Of a DNA stretch of 34,172 bases, positions 1 to 34,172 are shown in pieces; position 1 is the stretch's first letter; each line of letters opens with the position of its first letter. The stretch covers positions 1-34,172 of IMG/VR virus record IMGVR_UViG_3300047200_000456; one strand, 5' to 3'. Position numbers and translations under genes: made by a program. The notes under the pieces were generated by a model that saw only the letters and a list, made by a program, of their open reading frames with translations, had not been told where the DNA came from and did not search any database. Source of the stretch: a virus.

Positions 1-131
1 CCACAAGACTGAGGACAAAGGCTGTATGCGGCTTTCTGGCCTAAATCAAAGCCTCTATTCCATCCAATGCACCATCCGGTGAGGTAGGTGAGAGACATTA
101 CAAGGACAATAGCTAGTGTTTTAAGTATCAC
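1..131 (-). CDS. Small membrane protein, partial (runs off window start)
   Basis: No function recognised. A GTG codon overlaps the stop region of the upstream helix-turn-helix gene and follows a purine-rich GAGGTGG about six bases before it. The frame then stays open to the edge of the window (43 complete codons). The first 20 or so residues are hydrophobic (MILKTLAIVLVMSLTYLTGW), which fits a signal peptide or membrane anchor, followed by a polar, Gly- and Cys-containing stretch. It is the last visible gene of the short leftward operon and is translationally coupled to its neighbour. The C-terminus is missing, so length and role are unknown. It could be a lysis-type or exported peptide. Confidence 0.5.
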   Translation of the reverse strand, partial: MILKTLAIVLVMSLTYLTGWCIGWNRGFDLGQKAAYSLCPQSC

Positions 132-537
132 TTTCCACCTCAATAACTTTTTCTGTAGAGCCGGGTAAAATAACATTTAGAGTTGTATCGGCCTGCTTCA
201 CTTCATTTTCCATTAGGCCCATGGTTTTAAGAACTAGCTTAACAGCCTCTAAGTTGTTATCGTCTAAGTGGTTCTCTAAGACCTGAAGAGCTTTTTTACC
301 AAGCTTTCCAATGCTCTGTCTCATTTCCTGTACGAGAGGAAGAAGCTCCGCCTCGCTTAGGTTAGTCAGATGGGCCTTAAACTCTTGAGAATCGACTAAC
401 TTTTTCGTAGCCCACCGAGAAAGTCCTAACTCCTTGGACAATCCCAATATGCTGTCTTTACCCGCTAACACAAGAAGAGCGGCCTTTTTTGTCAGCACTG
501 CGTCGATGATAATTTCCGGCTTTTCTTCTTTAGACAT
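121..537 (-). CDS. Helix-turn-helix protein, candidate terminase small subunit
   Basis: A 138-residue, mostly helical protein. Residues about 25-50 read as a helix-turn-helix (SILGLSKELGLSRWATKKLV), followed by a long helical region (70-110) and a short beta-like tail (TTLNVILPGSTEKVIEVE). Phage small terminases share this build: an N-terminal DNA-binding domain, a helical oligomerisation core and a C-terminal portal- or TerL-binding tail. No better candidate lies beside the large terminase at the right end of the window. Against this, TerS usually precedes TerL directly, and here they are at opposite ends of the window; they would be near neighbours only if the genome is circular or circularly permuted. 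It could instead be a transcription regulator. Its ATG directly follows the stop of the zinc-ribbon gene upstream. Confidence 0.5.
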   Translation of the reverse strand: MSKEEKPEIIIDAVLTKKAALLVLAGKDSILGLSKELGLSRWATKKLVDSQEFKAHLTNLSEAELLPLVQEMRQSIGKLGKKALQVLENHLDDNNLEAVKLVLKTMGLMENEVKQADTTLNVILPGSTEKVIEVESDT

Positions 538-741
538 TTAAATATCCTTGAGTGTTAGGGGCTTTGAAGGGTCATAGGTTTCAATTACAAATGGCTTATC
601 ATATCCAAAAACGTTTGAGCTTTCTTGTTTCTTTACCCTTAGTTCACGCTCTCCGCTTGAACATCTAGGGCAGGTTTTACTATCTTTAGGTGAGATGTGC
701 CATTCGTGCCCACAATAATTACAAGTAGCTTTCCAAGTCAT
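538..741 (-). CDS. Small zinc-ribbon protein
   Basis: A 67-residue protein with two CxxC knuckles (C7/C10 and C24/C27, in CNYCGHEWH and TCPRCSSGE) spaced as in a rubredoxin-like zinc ribbon, followed by a charged linker and a short acidic tail. Such ribbons bind zinc and usually mediate protein or nucleic-acid contacts; no specific role can be assigned. Its ATG overlaps the stop codon of the serine protease gene upstream (ATGA arrangement), and its stop abuts the start of the helix-turn-helix gene, so all belong to one leftward transcript. It is the first of two CxxC ribbon proteins in the window; the other is at 5740. Confidence 0.7.
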   Translation of the reverse strand: MTWKATCNYCGHEWHISPKDSKTCPRCSSGERELRVKKQESSNVFGYDKPFVIETYDPSKPLTLKDI

Positions 742-1421
742 TTTTCAATCCCGAACATTGCGTAGAAACTGATGGTAGGTGTAAACAAAGCTGCTCCACC
801 AGACACGGCGGTATTGACTGCTACAACCACAATGCTTTTTCCGTCAGTCATAAACACCGGTCCACCAGACATTCCAGGAAACAAGATTCCTTGTCCGGCC
901 AGCATAAACATATAAGAACCCATGAGGTTAATTTTGGTTCCAACAACGTATTTGGTATTCATTGGGTATCCAAAGCTAATAGTCATGAGACCAGACTTAA
1001 GCACCTCAATGTTGGAGTCATTAACAACCGGATGAGCAAAACCTTTGTAGTCGCCCTTTACTAGCCCTAAGTCGATAGATAATCCTGCTCCTACGGCTTC
1101 GCTGGAACCTAAAATAACAAGTCCGTCTGCAGTTCCAACTAAAATCACCCGTTTAGACAAATAATGTTTTTCGTTAAATAAACAATGCCCAGCTGTGAGA
1201 ATATATTGGTCGCTAATGACGGTTCCTGAACAAAACCCTCGGCCTGAATCTCGGTCAATAAGCCTAACTACGGGGTTACGTTCACCTTTATGAAAATGTG
1301 TAGGATAAGGAAGATTTGGGGCGTATTGGATAGAAGGACGTCGCCCATCATCTTGATTAAAGTACAAGATGGCTGAAATTACTATAATTGATGCTAATAC
1401 TAAACTTTTTAATTTCTTCAT
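738..1421 (-). CDS. Exported trypsin-like (S1 family) serine protease
   Basis: A 227-residue protein with the S1/trypsin catalytic triad in order: His79 in ILTAGHC, Asp117 in SIDLGL, and Ser185 in GMSGGP (oxyanion-hole GxSGG). Cys64 (FCSGTVIS) and Cys80 sit where the conserved His-loop disulfide is found. Residues 5-21 form a single hydrophobic segment after a Lys-rich start, so the enzyme should be exported or anchored facing the periplasm or cell surface. It has no long propeptide and is close to minimal length for the fold. The ATG follows an AGGAGA ribosome site and a TTGACA/TAAATT promoter, and it is the first gene of the leftward operon. It is not a prohead protease, because those are cytoplasmic and of other folds. 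Possible roles are lysis, surface remodelling or exclusion of other phages; these are inference only. Confidence 0.85.
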   Translation of the reverse strand: MKKLKSLVLASIIVISAILYFNQDDGRRPSIQYAPNLPYPTHFHKGERNPVVRLIDRDSGRGFCSGTVISDQYILTAGHCLFNEKHYLSKRVILVGTADGLVILGSSEAVGAGLSIDLGLVKGDYKGFAHPVVNDSNIEVLKSGLMTISFGYPMNTKYVVGTKINLMGSYMFMLAGQGILFPGMSGGPVFMTDGKSIVVVAVNTAVSGGAALFTPTISFYAMFGIEK

Positions 1422-1440
1422 TTAGGGTCTCCTATTAAGG

Positions 1441-1469
1441 AATTTACCCTATTCTTACACCCATGTCAA
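1441..1469 (-). promoter_or_regulatory. Sigma70-type promoter for the protease operon
   Basis: On the minus strand TTGACA (1469-1464) is followed by a 17-base spacer and TAAATT (1446-1441). The predicted start lies a few bases before the AGGAGA ribosome site of the protease gene, so the leader would be very short. It lies downstream of a second, consensus promoter at 1650-1623. Confidence 0.6.
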
Positions 1470-1481
1470 GCGCTAGGCCTT

Positions 1482-1526
1482 CTAAATTGGTATTTCTTCG
1501 TCGGCTTGCGTGTGTCTTGCCAACAC
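1482..1526 (-). other. Possible leader peptide ORF (14 codons)
   Basis: A GTG at 1526, directly preceded by GGGTGAA, opens a 14-codon frame (MLARHTQADEEIPI) ending in TAG, inside the transcript expected from the 1650-1623 promoter. The GGGTGAARTGTTG segment around its start is nearly identical to one in front of the endonuclease VII gene at the other end of the window. It may be a leader peptide or simply part of a conserved RNA or DNA element; translation is unproven. Confidence 0.25.
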
Positions 1527-1620
1527 TTCACCCATACGTGCTATGTGGCGCATTCGACCGCCTATTCAACCCTATTTGTTGCTTGCGGCGCCTTTCAGGC
1601 TAAAGGTCTCATCGTGTTTT
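1521..1620 (-). ncRNA. Candidate structured leader RNA upstream of protease operon
   Basis: About 100 bases downstream of a consensus leftward promoter contain no normal gene but several potential hairpins on the minus strand: CCTTT(6)AAAGG, a GGCGC/GCGCC stem enclosing CGC/GCG, and GTGT(7)ACAC. The segment shares sequence blocks (A-AGGGT-GA, GCGC, CAC-TAGC, GGGTGAARTGTTG) with the leader at 33751-33805. It could be an RNA leader, a stable small RNA or a cluster of protein-binding sites. Hairpins were found by eye only. Confidence 0.3.
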
Positions 1621-1622
1621 CC

Positions 1623-1650
1623 ATTATACAAATTTATAAAAAGCTGTCAA
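1623..1650 (-). promoter_or_regulatory. Consensus sigma70 promoter, leftward
   Basis: The minus strand reads TTGACA (1650-1645), a 16-base spacer, then TATAAT (1628-1623): full matches to both sigma70 hexamers. Transcription would start near 1616 and give a roughly 190-base leader before the serine protease ATG. It lies back to back with the rightward promoter, so this 250-base gap is a divergent control region. Confidence 0.75.
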
Positions 1651-1664
1651 GAACAAAAGGAGAG

Positions 1665-1693
1665 TTGACTTAATTTATTCGTTTGTTTAATCT
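1665..1693 (+). promoter_or_regulatory. Sigma70-type promoter for the rightward DNA-metabolism operon
   Basis: TTGACT (1665-1670), a 17-base AT-rich spacer and TAATCT (1688-1693) precede the first rightward gene. An AGGAGAT ribosome site follows at 1700-1706. No other clear plus-strand promoter was seen before 10377, so it probably drives the whole early or middle operon. Confidence 0.65.
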
Positions 1694-1710
1694 GGGTGTA
1701 GGAGATAAAT

Positions 1711-1836
1711 ATGACGCCAAACGACTATGAATTGTTATTGTCAGATATTGGTTGGGGCATTTTAACCGCGACAGTCCTCCTTGTGGGAATTGTTCTTATG
1801 CCGGATGCGCCTGAAGATGGTGGAAAGGATGAGTAG
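1711..1836 (+). CDS. Tiny membrane protein
   Basis: A 41-residue ORF starting with ATG five bases after a strong AGGAG ribosome site, first in the rightward operon. It has a polar N-terminus (MTPNDYELLLSDIG), one hydrophobic segment at about residues 15-31 (WGILTATVLLVGIVLM) and a short acidic tail. This is a single-pass membrane protein of unknown function. Being the first gene expressed, it could act on the host envelope or on superinfecting phage, but nothing in the sequence proves that. The next tiny gene begins one base after its stop, suggesting coupled translation. Confidence 0.6.
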   Translation: MTPNDYELLLSDIGWGILTATVLLVGIVLMPDAPEDGGKDE

Positions 1837-1837
1837 T

Positions 1838-1966
1838 ATGGACTTATTTTTCTTAATACTCTTAATATGTGTTAGCCTTGTTTTTTCACCTATACCATAT
1901 ACCCTCATTATAATGTTAGTGGGTTATGCTCACAATAAGGACCACAATGATAGACAAAAACACTAG
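1838..1966 (+). CDS. Tiny membrane protein
   Basis: A 42-residue hydrophobic protein (from MDLFFLILLICVSLVF) with one long or two short membrane segments spanning residues 2-32 and a basic, His-rich tail (HNKDHNDRQKH). I place the start at the ATG at 1838, eight bases after AAGGA; an in-frame ATG at 1829 would overlap the preceding stop and has poor spacing. Its 3' end overlaps the start of the nuclease gene by about 20 bases. Function unknown; holin-like or host-envelope-targeting roles are possible but unsupported. Confidence 0.55.
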   Translation: MDLFFLILLICVSLVFSPIPYTLIIMLVGYAHNKDHNDRQKH

Positions 1967-2687
1967 CTGGAGTTTCAGTAGTTATAGCACTGCTCTTAGT
2001 TGTTTGCAAAAGTATAAGTATGTTTACGTTGATAAACTGCAGCAAGAACAAGAAATAGGTGACCTCGCTTTTGGTAAAGCTGTGCATAGCGCCATTAACG
2101 GGTCATTAGAAGGAGAAGACGGCGAGATGTTATTTGACCTCTATTGGGGCACATATAAAACGCTTCCAGTGGAGTACGGTCGATATAAGTGGGACTATTT
2201 GCAAAATGCTGGGTCTGAACTGATGCGTAAGTTTGTTAAGTTTTACAAACCACGTCTAGAACCAATCATTATGGAAAAGCGTGCCTATAGCGAGTATAAA
2301 GGTATGAAGGTTGAGGGAACACTCGACTTCTACGGAAAGCTAGACGGCGTTGAAAGTCTCATTGACTGGAAAACAACCGGTTATCCATATGATAAAGATA
2401 AGGCCCTTATCGCTTTACAGCTTCATTTATACGCTTATTTGTGTATTAATGAGTTTAAGGTTGTGCCTAAGCAAGTTGTTTATTTTCCTTTTGTTAAGAG
2501 CAAAGGTTCCATTCAAGAGCCTATTATTATACCTCTTGACGAAAGTAAAATGCATGCTATGCTCGATACTATGAAAGCGTACGTAGATAAATTAGGAAGC
2601 TCTTCAGACGCCCCTAAAAATTACAATAGCTGTATCATGGGCACTATGAAGTGTCAATTCTTTAACAAATGTCACAAAGGAGAATAG
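1947..2687 (+). CDS. PD-(D/E)XK nuclease, Cas4/RecB-type, probable Fe-S protein
   Basis: A 246-residue nuclease of the PDDEXK_1/Cas4-RecB superfamily. The catalytic set is visible in order: His47 (FGKAVHSAI), Asp127 (VEGTLDFYG), Asp140-x-Lys142 (LIDWKTT) and the QxxxY motif Gln158/Tyr162 (QLHLYAY). Four cysteines, one near the N-terminus (Cys19) and three at the C-terminus (Cys229, Cys236, Cys242), are arranged as in Cas4 and AddB, where they hold a 4Fe-4S cluster. It should be a DNA exonuclease producing single-stranded ends. The start is the ATG at 1947, five bases after AAGGA; a longer in-frame start is less likely. The next gene encodes a Rad52-family annealing protein and starts immediately after, matching exonuclease/annealase recombination pairs. 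Confidence 0.85.
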   Translation: MIDKNTSWSFSSYSTALSCLQKYKYVYVDKLQQEQEIGDLAFGKAVHSAINGSLEGEDGEMLFDLYWGTYKTLPVEYGRYKWDYLQNAGSELMRKFVKFYKPRLEPIIMEKRAYSEYKGMKVEGTLDFYGKLDGVESLIDWKTTGYPYDKDKALIALQLHLYAYLCINEFKVVPKQVVYFPFVKSKGSIQEPIIIPLDESKMHAMLDTMKAYVDKLGSSSDAPKNYNSCIMGTMKCQFFNKCHKGE

Positions 2688-3404
2688 ATGAGTAAAACAT
2701 ACGAATCTTTAGTAGCCGAACTTGATGCCAAACTTCCAAGAGAAGCTGTGATGGAGCGAGATGCTGGACAAGGACGAAGGCTGTCTTATGTGTCTGGAGC
2801 TTATGTTATTGACCGCCTTAATAAAACTATTGGTCAAGGTAATTGGGGCTATAAAACAGACGAGCTCCGCAAAGTTCACGAAGGAGAAGTAAATGGAAAG
2901 TTTGTTGTTAGTTATATTTCTACTGTTACTCTTACTGCTACCTTGGTAGACCGCACTGTGTCAATTCAGGATGTGGGTTTTGGCGACGGCATGGATGCAC
3001 GTAATCCTGGAAAATCACATGAGCTGGCTGTAAAAGAAGCTGTAACCGACGCAATTAAACGTTGCGCCAAAAGCCTGGGAATGAGTTTAGGGCTTGCATT
3101 ATACTCAAAAGACCAGGAGAATGTAGATGAAGGCGAGCCAGAAGTAAAGCCCACTAGCCCAGCAAAGCTTAATGCAGTAAAACTAGTTGAACCAGAAGCT
3201 GCGCCAACAAACGCAGAATCTACTAGACAGAAGCTAATTAAGCGGATAGGGTTAACAGGTAGGATACTGATGGACAAGAAAGTAATCAGCTTAGATGAAC
3301 TCAAAAGTAAACTAAAATTGTATGGGGTCTCTGCGAAAGAAGACCTTCTACTTAACCAGGCCGAGATGTTAGACAAAGACCTCACGGCCCTTTTAGGAGC
3401 GTAA
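2688..3404 (+). CDS. Rad52-family single-strand annealing protein
   Basis: A 238-residue protein whose first ~145 residues match the Rad52/Rad22 family annealing domain. It has an N-terminal region with RRLSYVSGAYVIDRLN and a GNWGY strand, then GFGDGMDARNPGKSHELAVK and EAVTDAIKRCAKSLG, the family signature of a Gly-rich turn followed by the TDAxKR helix. The remaining ~90 residues are Pro/Ala-rich and then helical, a probable partner- or SSB-binding tail. It would anneal complementary single strands during recombination-dependent replication. The ATG directly follows the nuclease stop, with AGGAG inside the nuclease end. The neighbouring Cas4/RecB-type exonuclease is its likely functional partner. 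Confidence 0.8.
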   Translation: MSKTYESLVAELDAKLPREAVMERDAGQGRRLSYVSGAYVIDRLNKTIGQGNWGYKTDELRKVHEGEVNGKFVVSYISTVTLTATLVDRTVSIQDVGFGDGMDARNPGKSHELAVKEAVTDAIKRCAKSLGMSLGLALYSKDQENVDEGEPEVKPTSPAKLNAVKLVEPEAAPTNAESTRQKLIKRIGLTGRILMDKKVISLDELKSKLKLYGVSAKEDLLLNQAEMLDKDLTALLGA

Positions 3405-3405
3405 C

Positions 3406-3705
3406 ATGAGCGAAAATAATAAAAATACCGAAAGAAAGTACAACCTCACTTTAGCTGGAGTTTGGGAAGTGGGTAAACAAGGTAACCTCATGTCGATGGT
3501 TGTAGATAGCAGAACACTCGAAGCACTTAAGCAAGTAAAGGAAGGCGGCAAGATTTTTATTCGCCACACTTCCGAAGGGCTCAAGATGGAAAAAGGCGAG
3601 AAGTTTCCAGACGCCTTTGTTGAATACATGAGCGCCGAAAGCGTAGCAGAGTTTGCAGCAAAAAGTAAAGTAGCAAAAGAAACACGTAACAACGACGGAT
3701 TCTAA
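3406..3705 (+). CDS. Small replication-module protein, possible ssDNA-binding protein
   Basis: A 99-residue protein with no family I can name with confidence. The sequence is beta-rich in the first 65 residues (YNLTLAGVWEVGKQG, LMSMVVDS, GKIFIRHT), then helical, and ends NNDGF. A terminal acidic/Phe tip is a feature of many single-stranded DNA-binding proteins. Its position between the annealing protein and the DNA polymerase is where many phages encode SSB. The evidence is therefore positional plus a weak tail motif; the usual OB-fold aromatic residues are not obvious. The ATG follows TTAGGAGC at a good distance and lies one base after the upstream stop. Confidence 0.45.
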   Translation: MSENNKNTERKYNLTLAGVWEVGKQGNLMSMVVDSRTLEALKQVKEGGKIFIRHTSEGLKMEKGEKFPDAFVEYMSAESVAEFAAKSKVAKETRNNDGF

Positions 3706-3743
3706 TTAAAATGGGGGTGGGGCGTCGTCCTCACCCCTGATCT

Positions 3744-5525
3744 ATGATAACACCTATCATTAAAGTTTTATCTACCTATAACGAAATCGAACAGCACCTT
3801 ATCTGGCTAAACTCAAATGCTCCATACGCTGTTATCGACACAGAAACCACCTCACTAAACATTAAAGAAGCTCGGATTGTAGACGTTCAGATTAGCGGCA
3901 CTAATCCGACAGAAGTTGTAATCTTTGGAGGGGAATATGCGCCTCTACTTGAGCAGCTGTCCCTCCCTTTGGTATTCCATAACGCTAAGTATGACTTAAA
4001 CGTACTGGAAAATAACGGAATCGCCGTAATTAATCCAATCGTAGACACTATGTTATTGAGCCATCTTGTTGATGAGAATAGAGAACATAGCCTCGAAAGT
4101 TGGGTTGTAGAGCTATGGGAAGATAACTATAAGGATGAGTTTTGGTCTAAAAATAGCTCTTATCATGAGGCCGCCGTCGACGAGCGAACAATGTACGCTT
4201 GTAAGGACATTGTGTATACACATAAGTTGTACGTGCATTTACAGAACAGGCTTAAAGAGCAAAACATCCCTCAAAAACTTGTTGACCATGTGCATGCGTT
4301 AGCCGCTTCTTTACGTCAAACCGAACTTGCCGGACTGGCAATTGATTTTGACTACCTCACACAAAAAGGTGTCGAAGTGAAGGCCCGCTTAGAAGAGCTT
4401 ATGCCTCAAATGCGCAAAGCCGCAGACCTTGAGTGCTCTATTGTTGAATTAGACCTCTATCAGAAAGAGCTAGACAAAAGAAAAACAGACAAAGGCAAAG
4501 CAAACGTTAAGCCTAGTAAATTTAGCTTTACTAGCGCCACTCAGTTGTCAAGTTTACTTTACCAACAGCTGGAGCTACCACCGCAGTATAACGAAAAGAC
4601 AAAGCAGCTTAGCACAGACTGGGATAGCCTAGAAAAGATTAAGCACATGCATCCAGTGGTATCCCTCATTCAGGAGTATAGGGATAGCAACAAGGTATAT
4701 GGCACCTATATTGAAGGCACTTTAGAGCGAATGCACAACGGCCGCATCTATCCCAGTTTCAATGTAAACGGCACCGCTACAGGCCGTATTAGCGCCTCTA
4801 ATCCGAATTTACAGCAGCTCCCCGCTTCAGGCGGCATTAGGGGCATATATATCCCAGACCCAGGTACAGTGTTTATCAGCGCCGACTTTAGTAGCCTAGA
4901 GGTTGTGGTTGAGGCCAACCTGACCAAGGATAAAAACTTAAAGAAGATGCTTACCGAAGGGCTGTCTAAACACGACCTTACATCGAAAGAGCTTGGTGTG
5001 GATAGAAAGACCGCTAAAACACTAAACTTCGCACTTCAATACTGGTGCTCTCATATGAAAGTGGCCAAAATCTTGCAAATTACACAGGACGAGGGTAAGA
5101 AGGTTTACGACCGATATTGGGACATTTATAGCGGATGTAGAGACTTAAAGGCCTTCACTGACAACCTTGTTAGAAAGAATAAGCCTATTGTAACTATGTT
5201 TGGACGAAAAAGGCGCTTCCCTGCTCAAAATTACCAACCCTGGGCAAAAGAGTTTAGACAAGCGTACAATTTTATGATTCAAAGTCCGGGAGCAGACATC
5301 ACAAGCAGAGCCGCATACCTCATTGACCAGCAGTTAAGAGCAAAAGGCTGGGGAAAGCTTGTTTTGACAGTGCATGACGAAATACTTATTCAAGTAAATC
5401 CAAACGTTGCAGAAGAAGCAGAAAAACTCTTGCTTTCTACAATGAGCGGCGTAGGGTATGAGATGGGACTTGAGATACCACTTTCAGCAGTAGGAAGCGG
5501 ACCTCAAACCAGATGGGAAGACTAA
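3744..5525 (+). CDS. DNA polymerase I-like (family A) with 3'-5' exonuclease
   Basis: A 593-residue replicative family A polymerase. The proofreading domain has Exo I Asp32/Glu34 (VIDTETTS), Exo II Asn80/Asp84 (FHNAKYD) and Exo III Tyr151/Asp155 (YACKD), so it looks active. The polymerase domain has TATGRISASNPNLQQLP (344-360), motif A Asp381/Glu386 (ADFSSLEVV), motif B Arg421-Lys425-Phe429-Tyr433 (RKTAKTLNFALQY) and motif C His544-Asp545-Glu546 (TVHDE). There is no 5'-nuclease domain, as in T7-type enzymes. Oddities: the Gly normally following the motif B Tyr is Trp434, and motif A has VV in place of the usual LR. Phe429, not Tyr, occupies the position tied to dideoxynucleotide discrimination. 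Its neighbours are an annealing protein upstream and helicase/primase genes downstream. Confidence 0.95.
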   Translation: MITPIIKVLSTYNEIEQHLIWLNSNAPYAVIDTETTSLNIKEARIVDVQISGTNPTEVVIFGGEYAPLLEQLSLPLVFHNAKYDLNVLENNGIAVINPIVDTMLLSHLVDENREHSLESWVVELWEDNYKDEFWSKNSSYHEAAVDERTMYACKDIVYTHKLYVHLQNRLKEQNIPQKLVDHVHALAASLRQTELAGLAIDFDYLTQKGVEVKARLEELMPQMRKAADLECSIVELDLYQKELDKRKTDKGKANVKPSKFSFTSATQLSSLLYQQLELPPQYNEKTKQLSTDWDSLEKIKHMHPVVSLIQEYRDSNKVYGTYIEGTLERMHNGRIYPSFNVNGTATGRISASNPNLQQLPASGGIRGIYIPDPGTVFISADFSSLEVVVEANLTKDKNLKKMLTEGLSKHDLTSKELGVDRKTAKTLNFALQYWCSHMKVAKILQITQDEGKKVYDRYWDIYSGCRDLKAFTDNLVRKNKPIVTMFGRKRRFPAQNYQPWAKEFRQAYNFMIQSPGADITSRAAYLIDQQLRAKGWGKLVLTVHDEILIQVNPNVAEEAEKLLLSTMSGVGYEMGLEIPLSAVGSGPQTRWED

Positions 5526-5526
5526 G

Positions 5527-5730
5527 ATGTTAATTAAACCATTAGGAGCTAGAAGTATGATTGCTACAGACCCCCTGACAAGCGCTACAATGCAATTACA
5601 GGCCTTAGCTAAAAGACAGAACATGTCAGTAGATGAAATGGTTGAAACTGCTAGAGATGCCGACTTTCCTACAGTAACTCAACAGCGTATCATTAAGCTC
5701 GCCGAGAAACTTGAATCCCTAACCAAATAA
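5527..5730 (+). CDS. Small helical protein of unknown function
   Basis: A 67-residue protein, not recognised. It is predicted mostly helical and mixed-charge (LQALAKRQNMSVDEMVETA, QRIIKLAEKLESLTK), with no cysteines or membrane segment. It begins one base after the polymerase stop and lies before an FmdB-like zinc ribbon and the helicase, so it belongs to the replication transcript. It might be an accessory factor to polymerase or helicase; that is position-based inference only. A second in-frame ATG at residue 12 is an alternative start. Confidence 0.55.
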   Translation: MLIKPLGARSMIATDPLTSATMQLQALAKRQNMSVDEMVETARDADFPTVTQQRIIKLAEKLESLTK

Positions 5731-5739
5731 GGAGACTGT

Positions 5740-5955
5740 ATGCCATTAAGAGAGTACATGTGCAAACATTGCGGACATATCGAAGAAATGTTTTACGGCC
5801 CAACTGAGCAGCAACCCCGAGTCATTGAGTGCGCCCACTGTGAAGACAATTCCAGTGAGCTTTTGCCCTCTGCTGTGGGCGGCTATAACATTAAAGGAAA
5901 TAACAGCGCTTCTCAACGCCCTAAACAAGCAGGTAGTTTTAAGAAGAAGGTGTGA
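5740..5955 (+). CDS. FmdB-type zinc-ribbon protein
   Basis: A 71-residue protein opening MPLREYMCKHCGHIEEMF, the usual start of FmdB/CxxC_CXXC_SSSS putative regulatory proteins. The zinc ribbon is formed by C8/C11 and C31/C34 (CAHCED). The tail is basic and disordered (GNNSASQRPKQAGSFKKKV). Family members are small metal-binding proteins of unclear role, widely carried by phages. The ATG follows AAGGAGACTGT. The stop overlaps the beginning of the helicase gene, indicating coupled expression. Confidence 0.75.
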   Translation: MPLREYMCKHCGHIEEMFYGPTEQQPRVIECAHCEDNSSELLPSAVGGYNIKGNNSASQRPKQAGSFKKKV

Positions 5956-5957
5956 GC

Positions 5958-6884
5958 ATGACCCTTATTGAAAAACTCAAAAAGGGCGAGTTGACGCCGG
6001 AGCAGGCCCTAAAACAGTTTGAACTGCCCGGCCGACACATATCAGAAATTGAGTGTTCTTTCGAAGCCGAGCCTCTCAAATGCGGATTCCCTGTAATTGA
6101 GGAGTTTAATTACCTCAGAGCTAAAAGACCCGATTTAAATATCATCGCCGCTAGACCAGGACACGGAAAAACAAGCTTTGCTTGCCAGGTGGCTTTAAAC
6201 GTGTCTGAGATTAGTCCAGTGTTAGTGTTTAGTTTGGAAATGACGGCTTCGTCTCTTAAAGAGCGCCTATTAGCTGTGAAGTTAGATAGGCCAATGAAAG
6301 AAGTGTATAAACTATCCAAGGGTGATATAGAGCAAGTGAACGCTGCTTTAGGGGCGCACAAGCTTATTATCGACGACAAGAATGGATTAACAATTAATGA
6401 ACTAGTTAGTCGTTCTAAGGCCCAGCATGCTTTAGAGCCTCTAGCCCTCATAGTTGTGGATTACATTCAAATTATCGCTTCTAACTCGGCCCGGTCCAAA
6501 GCCGAAGAAGTGAGCCTTATTGCGGAGAAGCTTAAGACGCTAGCTAAAGAGCTCAATTGCCCTGTTCTCTGTCTGGCTCAAAACAACAGGAATATTGAAG
6601 GCCGTTCTAGCTACATTGACTACAAGTCTGGTGAACTTAAATATGCGGGAAACGCCAGACCGATGATGAGCGACCTTGCAGACAGCGCCGGCATTGAGAA
6701 GTGGGCTGACTTTGTTTGTTTCATTCAACGTCAGTACTTAGTTGATAGGACAAGGCCTGGTGAAGCTGACTTCTTTGTGGTAAAAAACCGTAACGGCCAG
6801 ACCGAAGACTTTAAGCTTAAGTTTGCCGGAGAAAAGACTAAATTCTACCACATGGTCGAAGAGAAGGATGGATGGAATGAATAA
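5958..6884 (+). CDS. DnaB-type replicative helicase (RecA-like ATPase domain only)
   Basis: A 308-residue protein matching the C-terminal ATPase half of DnaB/gp4 helicases. It has Walker A ARPGHGKT (65-72), SLEM (92-95), Walker B with Asp168 (LIVVDYIQII), a sensor-like Gln in CLAQNNR and the C-terminal FVVKNRNGQT with the Arg-finger-like basic pair. The N-terminal DnaB collar domain is reduced to about 50 residues, so primase interaction probably differs from the bacterial system. A separate primase is encoded at 8143. I start at the ATG at 5958, seven bases after AGAAGG; a GTG six bases earlier overlaps the upstream stop. It unwinds DNA at the fork for the family A polymerase. Confidence 0.9.
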   Translation: MTLIEKLKKGELTPEQALKQFELPGRHISEIECSFEAEPLKCGFPVIEEFNYLRAKRPDLNIIAARPGHGKTSFACQVALNVSEISPVLVFSLEMTASSLKERLLAVKLDRPMKEVYKLSKGDIEQVNAALGAHKLIIDDKNGLTINELVSRSKAQHALEPLALIVVDYIQIIASNSARSKAEEVSLIAEKLKTLAKELNCPVLCLAQNNRNIEGRSSYIDYKSGELKYAGNARPMMSDLADSAGIEKWADFVCFIQRQYLVDRTRPGEADFFVVKNRNGQTEDFKLKFAGEKTKFYHMVEEKDGWNE

Positions 6885-7155
6885 CGAGATTAAAGAAGGA
6901 GATAACGTGATAGCTTGGAAAGGCTCAACAGCCCACGAAGGAACAGTGTTATCTATTTACAACGGCACCGTAACCATTCACTGCATTGACAAAACCAGCA
7001 CGAGCTATTACAGTTACTATATCTCTGTCCCAGAAGCAGACGTGGTGTGGAAAGAGAATGCCTCGTCTAAAAAGTCTGGATGTGAGTGTGGTGGGTCTTT
7101 AATGAAACATCCGGGGCATTCAACCTGGTGCCCTGAGTGGAGGGCGGGTCAATGA
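6877..7155 (+). CDS. Small beta-barrel plus zinc-binding protein
   Basis: A 92-residue protein, function unknown. Residues 5-58 look like a small SH3/KOW-type barrel (IKEGDNVIAWKGST, GTVLSIYNGTVTIHCID). Residues 69-85 carry C-x-C, two His and a final Cys (C69, C71, H78, H81, C85), a likely zinc site. I choose the ATG at 6877, eight bases after GAAGGA; an earlier in-frame ATG at 6868 has no spacing from that site. It overlaps the helicase end in another frame, and its own stop overlaps the HNH gene start (ATGA). Nucleic-acid binding is plausible from the fold guess only. Confidence 0.5.
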   Translation: MNNEIKEGDNVIAWKGSTAHEGTVLSIYNGTVTIHCIDKTSTSYYSYYISVPEADVVWKENASSKKSGCECGGSLMKHPGHSTWCPEWRAGQ

Positions 7156-7517
7156 AAAAGAAACCTACTAAAGTCAAGAAAAAAGCTAAGCGTACTTGGA
7201 GCCAACGAGTATTCTTTATCACAGCCCTTCGAAGAGTTAGCTATTTATTACCTAATCGTAAAGTGGCCCTGGCACACGCTAAAGTGGGCATAGGAAGATG
7301 GAAATGCGCTATCTGTGGAAAGCACCTACTTAAAGGCGAGTACGCGGTAGACCACATCAGCCCAGTAATCCCTTTAAGTGGGTTTGACAATTGGGATGGG
7401 TTTGTTGCAAGATTAGATTGTGCACCGGAAGGGCTGCAGATTTTATGTAAAAAACCCTGCCATGCCGCCAAAACCAAATTTGAGAACTCACTAAGGAGGA
7501 AATATGCTAAAGTTTAA
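7152..7517 (+). CDS. HNH endonuclease-like protein
   Basis: A 121-residue protein with a very basic N-terminus (MKKKPTKVKKKAKR) and an HNH/ββα-metal core. Cys52/Cys55 (CAIC) and Cys99/Cys103 or His104 hold the structural zinc, Asp67-His68 (YAVDHISPV) is the catalytic DH pair, and Asn80 and a second His complete the motif. It is expected to be a metal-dependent DNA nickase or nuclease. The start at 7152 overlaps the previous stop as ATGA; an upstream in-frame start exists but lacks a separate ribosome site. Being tightly embedded in the replication operon, it may be a genuine replication or recombination nuclease rather than a homing enzyme, unlike the next HNH gene. Confidence 0.8.
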   Translation: MKKKPTKVKKKAKRTWSQRVFFITALRRVSYLLPNRKVALAHAKVGIGRWKCAICGKHLLKGEYAVDHISPVIPLSGFDNWDGFVARLDCAPEGLQILCKKPCHAAKTKFENSLRRKYAKV

Positions 7518-7716
7518 AGAGCACCACTATTACACTCATCCGGAAGATTACCAACCAGACTTCTTTGTGACTAAAGTGCTAGAGCAGACTGGGTGTTACG
7601 CCGTGTTAATGGTAAAGCCTTTTGATAGCACCTCTTACCTACTGGGCGACGAACAGCTGAAAGTAATCACACCATTTGTTTACGACCAATGGAAAGATAG
7701 GGCTTATGGCCGTTAG
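7504..7716 (+). CDS. Small protein of unknown function
   Basis: A 70-residue protein with an excellent ribosome site (AAGGAGG four bases before ATG). It is rich in aromatic and charged residues (HHYYTHPEDYQPDFFVTKVL, YLLGDEQLKVITPFVYDQWK) and looks like a compact mixed alpha/beta domain. No motif is recognised. It starts inside the 3' end of the HNH gene and overlaps the next HNH gene by about ten bases. If the following gene is a mobile homing element, this small gene marks its left flank. Confidence 0.55.
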   Translation: MLKFKEHHYYTHPEDYQPDFFVTKVLEQTGCYAVLMVKPFDSTSYLLGDEQLKVITPFVYDQWKDRAYGR

Positions 7717-8146
7717 ACCTATAGCAGGGCTACTAATTGACCCAGAAGATGAACATTTACTCACACAGTACAAATGGTACTTTCATTCTGCTGGGTACGT
7801 GTGCACTAGTAGGTCTTTACTCTTACACAGGTTAATAATGAAAGCTCGAAAGGGCCAGGTAGTCGACCACGCAAACCGCAATAAGCTAGACAATCGAAAG
7901 AGTAACTTGAGACTTTGTACTACGTCCGACAATAATAAAAACAGAAGAGTTGCAAAAAGCAGCAAATCAGGATACAAAGGCGTATATTGGTGTTCTCAAA
8001 ATGAGAGGTGGCGCGCTTCGATAAACGTTAATAGTCGCCGAATTCATCTGGGATTTTACGATTGCGTTAAAACAGCCGCCCTTGCGTACAACAAAGCCGC
8101 TGTCAGGTACTTTAAACAGTTCGCTATGTTAAATGAGGTCATATGA
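7706..8146 (+). CDS. HNH homing-type endonuclease with AP2 DNA-binding domain
   Basis: A 146-residue protein with two parts. Residues ~35-85 are an HNH nuclease (LLLHRLIMKARKGQVVDHAN, Asp54-His55, then NKLDNRKSNLRLCT with the family Asn residues). Residues ~88-135 are an AP2/ERF-type DNA-binding domain (SGYKGVYWCSQNERWRASI, HLGFYDCVKTAALAYNKAA). This is the classic architecture of free-standing phage homing endonucleases. I start at the ATG at 7706; a longer in-frame version begins inside the upstream gene. It lies between a small gene and the primase, so it is probably a mobile insertion in the operon. Its stop overlaps the primase ATG. Confidence 0.9.
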   Translation: MAVRPIAGLLIDPEDEHLLTQYKWYFHSAGYVCTSRSLLLHRLIMKARKGQVVDHANRNKLDNRKSNLRLCTTSDNNKNRRVAKSSKSGYKGVYWCSQNERWRASINVNSRRIHLGFYDCVKTAALAYNKAAVRYFKQFAMLNEVI

Positions 8147-8814
8147 GTGTGACGTTTATCAAGTGCCCTTATCATGAGGAAGATACCGCTTCTATGGCTG
8201 TCTACCCAGATGGGGGCGCTTATTGCTTTGGCTGCAGCAGCTACACCACAGCAAGCGATTTAGGGATTAAATCCCTTCCTCCTCCCACCATCGTAGAAAA
8301 TCTCCTTGACTCTAAAGAGTACATCGACTCTCTTCCAACACTAACGATTAGAGGATTAGAACTACCCGCTGATGAGCTTGGTTATTACATCGTTTGGCCT
8401 GACGGTTCCTATTATAAGAAAAGGCTTTGGGACGAGTCTAAAGGGCGTTATAGATGCCCTACAGGTCACCAAAAACCCGCTTTATGGTGCCGTGACGAAG
8501 GTAGTGACACACTTTATATTATAGAAGGTGAATTAAATGCTATTAGCTTTTGTTTAGCTGTAGACAAAGGCTCAGTTGTTAGTCCAGGCGGAGCTACTGA
8601 CTTTACTAAGCACATATCCGATTATACCCGATTTAAAAACATCGTTATTGTGGCAGATAAAGATACAGCCGGAACTATCGCAGCTATTGAGACAAAAGCC
8701 TCTTTACTTAAGCACACCAGTAATGTTAGGGTAATACTAGTCGAACGCGACTTTAACGACCTATTAAGGAGTGAAAATGGCATCGCAGAGATTAAAAAAG
8801 CCGTGGGTTTGTAA
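8143..8814 (+). CDS. DNA primase (zinc finger + TOPRIM)
   Basis: A 223-residue primase with the N-terminal zinc-binding motif Cys8-x2-His11...Cys28-x2-Cys31 (CPYH...CFGC), the CHC2-like template-recognition finger. The TOPRIM catalytic residues are Glu128/Glu130 (IIEGELNAI) and Asp172-x-Asp174 (IVIVADKDTAG). It resembles the primase half of T7 gp4 but stops without a helicase domain, which is encoded separately at 5958. It would make RNA primers for lagging-strand synthesis. The ATG overlaps the stop of the preceding homing endonuclease, with GAGG five bases upstream. Confidence 0.9.
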   Translation: MSVTFIKCPYHEEDTASMAVYPDGGAYCFGCSSYTTASDLGIKSLPPPTIVENLLDSKEYIDSLPTLTIRGLELPADELGYYIVWPDGSYYKKRLWDESKGRYRCPTGHQKPALWCRDEGSDTLYIIEGELNAISFCLAVDKGSVVSPGGATDFTKHISDYTRFKNIVIVADKDTAGTIAAIETKASLLKHTSNVRVILVERDFNDLLRSENGIAEIKKAVGL

Positions 8815-9160
8815 AGAAGGCTGCTCAGTGGGTAAACACCCCTGCAAGCATCTTGAAGCCCTTATACCTTCTATGCGCTCTGGGCGCAATCAGCTAGTGG
8901 CATATGAAGACTTGCGCACTTTAGAAAGACTTAATTTAGAGGCGCCCACAGAACAAACCTACCCAGAGTTTCCACTCAGAAGAAAATTAAAACTAGCGGG
9001 CTTGTCAGTTCCAGAAATAGAGCTTATGCTAGACAAGGTTATTAGTAATTTAAGTTTTGCCGACATTGCGCGGCGACAGGGTTTTGCGTCCCCACAAATC
9101 GCCCACTATAGTTATAAAAACATAGTGAAACGTCTTAAAGTAGCAGGAGTAACATTGTGA
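8777..9160 (+). CDS. Sigma-region-4-like helix-turn-helix protein with Cys/His N-terminus
   Basis: A 127-residue protein. The N-terminal ~25 residues hold C12, C16, C23 and H25, a possible zinc site. The C-terminal third (NLSFADIARRQGFASPQIAH, then KNIVKRLK) reads like the sigma70 region 4 helix-turn-helix (start-IA--xG-S---I---------LK). Sigma region 2 is absent, so it is not a complete sigma factor. It may be a phage transcription activator or anti-terminator for the late, leftward operons. The start is the ATG at 8777, five bases after AAGGAG. It overlaps the end of primase by 38 bases in another frame, and the next gene's GTG overlaps its stop. Confidence 0.6.
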   Translation: MASQRLKKPWVCKEGCSVGKHPCKHLEALIPSMRSGRNQLVAYEDLRTLERLNLEAPTEQTYPEFPLRRKLKLAGLSVPEIELMLDKVISNLSFADIARRQGFASPQIAHYSYKNIVKRLKVAGVTL

Positions 9161-9858
9161 ATAATAAAACTATTATATTTGTATCCGACTTACATGCGCC
9201 CTATATGCATCCAGATGCGCATAAGTTTTTAGCAGCCGTAAAGGCTAAGTATAAGCCCACTAGAGTTATCTTTAGTGGCGACGAAGTGGACTATCACGCC
9301 ATTAGTTTCCATGATAGCGACCCAGACCTCTACTCTGCCGGGCACGAACTTGAGGCAGCAATTAAGCAGCTTCAGCCTCTTTACAAACTATTTCCTAAAG
9401 CAGAGATACTTGAGTCAAACCACGGTTCCCTTGTTTTTCGAAAAGCAATTGCTAATGGAATGCCTAGGGAAGTGTTTAAGTCCCCTGGTGAAATATTGAA
9501 GGCCCCTAAAGGCTGGACTTGGCACTTTGACCTCACAACTACGCTTCCTACGGGCTTTCAGTGTTATTTTCATCACAGTAAGGGCGCAAACGTGAAAAAG
9601 AATTCTCAGGCCATGGGAATGTCGTTTTGTCAGGGCCATCACCACGAAAGCTTTGATATTCAATACTGGGGTAATCCAAATGCTCTGCTCTTCGGCATGA
9701 CAGTGGGATGTTTAGTGGACCCCCATAGTTTAGCGCTGGCTTATAACAAGAACAACTTAAGACGGCCTGTCTTAGGTGTAGGGATTATCATCGAGGGTAT
9801 CCCTCAACTTATACCAATGATTTTAGGTAAAAATAGAAAGTGGGTAGGTAAATTGTGA
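9157..9858 (+). CDS. Calcineurin-like metallophosphoesterase
   Basis: A 233-residue protein with the metallophosphoesterase metal ligands in order: Asp11-x-His13 (VSDLHAP), Gly41-Asp42 (FSGDEVD), Asn88-His89 (ESNHGS), then FHHSKG and GHHHESF near the C-terminal side. Family enzymes use two metals to cleave phosphomono- or diesters; substrates include nucleotides, cyclic nucleotides, polynucleotide ends and DNA (Mre11/SbcD). Its place at the end of the replication genes suggests nucleotide or DNA-end processing, but it lacks the SbcD capping domain. The GTG start overlaps the previous stop and follows AGGAG. Confidence 0.85.
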   Translation: MNNKTIIFVSDLHAPYMHPDAHKFLAAVKAKYKPTRVIFSGDEVDYHAISFHDSDPDLYSAGHELEAAIKQLQPLYKLFPKAEILESNHGSLVFRKAIANGMPREVFKSPGEILKAPKGWTWHFDLTTTLPTGFQCYFHHSKGANVKKNSQAMGMSFCQGHHHESFDIQYWGNPNALLFGMTVGCLVDPHSLALAYNKNNLRRPVLGVGIIIEGIPQLIPMILGKNRKWVGKL

Positions 9859-10094
9859 TTGATTTTATTAAGAAGTGGGTAGTGGGACCTGTAGTGGCTG
9901 TACTGGGAGTGGTGCTTTACATTTTCTTAAAGAAACCCGCTCCGCCAGCCCCTAAGCCAGTAGAAGAGAAACTAAAAGAACTTAAAACCGAAGTGGATAT
10001 GCAAAAAGGAGTAGCTAATGAAGCAAGTAAAAATTGGGAAGATATTCGTGGTCAGTATGTGCATGATGATAGCAAGCCTTCCGGCTCTAGCTGA
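9855..10094 (+). CDS. Single-pass membrane protein, i-spanin-like
   Basis: A 79-residue protein. It has a short cytoplasmic start, a transmembrane segment at residues 8-26 (WVVGPVVAVLGVVLYIFLK), a Pro-rich linker (PAPPAPKPVEE) and a charged helical tail (KLKELKTEVDMQ). This N-in membrane anchor with a periplasmic helix matches the topology of Rz-type inner-membrane spanins, although it is short. The following gene begins inside it in another frame, as Rz1 does inside Rz. That partner, however, lacks a clear lipobox. The GTG start overlaps the upstream stop. Role in lysis is an inference from topology and gene overlap. Confidence 0.5.
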   Translation: MIDFIKKWVVGPVVAVLGVVLYIFLKKPAPPAPKPVEEKLKELKTEVDMQKGVANEASKNWEDIRGQYVHDDSKPSGSS

Positions 10095-10377
10095 TGAAAC
10101 GGGCTGCATGAGTGCTATAAAGCTATGTGATAAAGCCTATCAAGAACAGAAAGCGTTGGCTCAAAAGACCGATGCTTATGCTAAAGAATTGGAGAAACAG
10201 AATGCTAAGGTGGTTGATGAATTGGCCAAAGAGAAACAGGCTGATAGTAAATTCACTCATAATCCTCTCGCTATGTCTGCTATCGGTGTCGCTGGAGGTG
10301 CTGGTGCTGTCGCTCTTAGTCCCATCGTCCTGCCAATTGTCGCTGGAATCGTACTGGTAGCCGCGCTATTTAATTAG
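10018..10377 (+). CDS. Exported protein with C-terminal membrane segment, candidate lysis partner
   Basis: A 119-residue protein starting with ATG after a strong AAGGAG site inside the preceding gene. Residues 1-25 are a signal peptide with a likely signal peptidase I site (SLPALA|DE). C30 and C37 could form a disulfide. Residues ~38-80 are a charged helix or coiled coil, and residues ~84-118 are a Gly/Ala-rich hydrophobic C-terminal segment. It should be a periplasmic coiled coil anchored in the inner membrane. Overlap with an i-spanin-like gene suggests a lysis module, but it is not a lipoprotein, so it is not a standard Rz1. It ends the rightward operon and overlaps the convergent minus-strand gene by 12 bases. 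Confidence 0.55.
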   Translation: MKQVKIGKIFVVSMCMMIASLPALADETGCMSAIKLCDKAYQEQKALAQKTDAYAKELEKQNAKVVDELAKEKQADSKFTHNPLAMSAIGVAGGAGAVALSPIVLPIVAGIVLVAALFN

Positions 10378-10551
10378 TAGTCTTATCATTAGGCCGATTA
10401 GCAAGGACGCTAAAAAGCCTATTTGGTATTTCTCAAGTTTTTCTATTCTTGCCTCTGCCAAAGTTGTTCTTTTAATGTGCTCTTCCAAACTCACTGTATT
10501 TCTGATCAAAGTTTCTTTTATCTCTTGAAGATCTTTTCTTATATCGAGCAT
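10366..10551 (-). CDS. XhlA/holin-accessory-like coiled-coil membrane protein
   Basis: A 61-residue protein. Residues 1-40 are an amphipathic coiled coil (DLQEIKETLIRNTVSLEEHI, RIEKLEK) and residues 43-60 are a C-terminal transmembrane helix (IGFLASLLIGLMIRLLI). This layout and the SLEEHIKRT phrase resemble the XhlA/haemolysin group and other phage holin-accessory proteins. It is the last gene of the long leftward virion operon and faces the rightward candidate lysis genes. Together with 9855-10377 these are the best lysis candidates in the window. No terminator hairpin is evident in the few bases between the converging operons. Confidence 0.6.
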   Translation of the reverse strand: MLDIRKDLQEIKETLIRNTVSLEEHIKRTTLAEARIEKLEKYQIGFLASLLIGLMIRLLIK

Positions 10552-10554
10552 AAA

Positions 10555-11322
10555 CTATTCCTTGTTTTTCTTGCCAAACAAACCTGCAATAGGTAATCTT
10601 CTGCCTACTGGAGCTTCTTTTCCTAGTTGTCTAACAGCTTCTCTAATACCAGCTGAAGCCGGACCAGCCACAGCTAAACCAAGTGCGTGTGGGCTGCCCA
10701 TAGCGCCGCTTAGTATAGCAGAGGGCCCTAGAACCTTTTGCGTTACATTGCGTCCGCTCATTTCAATAGCTTTCTGAGCCATAAGGTCTCTCACTTCGGG
10801 AGAAACACTTTTCATACCCTCTTTAGCCATAGAACTAGATAGCTTGTCAGGACTGAAAGCCTTCTCTAAAGCCTGCTCAGCAGTGAGCGCTTCGTCTCCG
10901 ACGTTGACATAGTTAGAACCAAGTAATTTAGCCAGTTTATCTCTATATGCTGGAAAGCTTTCGCCTAGCCCTGGGATAGACCTTTTAGCGACTGTAGCGC
11001 CTTCTTTAAGTGCTGTGCCAATTTTCTTAATGGTCCCCATTCCAGGCCCACCAAGACCAGCCGCAGCTAGTTGGTCAACACCTTCTGGGGTTCCTACTTG
11101 TTGTTGAACACCTTTGATCATTGCAGCATATTTAGGAGAAAGGCCCGCAGCCACCTTATTGGCAACCGCTTCGCCTTTAGCCGCCATATTTCCGCCGTGC
11201 TGTTGCTCTAATTTAGAGAGCTCAGCTTCTTCTTCGGGTGTGAGGTCACTGGGGACTTCTTTACCGTGAATCTGTTCTAGTTTTGCTAATTCCGCTTGTT
11301 CGGCTGGGGTAAGGTCGTTCAT
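10555..11322 (-). CDS. Candidate ejection/internal virion protein with N-terminal tandem repeat
   Basis: A 255-residue protein. The N-terminus has two copies of an ~18-residue acidic helix: residues 3-20 (DLTPAEQAELAKLEQIHG) and 26-43 (DLTPEEEAELSKLEQQHG). The remainder is Ala/Gly-rich and helical (AAGLGGPGMGTIKKIGTALK, GLAVAGPASAGIREAV), with a basic end (GLFGKKNKE). It is one of three consecutive low-complexity genes between the fibre and the end of the virion operon. That is the usual place of P22/T7-like proteins carried inside the head and injected with DNA. No catalytic motif, such as a lytic transglycosylase, is visible. Start at ATG with a ribosome site inside the preceding gene end. 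Confidence 0.5.
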   Translation of the reverse strand: MNDLTPAEQAELAKLEQIHGKEVPSDLTPEEEAELSKLEQQHGGNMAAKGEAVANKVAAGLSPKYAAMIKGVQQQVGTPEGVDQLAAAGLGGPGMGTIKKIGTALKEGATVAKRSIPGLGESFPAYRDKLAKLLGSNYVNVGDEALTAEQALEKAFSPDKLSSSMAKEGMKSVSPEVRDLMAQKAIEMSGRNVTQKVLGPSAILSGAMGSPHALGLAVAGPASAGIREAVRQLGKEAPVGRRLPIAGLFGKKNKE

Positions 11323-11323
11323 A

Positions 11324-12205
11324 CTATTTACCTCTAGCTTTCGCTCTTAAAGCTTCAAGTCTTGCTCTTGCGGGTGACATAGGGGATTGTTCAGAGGGCA
11401 GTGCTTGCTCGGATTGCGGGGCAGAAGGCGGTCTCATAACCTCTTCACTAGAAGATCCTCCACGTTGCCTATACTCAGACAAAGCTTCCGGCCTAGCGCC
11501 GGCTTCTACGCCCTTCATTCCCTTTTGAGTGAGCTCTTTCATTCTCCGCAAAGCTTGTTGCATATCACCAGGTGTTCCGCCGTTCAGAATGCCTAAAGCG
11601 TTATCAAACGATTGTTTTTCTGACTTAGTAAGAGCAGACCCGAATAAAGGGTGCCTCATTAACATTTTAGCCGTCTCAACAGCCTGTCTTTCCTGCACTG
11701 CGCCGGGTTCCGTTCCAATCTTACCGCCAGTGAGGCCGTATAGCCGTTCTGTAAATGGCAGCGCTGCCGTAGGAACAAACGAGGCCAGTCCAGTGAGTGA
11801 CTTGTCTTTTTCTCCCGCTTTAGGAAGCGCGGTTTCCACTTCTTTCAAAGACTGTGTGATAGCAGGATACCCGCCCTTTTCCATTTGTTTGGAAAGGTTA
11901 GTAATTGCTTGCTCTTTGTGCTCTTTTTCTGTTTCGGCAAGTCGTTGCTGTTTCAGAGCCGTAGTGCTCTCATCTTTTGGATGAACAGCCAAACCTTCAG
12001 CACTAACGGAAGAATTAGGATTTTCGCCTTTAAGGGTGTCCAACATCTGCTTCTTTTGGGACAATTCGCTACCAAACAGCATCTGCTTAAGCTTGGCTTG
12101 CTGTTCGGCGTCCATTGAGCTCTGAGCGGCTTGAGAACCAATACGTCCGCCTTCTGCCGTTGACTGACTGATATTTCCTAAAATAAGGTCTCTTAATGAG
12201 GGCAT
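11324..12205 (-). CDS. Candidate ejection/internal virion protein
   Basis: A 293-residue, Gln/Ser/Lys-rich helical protein. It opens MPSLRDLILGNISQS, has a charged coiled segment (~60-120, KQQRLAETEKEHKEQAITN), a more ordered middle (FTERLYGLTGGKIG) with a PLFGSALTKSEKQSFDNALG phrase, and a Pro/Ser-rich linker before a basic helical tail (SPARARLEALRAKARGK). It lacks enzyme motifs, cysteines and membrane segments. Its position between two other repetitive virion proteins and its composition fit a DNA-ejection protein or head-interior component. It is separated from its neighbours by one to eight bases, so translation is coupled. Confidence 0.5.
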   Translation of the reverse strand: MPSLRDLILGNISQSTAEGGRIGSQAAQSSMDAEQQAKLKQMLFGSELSQKKQMLDTLKGENPNSSVSAEGLAVHPKDESTTALKQQRLAETEKEHKEQAITNLSKQMEKGGYPAITQSLKEVETALPKAGEKDKSLTGLASFVPTAALPFTERLYGLTGGKIGTEPGAVQERQAVETAKMLMRHPLFGSALTKSEKQSFDNALGILNGGTPGDMQQALRRMKELTQKGMKGVEAGARPEALSEYRQRGGSSSEEVMRPPSAPQSEQALPSEQSPMSPARARLEALRAKARGK

Positions 12206-12213
12206 AAATTATC

Positions 12214-13497
12214 CTATTTCTTTGATGTAAAAAGTGAACCGGCCGCTTTACCAATACCCGCGCCTAAACCGCCTGTAGCCGCCCCAACGCCTAGTCCTAA
12301 AGCTCCGCCCGCAACGTTCCCTAACACCTCGCCAAAGCTCGGCGGTCTCGTAGCTTCGTTTTGTTCAAATTGAGTGTTAACCTGTTGTTGATTCATTCCC
12401 TGTTGTTGAAGCTGTTTGCCTGCTGCTGCTTCCATCTCGGCCGCTGTTTGTTGTCGTCCACCCATAGATCGGTTAAACAAGTCGCTCTTAGCCTGTTCTT
12501 GTAATCCGCCCAAAGCTGTGGTTTGTCCTCTAGAGCCCTGCGCTAGCCCATATTTAGCATTAGCTGCGTTCTGCTGTTGACCTAGGAAGCTTCGTTGTGC
12601 CTGTAACCGTTGCAAGTTCATATTCATACGATCGTTAGCAACCTTACGTTGAGCTCCAGCAAGTTGTTCTGCTTTGTTGCCCTGTATGCCACTAAATAGA
12701 GTTCCCGCGTTTCCTGAAGAGGTGGCTCCCAGTCCACGTGCCGCTAAAGCAGCAGCAGCGCCTTTTTCCTGCCCACCAAAAGACCGAGCAAGTTCATCAG
12801 ACATTTGTCCATAAGCTTCGTAGTCTTCGGGTTTTAAACTGTAGCCTCTAGATGCTAAATCTTTTTCGCCCTGCGCAATTTCTCCGGCGTATTTGTCAGC
12901 TTCACGCCCTTGGCCCATAAACTCGTCGGTAGCGGCGATAGACTTATCCATCTCTCCGCCTTTACCAAATAGTCTAGCTGTGTCTGGACCTTCTTGAATG
13001 GTGTCTGTGAGGTAGCGTTGAGCAGCAATAGGATTAGTTGTCAGTAGATCAGAGATGGAAGCCTGCGCAGCTCCGCCTTCATCCTGAACGCCAGCAAGTT
13101 CTTTTTGCATAGCGTCATAGTCTTTATTTCCAGCGCCCCATCCTGGTCCAGCAGAAGACTTCATTCCAGCAAAAACGGGGTTACCCGCGTTCATTTTAGC
13201 CAGCTCAGCCATAGCAAAATTCATTTGGGCGTTACTTTCGGCAGCTTGTTTAGCGCCCGCATAACGGTCCATAATGGCTTGTTTTTGCTTAGCGCTAGCA
13301 GCACTACCAGCGCCTTTAGCGGCTTGCCCAGCCGATTTTAAAGCGTCAGCTAGGGAACCTTTTCCCATGCCGTAGTCTTGAAGAGCTTGCATTACTTCTG
13401 GACTCGCAGTAGCAGCAGTTCGGCCACTAAGTCCGCTTACAGCTGAGGGAGCGTTTTGTACAACGTTCTCCGCTTTCCTTCCTTCTCCACCGCCCAT
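12214..13497 (-). CDS. Candidate DNA ejection (internal virion) protein
   Basis: A 427-residue protein dominated by Ala, Gly, Gln and Ser. Long helical stretches (e.g. ~270-370, RMNMNLQRLQAQRSFLGQQQ and KQLQQQGMNQQQVNTQFEQ) are followed by a glycine-zipper-like hydrophobic C-terminus (VAGGALGLGVGAATGGLGAG). Such Gly/Ala zippers insert in membranes and are typical of phage proteins injected to form a DNA conduit. It follows the acetyltransferase gene on the leftward transcript and has a good AGGAG site before its ATG. The ejection role is inferred from composition and order; sequence motifs do not prove it. Confidence 0.55.
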   Translation of the reverse strand: MGGGEGRKAENVVQNAPSAVSGLSGRTAATASPEVMQALQDYGMGKGSLADALKSAGQAAKGAGSAASAKQKQAIMDRYAGAKQAAESNAQMNFAMAELAKMNAGNPVFAGMKSSAGPGWGAGNKDYDAMQKELAGVQDEGGAAQASISDLLTTNPIAAQRYLTDTIQEGPDTARLFGKGGEMDKSIAATDEFMGQGREADKYAGEIAQGEKDLASRGYSLKPEDYEAYGQMSDELARSFGGQEKGAAAALAARGLGATSSGNAGTLFSGIQGNKAEQLAGAQRKVANDRMNMNLQRLQAQRSFLGQQQNAANAKYGLAQGSRGQTTALGGLQEQAKSDLFNRSMGGRQQTAAEMEAAAGKQLQQQGMNQQQVNTQFEQNEATRPPSFGEVLGNVAGGALGLGVGAATGGLGAGIGKAAGSLFTSKK

Positions 13498-13498
13498 A

Positions 13499-13930
13499 TT
13501 ACTCTCCTATTTCCGATGCCATAAAAGGCACATTTCCAATAACGTATGTGTAAAGTTTACCGTCTGAACCTAAAGCCGCTTTTAAAGCGTTTATTGCGCT
13601 GGCGTCATGATAATCATCGTGCTGAATAATTCCAAAGGCGTGTTTAAATCCTCGCCTATTACTTTCCTTAATAGCCCAGATACTCATAAGCCCGCCGACA
13701 CCTTGTTTAGCATAAGCTGGAACTATGTGGAATTTGTCCAAATAAACCAAGTCTCCACCAGCCATAGCGCCAACAAACAAACAACCTATTATTTTCTCTT
13801 CGTCTTCGGCCACAATCATTAAATCATTGTCGTTGATGTAGTTCTCTGTGATGCAGCCCATTTTAGTTTGCACAAGCAGTTGATTTACGGCGTTTAGGTC
13901 TATTTTACTTGCTAGCCTTATTTTTACCAC
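13499..13930 (-). CDS. GNAT-family N-acetyltransferase
   Basis: A 143-residue protein of the GNAT fold: an N-terminal strand-helix (KIRLASKIDLNAVNQLL), central strands (LMIVAEDEEKIIGCLFVG, LVYLDKFHIVPAY) and the acetyl-CoA pyrophosphate loop AKQGVGGLM (75-82, Q-x-x-G-x-G/A type). It should transfer acetyl groups to an amine on a small molecule or protein; the target is unknown. Phages often place a GNAT gene beside tail or internal virion genes, where it may modify a virion or host protein. The start is GTG at 13930 and overlaps the end of the preceding small gene by 26 bases. Confidence 0.85.
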   Translation of the reverse strand: MVKIRLASKIDLNAVNQLLVQTKMGCITENYINDNDLMIVAEDEEKIIGCLFVGAMAGGDLVYLDKFHIVPAYAKQGVGGLMSIWAIKESNRRGFKHAFGIIQHDDYHDASAINALKAALGSDGKLYTYVIGNVPFMASEIGE

Positions 13931-14075
13931 GTCCGATATCCAATCTTTTAGGTAGACTTTTGTAATCCACTGACGTATATTCTGACGCTTTTTCTTTAGA
14001 AAGTCCAGGCTTTTTAATACCGCCGTGACTTATGGCCGCCATAAGCCTAAACTGGGCCTTGCTTTTAGCTGGCAT
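13905..14075 (-). CDS. Small basic PAKSK-type phage protein (DUF3008-like)
   Basis: A 56-residue ORF beginning MPAKSKAQFRLMAAISHGG and continuing with Lys-rich helices (KPGLSKEKASEYTS, LPKRLDIGRGKNK). The opening MPAKSKAQ-R-M is the hallmark of a widespread family of short basic proteins annotated in phages and bacteria (DUF3008 and relatives) of unknown function. It starts two bases before the end of the fibre gene and overlaps the GNAT gene. Its conserved family start and operon position make it a real gene, despite being short. Confidence 0.7.
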   Translation of the reverse strand: MPAKSKAQFRLMAAISHGGIKKPGLSKEKASEYTSVDYKSLPKRLDIGRGKNKASK

Positions 14076-14076
14076 A

Positions 14077-16485
14077 TTAGATACCTATTCTCGAGATGGA
14101 TACTGAGTTCAAATAAGTGGCGTTTGATGTAACCGAAGTATTGCTACTACTAAAGGTGATCAAATCTCCGGCTTTGCAGTCAACTAAATCCGTATTAATC
14201 CCATTTGTTGTGGAGCTACACTCCGACCCCTGGCTTACGATAGCCCCATTTTTTAGTATATATGGCACCAGTCCGGAAGACCCATTGTAAAGCCTAGCCA
14301 CTATTTGATATTTTCCAGCGGCGGGAATTGTGTACTGGTAAGTGGATGTATTAAACGCGTTATGGGTGTCAATGATTTTAATGTCGTAAACGCTGGCCGT
14401 CGGGACAGAGTTAATAACCGACCCGGCAGTAGCTTCGTACTTCATCGCAACTGTCTCGTTTGCGGCAATTTGTTCTGGGCCTGACAGCCTTTCGATGTCA
14501 AATGCCGTTGTGGCTCCAGCCAGCTGATTTGACCCCTCCTGCATAATCGCTATTGTATCGCCAGAAACTAAACTAACCAGAACACTTCCAGTCGCTAAGT
14601 CGTTAGTAATGGTATTTGTCTGTCCAACGTACCCGGCATTGGTATTATTTTTTGCGACTAGATAGGAGGTTTGAGCAGATGAAATGGCCTGTATGGAGGC
14701 CGAAACCCTGTAAATTCCTGAAGTTGGGGCTGTGTAGTAGCCCGTGCTAGTCGAGTAGGCCGCATGCGTATCAAACACAAAAGTATCAAAGAGGATCGGG
14801 GTAAAGGCTGTCGGAGTAGCTGCGGTAGCCATAAAATATCGGGCAGCAACAACTCTCGTATCGGCATCGCTGCTCATGACTAAACTAGAAGACCAGCCCG
14901 TAATTGGAACAATAAAAGTCCAAGTAATTTCATCATTTATGCCAAAAGAAAATGGGACAGTACCACCAAAAACTCCTACTCTAACTCTTAAAGTGTCTGA
15001 GTAGTAACAGTTATTCCCATTAAATACTTGTGAACCAGAATCTAAAGCAGATGAAATTCCAAGTAAACCGCCGTCGCTAGTTGTAGAGTTAACCTTACTA
15101 GAATCAATAGCCAATCCAGGCGGTAACGTTACGTATGGAACGTTCCATGTACCAGCGGAGCCGGTAAATAGTAATCTTCCGGTAACTTCTAGAGAATCTC
15201 CAACTCTCCTATAGTTCGATGTAAGAACGTAGTTTGTGATTGTTCCTGATGACGTAGTAATAGTTGGTGTGTAGGGAACCCAATCCGTAACAGGGGCGCC
15301 GAGCTCCTTCACTTGAGGGCCAACACTCACGCTGTCAATAAGAAGAGTATATGCTGAACCAGAAGCGTTTGACTCGTGGATGGCAAGTCGGTAAGATCTG
15401 TTAGCTGAGTGTGTTTGAAACACGCCCATATATTTATACTTTGTGCCAATGACAGCGCCAGCTAGCTTAAAGGGGGTGAGGGGAATACGCTCACCAGATG
15501 TGATGTCGACGATGTGAACACTTAGGTCGCCTAAAGCAGAATCGGAACCTGGAACAAATGAACCGCTTGCGATGGAGTAGGAAAACTCAACTTGAAGGAT
15601 GTGGGCTAAGTCTTCTCTATTGATGTTATAATCGCCTACAGCAAGCCCTAAGTCTGTGCTGATGCCTTCCCCTGCCCTAGTAGCTGAATCCTTCGTTATA
15701 AGGCCGCTGGCGGTGTTTGCCAAAGGAGAAGAAGTGGTGCGGGTAAGGGTAATGTTTCCAGTCCCGCCCGTAGCGTTAATAGGCTGCAGAGGGCGCATTG
15801 TATGCGTTCCTGTTCCACCGTCAGTCATATCTACAGCAGTTCCGCCCAAAGTGGCGCTAACTTGGAAAGTGTCTGTGGTTTTATTGATTACAAAATACGT
15901 TGTGGCGGTCGACAGACCTGCTGGGAGAGTGCCAGTGGAGGTGAAAATGACTTTGTCGTCATTAAGCAGGCCGTGTGCCGTGATGGTGATGGTCTCGGTG
16001 CCAGTATCTACATCGGTGTTTAAAAACGTTGCTGTGTCATTATAGACAGACCAGTTGCCAGTGGTAGATTCAAAGTCGGGATTAAGAACGTAGTTGGTTC
16101 CACCGCCGCCGCTGCCAGCGCCCACTTTGGTTTCAGTTCCATTGTCATTAAGCTGATAAAGAAATCCGTCGGCTTTAAAATAAACCTTACCAAATCCTGA
16201 AGTAGGAGTAGAGGGAGTAGCAAGTTCTTTTAGGATGAGGCCTGAGGTGTCAATGTCTGTACCGGTGCCACCTCGAGTTGTTGCTAAATTGGCTTCAGAG
16301 CTAAGCGACCCTGTGCCGCTGTTAATTACAACGTGATCAGCCGTGCCGTTTTCAATAGCAGCTCTGTTAATCTGATTAGACAAGTTGAAGTGGTCTTTAA
16401 TCGACTGGAACTTGCTATTTACTTCAGCGCTCTTAATCTTAGTGAACGCTACGAAATCTGCTACAGTATAAGTTAAATTCGCCAT
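14077..16485 (-). CDS. Modular tail fibre / receptor-binding protein with two C1q-like domains
   Basis: An 802-residue fibre. Residues 1-45 (MANLTYTVADFVAFTKIKSA) form the particle-anchoring start common to podovirus fibres. Residues ~130-405 resemble a carbohydrate-binding-like phage module (NYVLNPDFESTTGNW, ...NITLTRTTSSPLANTAS, LQVEFSYS), interrupted at ~152-230 by a separate beta domain (HGLLNDDKVIFTSTG, TYFVINKTTDTFQVSAT). A further beta module follows (DSLEVTGRLLF, PPGLAIDSSKV). The end carries two C1q/TNF-like jelly-rolls, at ~560-675 (STGYYTAPTSGIYRVSASI) and ~680-802 (STYQYTIPAAGKYQIVARL). It should bind the host surface. The downstream 56-residue gene starts at its stop. Confidence 0.85.
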   Translation of the reverse strand: MANLTYTVADFVAFTKIKSAEVNSKFQSIKDHFNLSNQINRAAIENGTADHVVINSGTGSLSSEANLATTRGGTGTDIDTSGLILKELATPSTPTSGFGKVYFKADGFLYQLNDNGTETKVGAGSGGGGTNYVLNPDFESTTGNWSVYNDTATFLNTDVDTGTETITITAHGLLNDDKVIFTSTGTLPAGLSTATTYFVINKTTDTFQVSATLGGTAVDMTDGGTGTHTMRPLQPINATGGTGNITLTRTTSSPLANTASGLITKDSATRAGEGISTDLGLAVGDYNINREDLAHILQVEFSYSIASGSFVPGSDSALGDLSVHIVDITSGERIPLTPFKLAGAVIGTKYKYMGVFQTHSANRSYRLAIHESNASGSAYTLLIDSVSVGPQVKELGAPVTDWVPYTPTITTSSGTITNYVLTSNYRRVGDSLEVTGRLLFTGSAGTWNVPYVTLPPGLAIDSSKVNSTTSDGGLLGISSALDSGSQVFNGNNCYYSDTLRVRVGVFGGTVPFSFGINDEITWTFIVPITGWSSSLVMSSDADTRVVAARYFMATAATPTAFTPILFDTFVFDTHAAYSTSTGYYTAPTSGIYRVSASIQAISSAQTSYLVAKNNTNAGYVGQTNTITNDLATGSVLVSLVSGDTIAIMQEGSNQLAGATTAFDIERLSGPEQIAANETVAMKYEATAGSVINSVPTASVYDIKIIDTHNAFNTSTYQYTIPAAGKYQIVARLYNGSSGLVPYILKNGAIVSQGSECSSTTNGINTDLVDCKAGDLITFSSSNTSVTSNATYLNSVSISRIGI

Positions 16486-16487
16486 AA

Positions 16488-16814
16488 TTATTCCTGTGTT
16501 CCTATCAGACTAGCTAAAGTCGCCGATGCCACGTTAGGCACCACAATGGTATATTCCTTAACAATTCTATCCTGCGTCCCGCCTGGGTATTCGATTCTAA
16601 TAACAACAGACCTAGAGACCGTTTCGGTTTCAATGAGGGTGAGGGTCCAAGTGCCGTCATTAGCCACTTCCGTGCTCACTTTATAGTCAACAATGAGGCT
16701 GCCGTCAGTGTGAAAGAAGGGTGTGGTGATGTAGGCGTACACAAAGCTATTCACTACTGCTGCATTACCTACGTTATACAATGAACCCGATACGTCGCAC
16801 GTTGCAATGGCCAT
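16488..16814 (-). CDS. Small beta-sandwich structural protein
   Basis: A 108-residue protein of all-beta character: MAIATCDVSGSLYNVGNAAV, then VYAYITTPFF, GTWTLTLIETETVSRSVVIR and KEYTIVVPN. Alternating hydrophobic strands and the early GSLYNVGN resemble carboxypeptidase-regulatory/Ig-like accessory domains on phage tails. It sits between the large tail protein and the fibre, two to three bases from each, so it is likely a tail-fibre attachment or decoration subunit. It is not recognised as a named family. Confidence 0.55.
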   Translation of the reverse strand: MAIATCDVSGSLYNVGNAAVVNSFVYAYITTPFFHTDGSLIVDYKVSTEVANDGTWTLTLIETETVSRSVVIRIEYPGGTQDRIVKEYTIVVPNVASATLASLIGTQE

Positions 16815-16815
16815 A

Positions 16816-18840
16816 TTATTTCCTCAATCCTAAGTTAGAGTATATCACAGTAAAGCCTGCAATGTTAAGAGGCGCGTTGCCATCTGCTTGAATAAATCTG
16901 AGTTTAAGGCAGTCGCCTTCTGTAGAACCTTTAGGGGATGATAAGTTAAACACGACCGGACTATAAGAACGTACGGTGCTGTCCCAATAGGCGCTGTCCC
17001 AAAAGGCCTGGTCCCACGCGCTTTCACTAACAGCGGTCGAGGCTGGAATGCTCAATACGGCTTTATCATCTTCGCCAGACTTATAACTTGTCCACCAGTT
17101 AAGTGTCAGGTTGTTATCTGTGCTTTCTTCTGTCCAAACAATGACCTTGTGGTACCGTTTAGCTGTCGTGCGGCTGCCAAAGTCTAAAAACTTAGTTTCG
17201 TAGCTAAAGTCGATGCCGCCTGTGGCGCCGTCTAATAGACCATTAAACAAACTGTAAATATAGCCACTGCCGTCTCCAGCTAAGAACGTTTCATCTAGCG
17301 TTGCAGCGGGCAGGTAGGTGAGGCCACTGTAGAGCGCAAAAGGGAGCTTATCTTGCACAAACACGCCCTCTAAGACGCGTCCACCCAAATTACTTTGAAC
17401 AGCTGGCAGAGTGAGACGAAGGTCCATCTTAATCTGATAAACCTGCTCACCTAGTGTCAAATGTGACAAAGTCCAAATAATTTGATTGTTTTTACGAAAG
17501 AATGAACCCCAGCCTAAGTTAAGCTTGGTTTTGTCTAAGTCGCCAGTGCGGCTAAAAAGTCTTTCAATGGGCCTGCTGGAGTAGATGGGCTTTCCGCTTC
17601 CATCCCATAGATAAATGCCTCGGTAGTCAAGCCAGCTAAGGTAGCCGTTGGCGTTAACAATAAGGGCCTGATTAGGGCAGCCCACAGCGTCAATTTGTTT
17701 TAAATTAAGGTCGCCATTGCTATCAATGATGATGGTCCACATCTCACGTTCTTTAAAGACGACTAAAAATTCGTCTAGATTAGAGGAGGTGGGGGTGGAA
17801 AAGCTTATTACTCCTAGAGCAGTAATTTCGCCGCCGCTTGGGATAACCACGATGTTTGCTGTTGGCCAGCTTTCAGGAAGACCTAAATCGCTGTAGTAGA
17901 GTGTTGAACTAGACGCAGTGACTAGCCTGCGTTGGAAAGTGGTAACCACTTTAAAGGCTTTATCGGTAGGTAAGGTAGAGTTGTCTAAAAGAGTATTTCC
18001 GGCCCTAGGCACGATTTGGGCAGCGGCTTCAACAGTGCCGGTGTCGGTGTAAGAAGTTGTAGATGAATTTAGTGTAGCGACAAGAGTGCCAGCAGTAAAG
18101 CCGCTAACGCCCCCAGCGGAAGATCTATATAGTAATATCTTGTCATATTTCGTTGTGTCCAGGCCAGTGAGGCCGGTGAAAGAAACAAGGACATTATCAC
18201 CAGAAGAGACAGTAACGGCGGTGTCTAAAGCAGCGTTACTCTGAGCTTGGGTAGAGGCCTTACGAAGCACAACAGCGTAGTAGTAGGTGCCGGGTGGGAT
18301 TGTGCCGCCCGAGCCTGTTACAGAGAGCCCTAAAGTGCCCGAGGCAGTTGATGCCCCATTATTTGTGACTTTCGTCCCATTATATGCCCCCATTAAACGT
18401 CCGTTTGCTTGTCCAGCACCTGCTGTCCATAAAACAGAGGCTAACGCTGTGGCGTAAGGATTCATTATGAGCGGTTGAGTTGAGGAGGCATTAAGAAAGT
18501 CACTGCCTGCTGTAGAGGTGTCTTCTGTAAGGGCGGTGAGGGCGTAGCTGGTTTCGTCAAACTTTTGAATCTTAGTTCCAGCGCCCCTAATAACAGACTT
18601 AGTGCCTGATATTCCGACATGCAGGCCAATACCTAAGCTTTTAAGTTGGGTGTCAGCAAAGGTGTTTGTGCTAGAATGGCCGTCACGCTTTTTAAATCCG
18701 CCGCTCGTCGAGTAGTCGTAGTTGTACCCACCAGTAGATTGCGTATCCTGGGTAAAGAACGGACTGTCGGTGTTGTTAAGTCCACCTAAGTTCTCGAAAA
18801 AGTCTGCTTGGTCTAATTGACCTTGTTTACTATTTTCCAT
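16816..18840 (-). CDS. Large beta-rich tail/stabilisation protein (P22 gp10-like candidate)
   Basis: A 674-residue protein with repeated beta-propeller-like phrases: LLVFKEREMWTIIIDSNGDL, GYLSWLDYRGIYLWDGSG, IWTLSHLTLGEQVYQIKMDL. A fibronectin-like insertion sits at ~165-270 (PPGTYYYAVVLRKAS...TSYTDTGTVEAAAQI). Podoviruses encode a propeller-rich tail stabilisation protein, gp10 in P22, next to the connector and before the fibre; size and position fit, allowing for the insertion. The C-terminal part (SPVVFNLSSPKGSTEGDCLK) resembles tail-surface beta domains. It likely closes the portal/connector stack and carries the fibre. The assignment rests on order and local motifs rather than a clear family match. 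Confidence 0.6.
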   Translation of the reverse strand: MENSKQGQLDQADFFENLGGLNNTDSPFFTQDTQSTGGYNYDYSTSGGFKKRDGHSSTNTFADTQLKSLGIGLHVGISGTKSVIRGAGTKIQKFDETSYALTALTEDTSTAGSDFLNASSTQPLIMNPYATALASVLWTAGAGQANGRLMGAYNGTKVTNNGASTASGTLGLSVTGSGGTIPPGTYYYAVVLRKASTQAQSNAALDTAVTVSSGDNVLVSFTGLTGLDTTKYDKILLYRSSAGGVSGFTAGTLVATLNSSTTSYTDTGTVEAAAQIVPRAGNTLLDNSTLPTDKAFKVVTTFQRRLVTASSSTLYYSDLGLPESWPTANIVVIPSGGEITALGVISFSTPTSSNLDEFLVVFKEREMWTIIIDSNGDLNLKQIDAVGCPNQALIVNANGYLSWLDYRGIYLWDGSGKPIYSSRPIERLFSRTGDLDKTKLNLGWGSFFRKNNQIIWTLSHLTLGEQVYQIKMDLRLTLPAVQSNLGGRVLEGVFVQDKLPFALYSGLTYLPAATLDETFLAGDGSGYIYSLFNGLLDGATGGIDFSYETKFLDFGSRTTAKRYHKVIVWTEESTDNNLTLNWWTSYKSGEDDKAVLSIPASTAVSESAWDQAFWDSAYWDSTVRSYSPVVFNLSSPKGSTEGDCLKLRFIQADGNAPLNIAGFTVIYSNLGLRK

Positions 18841-18845
18841 TTAAA

Positions 18846-19130
18846 TTAGAGAAGGCTGTAATAGACGATTGCTTCGGCTCCAGCGCCAGAAAGTGTTAAA
18901 TAGAGACCGTTGCTGCATTCCACAGGGCTACCTTGACGAGACGAGAACGTTGTTGCTGCGGCAGCTTGAACCTTTTCAATAACAATCCCAGACGCCGCTG
19001 CTTTGTTGTCATTAAGGGTAGCTGTAGCCGCTGCCCCGGCCCCATTTAAGATCATTCCGTGAAAGATACAAGGACGCGTAACAACAGCGCCAGAAGCAGA
19101 CAAGGTTGATGAGGAGGTTGATAAAATCAT
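18846..19130 (-). CDS. Decoration-like beta protein, paralogue A
   Basis: A 94-residue protein, the most diverged of three similar genes in this window (with 19139-19426 and 21328-21621). The shared pattern is S-STSS-LSAS-AVV-RPC--HG near the start, a central variable strand pair, and NGLYLTLSGAGAEAIVYYSLL at the end. All three are small beta-sandwich-like proteins rich in Ser, Ala and Gly with no enzyme motif. Small repeated beta proteins near connector and tail genes are often capsid decoration or tail-spike accessory subunits; that role is inferred. It lies directly upstream of the large tail protein on the transcript. Confidence 0.6.
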   Translation of the reverse strand: MILSTSSSTLSASGAVVTRPCIFHGMILNGAGAAATATLNDNKAAASGIVIEKVQAAAATTFSSRQGSPVECSNGLYLTLSGAGAEAIVYYSLL

Positions 19131-19138
19131 ATAAATCC

Positions 19139-19426
19139 TTAAGCTGGGGAGAAGAATACGTAAATTTGAGGGGCTGCGCCGCTAATTGAAGCGTAGATGC
19201 CATTATTAAACACCACTCCAGCGTCAATGTGGAAATTGCCTGCTGTTCCGACTGTGGCATCAAAGCGAGCTTTAGGGGTTCCTACAGCGCCTGTTGCACT
19301 ATCATACAGTACGACATCGGCTGCTCCGCTTGTGCTGTGAACAATAATTCCCATGAGCAGACAAGGTCTGTTAGAGACGACGGCTGATGCGGTAAGTTCT
19401 CCGCTGGAGGTAGATGGCTGAGACAT
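19139..19426 (-). CDS. Decoration-like beta protein, paralogue B
   Basis: A 95-residue protein starting MSQPSTSSGELTASAVVSNR and ending FNNGIYASISGAAPQIYVFF. It aligns along its full length with the neighbouring 94-residue gene and with the 97-residue gene at 21328: ELTAS-AVV--RP, LYDS-TGA-G, NGIYA-ISG. The central LYDSATGAVGTPKARFD matches IYDSPTGASGKLISEA in the third copy especially well. It overlaps the start of the connector gene by a single base, so it is co-translated with virion assembly genes. Probable particle-surface subunit. Confidence 0.65.
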   Translation of the reverse strand: MSQPSTSSGELTASAVVSNRPCLLMGIIVHSTSGAADVVLYDSATGAVGTPKARFDATVGTAGNFHIDAGVVFNNGIYASISGAAPQIYVFFSPA

Positions 19427-20115
19427 TAGAAATGCTCCGGGTTAAAGGGTTGAACATAAGTGATAGAATGAGAACGTCTTTCAACGGTCTCTTTGAACTT
19501 CTTGGTAAGGCTAGCTAGGTGCTGTTCTGGGATAACGTGCATCACAACACCGCTAACCATAGACTCTTTTAGTTTAGCTTTATACACAGCATACATCTCA
19601 ATAACTTGTTTGAAGATGGGGCTAACACCCGAACTAAGAACGTCTCCACCATTGATTAGGGTATCTGGGAACTGTAAGTACTCTAAACGGAGGCCTGCGG
19701 TCTCGCTAAAATTAGGGATAGGTCGCAACACTAAGTTGTTGTTTTGGAAGTAGTAAACAGGAAAGAAGCTTTGGTCATTTCCGCCGCCGAGTTTACTGTA
19801 GTCCATATTTAAATTGTTCATATACTGTAGGTTGACGTATCCGTTGCTGATACTTTTATACAGGGCCTTAACTTCGAAAAAGTCAGCCGGAAGGGCAATA
19901 AGTTCTTGATTAGCGACGATGTCCAGATCGGCAAAAGCTGTAAACTGGCCCTCAACTAAATCACTAATTTCGGCAAAGTACATTCGCACCGCCTCATTGA
20001 TGTAGCTTTTAAGCTCTTCATCTTTCCAAAAGCTGTTGGTAGCGTCTGGTTGATTTAACATCATCCGAACGTTTCCAATAAGATTCTGTAATGTAGGCGA
20101 TGCGAGGGTACCCAT
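19426..20115 (-). CDS. Head-tail connector / adaptor protein (gp4- or gp6-like)
   Basis: A 229-residue protein. Residues 1-55 are helical with the adaptor-like phrase SFWKDEELKSYINEAVRMYF, typical of proteins that extend the portal ring (HK97 gp6/P22 gp4 type). They are followed by beta strands (LIALPADFFEVKALYKS, YFQNNNLVLRPIPNF) and a helical C-terminus (IFKQVIEMYAVYKAKLKE), matching the fold used by gp4-like tail accessory factors. It should bind the bottom of the portal and provide the tail interface. Gene order (capsid, decoration, connector, tail) supports this. The ATG is preceded by a few bases only after the upstream gene's stop. Confidence 0.7.
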   Translation of the reverse strand: MGTLASPTLQNLIGNVRMMLNQPDATNSFWKDEELKSYINEAVRMYFAEISDLVEGQFTAFADLDIVANQELIALPADFFEVKALYKSISNGYVNLQYMNNLNMDYSKLGGGNDQSFFPVYYFQNNNLVLRPIPNFSETAGLRLEYLQFPDTLINGGDVLSSGVSPIFKQVIEMYAVYKAKLKESMVSGVVMHVIPEQHLASLTKKFKETVERRSHSITYVQPFNPEHF

Positions 20116-20118
20116 ATT

Positions 20119-20583
20119 TTACCTTGTGCCGGTGCCGGTCTTTTTAATAAGTTCTTTAACTTCATCAATGCGCTTCTGGTCAGCATCGTCTTTTTTAGCT
20201 TGATAAGACGCCACAATACGCATTGCCACTAATTCGCCTTCCGAGGCTAAAGCAGCTGGGTCAATTTTTAGGTTAGACTTCTCTAAATCCTGCCTTAAAC
20301 TGACCTGGTTGTTATAAATTGTCGCCCGAAGCGCTTTAACATAGGTGTCAATTCCTTGTTGCTCTTTAGCTTCTAGGATTGCTTTTCCTTCAGCAGATGC
20401 CCTAAATTCGGCATCTTCTAGCTCTTCAGGCAACGCCACGAGCCCGAGCTCGGCGCGCTCAGTGGCCAAAAAGTTTCCAATGTTGTCGGACATGCTCTTA
20501 ATCTGTTTGGGTTTAAACTCAAACCAATTTCCTAGAGCTTTTGTTTTCTGAACTTCGTTTGTCGTATTAAAGATAAGGGGCAT
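20119..20583 (-). CDS. Helical virion-region protein, function unknown
   Basis: A 154-residue, strongly helical and charged protein. A conserved-looking start (MPLIFNTTNEVQKTKALGNW) contains the phrase WFEFKPKQIKSM, followed by long helices (ELEDAEFRASAEGKAILEAK, AKKDDADQKRIDEVKELIKK) and a basic end. It starts after a 42-base gap and is directly followed by the connector gene. Small helical proteins in this place are often assembly chaperones or portal/connector accessory proteins. No family is recognised with confidence. Confidence 0.5.
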   Translation of the reverse strand: MPLIFNTTNEVQKTKALGNWFEFKPKQIKSMSDNIGNFLATERAELGLVALPEELEDAEFRASAEGKAILEAKEQQGIDTYVKALRATIYNNQVSLRQDLEKSNLKIDPAALASEGELVAMRIVASYQAKKDDADQKRIDEVKELIKKTGTGTR

Positions 20584-20624
20584 ATTTTCTCCTGCCGAGT
20601 GAGGCGTAGTTAGCGCCGTGAGTC

Positions 20625-21140
20625 CTATTTATTTCCCCAATATTGGGATATAGCGTGGTCAGGACTATTACCAGCGGCTACAAATTCTTTAAAGTCTGCA
20701 ATTTCACGTTTATACTGCTTTGCCATGTAGCGTCTATTTTCAATTGCTTTATCTTGCTTAAGTTGCCTAGCTACGGCTTCACGGTGCTCTAGTTCATCAA
20801 CAAAAAACTTTTGGTTAGTGTTTGTGGTATCCATGCTTTTAATCTTATTAAGCTGGTCATAGTTGAGAAAAGCACAATCTAACACATGGTTCACTAAATC
20901 CACTTCACAATACTCTAAGCGGCTAATAGTGACGTTACCCACTTTTACAGCGTCTACAACACTTTTATACTCAGGTCGGCGTCTTATTTCCCAGCAACCG
21001 TGGCCCTTGAGTTTCTTAGGGTTCCACTTAACGTATAACAATTCGTCGTAATCTTTTAACGTTCTTTCAAAGCTGTTCTTATTCACATCCAGCACATGGC
21101 CCTGAATCAGGTTACCAAGTGCTCCTACTCTAATAATCAT
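20625..21140 (-). CDS. Phage structural-region protein, function unknown
   Basis: A 171-residue protein with a mixed N-terminus (VGALGNLIQGHVLDVNKNSF, YVKWNPKKLKGHGCWEIRRR) and a long charged helical C-terminus (HREAVARQLKQDKAIENRRY, YKREIADFKEFVAAGN). The first half looks like a compact alpha/beta domain with paired aromatic and Arg residues; the second like a coiled coil. It overlaps the upstream small membrane gene (ATGA arrangement). Similar proteins occur beside connector genes in other podovirus-like genomes, but I cannot name the family. An assembly or tail-completion role would fit. Confidence 0.5.
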   Translation of the reverse strand: MIIRVGALGNLIQGHVLDVNKNSFERTLKDYDELLYVKWNPKKLKGHGCWEIRRRPEYKSVVDAVKVGNVTISRLEYCEVDLVNHVLDCAFLNYDQLNKIKSMDTTNTNQKFFVDELEHREAVARQLKQDKAIENRRYMAKQYKREIADFKEFVAAGNSPDHAISQYWGNK

Positions 21141-21325
21141 TCTTTTTTAGCTGCCATGTTCTCCGACACATTCGCAGCGGCGCGCATAGCTAAAAAGCTA
21201 GAACCAATCCATTTAATAACATCTGAAGCTTCGCCAGTGAGCTTTCCAGCCACAGCTAAACCCACAGCAGCTAAGAGGAGAAGAAGCAGTCCGGCCATTG
21301 TTTTTGACTCTAGATGATTTGGCAT
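21137..21325 (-). CDS. Small single-pass membrane protein
   Basis: A 62-residue protein with one clear transmembrane helix at residues ~10-27 (AGLLLLLLAAVGLAVAG), followed by an amphipathic helix (DVIKWIGSSFLAMRAAANVS) and a Lys-rich end. It is encoded in the middle of the virion genes, between a decoration-like paralogue and a structural-region gene, and overlaps the latter by four bases. Size and topology allow a pinholin-type holin, but a virion-associated membrane peptide is equally possible. No partner endolysin is nearby. Confidence 0.5.
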   Translation of the reverse strand: MPNHLESKTMAGLLLLLLAAVGLAVAGKLTGEASDVIKWIGSSFLAMRAAANVSENMAAKKE

Positions 21326-21327
21326 AA

Positions 21328-21621
21328 TTATCCTAAGCTAAAAGCTACCGTATATGTGGTGCTAGACCCGCTAATAGCGGCGTAGCAGCCTTGATTTAAT
21401 ACTCTAGGGGAATTGAAGCTAAGCCACATCGAATTTTGTCCTGCGGCCACTGTAGCTTCTGAAATGAGCTTTCCGCTAGCGCCTGTGGGACTATCATAAA
21501 TCTTAAGAGTTGATGTGCCTAGAAGTGGGGGCAGCAACTCAAAACCGTGCAAAAACCCTGGGCGAGTAATGATCACGCTGCTAGCGCTGAGCTCGTCTGA
21601 AGTGGTAGATGGACCGATCAT
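21328..21621 (-). CDS. Decoration-like beta protein, paralogue C
   Basis: A 97-residue protein, third member of the paralogous set. It starts MIGPSTTSDELSASSVIITR and ends NQGCYAAISGSSTTYTVAFS. The IYDSPTGASGKLISEATV segment corresponds to LYDSATGAVGTPKARFDATV of paralogue B. It is about 2 kb upstream of the adjacent pair on the transcript, separated by a membrane protein, two structural genes and the connector. This implies either an old duplication followed by insertion or independent function on another part of the particle. It overlaps the preceding gene by four bases. Confidence 0.65.
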   Translation of the reverse strand: MIGPSTTSDELSASSVIITRPGFLHGFELLPPLLGTSTLKIYDSPTGASGKLISEATVAAGQNSMWLSFNSPRVLNQGCYAAISGSSTTYTVAFSLG

Positions 21622-21935
21622 TGGTTATATCGCCTTTTTATCCAAAAAAACAACCCTATACAGTATATAACAGCAAGGTGGAAAGAAAACTTAACTATCT
21701 GCTTGATAGTACGTCTAATTTGTGATCCGCTATTCACAACATAAAAATATTTACCTTGTCCTTTAATCGGATCAAGAATCCCATTTGCCTTTTGTAACCA
21801 ATGACCTGGAAGTGGTTTAACCACTGCGGTTGGGTTGTCTTTTGTGCTGTGAACGATTACAGCCACCTGGGTATTGGGGGTAACAACTACGTCAATAGGA
21901 GAATCAGTATACAGAATCACTTTGTTCGTAAACAT
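21618..21935 (-). CDS. Beta-domain protein with C-terminal membrane segment
   Basis: A 105-residue protein. Residues 1-75 are beta-rich (NKVILYTDSPIDVVVTPNTQ, VAVIVHSTKD, GQGKYFYVVNSGS), followed by a basic patch (RRTIKQIVK) and a hydrophobic segment (~82-99, FSFHLAVIYCIGLFFWI) ending in KRRYNQ, the signature of a membrane helix with a positive C-terminal flank. No family recognised. It lies between a fibronectin-like protein and decoration paralogue C and overlaps the latter start (ATGA). The outward beta domain might interact with the cell envelope at entry or lysis; this is speculative. Confidence 0.45.
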   Translation of the reverse strand: MFTNKVILYTDSPIDVVVTPNTQVAVIVHSTKDNPTAVVKPLPGHWLQKANGILDPIKGQGKYFYVVNSGSQIRRTIKQIVKFSFHLAVIYCIGLFFWIKRRYNQ

Positions 21936-21939
21936 GTGA

Positions 21940-22386
21940 CTATTTTATCAAAATAAGTCCCTTTAGTCCACTAATTAAAGATTGTAGGTTAGAGTAACTT
22001 ATGCCTGTTGCGGTGACAGATAGTGAGGTGGTATTCGTATTAACATTTCCAACAGCGTCTACAGCTCTTACACCAGCATAGTAGGTAACGCCTGAAATAA
22101 TGGGTAAGGCTGAGGCATCACGATAAATTGATATCGAGGCGCCAGGACCTTCATATACTCTATTAGTAGATAAAAATAGGTCGGTGGCGGTGGCTTGTTG
22201 TATAAATACTTGGTATCTAATAGGAGGCGTTGAGTCTATTGCTGCTGGCCATCCTACCAATATTGACCCATCGTTGTTATTCGCAATGGAATTGATAGCT
22301 CCACCAGCAGGTGGGGTAGTGTCAGTTATCGACGCATTGGGCATGGTCTGGCTAAAGTTTCCGGCAAAGTATTGAGCATATGCCAT
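21940..22386 (-). CDS. Fibronectin type III-like structural protein
   Basis: A 148-residue protein containing one FN3-like beta sandwich at ~25-130. The usual features are visible: a Trp strand (GSILVGWPAAIDSTPPIRYQ) followed by a Tyr strand and SGVTYYAGVRAVDAVGNVNT, the classic G/Y-x-V-x-A-x-D strand. A short linker ends the protein (LQSLISGLKGLILIK). FN3 and Ig-like domains decorate many phage heads and tails and bind weakly to surface glycans. It follows the 702-residue beta protein by one base, so the two are probably displayed on the same part of the particle. Confidence 0.65.
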   Translation of the reverse strand: MAYAQYFAGNFSQTMPNASITDTTPPAGGAINSIANNNDGSILVGWPAAIDSTPPIRYQVFIQQATATDLFLSTNRVYEGPGASISIYRDASALPIISGVTYYAGVRAVDAVGNVNTNTTSLSVTATGISYSNLQSLISGLKGLILIK

Positions 22387-22387
22387 A

Positions 22388-24496
22388 TTAAGACTCTCTT
22401 ATAGAGCAGGTTACTTTTACGCCGGGAGGGGTGGCCCATTCATACCGAAGTTCGGTAGTAAGAGCTGTATTTGGAACCGTTCCTAAGCTATTCCAGCTTG
22501 TTCCATTATTTGTGGAGTATTTAAAGAATGTAGGATTAGATGATGTATTTGCAGAAGCAACTAGCGTGCCGTTATCGTCATATGCCCTAAAATACATGGT
22601 GGGAACACTTGCGGAGTAAGCTGTGACCAGCCTAAATGCAGTATAGGCGGGGCTTACGCTGTTTGCTGTGGTATTATCTACAGAACCTACCCAGTTACTG
22701 GAGATGTCATTACGTGGGGTAACCGACAGCACTAAATCGTGTATTTGAGATGGAGTATTTACTAAAAGGGAGGCGATATAAAAATCCACCCTAAATTGAG
22801 AATACTTGTTTAAGGCGCTGGAAGTCAATACGGATGCCTGGCCAACTTCCGTCCACGCTCCGCCCGGATTATCAAAAATCGGGTCAGAATCTGTGGCGGC
22901 AGTACGGTAACTAAATTTCATTGAGTTGGTTAAGTCGAATAGCTGTTCTAAAGTAGAAATCGACTGAAAGGTGGCATTATCTGTGTCGAGTATAGGAGAT
23001 ACCACGTAACTATAGTCGTAGTTTTCATCTGACTGAACATCAATAAAAAAGATTCCTCTTTGACCGACAGTACCACCAACCGCAAACAACCATCCATCGG
23101 CGCTTTCAATAGAAAGAATGGTAACGGCTGCAAACGTCGCTGTGGTGGGGTTTGTGTTTTCAAGCCAAGTAGTTTGTAATCCGCCGAAAACGTTAGTAAG
23201 TTGAGAATTAATCCAGTATTTAGCATAAAAAGACGAGGCGTTGGATACGTATAATGACTGCCCAAGGCCCGTTGAAAAGGTGGCAAACGTGGGTGTGACG
23301 GTAGTGTAGTCAGTGCCACTTCCTAAAGTATTAACAGTGGTTAATGACGGCGGATTGGTTGCTCCGTTAGTCAGGTCGCTAAGCTTAACTAGATACAGGT
23401 TGGTGGTGGTGGCAAAAAATATGCAAGGGAATCCAGAGTTAATACTGTCGGTTGGGACACAGTATTTTTCAGAATTGTTATTTAATAATACGCCCGCAAC
23501 ACCTGCAATAACGCCGGTTTTTCTGCTTATCCAAGCTGAGGTGGTAGTTCCAAATGCTCTTGTAATCGTGGTGGCTGTTGCAATGCTGGTGGCTAAAATA
23601 GAGGCGCCGCCAGACGTAGCGCTTAACTCAAATGTATTTGCAGCCGGGTTTCTTACGAAGTAGACCGTCTGAACAGTGGCCGTTGTTGCTGTAAAGCCTG
23701 TGGGAACGTTGGTTAAAAGCACCACAGGGTCATTGGCGTTGTATCCGTGACCGACGAGTGTAAATGTCGCTGAGGAGACCACAGTGGGGGCCGTGGTGGT
23801 CTGAATGGCCACGTTTAAAGTTGCGGAGGTATCCCATACAGTAAAAAGATTGGCCGCCGCTAATCCTGAGTGGGCAAATAGAAGTCTTGTTGATGTTTGA
23901 AGCGCCGCGCCATTATGTGCGGTAAGGTTGTTATTAACTCCAATATTTCCAGGGTCTTGCAGCATATACACTGCTTTAGCGTTGGATGCGATGGCTAGTC
24001 CAATAGTGGGAACGGCCACTTGGACAAAGTCGGCTTTGGCGATGTTATTCACTACAAAGCTTCCACCATTAATTAAAACTGAGCCAGTGGTACCTAGCAT
24101 CAATTGCCAGCCAGTAACAACGCCCGATGTTGCGCCATCATACACCTTAAATGACCTAAGAGTGTGGGTGGTTGCGGCGGAGTTTGGTAATGCGACAATG
24201 ATTTTACCTACATAGATTGGAGCAGCCTGTCCGGTAAGGTCAAATGTATAGTGAGCTATTGTTGCAAGTCCTGCGGCAACGGCAGTAATCGCAAACAGAT
24301 TGCCGTTTTCGGTACAATGAACCATTGACGGCGTTATGCTGGCTTGAGTAAACACGTCAATAAAATTTGTTAGTGGTGGGCCTAAAACTGTCTGAGAATT
24401 GATAGTTTTAGAAAAAGCTCTTCCAAACAGCGTAGTTTGTGTTTTATCATAAGTAGTTGTTGTGGAGTCTGTTAAGCCGATTTGTATAGACTTCAT
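22388..24496 (-). CDS. Large beta-rich structural protein (head fibre or tail surface protein)
   Basis: A 702-residue, Thr/Ser/Ala-rich, all-beta protein with no enzyme motif. Residues ~240-310 form the same domain seen in the fibre gene: VGHGYNANDPVVLL, then TVYFVRNPAANTFELSATSG. The middle (~330-470) has propeller-like phrases (FFATTTNLYLVKLSDL, LLNNNSEKYCV) and ~470-500 has DGWLFAVGGTVGQRGIFFID; the C-terminus looks like another surface domain (TMYFRAYDDNGTLVASA). It is in the gene block directly downstream of the major capsid protein, which suggests a head fibre or large surface appendage rather than the tail tube. Confidence 0.55.
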   Translation of the reverse strand: MKSIQIGLTDSTTTTYDKTQTTLFGRAFSKTINSQTVLGPPLTNFIDVFTQASITPSMVHCTENGNLFAITAVAAGLATIAHYTFDLTGQAAPIYVGKIIVALPNSAATTHTLRSFKVYDGATSGVVTGWQLMLGTTGSVLINGGSFVVNNIAKADFVQVAVPTIGLAIASNAKAVYMLQDPGNIGVNNNLTAHNGAALQTSTRLLFAHSGLAAANLFTVWDTSATLNVAIQTTTAPTVVSSATFTLVGHGYNANDPVVLLTNVPTGFTATTATVQTVYFVRNPAANTFELSATSGGASILATSIATATTITRAFGTTTSAWISRKTGVIAGVAGVLLNNNSEKYCVPTDSINSGFPCIFFATTTNLYLVKLSDLTNGATNPPSLTTVNTLGSGTDYTTVTPTFATFSTGLGQSLYVSNASSFYAKYWINSQLTNVFGGLQTTWLENTNPTTATFAAVTILSIESADGWLFAVGGTVGQRGIFFIDVQSDENYDYSYVVSPILDTDNATFQSISTLEQLFDLTNSMKFSYRTAATDSDPIFDNPGGAWTEVGQASVLTSSALNKYSQFRVDFYIASLLVNTPSQIHDLVLSVTPRNDISSNWVGSVDNTTANSVSPAYTAFRLVTAYSASVPTMYFRAYDDNGTLVASANTSSNPTFFKYSTNNGTSWNSLGTVPNTALTTELRYEWATPPGVKVTCSIRES

Positions 24497-24498
24497 TA

Positions 24499-24798
24499 TT
24501 ACATCCTTCTAAAAGTATTAGTAATGCAACAAGCTGATAGCTGCGTTTCGGCGTAAGTTTCTCCGCCGTCCGACGAAACTAAAACACCAACAGCTTCGTC
24601 ATATAAATTGCATACTTGAAAACTATATCCATTAATTTTGTCGTAAATTCCAACATATTCAACTACGTCTACCCAGTCTCCGGGGGAAATGGGATGGGTT
24701 GAGCCATCTTCAAAAATGTAAGTGCGCTCAAGCGCGGCGGCTGGGTCAAGGTAAGAGTCTGGTTCTGCTGGTGGGTTAGATGTGTCAAATGTCGCCAT
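24499..24798 (-). CDS. Small structural-region protein
   Basis: A 99-residue protein, function unknown. It contains two Ser/Pro-rich turns at the start (DTSNPPAEPDSYLDPAAALE), a beta-rich middle (GDWVDVVEYVGIYDKINGYS, FQVCNLYDEAVGVLVSSDGG) and ends ACCITNTFRRM. The N-terminal low-complexity tract followed by a compact beta domain would suit an adaptor between capsid and surface proteins. Its ATG overlaps the stop of the upstream frame (TAATG), evidence that the preceding unconventional ORF is really translated. It is two bases from the next gene. Confidence 0.55.
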   Translation of the reverse strand: MATFDTSNPPAEPDSYLDPAAALERTYIFEDGSTHPISPGDWVDVVEYVGIYDKINGYSFQVCNLYDEAVGVLVSSDGGETYAETQLSACCITNTFRRM

Positions 24799-25239
24799 TA
24801 GCTTTTTACCGCCGTAGATAGGTTAGCTTTAGAAGCGTCCGTGTAGGTGAGGGTCACTGTTGACACTACGGTACCCCCACTACCACCAATTTTAAATTGA
24901 TACTGCTCACTGGAGGATGTTGGGTAGGTCACTGCTAGGTAATCATAAGCAGCTGTAATAAGGGCATTTTGAGTAAAATTTTTAATTGCCGGCTGGTCGG
25001 TGGCTATAACTACTGGTGTGGATGCAGATGCTGTGGCTTGGCCTAGTGCCGGAGTTTTGGTGTTTATAGCAGATAAAGAGGCGTTCCCTGTGTCTTGTTT
25101 AGCTTCCGTGGAAGCGCCTGCAGGCAGCGCAATTGACCCAATAGTGGCATCAACGCGTATCTTGCCTGTTCCTGTATAAGCGCTATGTACGTCTCTCCAA
25201 AGGTCTAATAGAGTATCAAATGGGAAAGCGATAAGTCAC
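24798..25239 (-). CDS. Phage beta-structural protein whose start lies in another frame (+1 shift or indel)
   Basis: An open frame from 25235 to 24798 encodes 145 residues with the familiar phage phrase IGSIALPAGASTEAKQ...LSAINTKTPALGQATASAST, then PVVIATDQPAI and a beta tail (YQFKIGGSGGTVVSTVTLTY). No ATG, GTG or TTG lies in frame before the conserved start region FPFDTLLDLWRDVHSAYTG. A GTG at 25239 in the neighbouring frame reads MTYRFP up to a CCC (25224-25222), then stops at TGA. One extra base skipped at CCC-A would join it smoothly as MTYRFPFDTLLDLW. This may be a +1 programmed frameshift, a sequencing error or a natural mutation. No clear ribosome site precedes the GTG. It lies just after the capsid-gene terminator. 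Confidence 0.6.
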
Positions 25240-25261
25240 CAAGGGGTTAAAGGGTTATAAG

Positions 25262-25300
25262 AAAAAAGACCGGGGACATGCTTTCGCAGAGGTCACCCGG
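25262..25300 (-). terminator. Hairpin terminator after the major capsid gene
   Basis: On the minus strand CCGGG (25300-25296) pairs with CCCGG (25274-25270), with further pairing inside (GAC/GTC and TGC/GCA) capped by a GAAA tetraloop, followed by CTTTTTT. This is a textbook intrinsic terminator 18 bases after the capsid stop, likely allowing partial read-through so that capsid mRNA exceeds that of downstream genes. Confidence 0.8.
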
Positions 25301-25317
25301 CCCTAACTAACTACTTA

Positions 25318-26529
25318 TCAGCTTACGCCTGCAGGTTTTGCAAGGTTGGTGATTTTTCCATGTGCATTTCGTTTAGAGGTACCGAAATTGCAATAGTGTC
25401 TCCAGTAAGCTTGGAAAGCGTCTTGGTTGATTTTTCTCAAGAAGCTGTCTGAACCGTCATGTTTACCCATTTCAAGTCCAGCAAGTTCGAATTTACGAAT
25501 CTTGTCGAGCTTAATAGCATAAACAGTGTTGTCCTGACAATCTTTATCAAGCCACAATTCCATGCCGTTGAACTGAAGCTTTTCGAAGCCGCTGTCCATC
25601 TTGCCGTCCATGTATCGTTTTTGTGGAACAACGATATCAAGGTATTTTCGGCGTTGTTTTCTGTGCATGATGAGCTTGTCTGGTTCTTCACCGGATAACA
25701 CAGCCACATCGTCGATAAGACGTTGAAGGAGGTCAGAGGTGAGGTTGGCGCTGGAAGCGTCAATCCGTCGTGAACGGAATTCACGGTTGAGAGAAGAGTC
25801 AACGTTCTGGAAGGTGGTGAGGTCAGTAGCATCGTCAACGATACCACGAAGTCCCATCATTTCCTTACCGTCGCTAGGAGCGCTGTCCCTGATGTGTTCT
25901 TTTACAAGAATATCAGAAGAGCTGATAGCTGCTCCGAGTGAAGTGGAGAGATATATGATTCCATTGACGTGGTCAACGGACGAAATGCGCTTGCTAGCAA
26001 CGGTCTTCGATCCACCGGTGAAGATGTCGATAACCATGTTTGGTCGCAAGTATTGAACGCTGTCAACTGTGAAAGACGTCAAGTTAGAAGCTACTGAACC
26101 CGTAGGAGAAGCCAAAGCTCCGGTTCCAAGTCCGTAGAACTGTCTGTTTTCGTCTGAGAGCAAACGTTCTTTTGCCATATCTAAAGCGTCAACAACGACG
26201 CCAACGAAAGACTCTTCGTCTTGGTCTGCAGCTGCAGCAACAAGTCCGGAGAATTCAATAGGAGCGACCAAAACCTTTGGGGTCACTTTCCATTGAACGT
26301 AATTTTCGTTGTCAATGGTTCGGAAAGATTCAGATTCAGTGATAGCACCGACTGATTCGTTACCGTAGTCATTGATAGCTCCGAAGTACCCGTTACCGCC
26401 TGGGCTATACTTCGTGAGGGATTTAGCGATTTCGTCGATCGCTCTATGTTTCAAGTTCTGCTGTTTTTCTACATAATCATCGTAAACGTTTTTAAGTGCG
26501 CCTACGATACTGGTTAAATCTGTTGCCAT
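25318..26529 (-). CDS. Major capsid protein
   Basis: A 403-residue protein with the layout of HK97-fold capsid subunits. It has a helical N-arm (DDYVEKQQNLKHRAIDEIAK), an extended loop region (~65-100, TIDNENYVQWKVTPKVLVAP), a long spine helix region with EESFVGVVVDALDMAKERLL, an axial domain, and a C-terminal P-domain with LIMHRKQRRKYLDIVVPQKR and AYWRHYCNFG. It follows the scaffold gene directly and precedes a strong hairpin terminator, the standard genome position and expression arrangement. The ATG follows GAGGA at six bases. No embedded protease or decoration domain is seen. The fold is inferred; the assignment rests on position plus motif pattern. Confidence 0.85.
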   Translation of the reverse strand: MATDLTSIVGALKNVYDDYVEKQQNLKHRAIDEIAKSLTKYSPGGNGYFGAINDYGNESVGAITESESFRTIDNENYVQWKVTPKVLVAPIEFSGLVAAAADQDEESFVGVVVDALDMAKERLLSDENRQFYGLGTGALASPTGSVASNLTSFTVDSVQYLRPNMVIDIFTGGSKTVASKRISSVDHVNGIIYLSTSLGAAISSSDILVKEHIRDSAPSDGKEMMGLRGIVDDATDLTTFQNVDSSLNREFRSRRIDASSANLTSDLLQRLIDDVAVLSGEEPDKLIMHRKQRRKYLDIVVPQKRYMDGKMDSGFEKLQFNGMELWLDKDCQDNTVYAIKLDKIRKFELAGLEMGKHDGSDSFLRKINQDAFQAYWRHYCNFGTSKRNAHGKITNLAKPAGVS

Positions 26530-26564
26530 TGTATCCTCGAACGCTACGGCCTAGACCTGCGATA

Positions 26565-27338
26565 TTACAGGTTATTAGAGGCTTTCGCTTGTTTTAAAAC
26601 TCTTTGAACTAACTGTTGACGAGCTAACGCGGGGTCATTCGAATAGTCGGAAGCTTTTGCTGGGTTAACCGCTTTGCCTTTCGTAGCAGCGGTCGGGGCC
26701 TTTACATCAGCTTTCTTACCTTGGACATAACTTTCGCGTTCAGCTCTTTTAATACCTTCCATCACCTTACTCATCCGTTCGTGAACGGCTTTATAAGATG
26801 CGTTGATATCCTTCAAGAACCCTTGCGGATTACGTGCATAGAGCGCTTCTAACTGTTCGTTATAGAGTTCTTGCATTTCTGAACTAACTTTGTTTTGTCC
26901 GTGCAAACTTTGGATGGTGTTAACAGCGCCTTCCCTAACTCTGTCGCCTTCCATCTGAGAACGCCAAGCCTTAAGTTCAGCAAGTTCTTGTTGCGTAGCA
27001 TCCAGCTTCGCAAACCGCTCTCCGAACTCGGGGTCAACGCCCTTCAGCCTAGCAATAAGCGCATCCTCTTCCTTCTTAGAAGGGGTTGCTTTCGTCATTT
27101 CGTTAAGACGCTTTTCCATTTCAGCGTACTTACTTTCTAACGACTTATAGCTATCTGCGTACTTGTTTTTCTGTTCGACTAATTCTCTGAACCGAGGATG
27201 CTCGTGAAACGGCATGTCCTTAGAGTCAGTTGATGCCTTCTCTTCAGAGTCGGCACTAATATTGTTTGTTTCAGTCGACGAAGGTTCAGACGAGACCTCT
27301 TCATTTACGTCCGATTGAGACTGTTCTTGTTCTAACAT
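26565..27338 (-). CDS. Capsid scaffold protein
   Basis: I start at the internal ATG giving 257 residues (MLEQEQSQSDVNEEVSSEPS), seven bases after AAGGG; the longer open frame upstream would cover the promoter region and looks non-coding. The protein has an acidic Ser/Glu-rich start, a long coiled coil (residues ~45-100, VEQKNKYADSYKSLESKYAE), a DPEFGERFAKLDATQQELAE region and a basic helical C-terminus (PALARQQLVQRVLKQAKA). Scaffolds of podoviruses show this: acidic N-terminus, long helices, basic capsid-binding C-terminus. Order portal-(glycosyltransferase)-scaffold-capsid supports it. No protease motif is present. Confidence 0.8.
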   Translation of the reverse strand: MLEQEQSQSDVNEEVSSEPSSTETNNISADSEEKASTDSKDMPFHEHPRFRELVEQKNKYADSYKSLESKYAEMEKRLNEMTKATPSKKEEDALIARLKGVDPEFGERFAKLDATQQELAELKAWRSQMEGDRVREGAVNTIQSLHGQNKVSSEMQELYNEQLEALYARNPQGFLKDINASYKAVHERMSKVMEGIKRAERESYVQGKKADVKAPTAATKGKAVNPAKASDYSNDPALARQQLVQRVLKQAKASNNL

Positions 27339-27395
27339 GTGAAAGCCCTTTCTACGTTTTTTATCCACAACGACGTGGCTACGAGGCGCGTAGGG

Positions 27396-27425
27396 TTGAT
27401 AAACGGAGCAAGGTGTTCGAGTCAA
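27396..27425 (-). promoter_or_regulatory. Weak candidate promoter before scaffold and capsid
   Basis: On the minus strand TTGACT (27425-27420), an 18-base spacer and TATCAA lie in the 126-base gap between the glycosyltransferase stop and the scaffold ATG. The -10 match is poor. The gap also has short GC-rich hairpins (e.g. CTACG/CGTAG). A dedicated promoter for scaffold plus capsid would make sense, but the evidence is weak. Confidence 0.3.
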
Positions 27426-27464
27426 CTTTCTCGGCACCCTTTGCGGCGGCGACCCGCGTTACGC

Positions 27465-28241
27465 CTATATTCTTATTATAGGGGACGTTATCTGCTTCTT
27501 ACCTGCCTCAACTCCGGCCTTATATGCCGCCCTCACTGCGTCCTCTACCTGTAACTTGACACTATAATCATAACTCTCTATACTGCGTTTTGCAAACTCT
27601 AAAGCGTAATTGTTCATTTCTAATAAACAAACCGTCTTCTGATGTTTGCAGGCCATCGAGTAATCGACGAAGAAAGGAATCCCTAGCTTCTGCAGTTTGA
27701 GACAAAATCCTAAATCTTCCCCTTCAACGGTCTCTCTGCTTTCGGGGTTGTGCTTAAATTCAAAGTAAGGCTTCTCTAAGTGGTTGAACACTTCTCGTTT
27801 AATAAACAAACAGCCTGTTGCAACGCCGTCTACTAAGTCAATTCCCTCGTCTGGTATTGACGCTGGAGACAGACCTTTACCATTTGAACCCTTATACACA
27901 CAAAACGTAATCTGACGTGCCTGGAAGCCCTTCTGGGTCATTAGAACAGGGTACGGGGCGCCTGCTACCAGCCACTTATCCTGGTGCAGCGTAATAAGGT
28001 CTAAAATGTGCGACGGCGGGGCAATGTCGCTATCTAAAAACCACAAAATGTCGCAATCAGTGTCAAGGAACTCCTTAACAATCTCATTCCTAGCAAAATC
28101 ATGTCCAAATCTATTAGCGCAGGTTTTAGGATACACTAACTGTATGCTATCTTTGTACTTCTCTGCTATCTCACGTAGCATGTACAACTGAAAATCGTAA
28201 ACAGAGCCAATTGAAGGAAAGCCGCAATAAACTTTTATCAC
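27465..28241 (-). CDS. GT-A-fold glycosyltransferase
   Basis: A 258-residue protein with the GT-A pattern: an N-terminal strand (MIKVYCGFPSIG), a conserved middle with Asp70-Ser71-Asp72 (ILWFLDSDI), the DxD metal/nucleotide-sugar motif, then Glu175-Asp176 (EGEDLGFC), the usual acidic catalytic pair, and CKHQKTV later. It should transfer a sugar from a nucleotide donor to an acceptor, probably in the cytoplasm, as no signal or membrane anchor is seen. Its place is odd: it separates portal from scaffold in the head-assembly block. Possible acceptors are a capsid or tail protein, or host surface glycans to block superinfection; the sequence does not say. The gene's stop is in the following gap. 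Confidence 0.8.
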   Translation of the reverse strand: MIKVYCGFPSIGSVYDFQLYMLREIAEKYKDSIQLVYPKTCANRFGHDFARNEIVKEFLDTDCDILWFLDSDIAPPSHILDLITLHQDKWLVAGAPYPVLMTQKGFQARQITFCVYKGSNGKGLSPASIPDEGIDLVDGVATGCLFIKREVFNHLEKPYFEFKHNPESRETVEGEDLGFCLKLQKLGIPFFVDYSMACKHQKTVCLLEMNNYALEFAKRSIESYDYSVKLQVEDAVRAAYKAGVEAGKKQITSPIIRI

Positions 28242-28253
28242 AAACGCTTCTTT

Positions 28254-30503
28254 CTAGGAGCCGGTAGGGCCGCCTGGTTTAAGCATATCAGAAGACATGG
28301 CTTTTTTCACTGCCATTGGTGCGCCGGACCCAACTGAGTGTGGGGTGGAAGGCCCGGGGGCTCCGCCTTGCGGCTGACCCGTAGGTTGTCCGGCTGCCAT
28401 CGCCTGCATATCCGCCTCATGCTGTTTTTGCATGATGGCTTGCTGATGTTCCGCGTAGTGGGCCATAAAAGCTTGCTGTACGGTGGAAGACGCATCCATA
28501 AAAGACGGTTCTTTCATTCTGCGCGCCAACACATCAATATGAATTTCGTGGTTGTCCACATCTAATACGATAGGTTTGTTATCTGGGCTAAAATCAATAT
28601 TGTCTAAGAGTGCATTTTCCCATTCAGCTCGTTTTTGGTCTGGTCCAATGTCGTTGTCAAATCCAACAATGCCCATTTGTCGCTGGTACTCAGATCGGTT
28701 TGCTGGCTGTTCAAGTCCGAGTACTCCAGCTTGTGCGGCTTCCTGGAGCGCAGCTTGTTTAGCAGCCTGTAACTTAGGGATATTAGAGCCAGCTTCGACA
28801 ATAACATTACAATTATCATACAAGTCCGTTCCGATAAACTTATCAATAGCTTGCTCACTTAACTCTGAGTTCTTGAGCTTAAGCATGCGAATGAATTGTT
28901 CTCTAGGCTCTTTATAGTAACGAGCAATAATTTTAAGTTGCTTCTTTTGGCTCATCTCTACCATGCGTTTCCAGCGGTCGAGAACAGGAAAGAGCTTTCC
29001 AGTGCCAACTTCATAAAGCATGTTAAGAGCAGAAGCGGCGTTAACCCCTGGAGGTCTATCGCCTTTCAAAATGTCCATATTTCCCATGACAGTTTTAAGG
29101 TCATCGACGCGTTGTGCGCGTTCTTGGAACACAGAAGCGTCTAAGCCAGCGCCTGGAATAATTTCAGGTTTCGTGCCATCGCCCGAGCGATAAAGAATTT
29201 CTTGTCCGGGTCTGCCAGTCCAGCTGCCTGGTGCAATTCCTAGTCCCAGTGGAATGAGCTTTTGTGGGATTGCCATCGTTTTACGGTTAAGAGTAATGAT
29301 AGCATCGATGGAGTTGATAGACTTTTGAATTTCTGCTCCAGCGTCTAATGGGCTTTTTCCCCAGAAACGACCAGGAACAATTTCCCATCGGCATTCGCTG
29401 TAAGGATGCCAGTCGCCTTGTTCTTGCCCGTGGTAGGGACTGTCACCTGCGTAAAGTACTACACTATTGGCAACAACAATAAGACGACCTTTGGGGTAAG
29501 ACTGAGAAGGGGCTTCGTAAAACTCTTTTACAACTGCGCTGTTAATGATTTTAGAATCGCCAGCGTTAGAGGATGCGCCTTCAAGAATGTTTTTATTTTT
29601 AATACCGCTTGAATTCTTCAATTGGTGGAAACGCTTAAGAGAACCTGAAAGAGCAGATTCTTCCATAACCTCTTCAGCTTTGCCGGTGAACCCGTCTCCT
29701 TGTTTGCCATACACTTCTCTAATGTAAGAGAGAGGCTGAATGCTATATTCCATAATCCACTTAATTTTGTGGAGGTTGGCGGCGTTTGGGTCCATTGCAA
29801 TGCGATAAGGTTCAATGACGTCAGTGTTTACATCGCCCAAAGGAAGCTCGTCAAACTGTGGTTCGCCTGTTTCGGGGTCTACAACTTGGTGTTCAGCTTG
29901 TCCGATAATCTGTCCAGTAGCGGGGTCTGTCGTGGGCCGCATTTCCATGCGAGGCACTTTAACAGTTTGGGCCGAAGAGGTGTCCCAGAAATCTTTTTTA
30001 AATACGGTGCCATAGGTGAGAAGACACGCCGCGGCGTACTCGTAATTTTCTTGTTCGCACAGACGTTCCCAATTGGCCTCTAAACATAAATCGGCAATTT
30101 TGGCAGCCGACCTATCTTTAAAGTTAGTAGTGTTGGGCTTAACGCTGGACCGAGGTTTGTTCTTTAAAATGTAAGACTTGAGAGTTTGGTATCCGTCGAA
30201 AAGATAATTTGTAACAGGCCGGGGAATAAATTCATTGGCTTTACTGACAGTGAGTCGTTTCCATAATCCGCCGGTTTCACGGTCACCGTCGTAAACGAGC
30301 CATTGATCGCCGTCAAGCATTTTATGGTTACGGTCCCAGTTGTAAGATAGACGTGTTTTTACAGTTCCATCTTTTTGATAGAAGCTTTCGATGTTGGCTG
30401 CTAAGGCGTCAAAGTCTTCATTGCCAATTTCGGATATGTCTAATTGACTATCCGTCTGTTGACCTTTGCCTGACTCGGGCCTCGGTGATTTTGTGTCTTC
30501 CAT
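28254..30503 (-). CDS. Portal protein (P22-type)
   Basis: A 749-residue portal. Length, the N-terminal acidic/Gln stretch (DTKSPRPESGKGQQTDSQLD), the RLSYNWDRNHKMLDGDQW block and SYILKNKPRSSVKPNTTNFK, then a WHPYSECRWEIVPGRFWGKS core region (DxxxP family), together resemble P22 gp1-like portals of podoviruses, which are ~725 residues. Residues ~430-560 (PGRPGQEILYRSGDGTKPEI; SAALNMLYEVGTGKLFPVLD) form the wing/stem. The C-terminus is Gln/Met/Gly/Pro-rich (HEADMQAMAAGQPTGQPQGG), matching a long barrel extension or disordered tail. It forms the 12-subunit DNA channel for TerL. It is followed directly by a small gene upstream on the transcript. Confidence 0.9.
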   Translation of the reverse strand: MEDTKSPRPESGKGQQTDSQLDISEIGNEDFDALAANIESFYQKDGTVKTRLSYNWDRNHKMLDGDQWLVYDGDRETGGLWKRLTVSKANEFIPRPVTNYLFDGYQTLKSYILKNKPRSSVKPNTTNFKDRSAAKIADLCLEANWERLCEQENYEYAAACLLTYGTVFKKDFWDTSSAQTVKVPRMEMRPTTDPATGQIIGQAEHQVVDPETGEPQFDELPLGDVNTDVIEPYRIAMDPNAANLHKIKWIMEYSIQPLSYIREVYGKQGDGFTGKAEEVMEESALSGSLKRFHQLKNSSGIKNKNILEGASSNAGDSKIINSAVVKEFYEAPSQSYPKGRLIVVANSVVLYAGDSPYHGQEQGDWHPYSECRWEIVPGRFWGKSPLDAGAEIQKSINSIDAIITLNRKTMAIPQKLIPLGLGIAPGSWTGRPGQEILYRSGDGTKPEIIPGAGLDASVFQERAQRVDDLKTVMGNMDILKGDRPPGVNAASALNMLYEVGTGKLFPVLDRWKRMVEMSQKKQLKIIARYYKEPREQFIRMLKLKNSELSEQAIDKFIGTDLYDNCNVIVEAGSNIPKLQAAKQAALQEAAQAGVLGLEQPANRSEYQRQMGIVGFDNDIGPDQKRAEWENALLDNIDFSPDNKPIVLDVDNHEIHIDVLARRMKEPSFMDASSTVQQAFMAHYAEHQQAIMQKQHEADMQAMAAGQPTGQPQGGAPGPSTPHSVGSGAPMAVKKAMSSDMLKPGGPTGS

Positions 30504-30504
30504 C

Positions 30505-30762
30505 TTAGTAACTTCCTGAAAGTACAGCTGCGGCTTCGCGCTGTTCGTTTTCTAACTGGGCTAGTTGTTCGGGGGTAAAATCTGATTCATCAACCTCAAT
30601 AGCGTCAGTGGTGCCGCTAAGCACAGCATCTGCTTCTAGCTGAGAGGGGGAAAGGCGTAAAGCCGAAGGTTGCATAACGGCTTTTAAATCAGCAATCTGA
30701 AGCTTAAGGCTTTCAATATGCTTTTCTTGGGCCACGCAGGCTTTACACCTTCCGAATAACAT
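30505..30762 (-). CDS. Small coiled-coil protein with CxxC
   Basis: An 85-residue protein with an N-terminal CKAC motif (C6 and C9), a coiled-coil-like helix (EKHIESLKLQIADLKAVM), a middle linker and an acidic C-terminus (FTPEQLAQLENEQREAAAVL) that echoes the LTPEQ/ELAKLE repeats of the ejection-protein gene at 10555. It sits immediately before the portal gene (one-base gap) and shares a base with the preceding gene, in the same transcript. Function unknown; an assembly partner of the portal is a reasonable guess. Confidence 0.5.
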   Translation of the reverse strand: MLFGRCKACVAQEKHIESLKLQIADLKAVMQPSALRLSPSQLEADAVLSGTTDAIEVDESDFTPEQLAQLENEQREAAAVLSGSY

Positions 30763-31067
30763 TATTTAATCGCTTTCTTAATCGACTTCTTTGCTTCTGC
30801 AGCGTACTCAGGAGAATGCATAGCTGGACCTTTTGTCTTTCCGTAAAGGTCTTTAGCTGCGCCAATCATGATATGGATAGACGGTGGGCCTTTCTTAGCC
30901 ATTTGAGTGCCGTCTTCAGCTTGTTCTTCTGCTTCGTGATTCATCTCTTCAGAAGGCATGTCGATTTTTTCTTGTTCTTCTTTAGGAAGCGGAGTAGCTG
31001 GATTAAGTCCCAGCTCCTTTCGCTTCTGCATTTCTAAGTATACTTTTTTTGCAATATCAGATGGCAT
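30762..31067 (-). CDS. Small charged helical protein
   Basis: A 101-residue protein starting at the internal ATG (MPSDIAKKVYLEMQKRKELG), placed two bases after the upstream stop. The longer frame overlaps the previous gene. Its first half is rich in Lys/Glu with a PATPLPKEEQEKIDMPSE linker and an acidic segment (HEAEEQAEDG). The second half has KKGPPSIHIMIGAAKDLYGK and a Lys-rich end (AEAKKSIKKAIK). It looks partly disordered, with basic and acidic patches. Position before the portal suggests a head-assembly accessory. No family recognised. Confidence 0.5.
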   Translation of the reverse strand: MPSDIAKKVYLEMQKRKELGLNPATPLPKEEQEKIDMPSEEMNHEAEEQAEDGTQMAKKGPPSIHIMIGAAKDLYGKTKGPAMHSPEYAAEAKKSIKKAIK

Positions 31068-31068
31068 A

Positions 31069-31332
31069 TTATTTACCGTGTACGATAGCAGCGCCAACAA
31101 TGGATGCTAAGGGGTCAGCAAAAGCCAAAGTGATCACGTTGCCAGAAGAGGTGGGAGCGGCTGTAAGAGTGAGTCCGCTAATCATGACATGAGTAATAGT
31201 GCTAAGACCTGGGCAGGTGATCGTGCCACTGGTGTCGCCGCTAGCTGCTGTTAAGGTGAGCAATTGAACTTTTAATGGTCCGGTTGAGAACGCTCTTGAT
31301 TCGCCTGATGCTGTGGAAGAAGATAATGCCAT
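31069..31332 (-). CDS. Small Ser/Thr-rich beta protein
   Basis: An 87-residue protein, Thr/Ser/Ala/Gly-rich and beta-rich (MALSSSTASGESRAFSTGPL, KVQLLTLTAASGDTSGTITC, VMISGLTLTAAPTS, NVITLAFADPLA). It resembles small phage head or tail decoration subunits in composition, but it is not a close paralogue of the trio at 18846/19139/21328. It is the first gene after the 200-base promoter gap following TerL, so it starts the head-gene section of the transcript. Function unknown; capsid cement or spike role possible. Confidence 0.5.
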   Translation of the reverse strand: MALSSSTASGESRAFSTGPLKVQLLTLTAASGDTSGTITCPGLSTITHVMISGLTLTAAPTSSGNVITLAFADPLASIVGAAIVHGK

Positions 31333-31393
31333 GATATGCCTCGCTTGGAGTGTTTTGGCTAGGAGAGCTCGCTTGCCTCTGTCCTTTAGGCGG

Positions 31394-31426
31394 CCCCTGC
31401 GTACTCTTTCAAGTCTTTAGCAGGGG
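31394..31426 (-). other. Stem-loop in leader before head genes
   Basis: CCCCTGC (31394-31400) and GCAGGGG (31420-31426) form a 7-bp perfect stem with a 19-base loop in the 200-base gap downstream of TerL. No U-run follows it on the minus strand, so it is not a standard terminator. It lies between the candidate promoter and the first head gene, so it would be in the 5' leader and could affect RNA stability or translation. Confidence 0.4.
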
Positions 31427-31486
31427 ACGAAGCCATTTATTGTATTTTGCACAGAAACTCCTAATGTTTGCTAGTGCCTATACTAT

Positions 31487-31515
31487 ATAATAGCATTTTG
31501 CAAAGAAAAGGTAAA
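31487..31515 (-). promoter_or_regulatory. Candidate promoter for head genes
   Basis: On the minus strand TTTACC (31515-31510), a 17-base spacer and TATTAT (31492-31487) lie in the gap just after the TerL stop. The -10 is good, the -35 moderate. It would drive a leader of about 150 bases before the 87-residue gene and the portal. A neighbouring TATAGTATAGG run offers alternative -10 sites. Confidence 0.45.
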
Positions 31516-31531
31516 TAAGTATTTGTATTAA

Positions 31532-32977
31532 TTAAAAATTACTAAAATCGTCTTTGGGCTTGGGATGCCTAATATCATGCAGGTCTTTTTGTAAAGCCTT
31601 CTCCATTGTATTCCAAGGGCCTCTAGCGTATTGTTCTCGGCTAATCGGAATTTCTGGTTGGCTCATGATGGCATAACGCATGGCGTCAACGGCGTGGTCG
31701 TCTTTTTTAACTGGTTGCTCTTTTTCGTTTGCTCTAGCAAGTTGGCCAGACGCTGTTTCCTGCCAACGGTAATTGTTAAGTTCGTCAATGAGGTTGGTGC
31801 AGGTTTCAAAAACGAACAGGCGTGGTTTATTTGTTCTGGGGTCTACTTTTAAATAACTCTTAACTCTGTCGATGCCTGCGCTCACCTCATTATTGGCCAT
31901 GAGCAATGACCAGGTCTTGGGTAAGTGCTCAAGGTAGGCCTCATAGTCACTACCGCCTGTCATGGCGCGTGTAGCTTTAGTTGAGGGGTCAATGCGTATT
32001 TGGTCTATCTTTTCTTTTCCAGTGAGTTGTACAACGCCAGGCTCACCAGTTTTTTTATTGCCTTTGCATATCTCTTCTATTAACCATTCTCGTTTATAAA
32101 ACTCTCTGTAGACGTAAATGTTACCATCGTAGTCGGCGGCACACCATATCCAAGCGGCGGGGTTTCTATACCCAGCATCGGCCCCCACAAACTTAGTCCA
32201 ATCGTGTGGAATGACAAAGGGTTTTACTACGTGAACATTGCGGCTAAACTCGCTGTACACTTGGCCTTCAAAACTATCTTCGTCGCCTTCAATTTCCCTT
32301 TTAATCCGGGCCTCTGACCAAGTAAGTAGCATGCTTTGAACATACTCTTCTGGTAGGTGAGTATTTTCTGTAGAGGGCGCCTTAATGTTAGAATAGAGGG
32401 CTTTGGCTTCTTCGGTCTTAAAATCGCGCTTAACAAAATAACGCCAAGCCCAATTACGGCCAGCGCTATTGGTAGTGAGTATGCCTTTACGTAAGCCTTT
32501 GTTTCGTAGACGACCTTGTAGCAAAAGGAATGCGTCTTCTGTTACTTGAGAAGCTTCATCTATGTAAAACCCAGAAAGGTTGAGAGATCTTAACTTATCA
32601 GGATCTTCAAGAGGCCTAAAGAAGATGGTGGATTTTTTCCCGCCCACACCCTTAAGTACAATTACCATGTCTGCAATCCGAGATTCAATAATGAGATCGG
32701 GAGGACAAATTTCTAAGAATGTTCTATAAGTTGTTGATTTTAATTCGGGATAGAATTGACGAGCAATGAGATAGTCGCCTGGATGCACAATCGCCCAAGT
32801 GAGGACTGTGATGCAACCGATCATCGTTTTGCCTGACCCGATGCCGCCAAGGTAGCGAATGTACTTTGGCCCCCTAATATCTAAAGCCTGCTGCATAAAT
32901 AGGGCTTGTTTAGGAAGGGGGCCTCTTGTGCCATCGGATGCTTCAGGGAAACACTGGTTTAAATCTATGGTGCTCAT
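31532..32977 (-). CDS. Terminase large subunit (packaging ATPase/nuclease)
   Basis: A 481-residue DNA-packaging motor. The ATPase domain has Walker A GGIGSGKT (44-51), Walker B hydrophobics with Asp140-Glu141 (SGFYIDEAS) and the coupling motif TTNSAGRN (168-). The nuclease domain has Asp267 (VGADAGYRNPAA) and the C-terminal acidic residues Asp426-Asp427 and Asp431 (KKDDHAVDAMRYA), the metal ligands of RNase H-fold terminase nucleases. It would cut concatemeric DNA and pump it through the portal. It is preceded by a small gene and endonuclease VII, and followed by a 200-base gap containing a promoter. The packaging strategy cannot be told from the sequence. Confidence 0.93.
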   Translation of the reverse strand: MSTIDLNQCFPEASDGTRGPLPKQALFMQQALDIRGPKYIRYLGGIGSGKTMIGCITVLTWAIVHPGDYLIARQFYPELKSTTYRTFLEICPPDLIIESRIADMVIVLKGVGGKKSTIFFRPLEDPDKLRSLNLSGFYIDEASQVTEDAFLLLQGRLRNKGLRKGILTTNSAGRNWAWRYFVKRDFKTEEAKALYSNIKAPSTENTHLPEEYVQSMLLTWSEARIKREIEGDEDSFEGQVYSEFSRNVHVVKPFVIPHDWTKFVGADAGYRNPAAWIWCAADYDGNIYVYREFYKREWLIEEICKGNKKTGEPGVVQLTGKEKIDQIRIDPSTKATRAMTGGSDYEAYLEHLPKTWSLLMANNEVSAGIDRVKSYLKVDPRTNKPRLFVFETCTNLIDELNNYRWQETASGQLARANEKEQPVKKDDHAVDAMRYAIMSQPEIPISREQYARGPWNTMEKALQKDLHDIRHPKPKDDFSNF

Positions 32978-33003
32978 ACGAGTTATAATGCCTTTGGCTG
33001 CGT

Positions 33004-33198
33004 TTATTCTACTGCGAAGGGATTTAGGATGAGAGGTTTGTTATCGTCGCTCTGAGAGGCTTTAGCTTCTTCTAATGCTGCCTTGGCTCTTTTGGTGTAC
33101 CCATTGGCTTTGTTTAGGGCACGCCACTTTTTTATCTGAGGGTCAACATTTATTAGTTTGCCTTTACGTGTAGCCTTGTTTTGTTTAGCTGGTCTCAT
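33004..33198 (-). CDS. Small basic protein of unknown function
   Basis: A 64-residue protein with a very basic N-terminus (MRPAKQNKATRKGKLINVDP), a helical middle (IKKWRALNKANGYTKRAKAA) and the end NKPLILNPFAVE. It lies between endonuclease VII and TerL, where a terminase small subunit often sits, but it is too short and lacks a recognisable helix-turn-helix. A DNA-binding accessory role is conceivable because of its charge. Spacing to both neighbours is 26-38 bases. Confidence 0.5.
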   Translation of the reverse strand: MRPAKQNKATRKGKLINVDPQIKKWRALNKANGYTKRAKAALEEAKASQSDDNKPLILNPFAVE

Positions 33199-33236
33199 AA
33201 AACTATCCTATCTTTTTAGTAGACAAATGTAAAGAA

Positions 33237-33695
33237 CTATTCATCTTCTTCCGGAATTTCTTTTTCGAGGCCCTCATTATGACGCTTTAAATAAGACGAG
33301 GCTCTAGCAGCTGTTTCTTCATTATCCTTTAAGTGCCCTAGCGCTAAATTGCAGTTAAAACAAAGCAGCCCTCTAATCTTATTGGACCGGTGGCAGTGGT
33401 CCACGTGCATACGAGAGTGGTTGAGTACATCAAGGCAAATGGGGCATCGGTTCTTTTGGGTTTGCAGAATAGTGTTAACGCCTTCTTGTGAAAGCCCATA
33501 TTTCCATTTTATGGAATACCCTCGCGCTTTCTCCCTGGTTACTGGGTTAGCGCTCTTATATGCCGCTACTCTGGCTTTGCTGCAGGACTTACACGTTGAC
33601 TGTAAGCCACCTTTTTGACTGGCGTTTCTATGGAACTCTGCTTTTTCTTTGAGTGTTTTACACTGGCTACACATCTTAATTTTTGGCGTTATCAC
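33237..33695 (-). CDS. Recombination endonuclease VII-family protein
   Basis: A 152-residue protein with two zinc-type Cys sets: an N-terminal C9/C12...C35/C38 pair and the endonuclease VII core C84/C87...C112/C115. The catalytic signature is MHVDHCHRSNKIRGLLCFNC (Asp99-His100-Cys101-His102 and Asn116). T4 endonuclease VII (gp49) resolves Holliday junctions and branched replicative DNA so that it can be packaged; placement just before TerL fits this exactly. The start is GTG at 33695 and overlaps a tiny upstream ORF ending ATGTGA, with GAGG just before. An extra N-terminal zinc knuckle distinguishes it from minimal family members. Confidence 0.9.
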   Translation of the reverse strand: MITPKIKMCSQCKTLKEKAEFHRNASQKGGLQSTCKSCSKARVAAYKSANPVTREKARGYSIKWKYGLSQEGVNTILQTQKNRCPICLDVLNHSRMHVDHCHRSNKIRGLLCFNCNLALGHLKDNEETAARASSYLKRHNEGLEKEIPEEDE

Positions 33696-33724
33696 ATCTC
33701 CTCAATTTCTGGACGGATGCTCAT
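33692..33724 (-). other. Mini-ORF (10 codons) overlapping the endonuclease VII start
   Basis: ATG at 33724 reads MSIRPEIEEM then TGA, and the TGA overlaps the GTG start of endonuclease VII as ATGTGA. An AGAGGG site lies six bases before it. The layout suggests translational coupling into the weakly positioned GTG start. Translation is unproven. Confidence 0.35.
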
Positions 33725-33756
33725 GGCTGCCCTCTTACGCGCATGTATCGCAACAT
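33721..33756 (-). other. Mini-ORF (11 codons) in the virion-operon leader
   Basis: ATG at 33756, preceded by GGGTGAA, reads MLRYMRVRGQP and ends in TGA overlapping the ATG of the next mini-ORF (ATGA). The GGGTGAARTGTTG context is shared with the leader of the protease operon at 1521-1533. It may be a leader peptide or part of an RNA element. Confidence 0.3.
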
Positions 33757-33805
33757 TTCACCCTGTGTCGTACTTCGCTAAGTGGGATGCGCTCTACCCT
33801 GTTTC
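33751..33805 (-). promoter_or_regulatory. Leader element shared with the 1521-1576 region
   Basis: On the minus strand this segment has, in order, A-CAGGGTAGA, GCGC, CACTTAGC, AGTA and GGGTGAAATGTTG. The same blocks with small changes occur upstream of the serine protease (ATAGGGTTGA, GCGC, CACATAGC, GTA, GGGTGAAGTGTTG). It is probably a duplicated control element, either RNA structure or protein-binding site, used by both leftward operons. Confidence 0.4.
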
Positions 33806-33845
33806 GCTCATACTCACTCTGTGCTCCTCAACCGCTCCTACTTCT

Positions 33846-33874
33846 ACCCTACTTATAGCTTCCGGAGGTGTCAA
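33846..33874 (-). promoter_or_regulatory. Candidate promoter for the virion operon
   Basis: TTGACA (33874-33869) with a 17-base spacer and TAGGGT (33851-33846) on the minus strand. The -35 is perfect; the -10 keeps only T1, A2 and T6. Repeated ACCCT/AGGGT motifs (33760, 33796, 33846, 33874) lie around it and could be activator sites. The leader to endonuclease VII would be about 145 bases. Confidence 0.45.
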
Positions 33875-33895
33875 CCCTATTTTACCTTATTGACA

Positions 33896-34172
33896 CTGCC
33901 GGTTTCGCGTTTGGTCCCCTTAAAATCTTTTGGTTCTCGAGGGTCCCAATTCTTATAGAAGCAAATTACCAATAAAATGAATACAACAAGTTGAAATCAT
34001 TTGATTAGCGCGATGAGAGAACACTTATTAATATTACCGGTTGCTGGAAAATGCCGCCCATTGCCGTTGCATAAACGGGCAAAACTTGCATGCTCTATGC
34101 ATTGATATTGTTTGCCCTGGCGCTAAAAAAAAATAAAAAAAGTTGTGTGCCAATGTATATACACATATTTTT
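33896..34172. other. Non-coding AT-rich end segment with inverted repeat
   Basis: About 275 bases with no convincing gene on either strand. It holds GGGCAAAAC (34077-34085) and its near-complement GTTTGCCC (34110-34117) with a smaller GCAT/ATGC hairpin inside, then a run of 16 bases almost all A (from 34125) and a TGTATATACA palindrome near the edge. Such features occur at replication origins and genome ends; which, if any, applies here cannot be decided from this window. Confidence 0.35.

Follow-up and report, generated by a model that had tools for sequence, protein, structure and literature searches.

The window (the whole stretch of DNA analysed here, 34,172 nt) is an IMG/VR record, IMGVR_UViG_3300047200_000456, which is classed as linear and is a 34 kb fragment. 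Four minus-strand genes were found in the order protease, 67-aa zinc-ribbon-like protein, probable terminase small subunit (TerS) and membrane ORF (Table 1). On the plus strand, the replication operon begins with a PD-(D/E)XK nuclease, which marks a conserved neighbourhood, followed by a single-strand-annealing-type recombination protein and DNA polymerase A. The protease heads the late operon and is divergent from the replication genes, which supports the early/late boundary proposed in a first-pass annotation made from the sequence. TerS was named by its position and by homology within the lineage, its homologues adjoining the protease in relatives; no Pfam or PHROGs family matched the window TerS.

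Table 1. Features of the protease locus and associated small genes; a contig handle precedes coordinates that belong to a relative
Feature	Coordinates	Strand	Basis or remark
Membrane ORF after TerS, cut by window edge	1..176	-	In relatives, endolysin after TerS
Probable TerS, third operon gene	121..537	-	Conserved position and HTH-like sequence
67-aa zinc-ribbon-like protein	538..741	-	Overlaps protease stop; same gene after protease in G004
Exported S1 (chymotrypsin-fold, HtrA-like) serine protease, 227 aa	738..1421	-	Pfam, AlphaFold2 model and PDB matches
Codon TCT of catalytic Ser185 (GMSGGP)	867..869	-	Invariant column in both alignments
Codon GAC of catalytic Asp117	1071..1073	-	Invariant column in one alignment (IDLGL versus xDLCL in relatives)
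Codon CAT of catalytic His79	1185..1187	-	TAGHC motif, invariant alignment column
N-terminal hydrophobic helix, residues 2-22	1356..1418	-	Hydropathy and model
Sigma-70 consensus promoter TTGACA-N16-TATAAT, 12/12	1623..1650	-	About 200 nt upstream of ATG
PD-(D/E)XK nuclease, first large gene of divergent replication operon	1926..2687	+	PDDEXK_1, E 1.4e-14
79-aa protein, N-terminal TM and proline-rich/helical stretch	9855-10094	+	Just before uSp
uSp, 119-aa exported protein with signal peptide, coiled coil and C-terminal TM	10018-10377	+	Conserved in lineage
61-aa coiled-coil protein with C-terminal TM	10366-10551	-	Convergent with uSp in most relatives
Two-Cys small exported protein	L061 5971-6246	-	
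Two-Cys small exported protein	L067 16452-16673		
Two-Cys small exported protein	L071 10868-11122		
Two-Cys small exported protein	L076 3594-3836		

The protease ORF starts from an ATG at 1421 on the minus strand, with AGGAG about 8 nt 5′ of it, and its product passed the curated cut-offs of both Pfam Trypsin (E 5.3e-8) and Trypsin_2 (E 5.7e-8). As read from the sequence, it has the His-Asp-Ser order and the GxSG motif of S1/clan PA proteases. Pfam and the alignments showed that the triad assigned at first (His79, Asp117 and Ser185) was correct; in the second alignment the Asp117 stretch was placed differently and His79 was invariant. The N-terminal hydrophobic segment follows KKLK, reaches a maximum mean Kyte-Doolittle value of 2.2 over 17 residues and is predicted to be a signal anchor or signal peptide, with no lipobox Cys. 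Export was called by hydropathy alone, in place of signal-peptide predictors, and we infer the membrane topology from the KK..K n-region. In trypsin, Asp189 of the S1 pocket lies at the position six before the catalytic Ser, where by sequence offset the window protease has Ile179, so that Lys/Arg specificity would not be expected and the earlier term "trypsin-like" would be apt for the fold only. The window protease has no Cys pair at His+2/Asp+2; Cys64 and Cys80 are present, in a placement like that of the chymotrypsin C42-C58 disulphide.

A model of the window protease was built with AlphaFold2 from a 43-sequence alignment (pLDDT 71.8, pTM 0.62), and consisted of a helix at residues 2-22 followed by the chymotrypsin fold (double beta-barrel) whose presence the first-pass annotation had implied. 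The best solved matches had Z scores of 17-18 over about 170 residues, namely MarP/Rv3671c (Z 18.1) and Deg1, DegP, MamO and DegS (Z about 17.4-17.8), all five being tied within method error (within 1 Z). For the protease of the relative G033, modelled with a pLDDT of 92.9, AlgW, DegS and MarP matched at Z 24-25. Judged from the models, the window protease is nearer to HtrA, MarP and DegS than to trypsin. MarP of Mycobacterium tuberculosis (PDB 3k6y; Z 18.1, rmsd 2.9, 172 residues, 13% identity) is a membrane-anchored periplasmic chymotrypsin-fold protease, as proposed for the phage protein, but has four predicted N-terminal helices where the window protein has one hydrophobic helix. NCBIfam NF033740 was not matched by the window protein, and one relative matched it far below the cut-off.

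The fold is likewise common to DegS, DegP and AlgW of the HtrA family (S1C), and the phage protease family profile matched HtrA proteases at E 1e-20; the window sequence itself matched HhoA/HtrA weakly (E 8.5e-5, 22 bits, cut-off 450). DegS is a periplasmic protease anchored by a single helix, and the phage protease resembles it in having a single N-terminal anchor. DegS, DegP and AlgW carry a PDZ domain, which in DegS and DegP is a peptide sensor, whereas no match to this HtrA C-terminal domain was obtained for the phage protease, the window protein stopping after the protease domain, and the phage proteases are encoded in phage late operons. PHROGs family 9683 ("protease", category other) was matched weakly by the window protein (E 1.2e-4) and by relatives at up to 1.3e-11. 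Sinorhizobium phage phiM9 and Rhizobium phage P10VF have been reported to encode a trypsin-like serine protease (PMC10783043); these belong to the T4-like supercluster, and the likeness noted here is one of annotation. An origin in anti-phage defence was considered and rejected, as the PADLOC matches were weak and only to the trypsin-like domains of RT-protease and LmuA models. A link with CARD-NLR systems was also rejected, since the known trypsin-like proteases there sit in multidomain proteins.

The promoter upstream of the protease is the sole 12/12 sigma-70 match in the 34 kb window, where 0.03 would be expected, which supports the earlier view of the protease as the first gene of an operon with a consensus promoter. 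A 12/12 site was also found 241 bp upstream of the protease in G004, and 11/12 sites upstream of it in G034 and G002. The leader of about 190 nt between promoter and ATG gave no clear structure (z -1.67), no Rfam family match and no clear conservation beyond the promoter. The motif AATAGGGT was set aside, its occurrence being near chance.

Near-complete relatives of the window phage, all of them metagenomic contigs, are 43.3-44.7 kb in size (about 43-45 kb), with capsid-protein identity to the window of 65-76%. Their size indicates that about a quarter of the window genome (about 10 kb) is absent, between TerS and TerL. Since synteny is conserved in related phages, the protease ORF is phage DNA and not flanking host DNA, as the first-pass annotation had supposed. 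Its description of the phage as lytic agrees with the finding of no integrase among the window ORFs searched, to be read as a subset of the ORFs of a genome of which about 10 kb is absent. Two scans of genome contigs for a host found no relative of the protease or the major capsid protein. The window also encodes a probable tail fibre of 802 aa that carries a C1q domain (14077-16485, minus strand; Pfam E 8.7e-12), an HNH/AP2 homing-type endonuclease (7676-8146, plus strand) and a recombination endonuclease VII-like protein (33237-33695, minus strand). A conserved family of collagen-like (GxxG) lipoproteins was noted in L156 (1946-2350) and, on the minus strand, in L111 (10789-11097), L072 (1189-1587) and L078 (447-854); searches of GenBank phages and of plasmids with its representatives gave no match, and the family may offer a hint of the host.

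No convincing relative came from single-sequence searches with the window protease, and relatives were revealed by family profiles and synteny only. Trypsin_2 found a protease 5′ of TerS in all four near-complete relatives, and further members were obtained via protease, polymerase and recombination-protein profiles, so that the search for viral neighbours suggested at first did find related phages with the protease at the same locus. Eight relatives have the order protease - (Zn ribbon) - TerS - endolysin; G035 has no TerS there, and its endolysin directly follows the protease. The endolysin is of the M15 type in some relatives and GH24 in others; the slot is therefore conserved while the enzyme changes. 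In four relatives, the gene directly 5′ of the protease encodes a small protein, exported or lipoprotein-like, in which two Cys are conserved; it was not found in the window.

A scan with the recombination protein, which is independent of the protease, gave 13 contigs covering the locus. The protease was at the locus in eight and elsewhere in one (L250), with no recognisable protease at the locus in the other four (L248, L254, L259 and L274). It is therefore not essential in all relatives; it is common but not universal in the lineage, and such uneven occurrence speaks for a function that is helpful but not essential. In L248, an unrelated exported 151-aa protein (7284-7739, minus strand) occupies the protease slot 5′ of TerS. 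G031 (36.6 kb) has uSp and an endolysin, with no Trypsin_2 match. The fragment G001 has no protease directly 5′ of TerS, where the contig ends; G030, which comes from that sample too, begins on the nuclease side, and the sequence between the two is unread.

The window protease matched the profile of its relatives at E 0.003 with 11% probability. A profile of the relatives built without it ranked it first among the window ORFs, also at E 0.003, with filters off, and did not find it with default filters. Its orthology to the proteases of the relatives rests on position, and the window protease may have diverged rapidly or may be a replacement by another exported S1 protease at that locus.

A profile search of IMG/VR found 80 protease loci in several phage groups, encoding 69 distinct proteins. 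At the threshold used, an N-terminal hydrophobic segment was present in 68 of these, compared with 0-9% in the comparison sets (TerS, nuclease, SSAP, polymerase, TerL and M15 proteins); together with the hydropathy and model helix of the window protein, this supports the export segment described at first. A lipobox-like motif was found in 17 of the 69 proteins, and Cys at both His+2 and Asp+2 in 65, a pattern to be expected if the proteins are located in an oxidising compartment. The His and Ser motifs are intact in all 69, and the Asp motif was found by regex in 65, the remaining four being regex failures in which it is present by eye. Searching 50,697 GenBank phage records with five of the proteases by tblastn gave no convincing hit (best E 0.6). 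An S1 protease had been considered unusual in a phage; this one is not an oddity of a single phage, since it recurs in several groups of uncultured phages.

In 22 of the 25 loci with a detected endolysin, which come from several phage groups, the endolysin lies on the protease strand within 3 kb, the loci being not independent, with near-duplicates and members of the same lineage included, and the endolysins being detected with profiles seeded from this lineage; in the other three it is on the opposite strand. At least two independent layouts were found: in the window lineage the endolysin is downstream, beyond TerS, whereas in larger phages such as L081 it is upstream, in the order endolysin - TerL - protease - portal, about 2.4 kb from the protease. 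In L103, the protease is followed by an M15 endolysin whose start is 2 bp away. The exported protein uSp is a candidate lysis protein and lies directly before a GH24 endolysin in L257 and L258. The 61-aa product convergent with it appears holin-like or XhlA-like, by appearance only, and had no database match; the 79-aa product matched Rz-like spanins without significance (E 0.15). L250 and L123 have the protease between uSp and the convergent coiled-coil/TM gene. Protease, uSp and endolysin are tied together by position.

Given its export, late position and endolysin link, the best single explanation of the protein is that of a late periplasmic protease which helps to dismantle the envelope at lysis, a reading which we hold tentatively, at somewhat less than even confidence. 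The protein would be a periplasmic serine endoprotease anchored in the inner membrane, structurally of the HtrA/MarP/DegS kind but lacking PDZ. It would be co-expressed with the late genes from the strong sigma-70 promoter and inserted by its N-terminal helix with the catalytic domain toward the periplasm; it would then cleave envelope proteins, after which the peptidoglycan hydrolase and small membrane lysis proteins would open the cell. Likely targets would be proteins that tie the envelope layers together or, alternatively, a peptidoglycan hydrolase of host or phage which cleavage would activate or release. MarP activates the peptidoglycan hydrolase RipA by cleavage (PMC6628586), which by analogy makes this a plausible way for the phage protease to act. 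Several points count against a lysis role. Four of the 13 relatives have no recognisable protease; adjacency to the endolysin may reflect late expression only, since a single late operon contains the terminase and structural genes as well as the endolysin; and the window's own endolysin lies in the absent 10 kb or so. The positional orthology of the window protease, the lineage-seeded endolysin profiles and the relatedness of many of the loci weigh on the same side.

The first-pass annotation had proposed three roles: attack on envelope proteins at lysis, surface modification against superinfection, and help in a host with a proteinaceous surface layer. The first gains the most support, from the gene neighbourhood, with the contribution to lysis itself held as tentatively as above. 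None of the analyses made gave a sign of acquisition from a host, of a surface layer or of superinfection exclusion. Superinfection exclusion or surface remodelling, by a periplasmic protease that breaks down receptors or the proteins which incoming phages eject, is unlikely in our estimate. Export and membrane anchoring would suit it, consensus sigma-70 promoters could allow expression by the host polymerase from early on, and patchy occurrence with fast divergence would fit an arms-race gene; however, in several groups the protease lies in the late operon by packaging and lysis genes, not among early genes, and at least two phages hold it between small membrane genes that resemble lysis genes. 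Somewhat less probable again is a role in envelope quality control, in which the protease would clear misfolded periplasmic protein late in infection like DegS or DegP, or rewire the host envelope-stress response. The nearest folds are indeed those of DegS, DegP, AlgW and MarP, and DegS is likewise a periplasmic protein on a single-helix anchor, but the phage proteases have no PDZ domain and the link with endolysins would not be predicted.

The gene might also be accessory cargo (a moron) of host origin, retained among the late genes but with no specific function in lysis. Its absence from some relatives and the unrelated exported protein in the L248 slot are in keeping with this, but we consider it slightly less likely than quality control, as the gene turns up in distinct phage groups, often close to genes for lysis or packaging, and the catalytic His and Ser are intact in all 69 proteins. 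Maturation of capsid or tail proteins in the virion is highly improbable: the protease adjoins TerS, TerL or portal genes in different groups, near which prohead proteases are often found, but the hydrophobic segments (68 of 69), lipobox-like motifs (17) and Cys pairs (65) point to a location outside the cytoplasm, where capsids assemble, and no known prohead protease family was matched, all Pfam and PHROGs matches being to trypsin-like families. The earlier statement that this cannot be a prohead protease is probably right, as a conclusion from predicted topology.

Lysis of outer-membrane bacteria by phages is described in terms of holin, endolysin and spanin. If the protease does help to dismantle the envelope at lysis, it would resemble spanins, which perform the outer-membrane step, in providing an envelope-disrupting step beside the endolysin, but spanins are non-enzymatic membrane-spanning proteins and the phage protein is predicted to be an enzyme. 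Among the open-access papers searched, none was found to describe such an exported protease acting in phage lysis. That an exported HtrA-like protease serves several groups of uncultured phages as a dedicated lysis protein, beside spanins or in their place, is a possibility to which we give clearly less credence than to a helping role at lysis. The protease gene can mark a phage lineage whose genomes are of about 44 kb and which has no close cultured relative. The presence beside endolysins, in several uncultured phage groups, of a conserved exported protease with intact catalytic residues suggests that envelope breakdown may include an enzymatic step, and the analysis names concrete genes with which enzymatic opening of the envelope may be tested.
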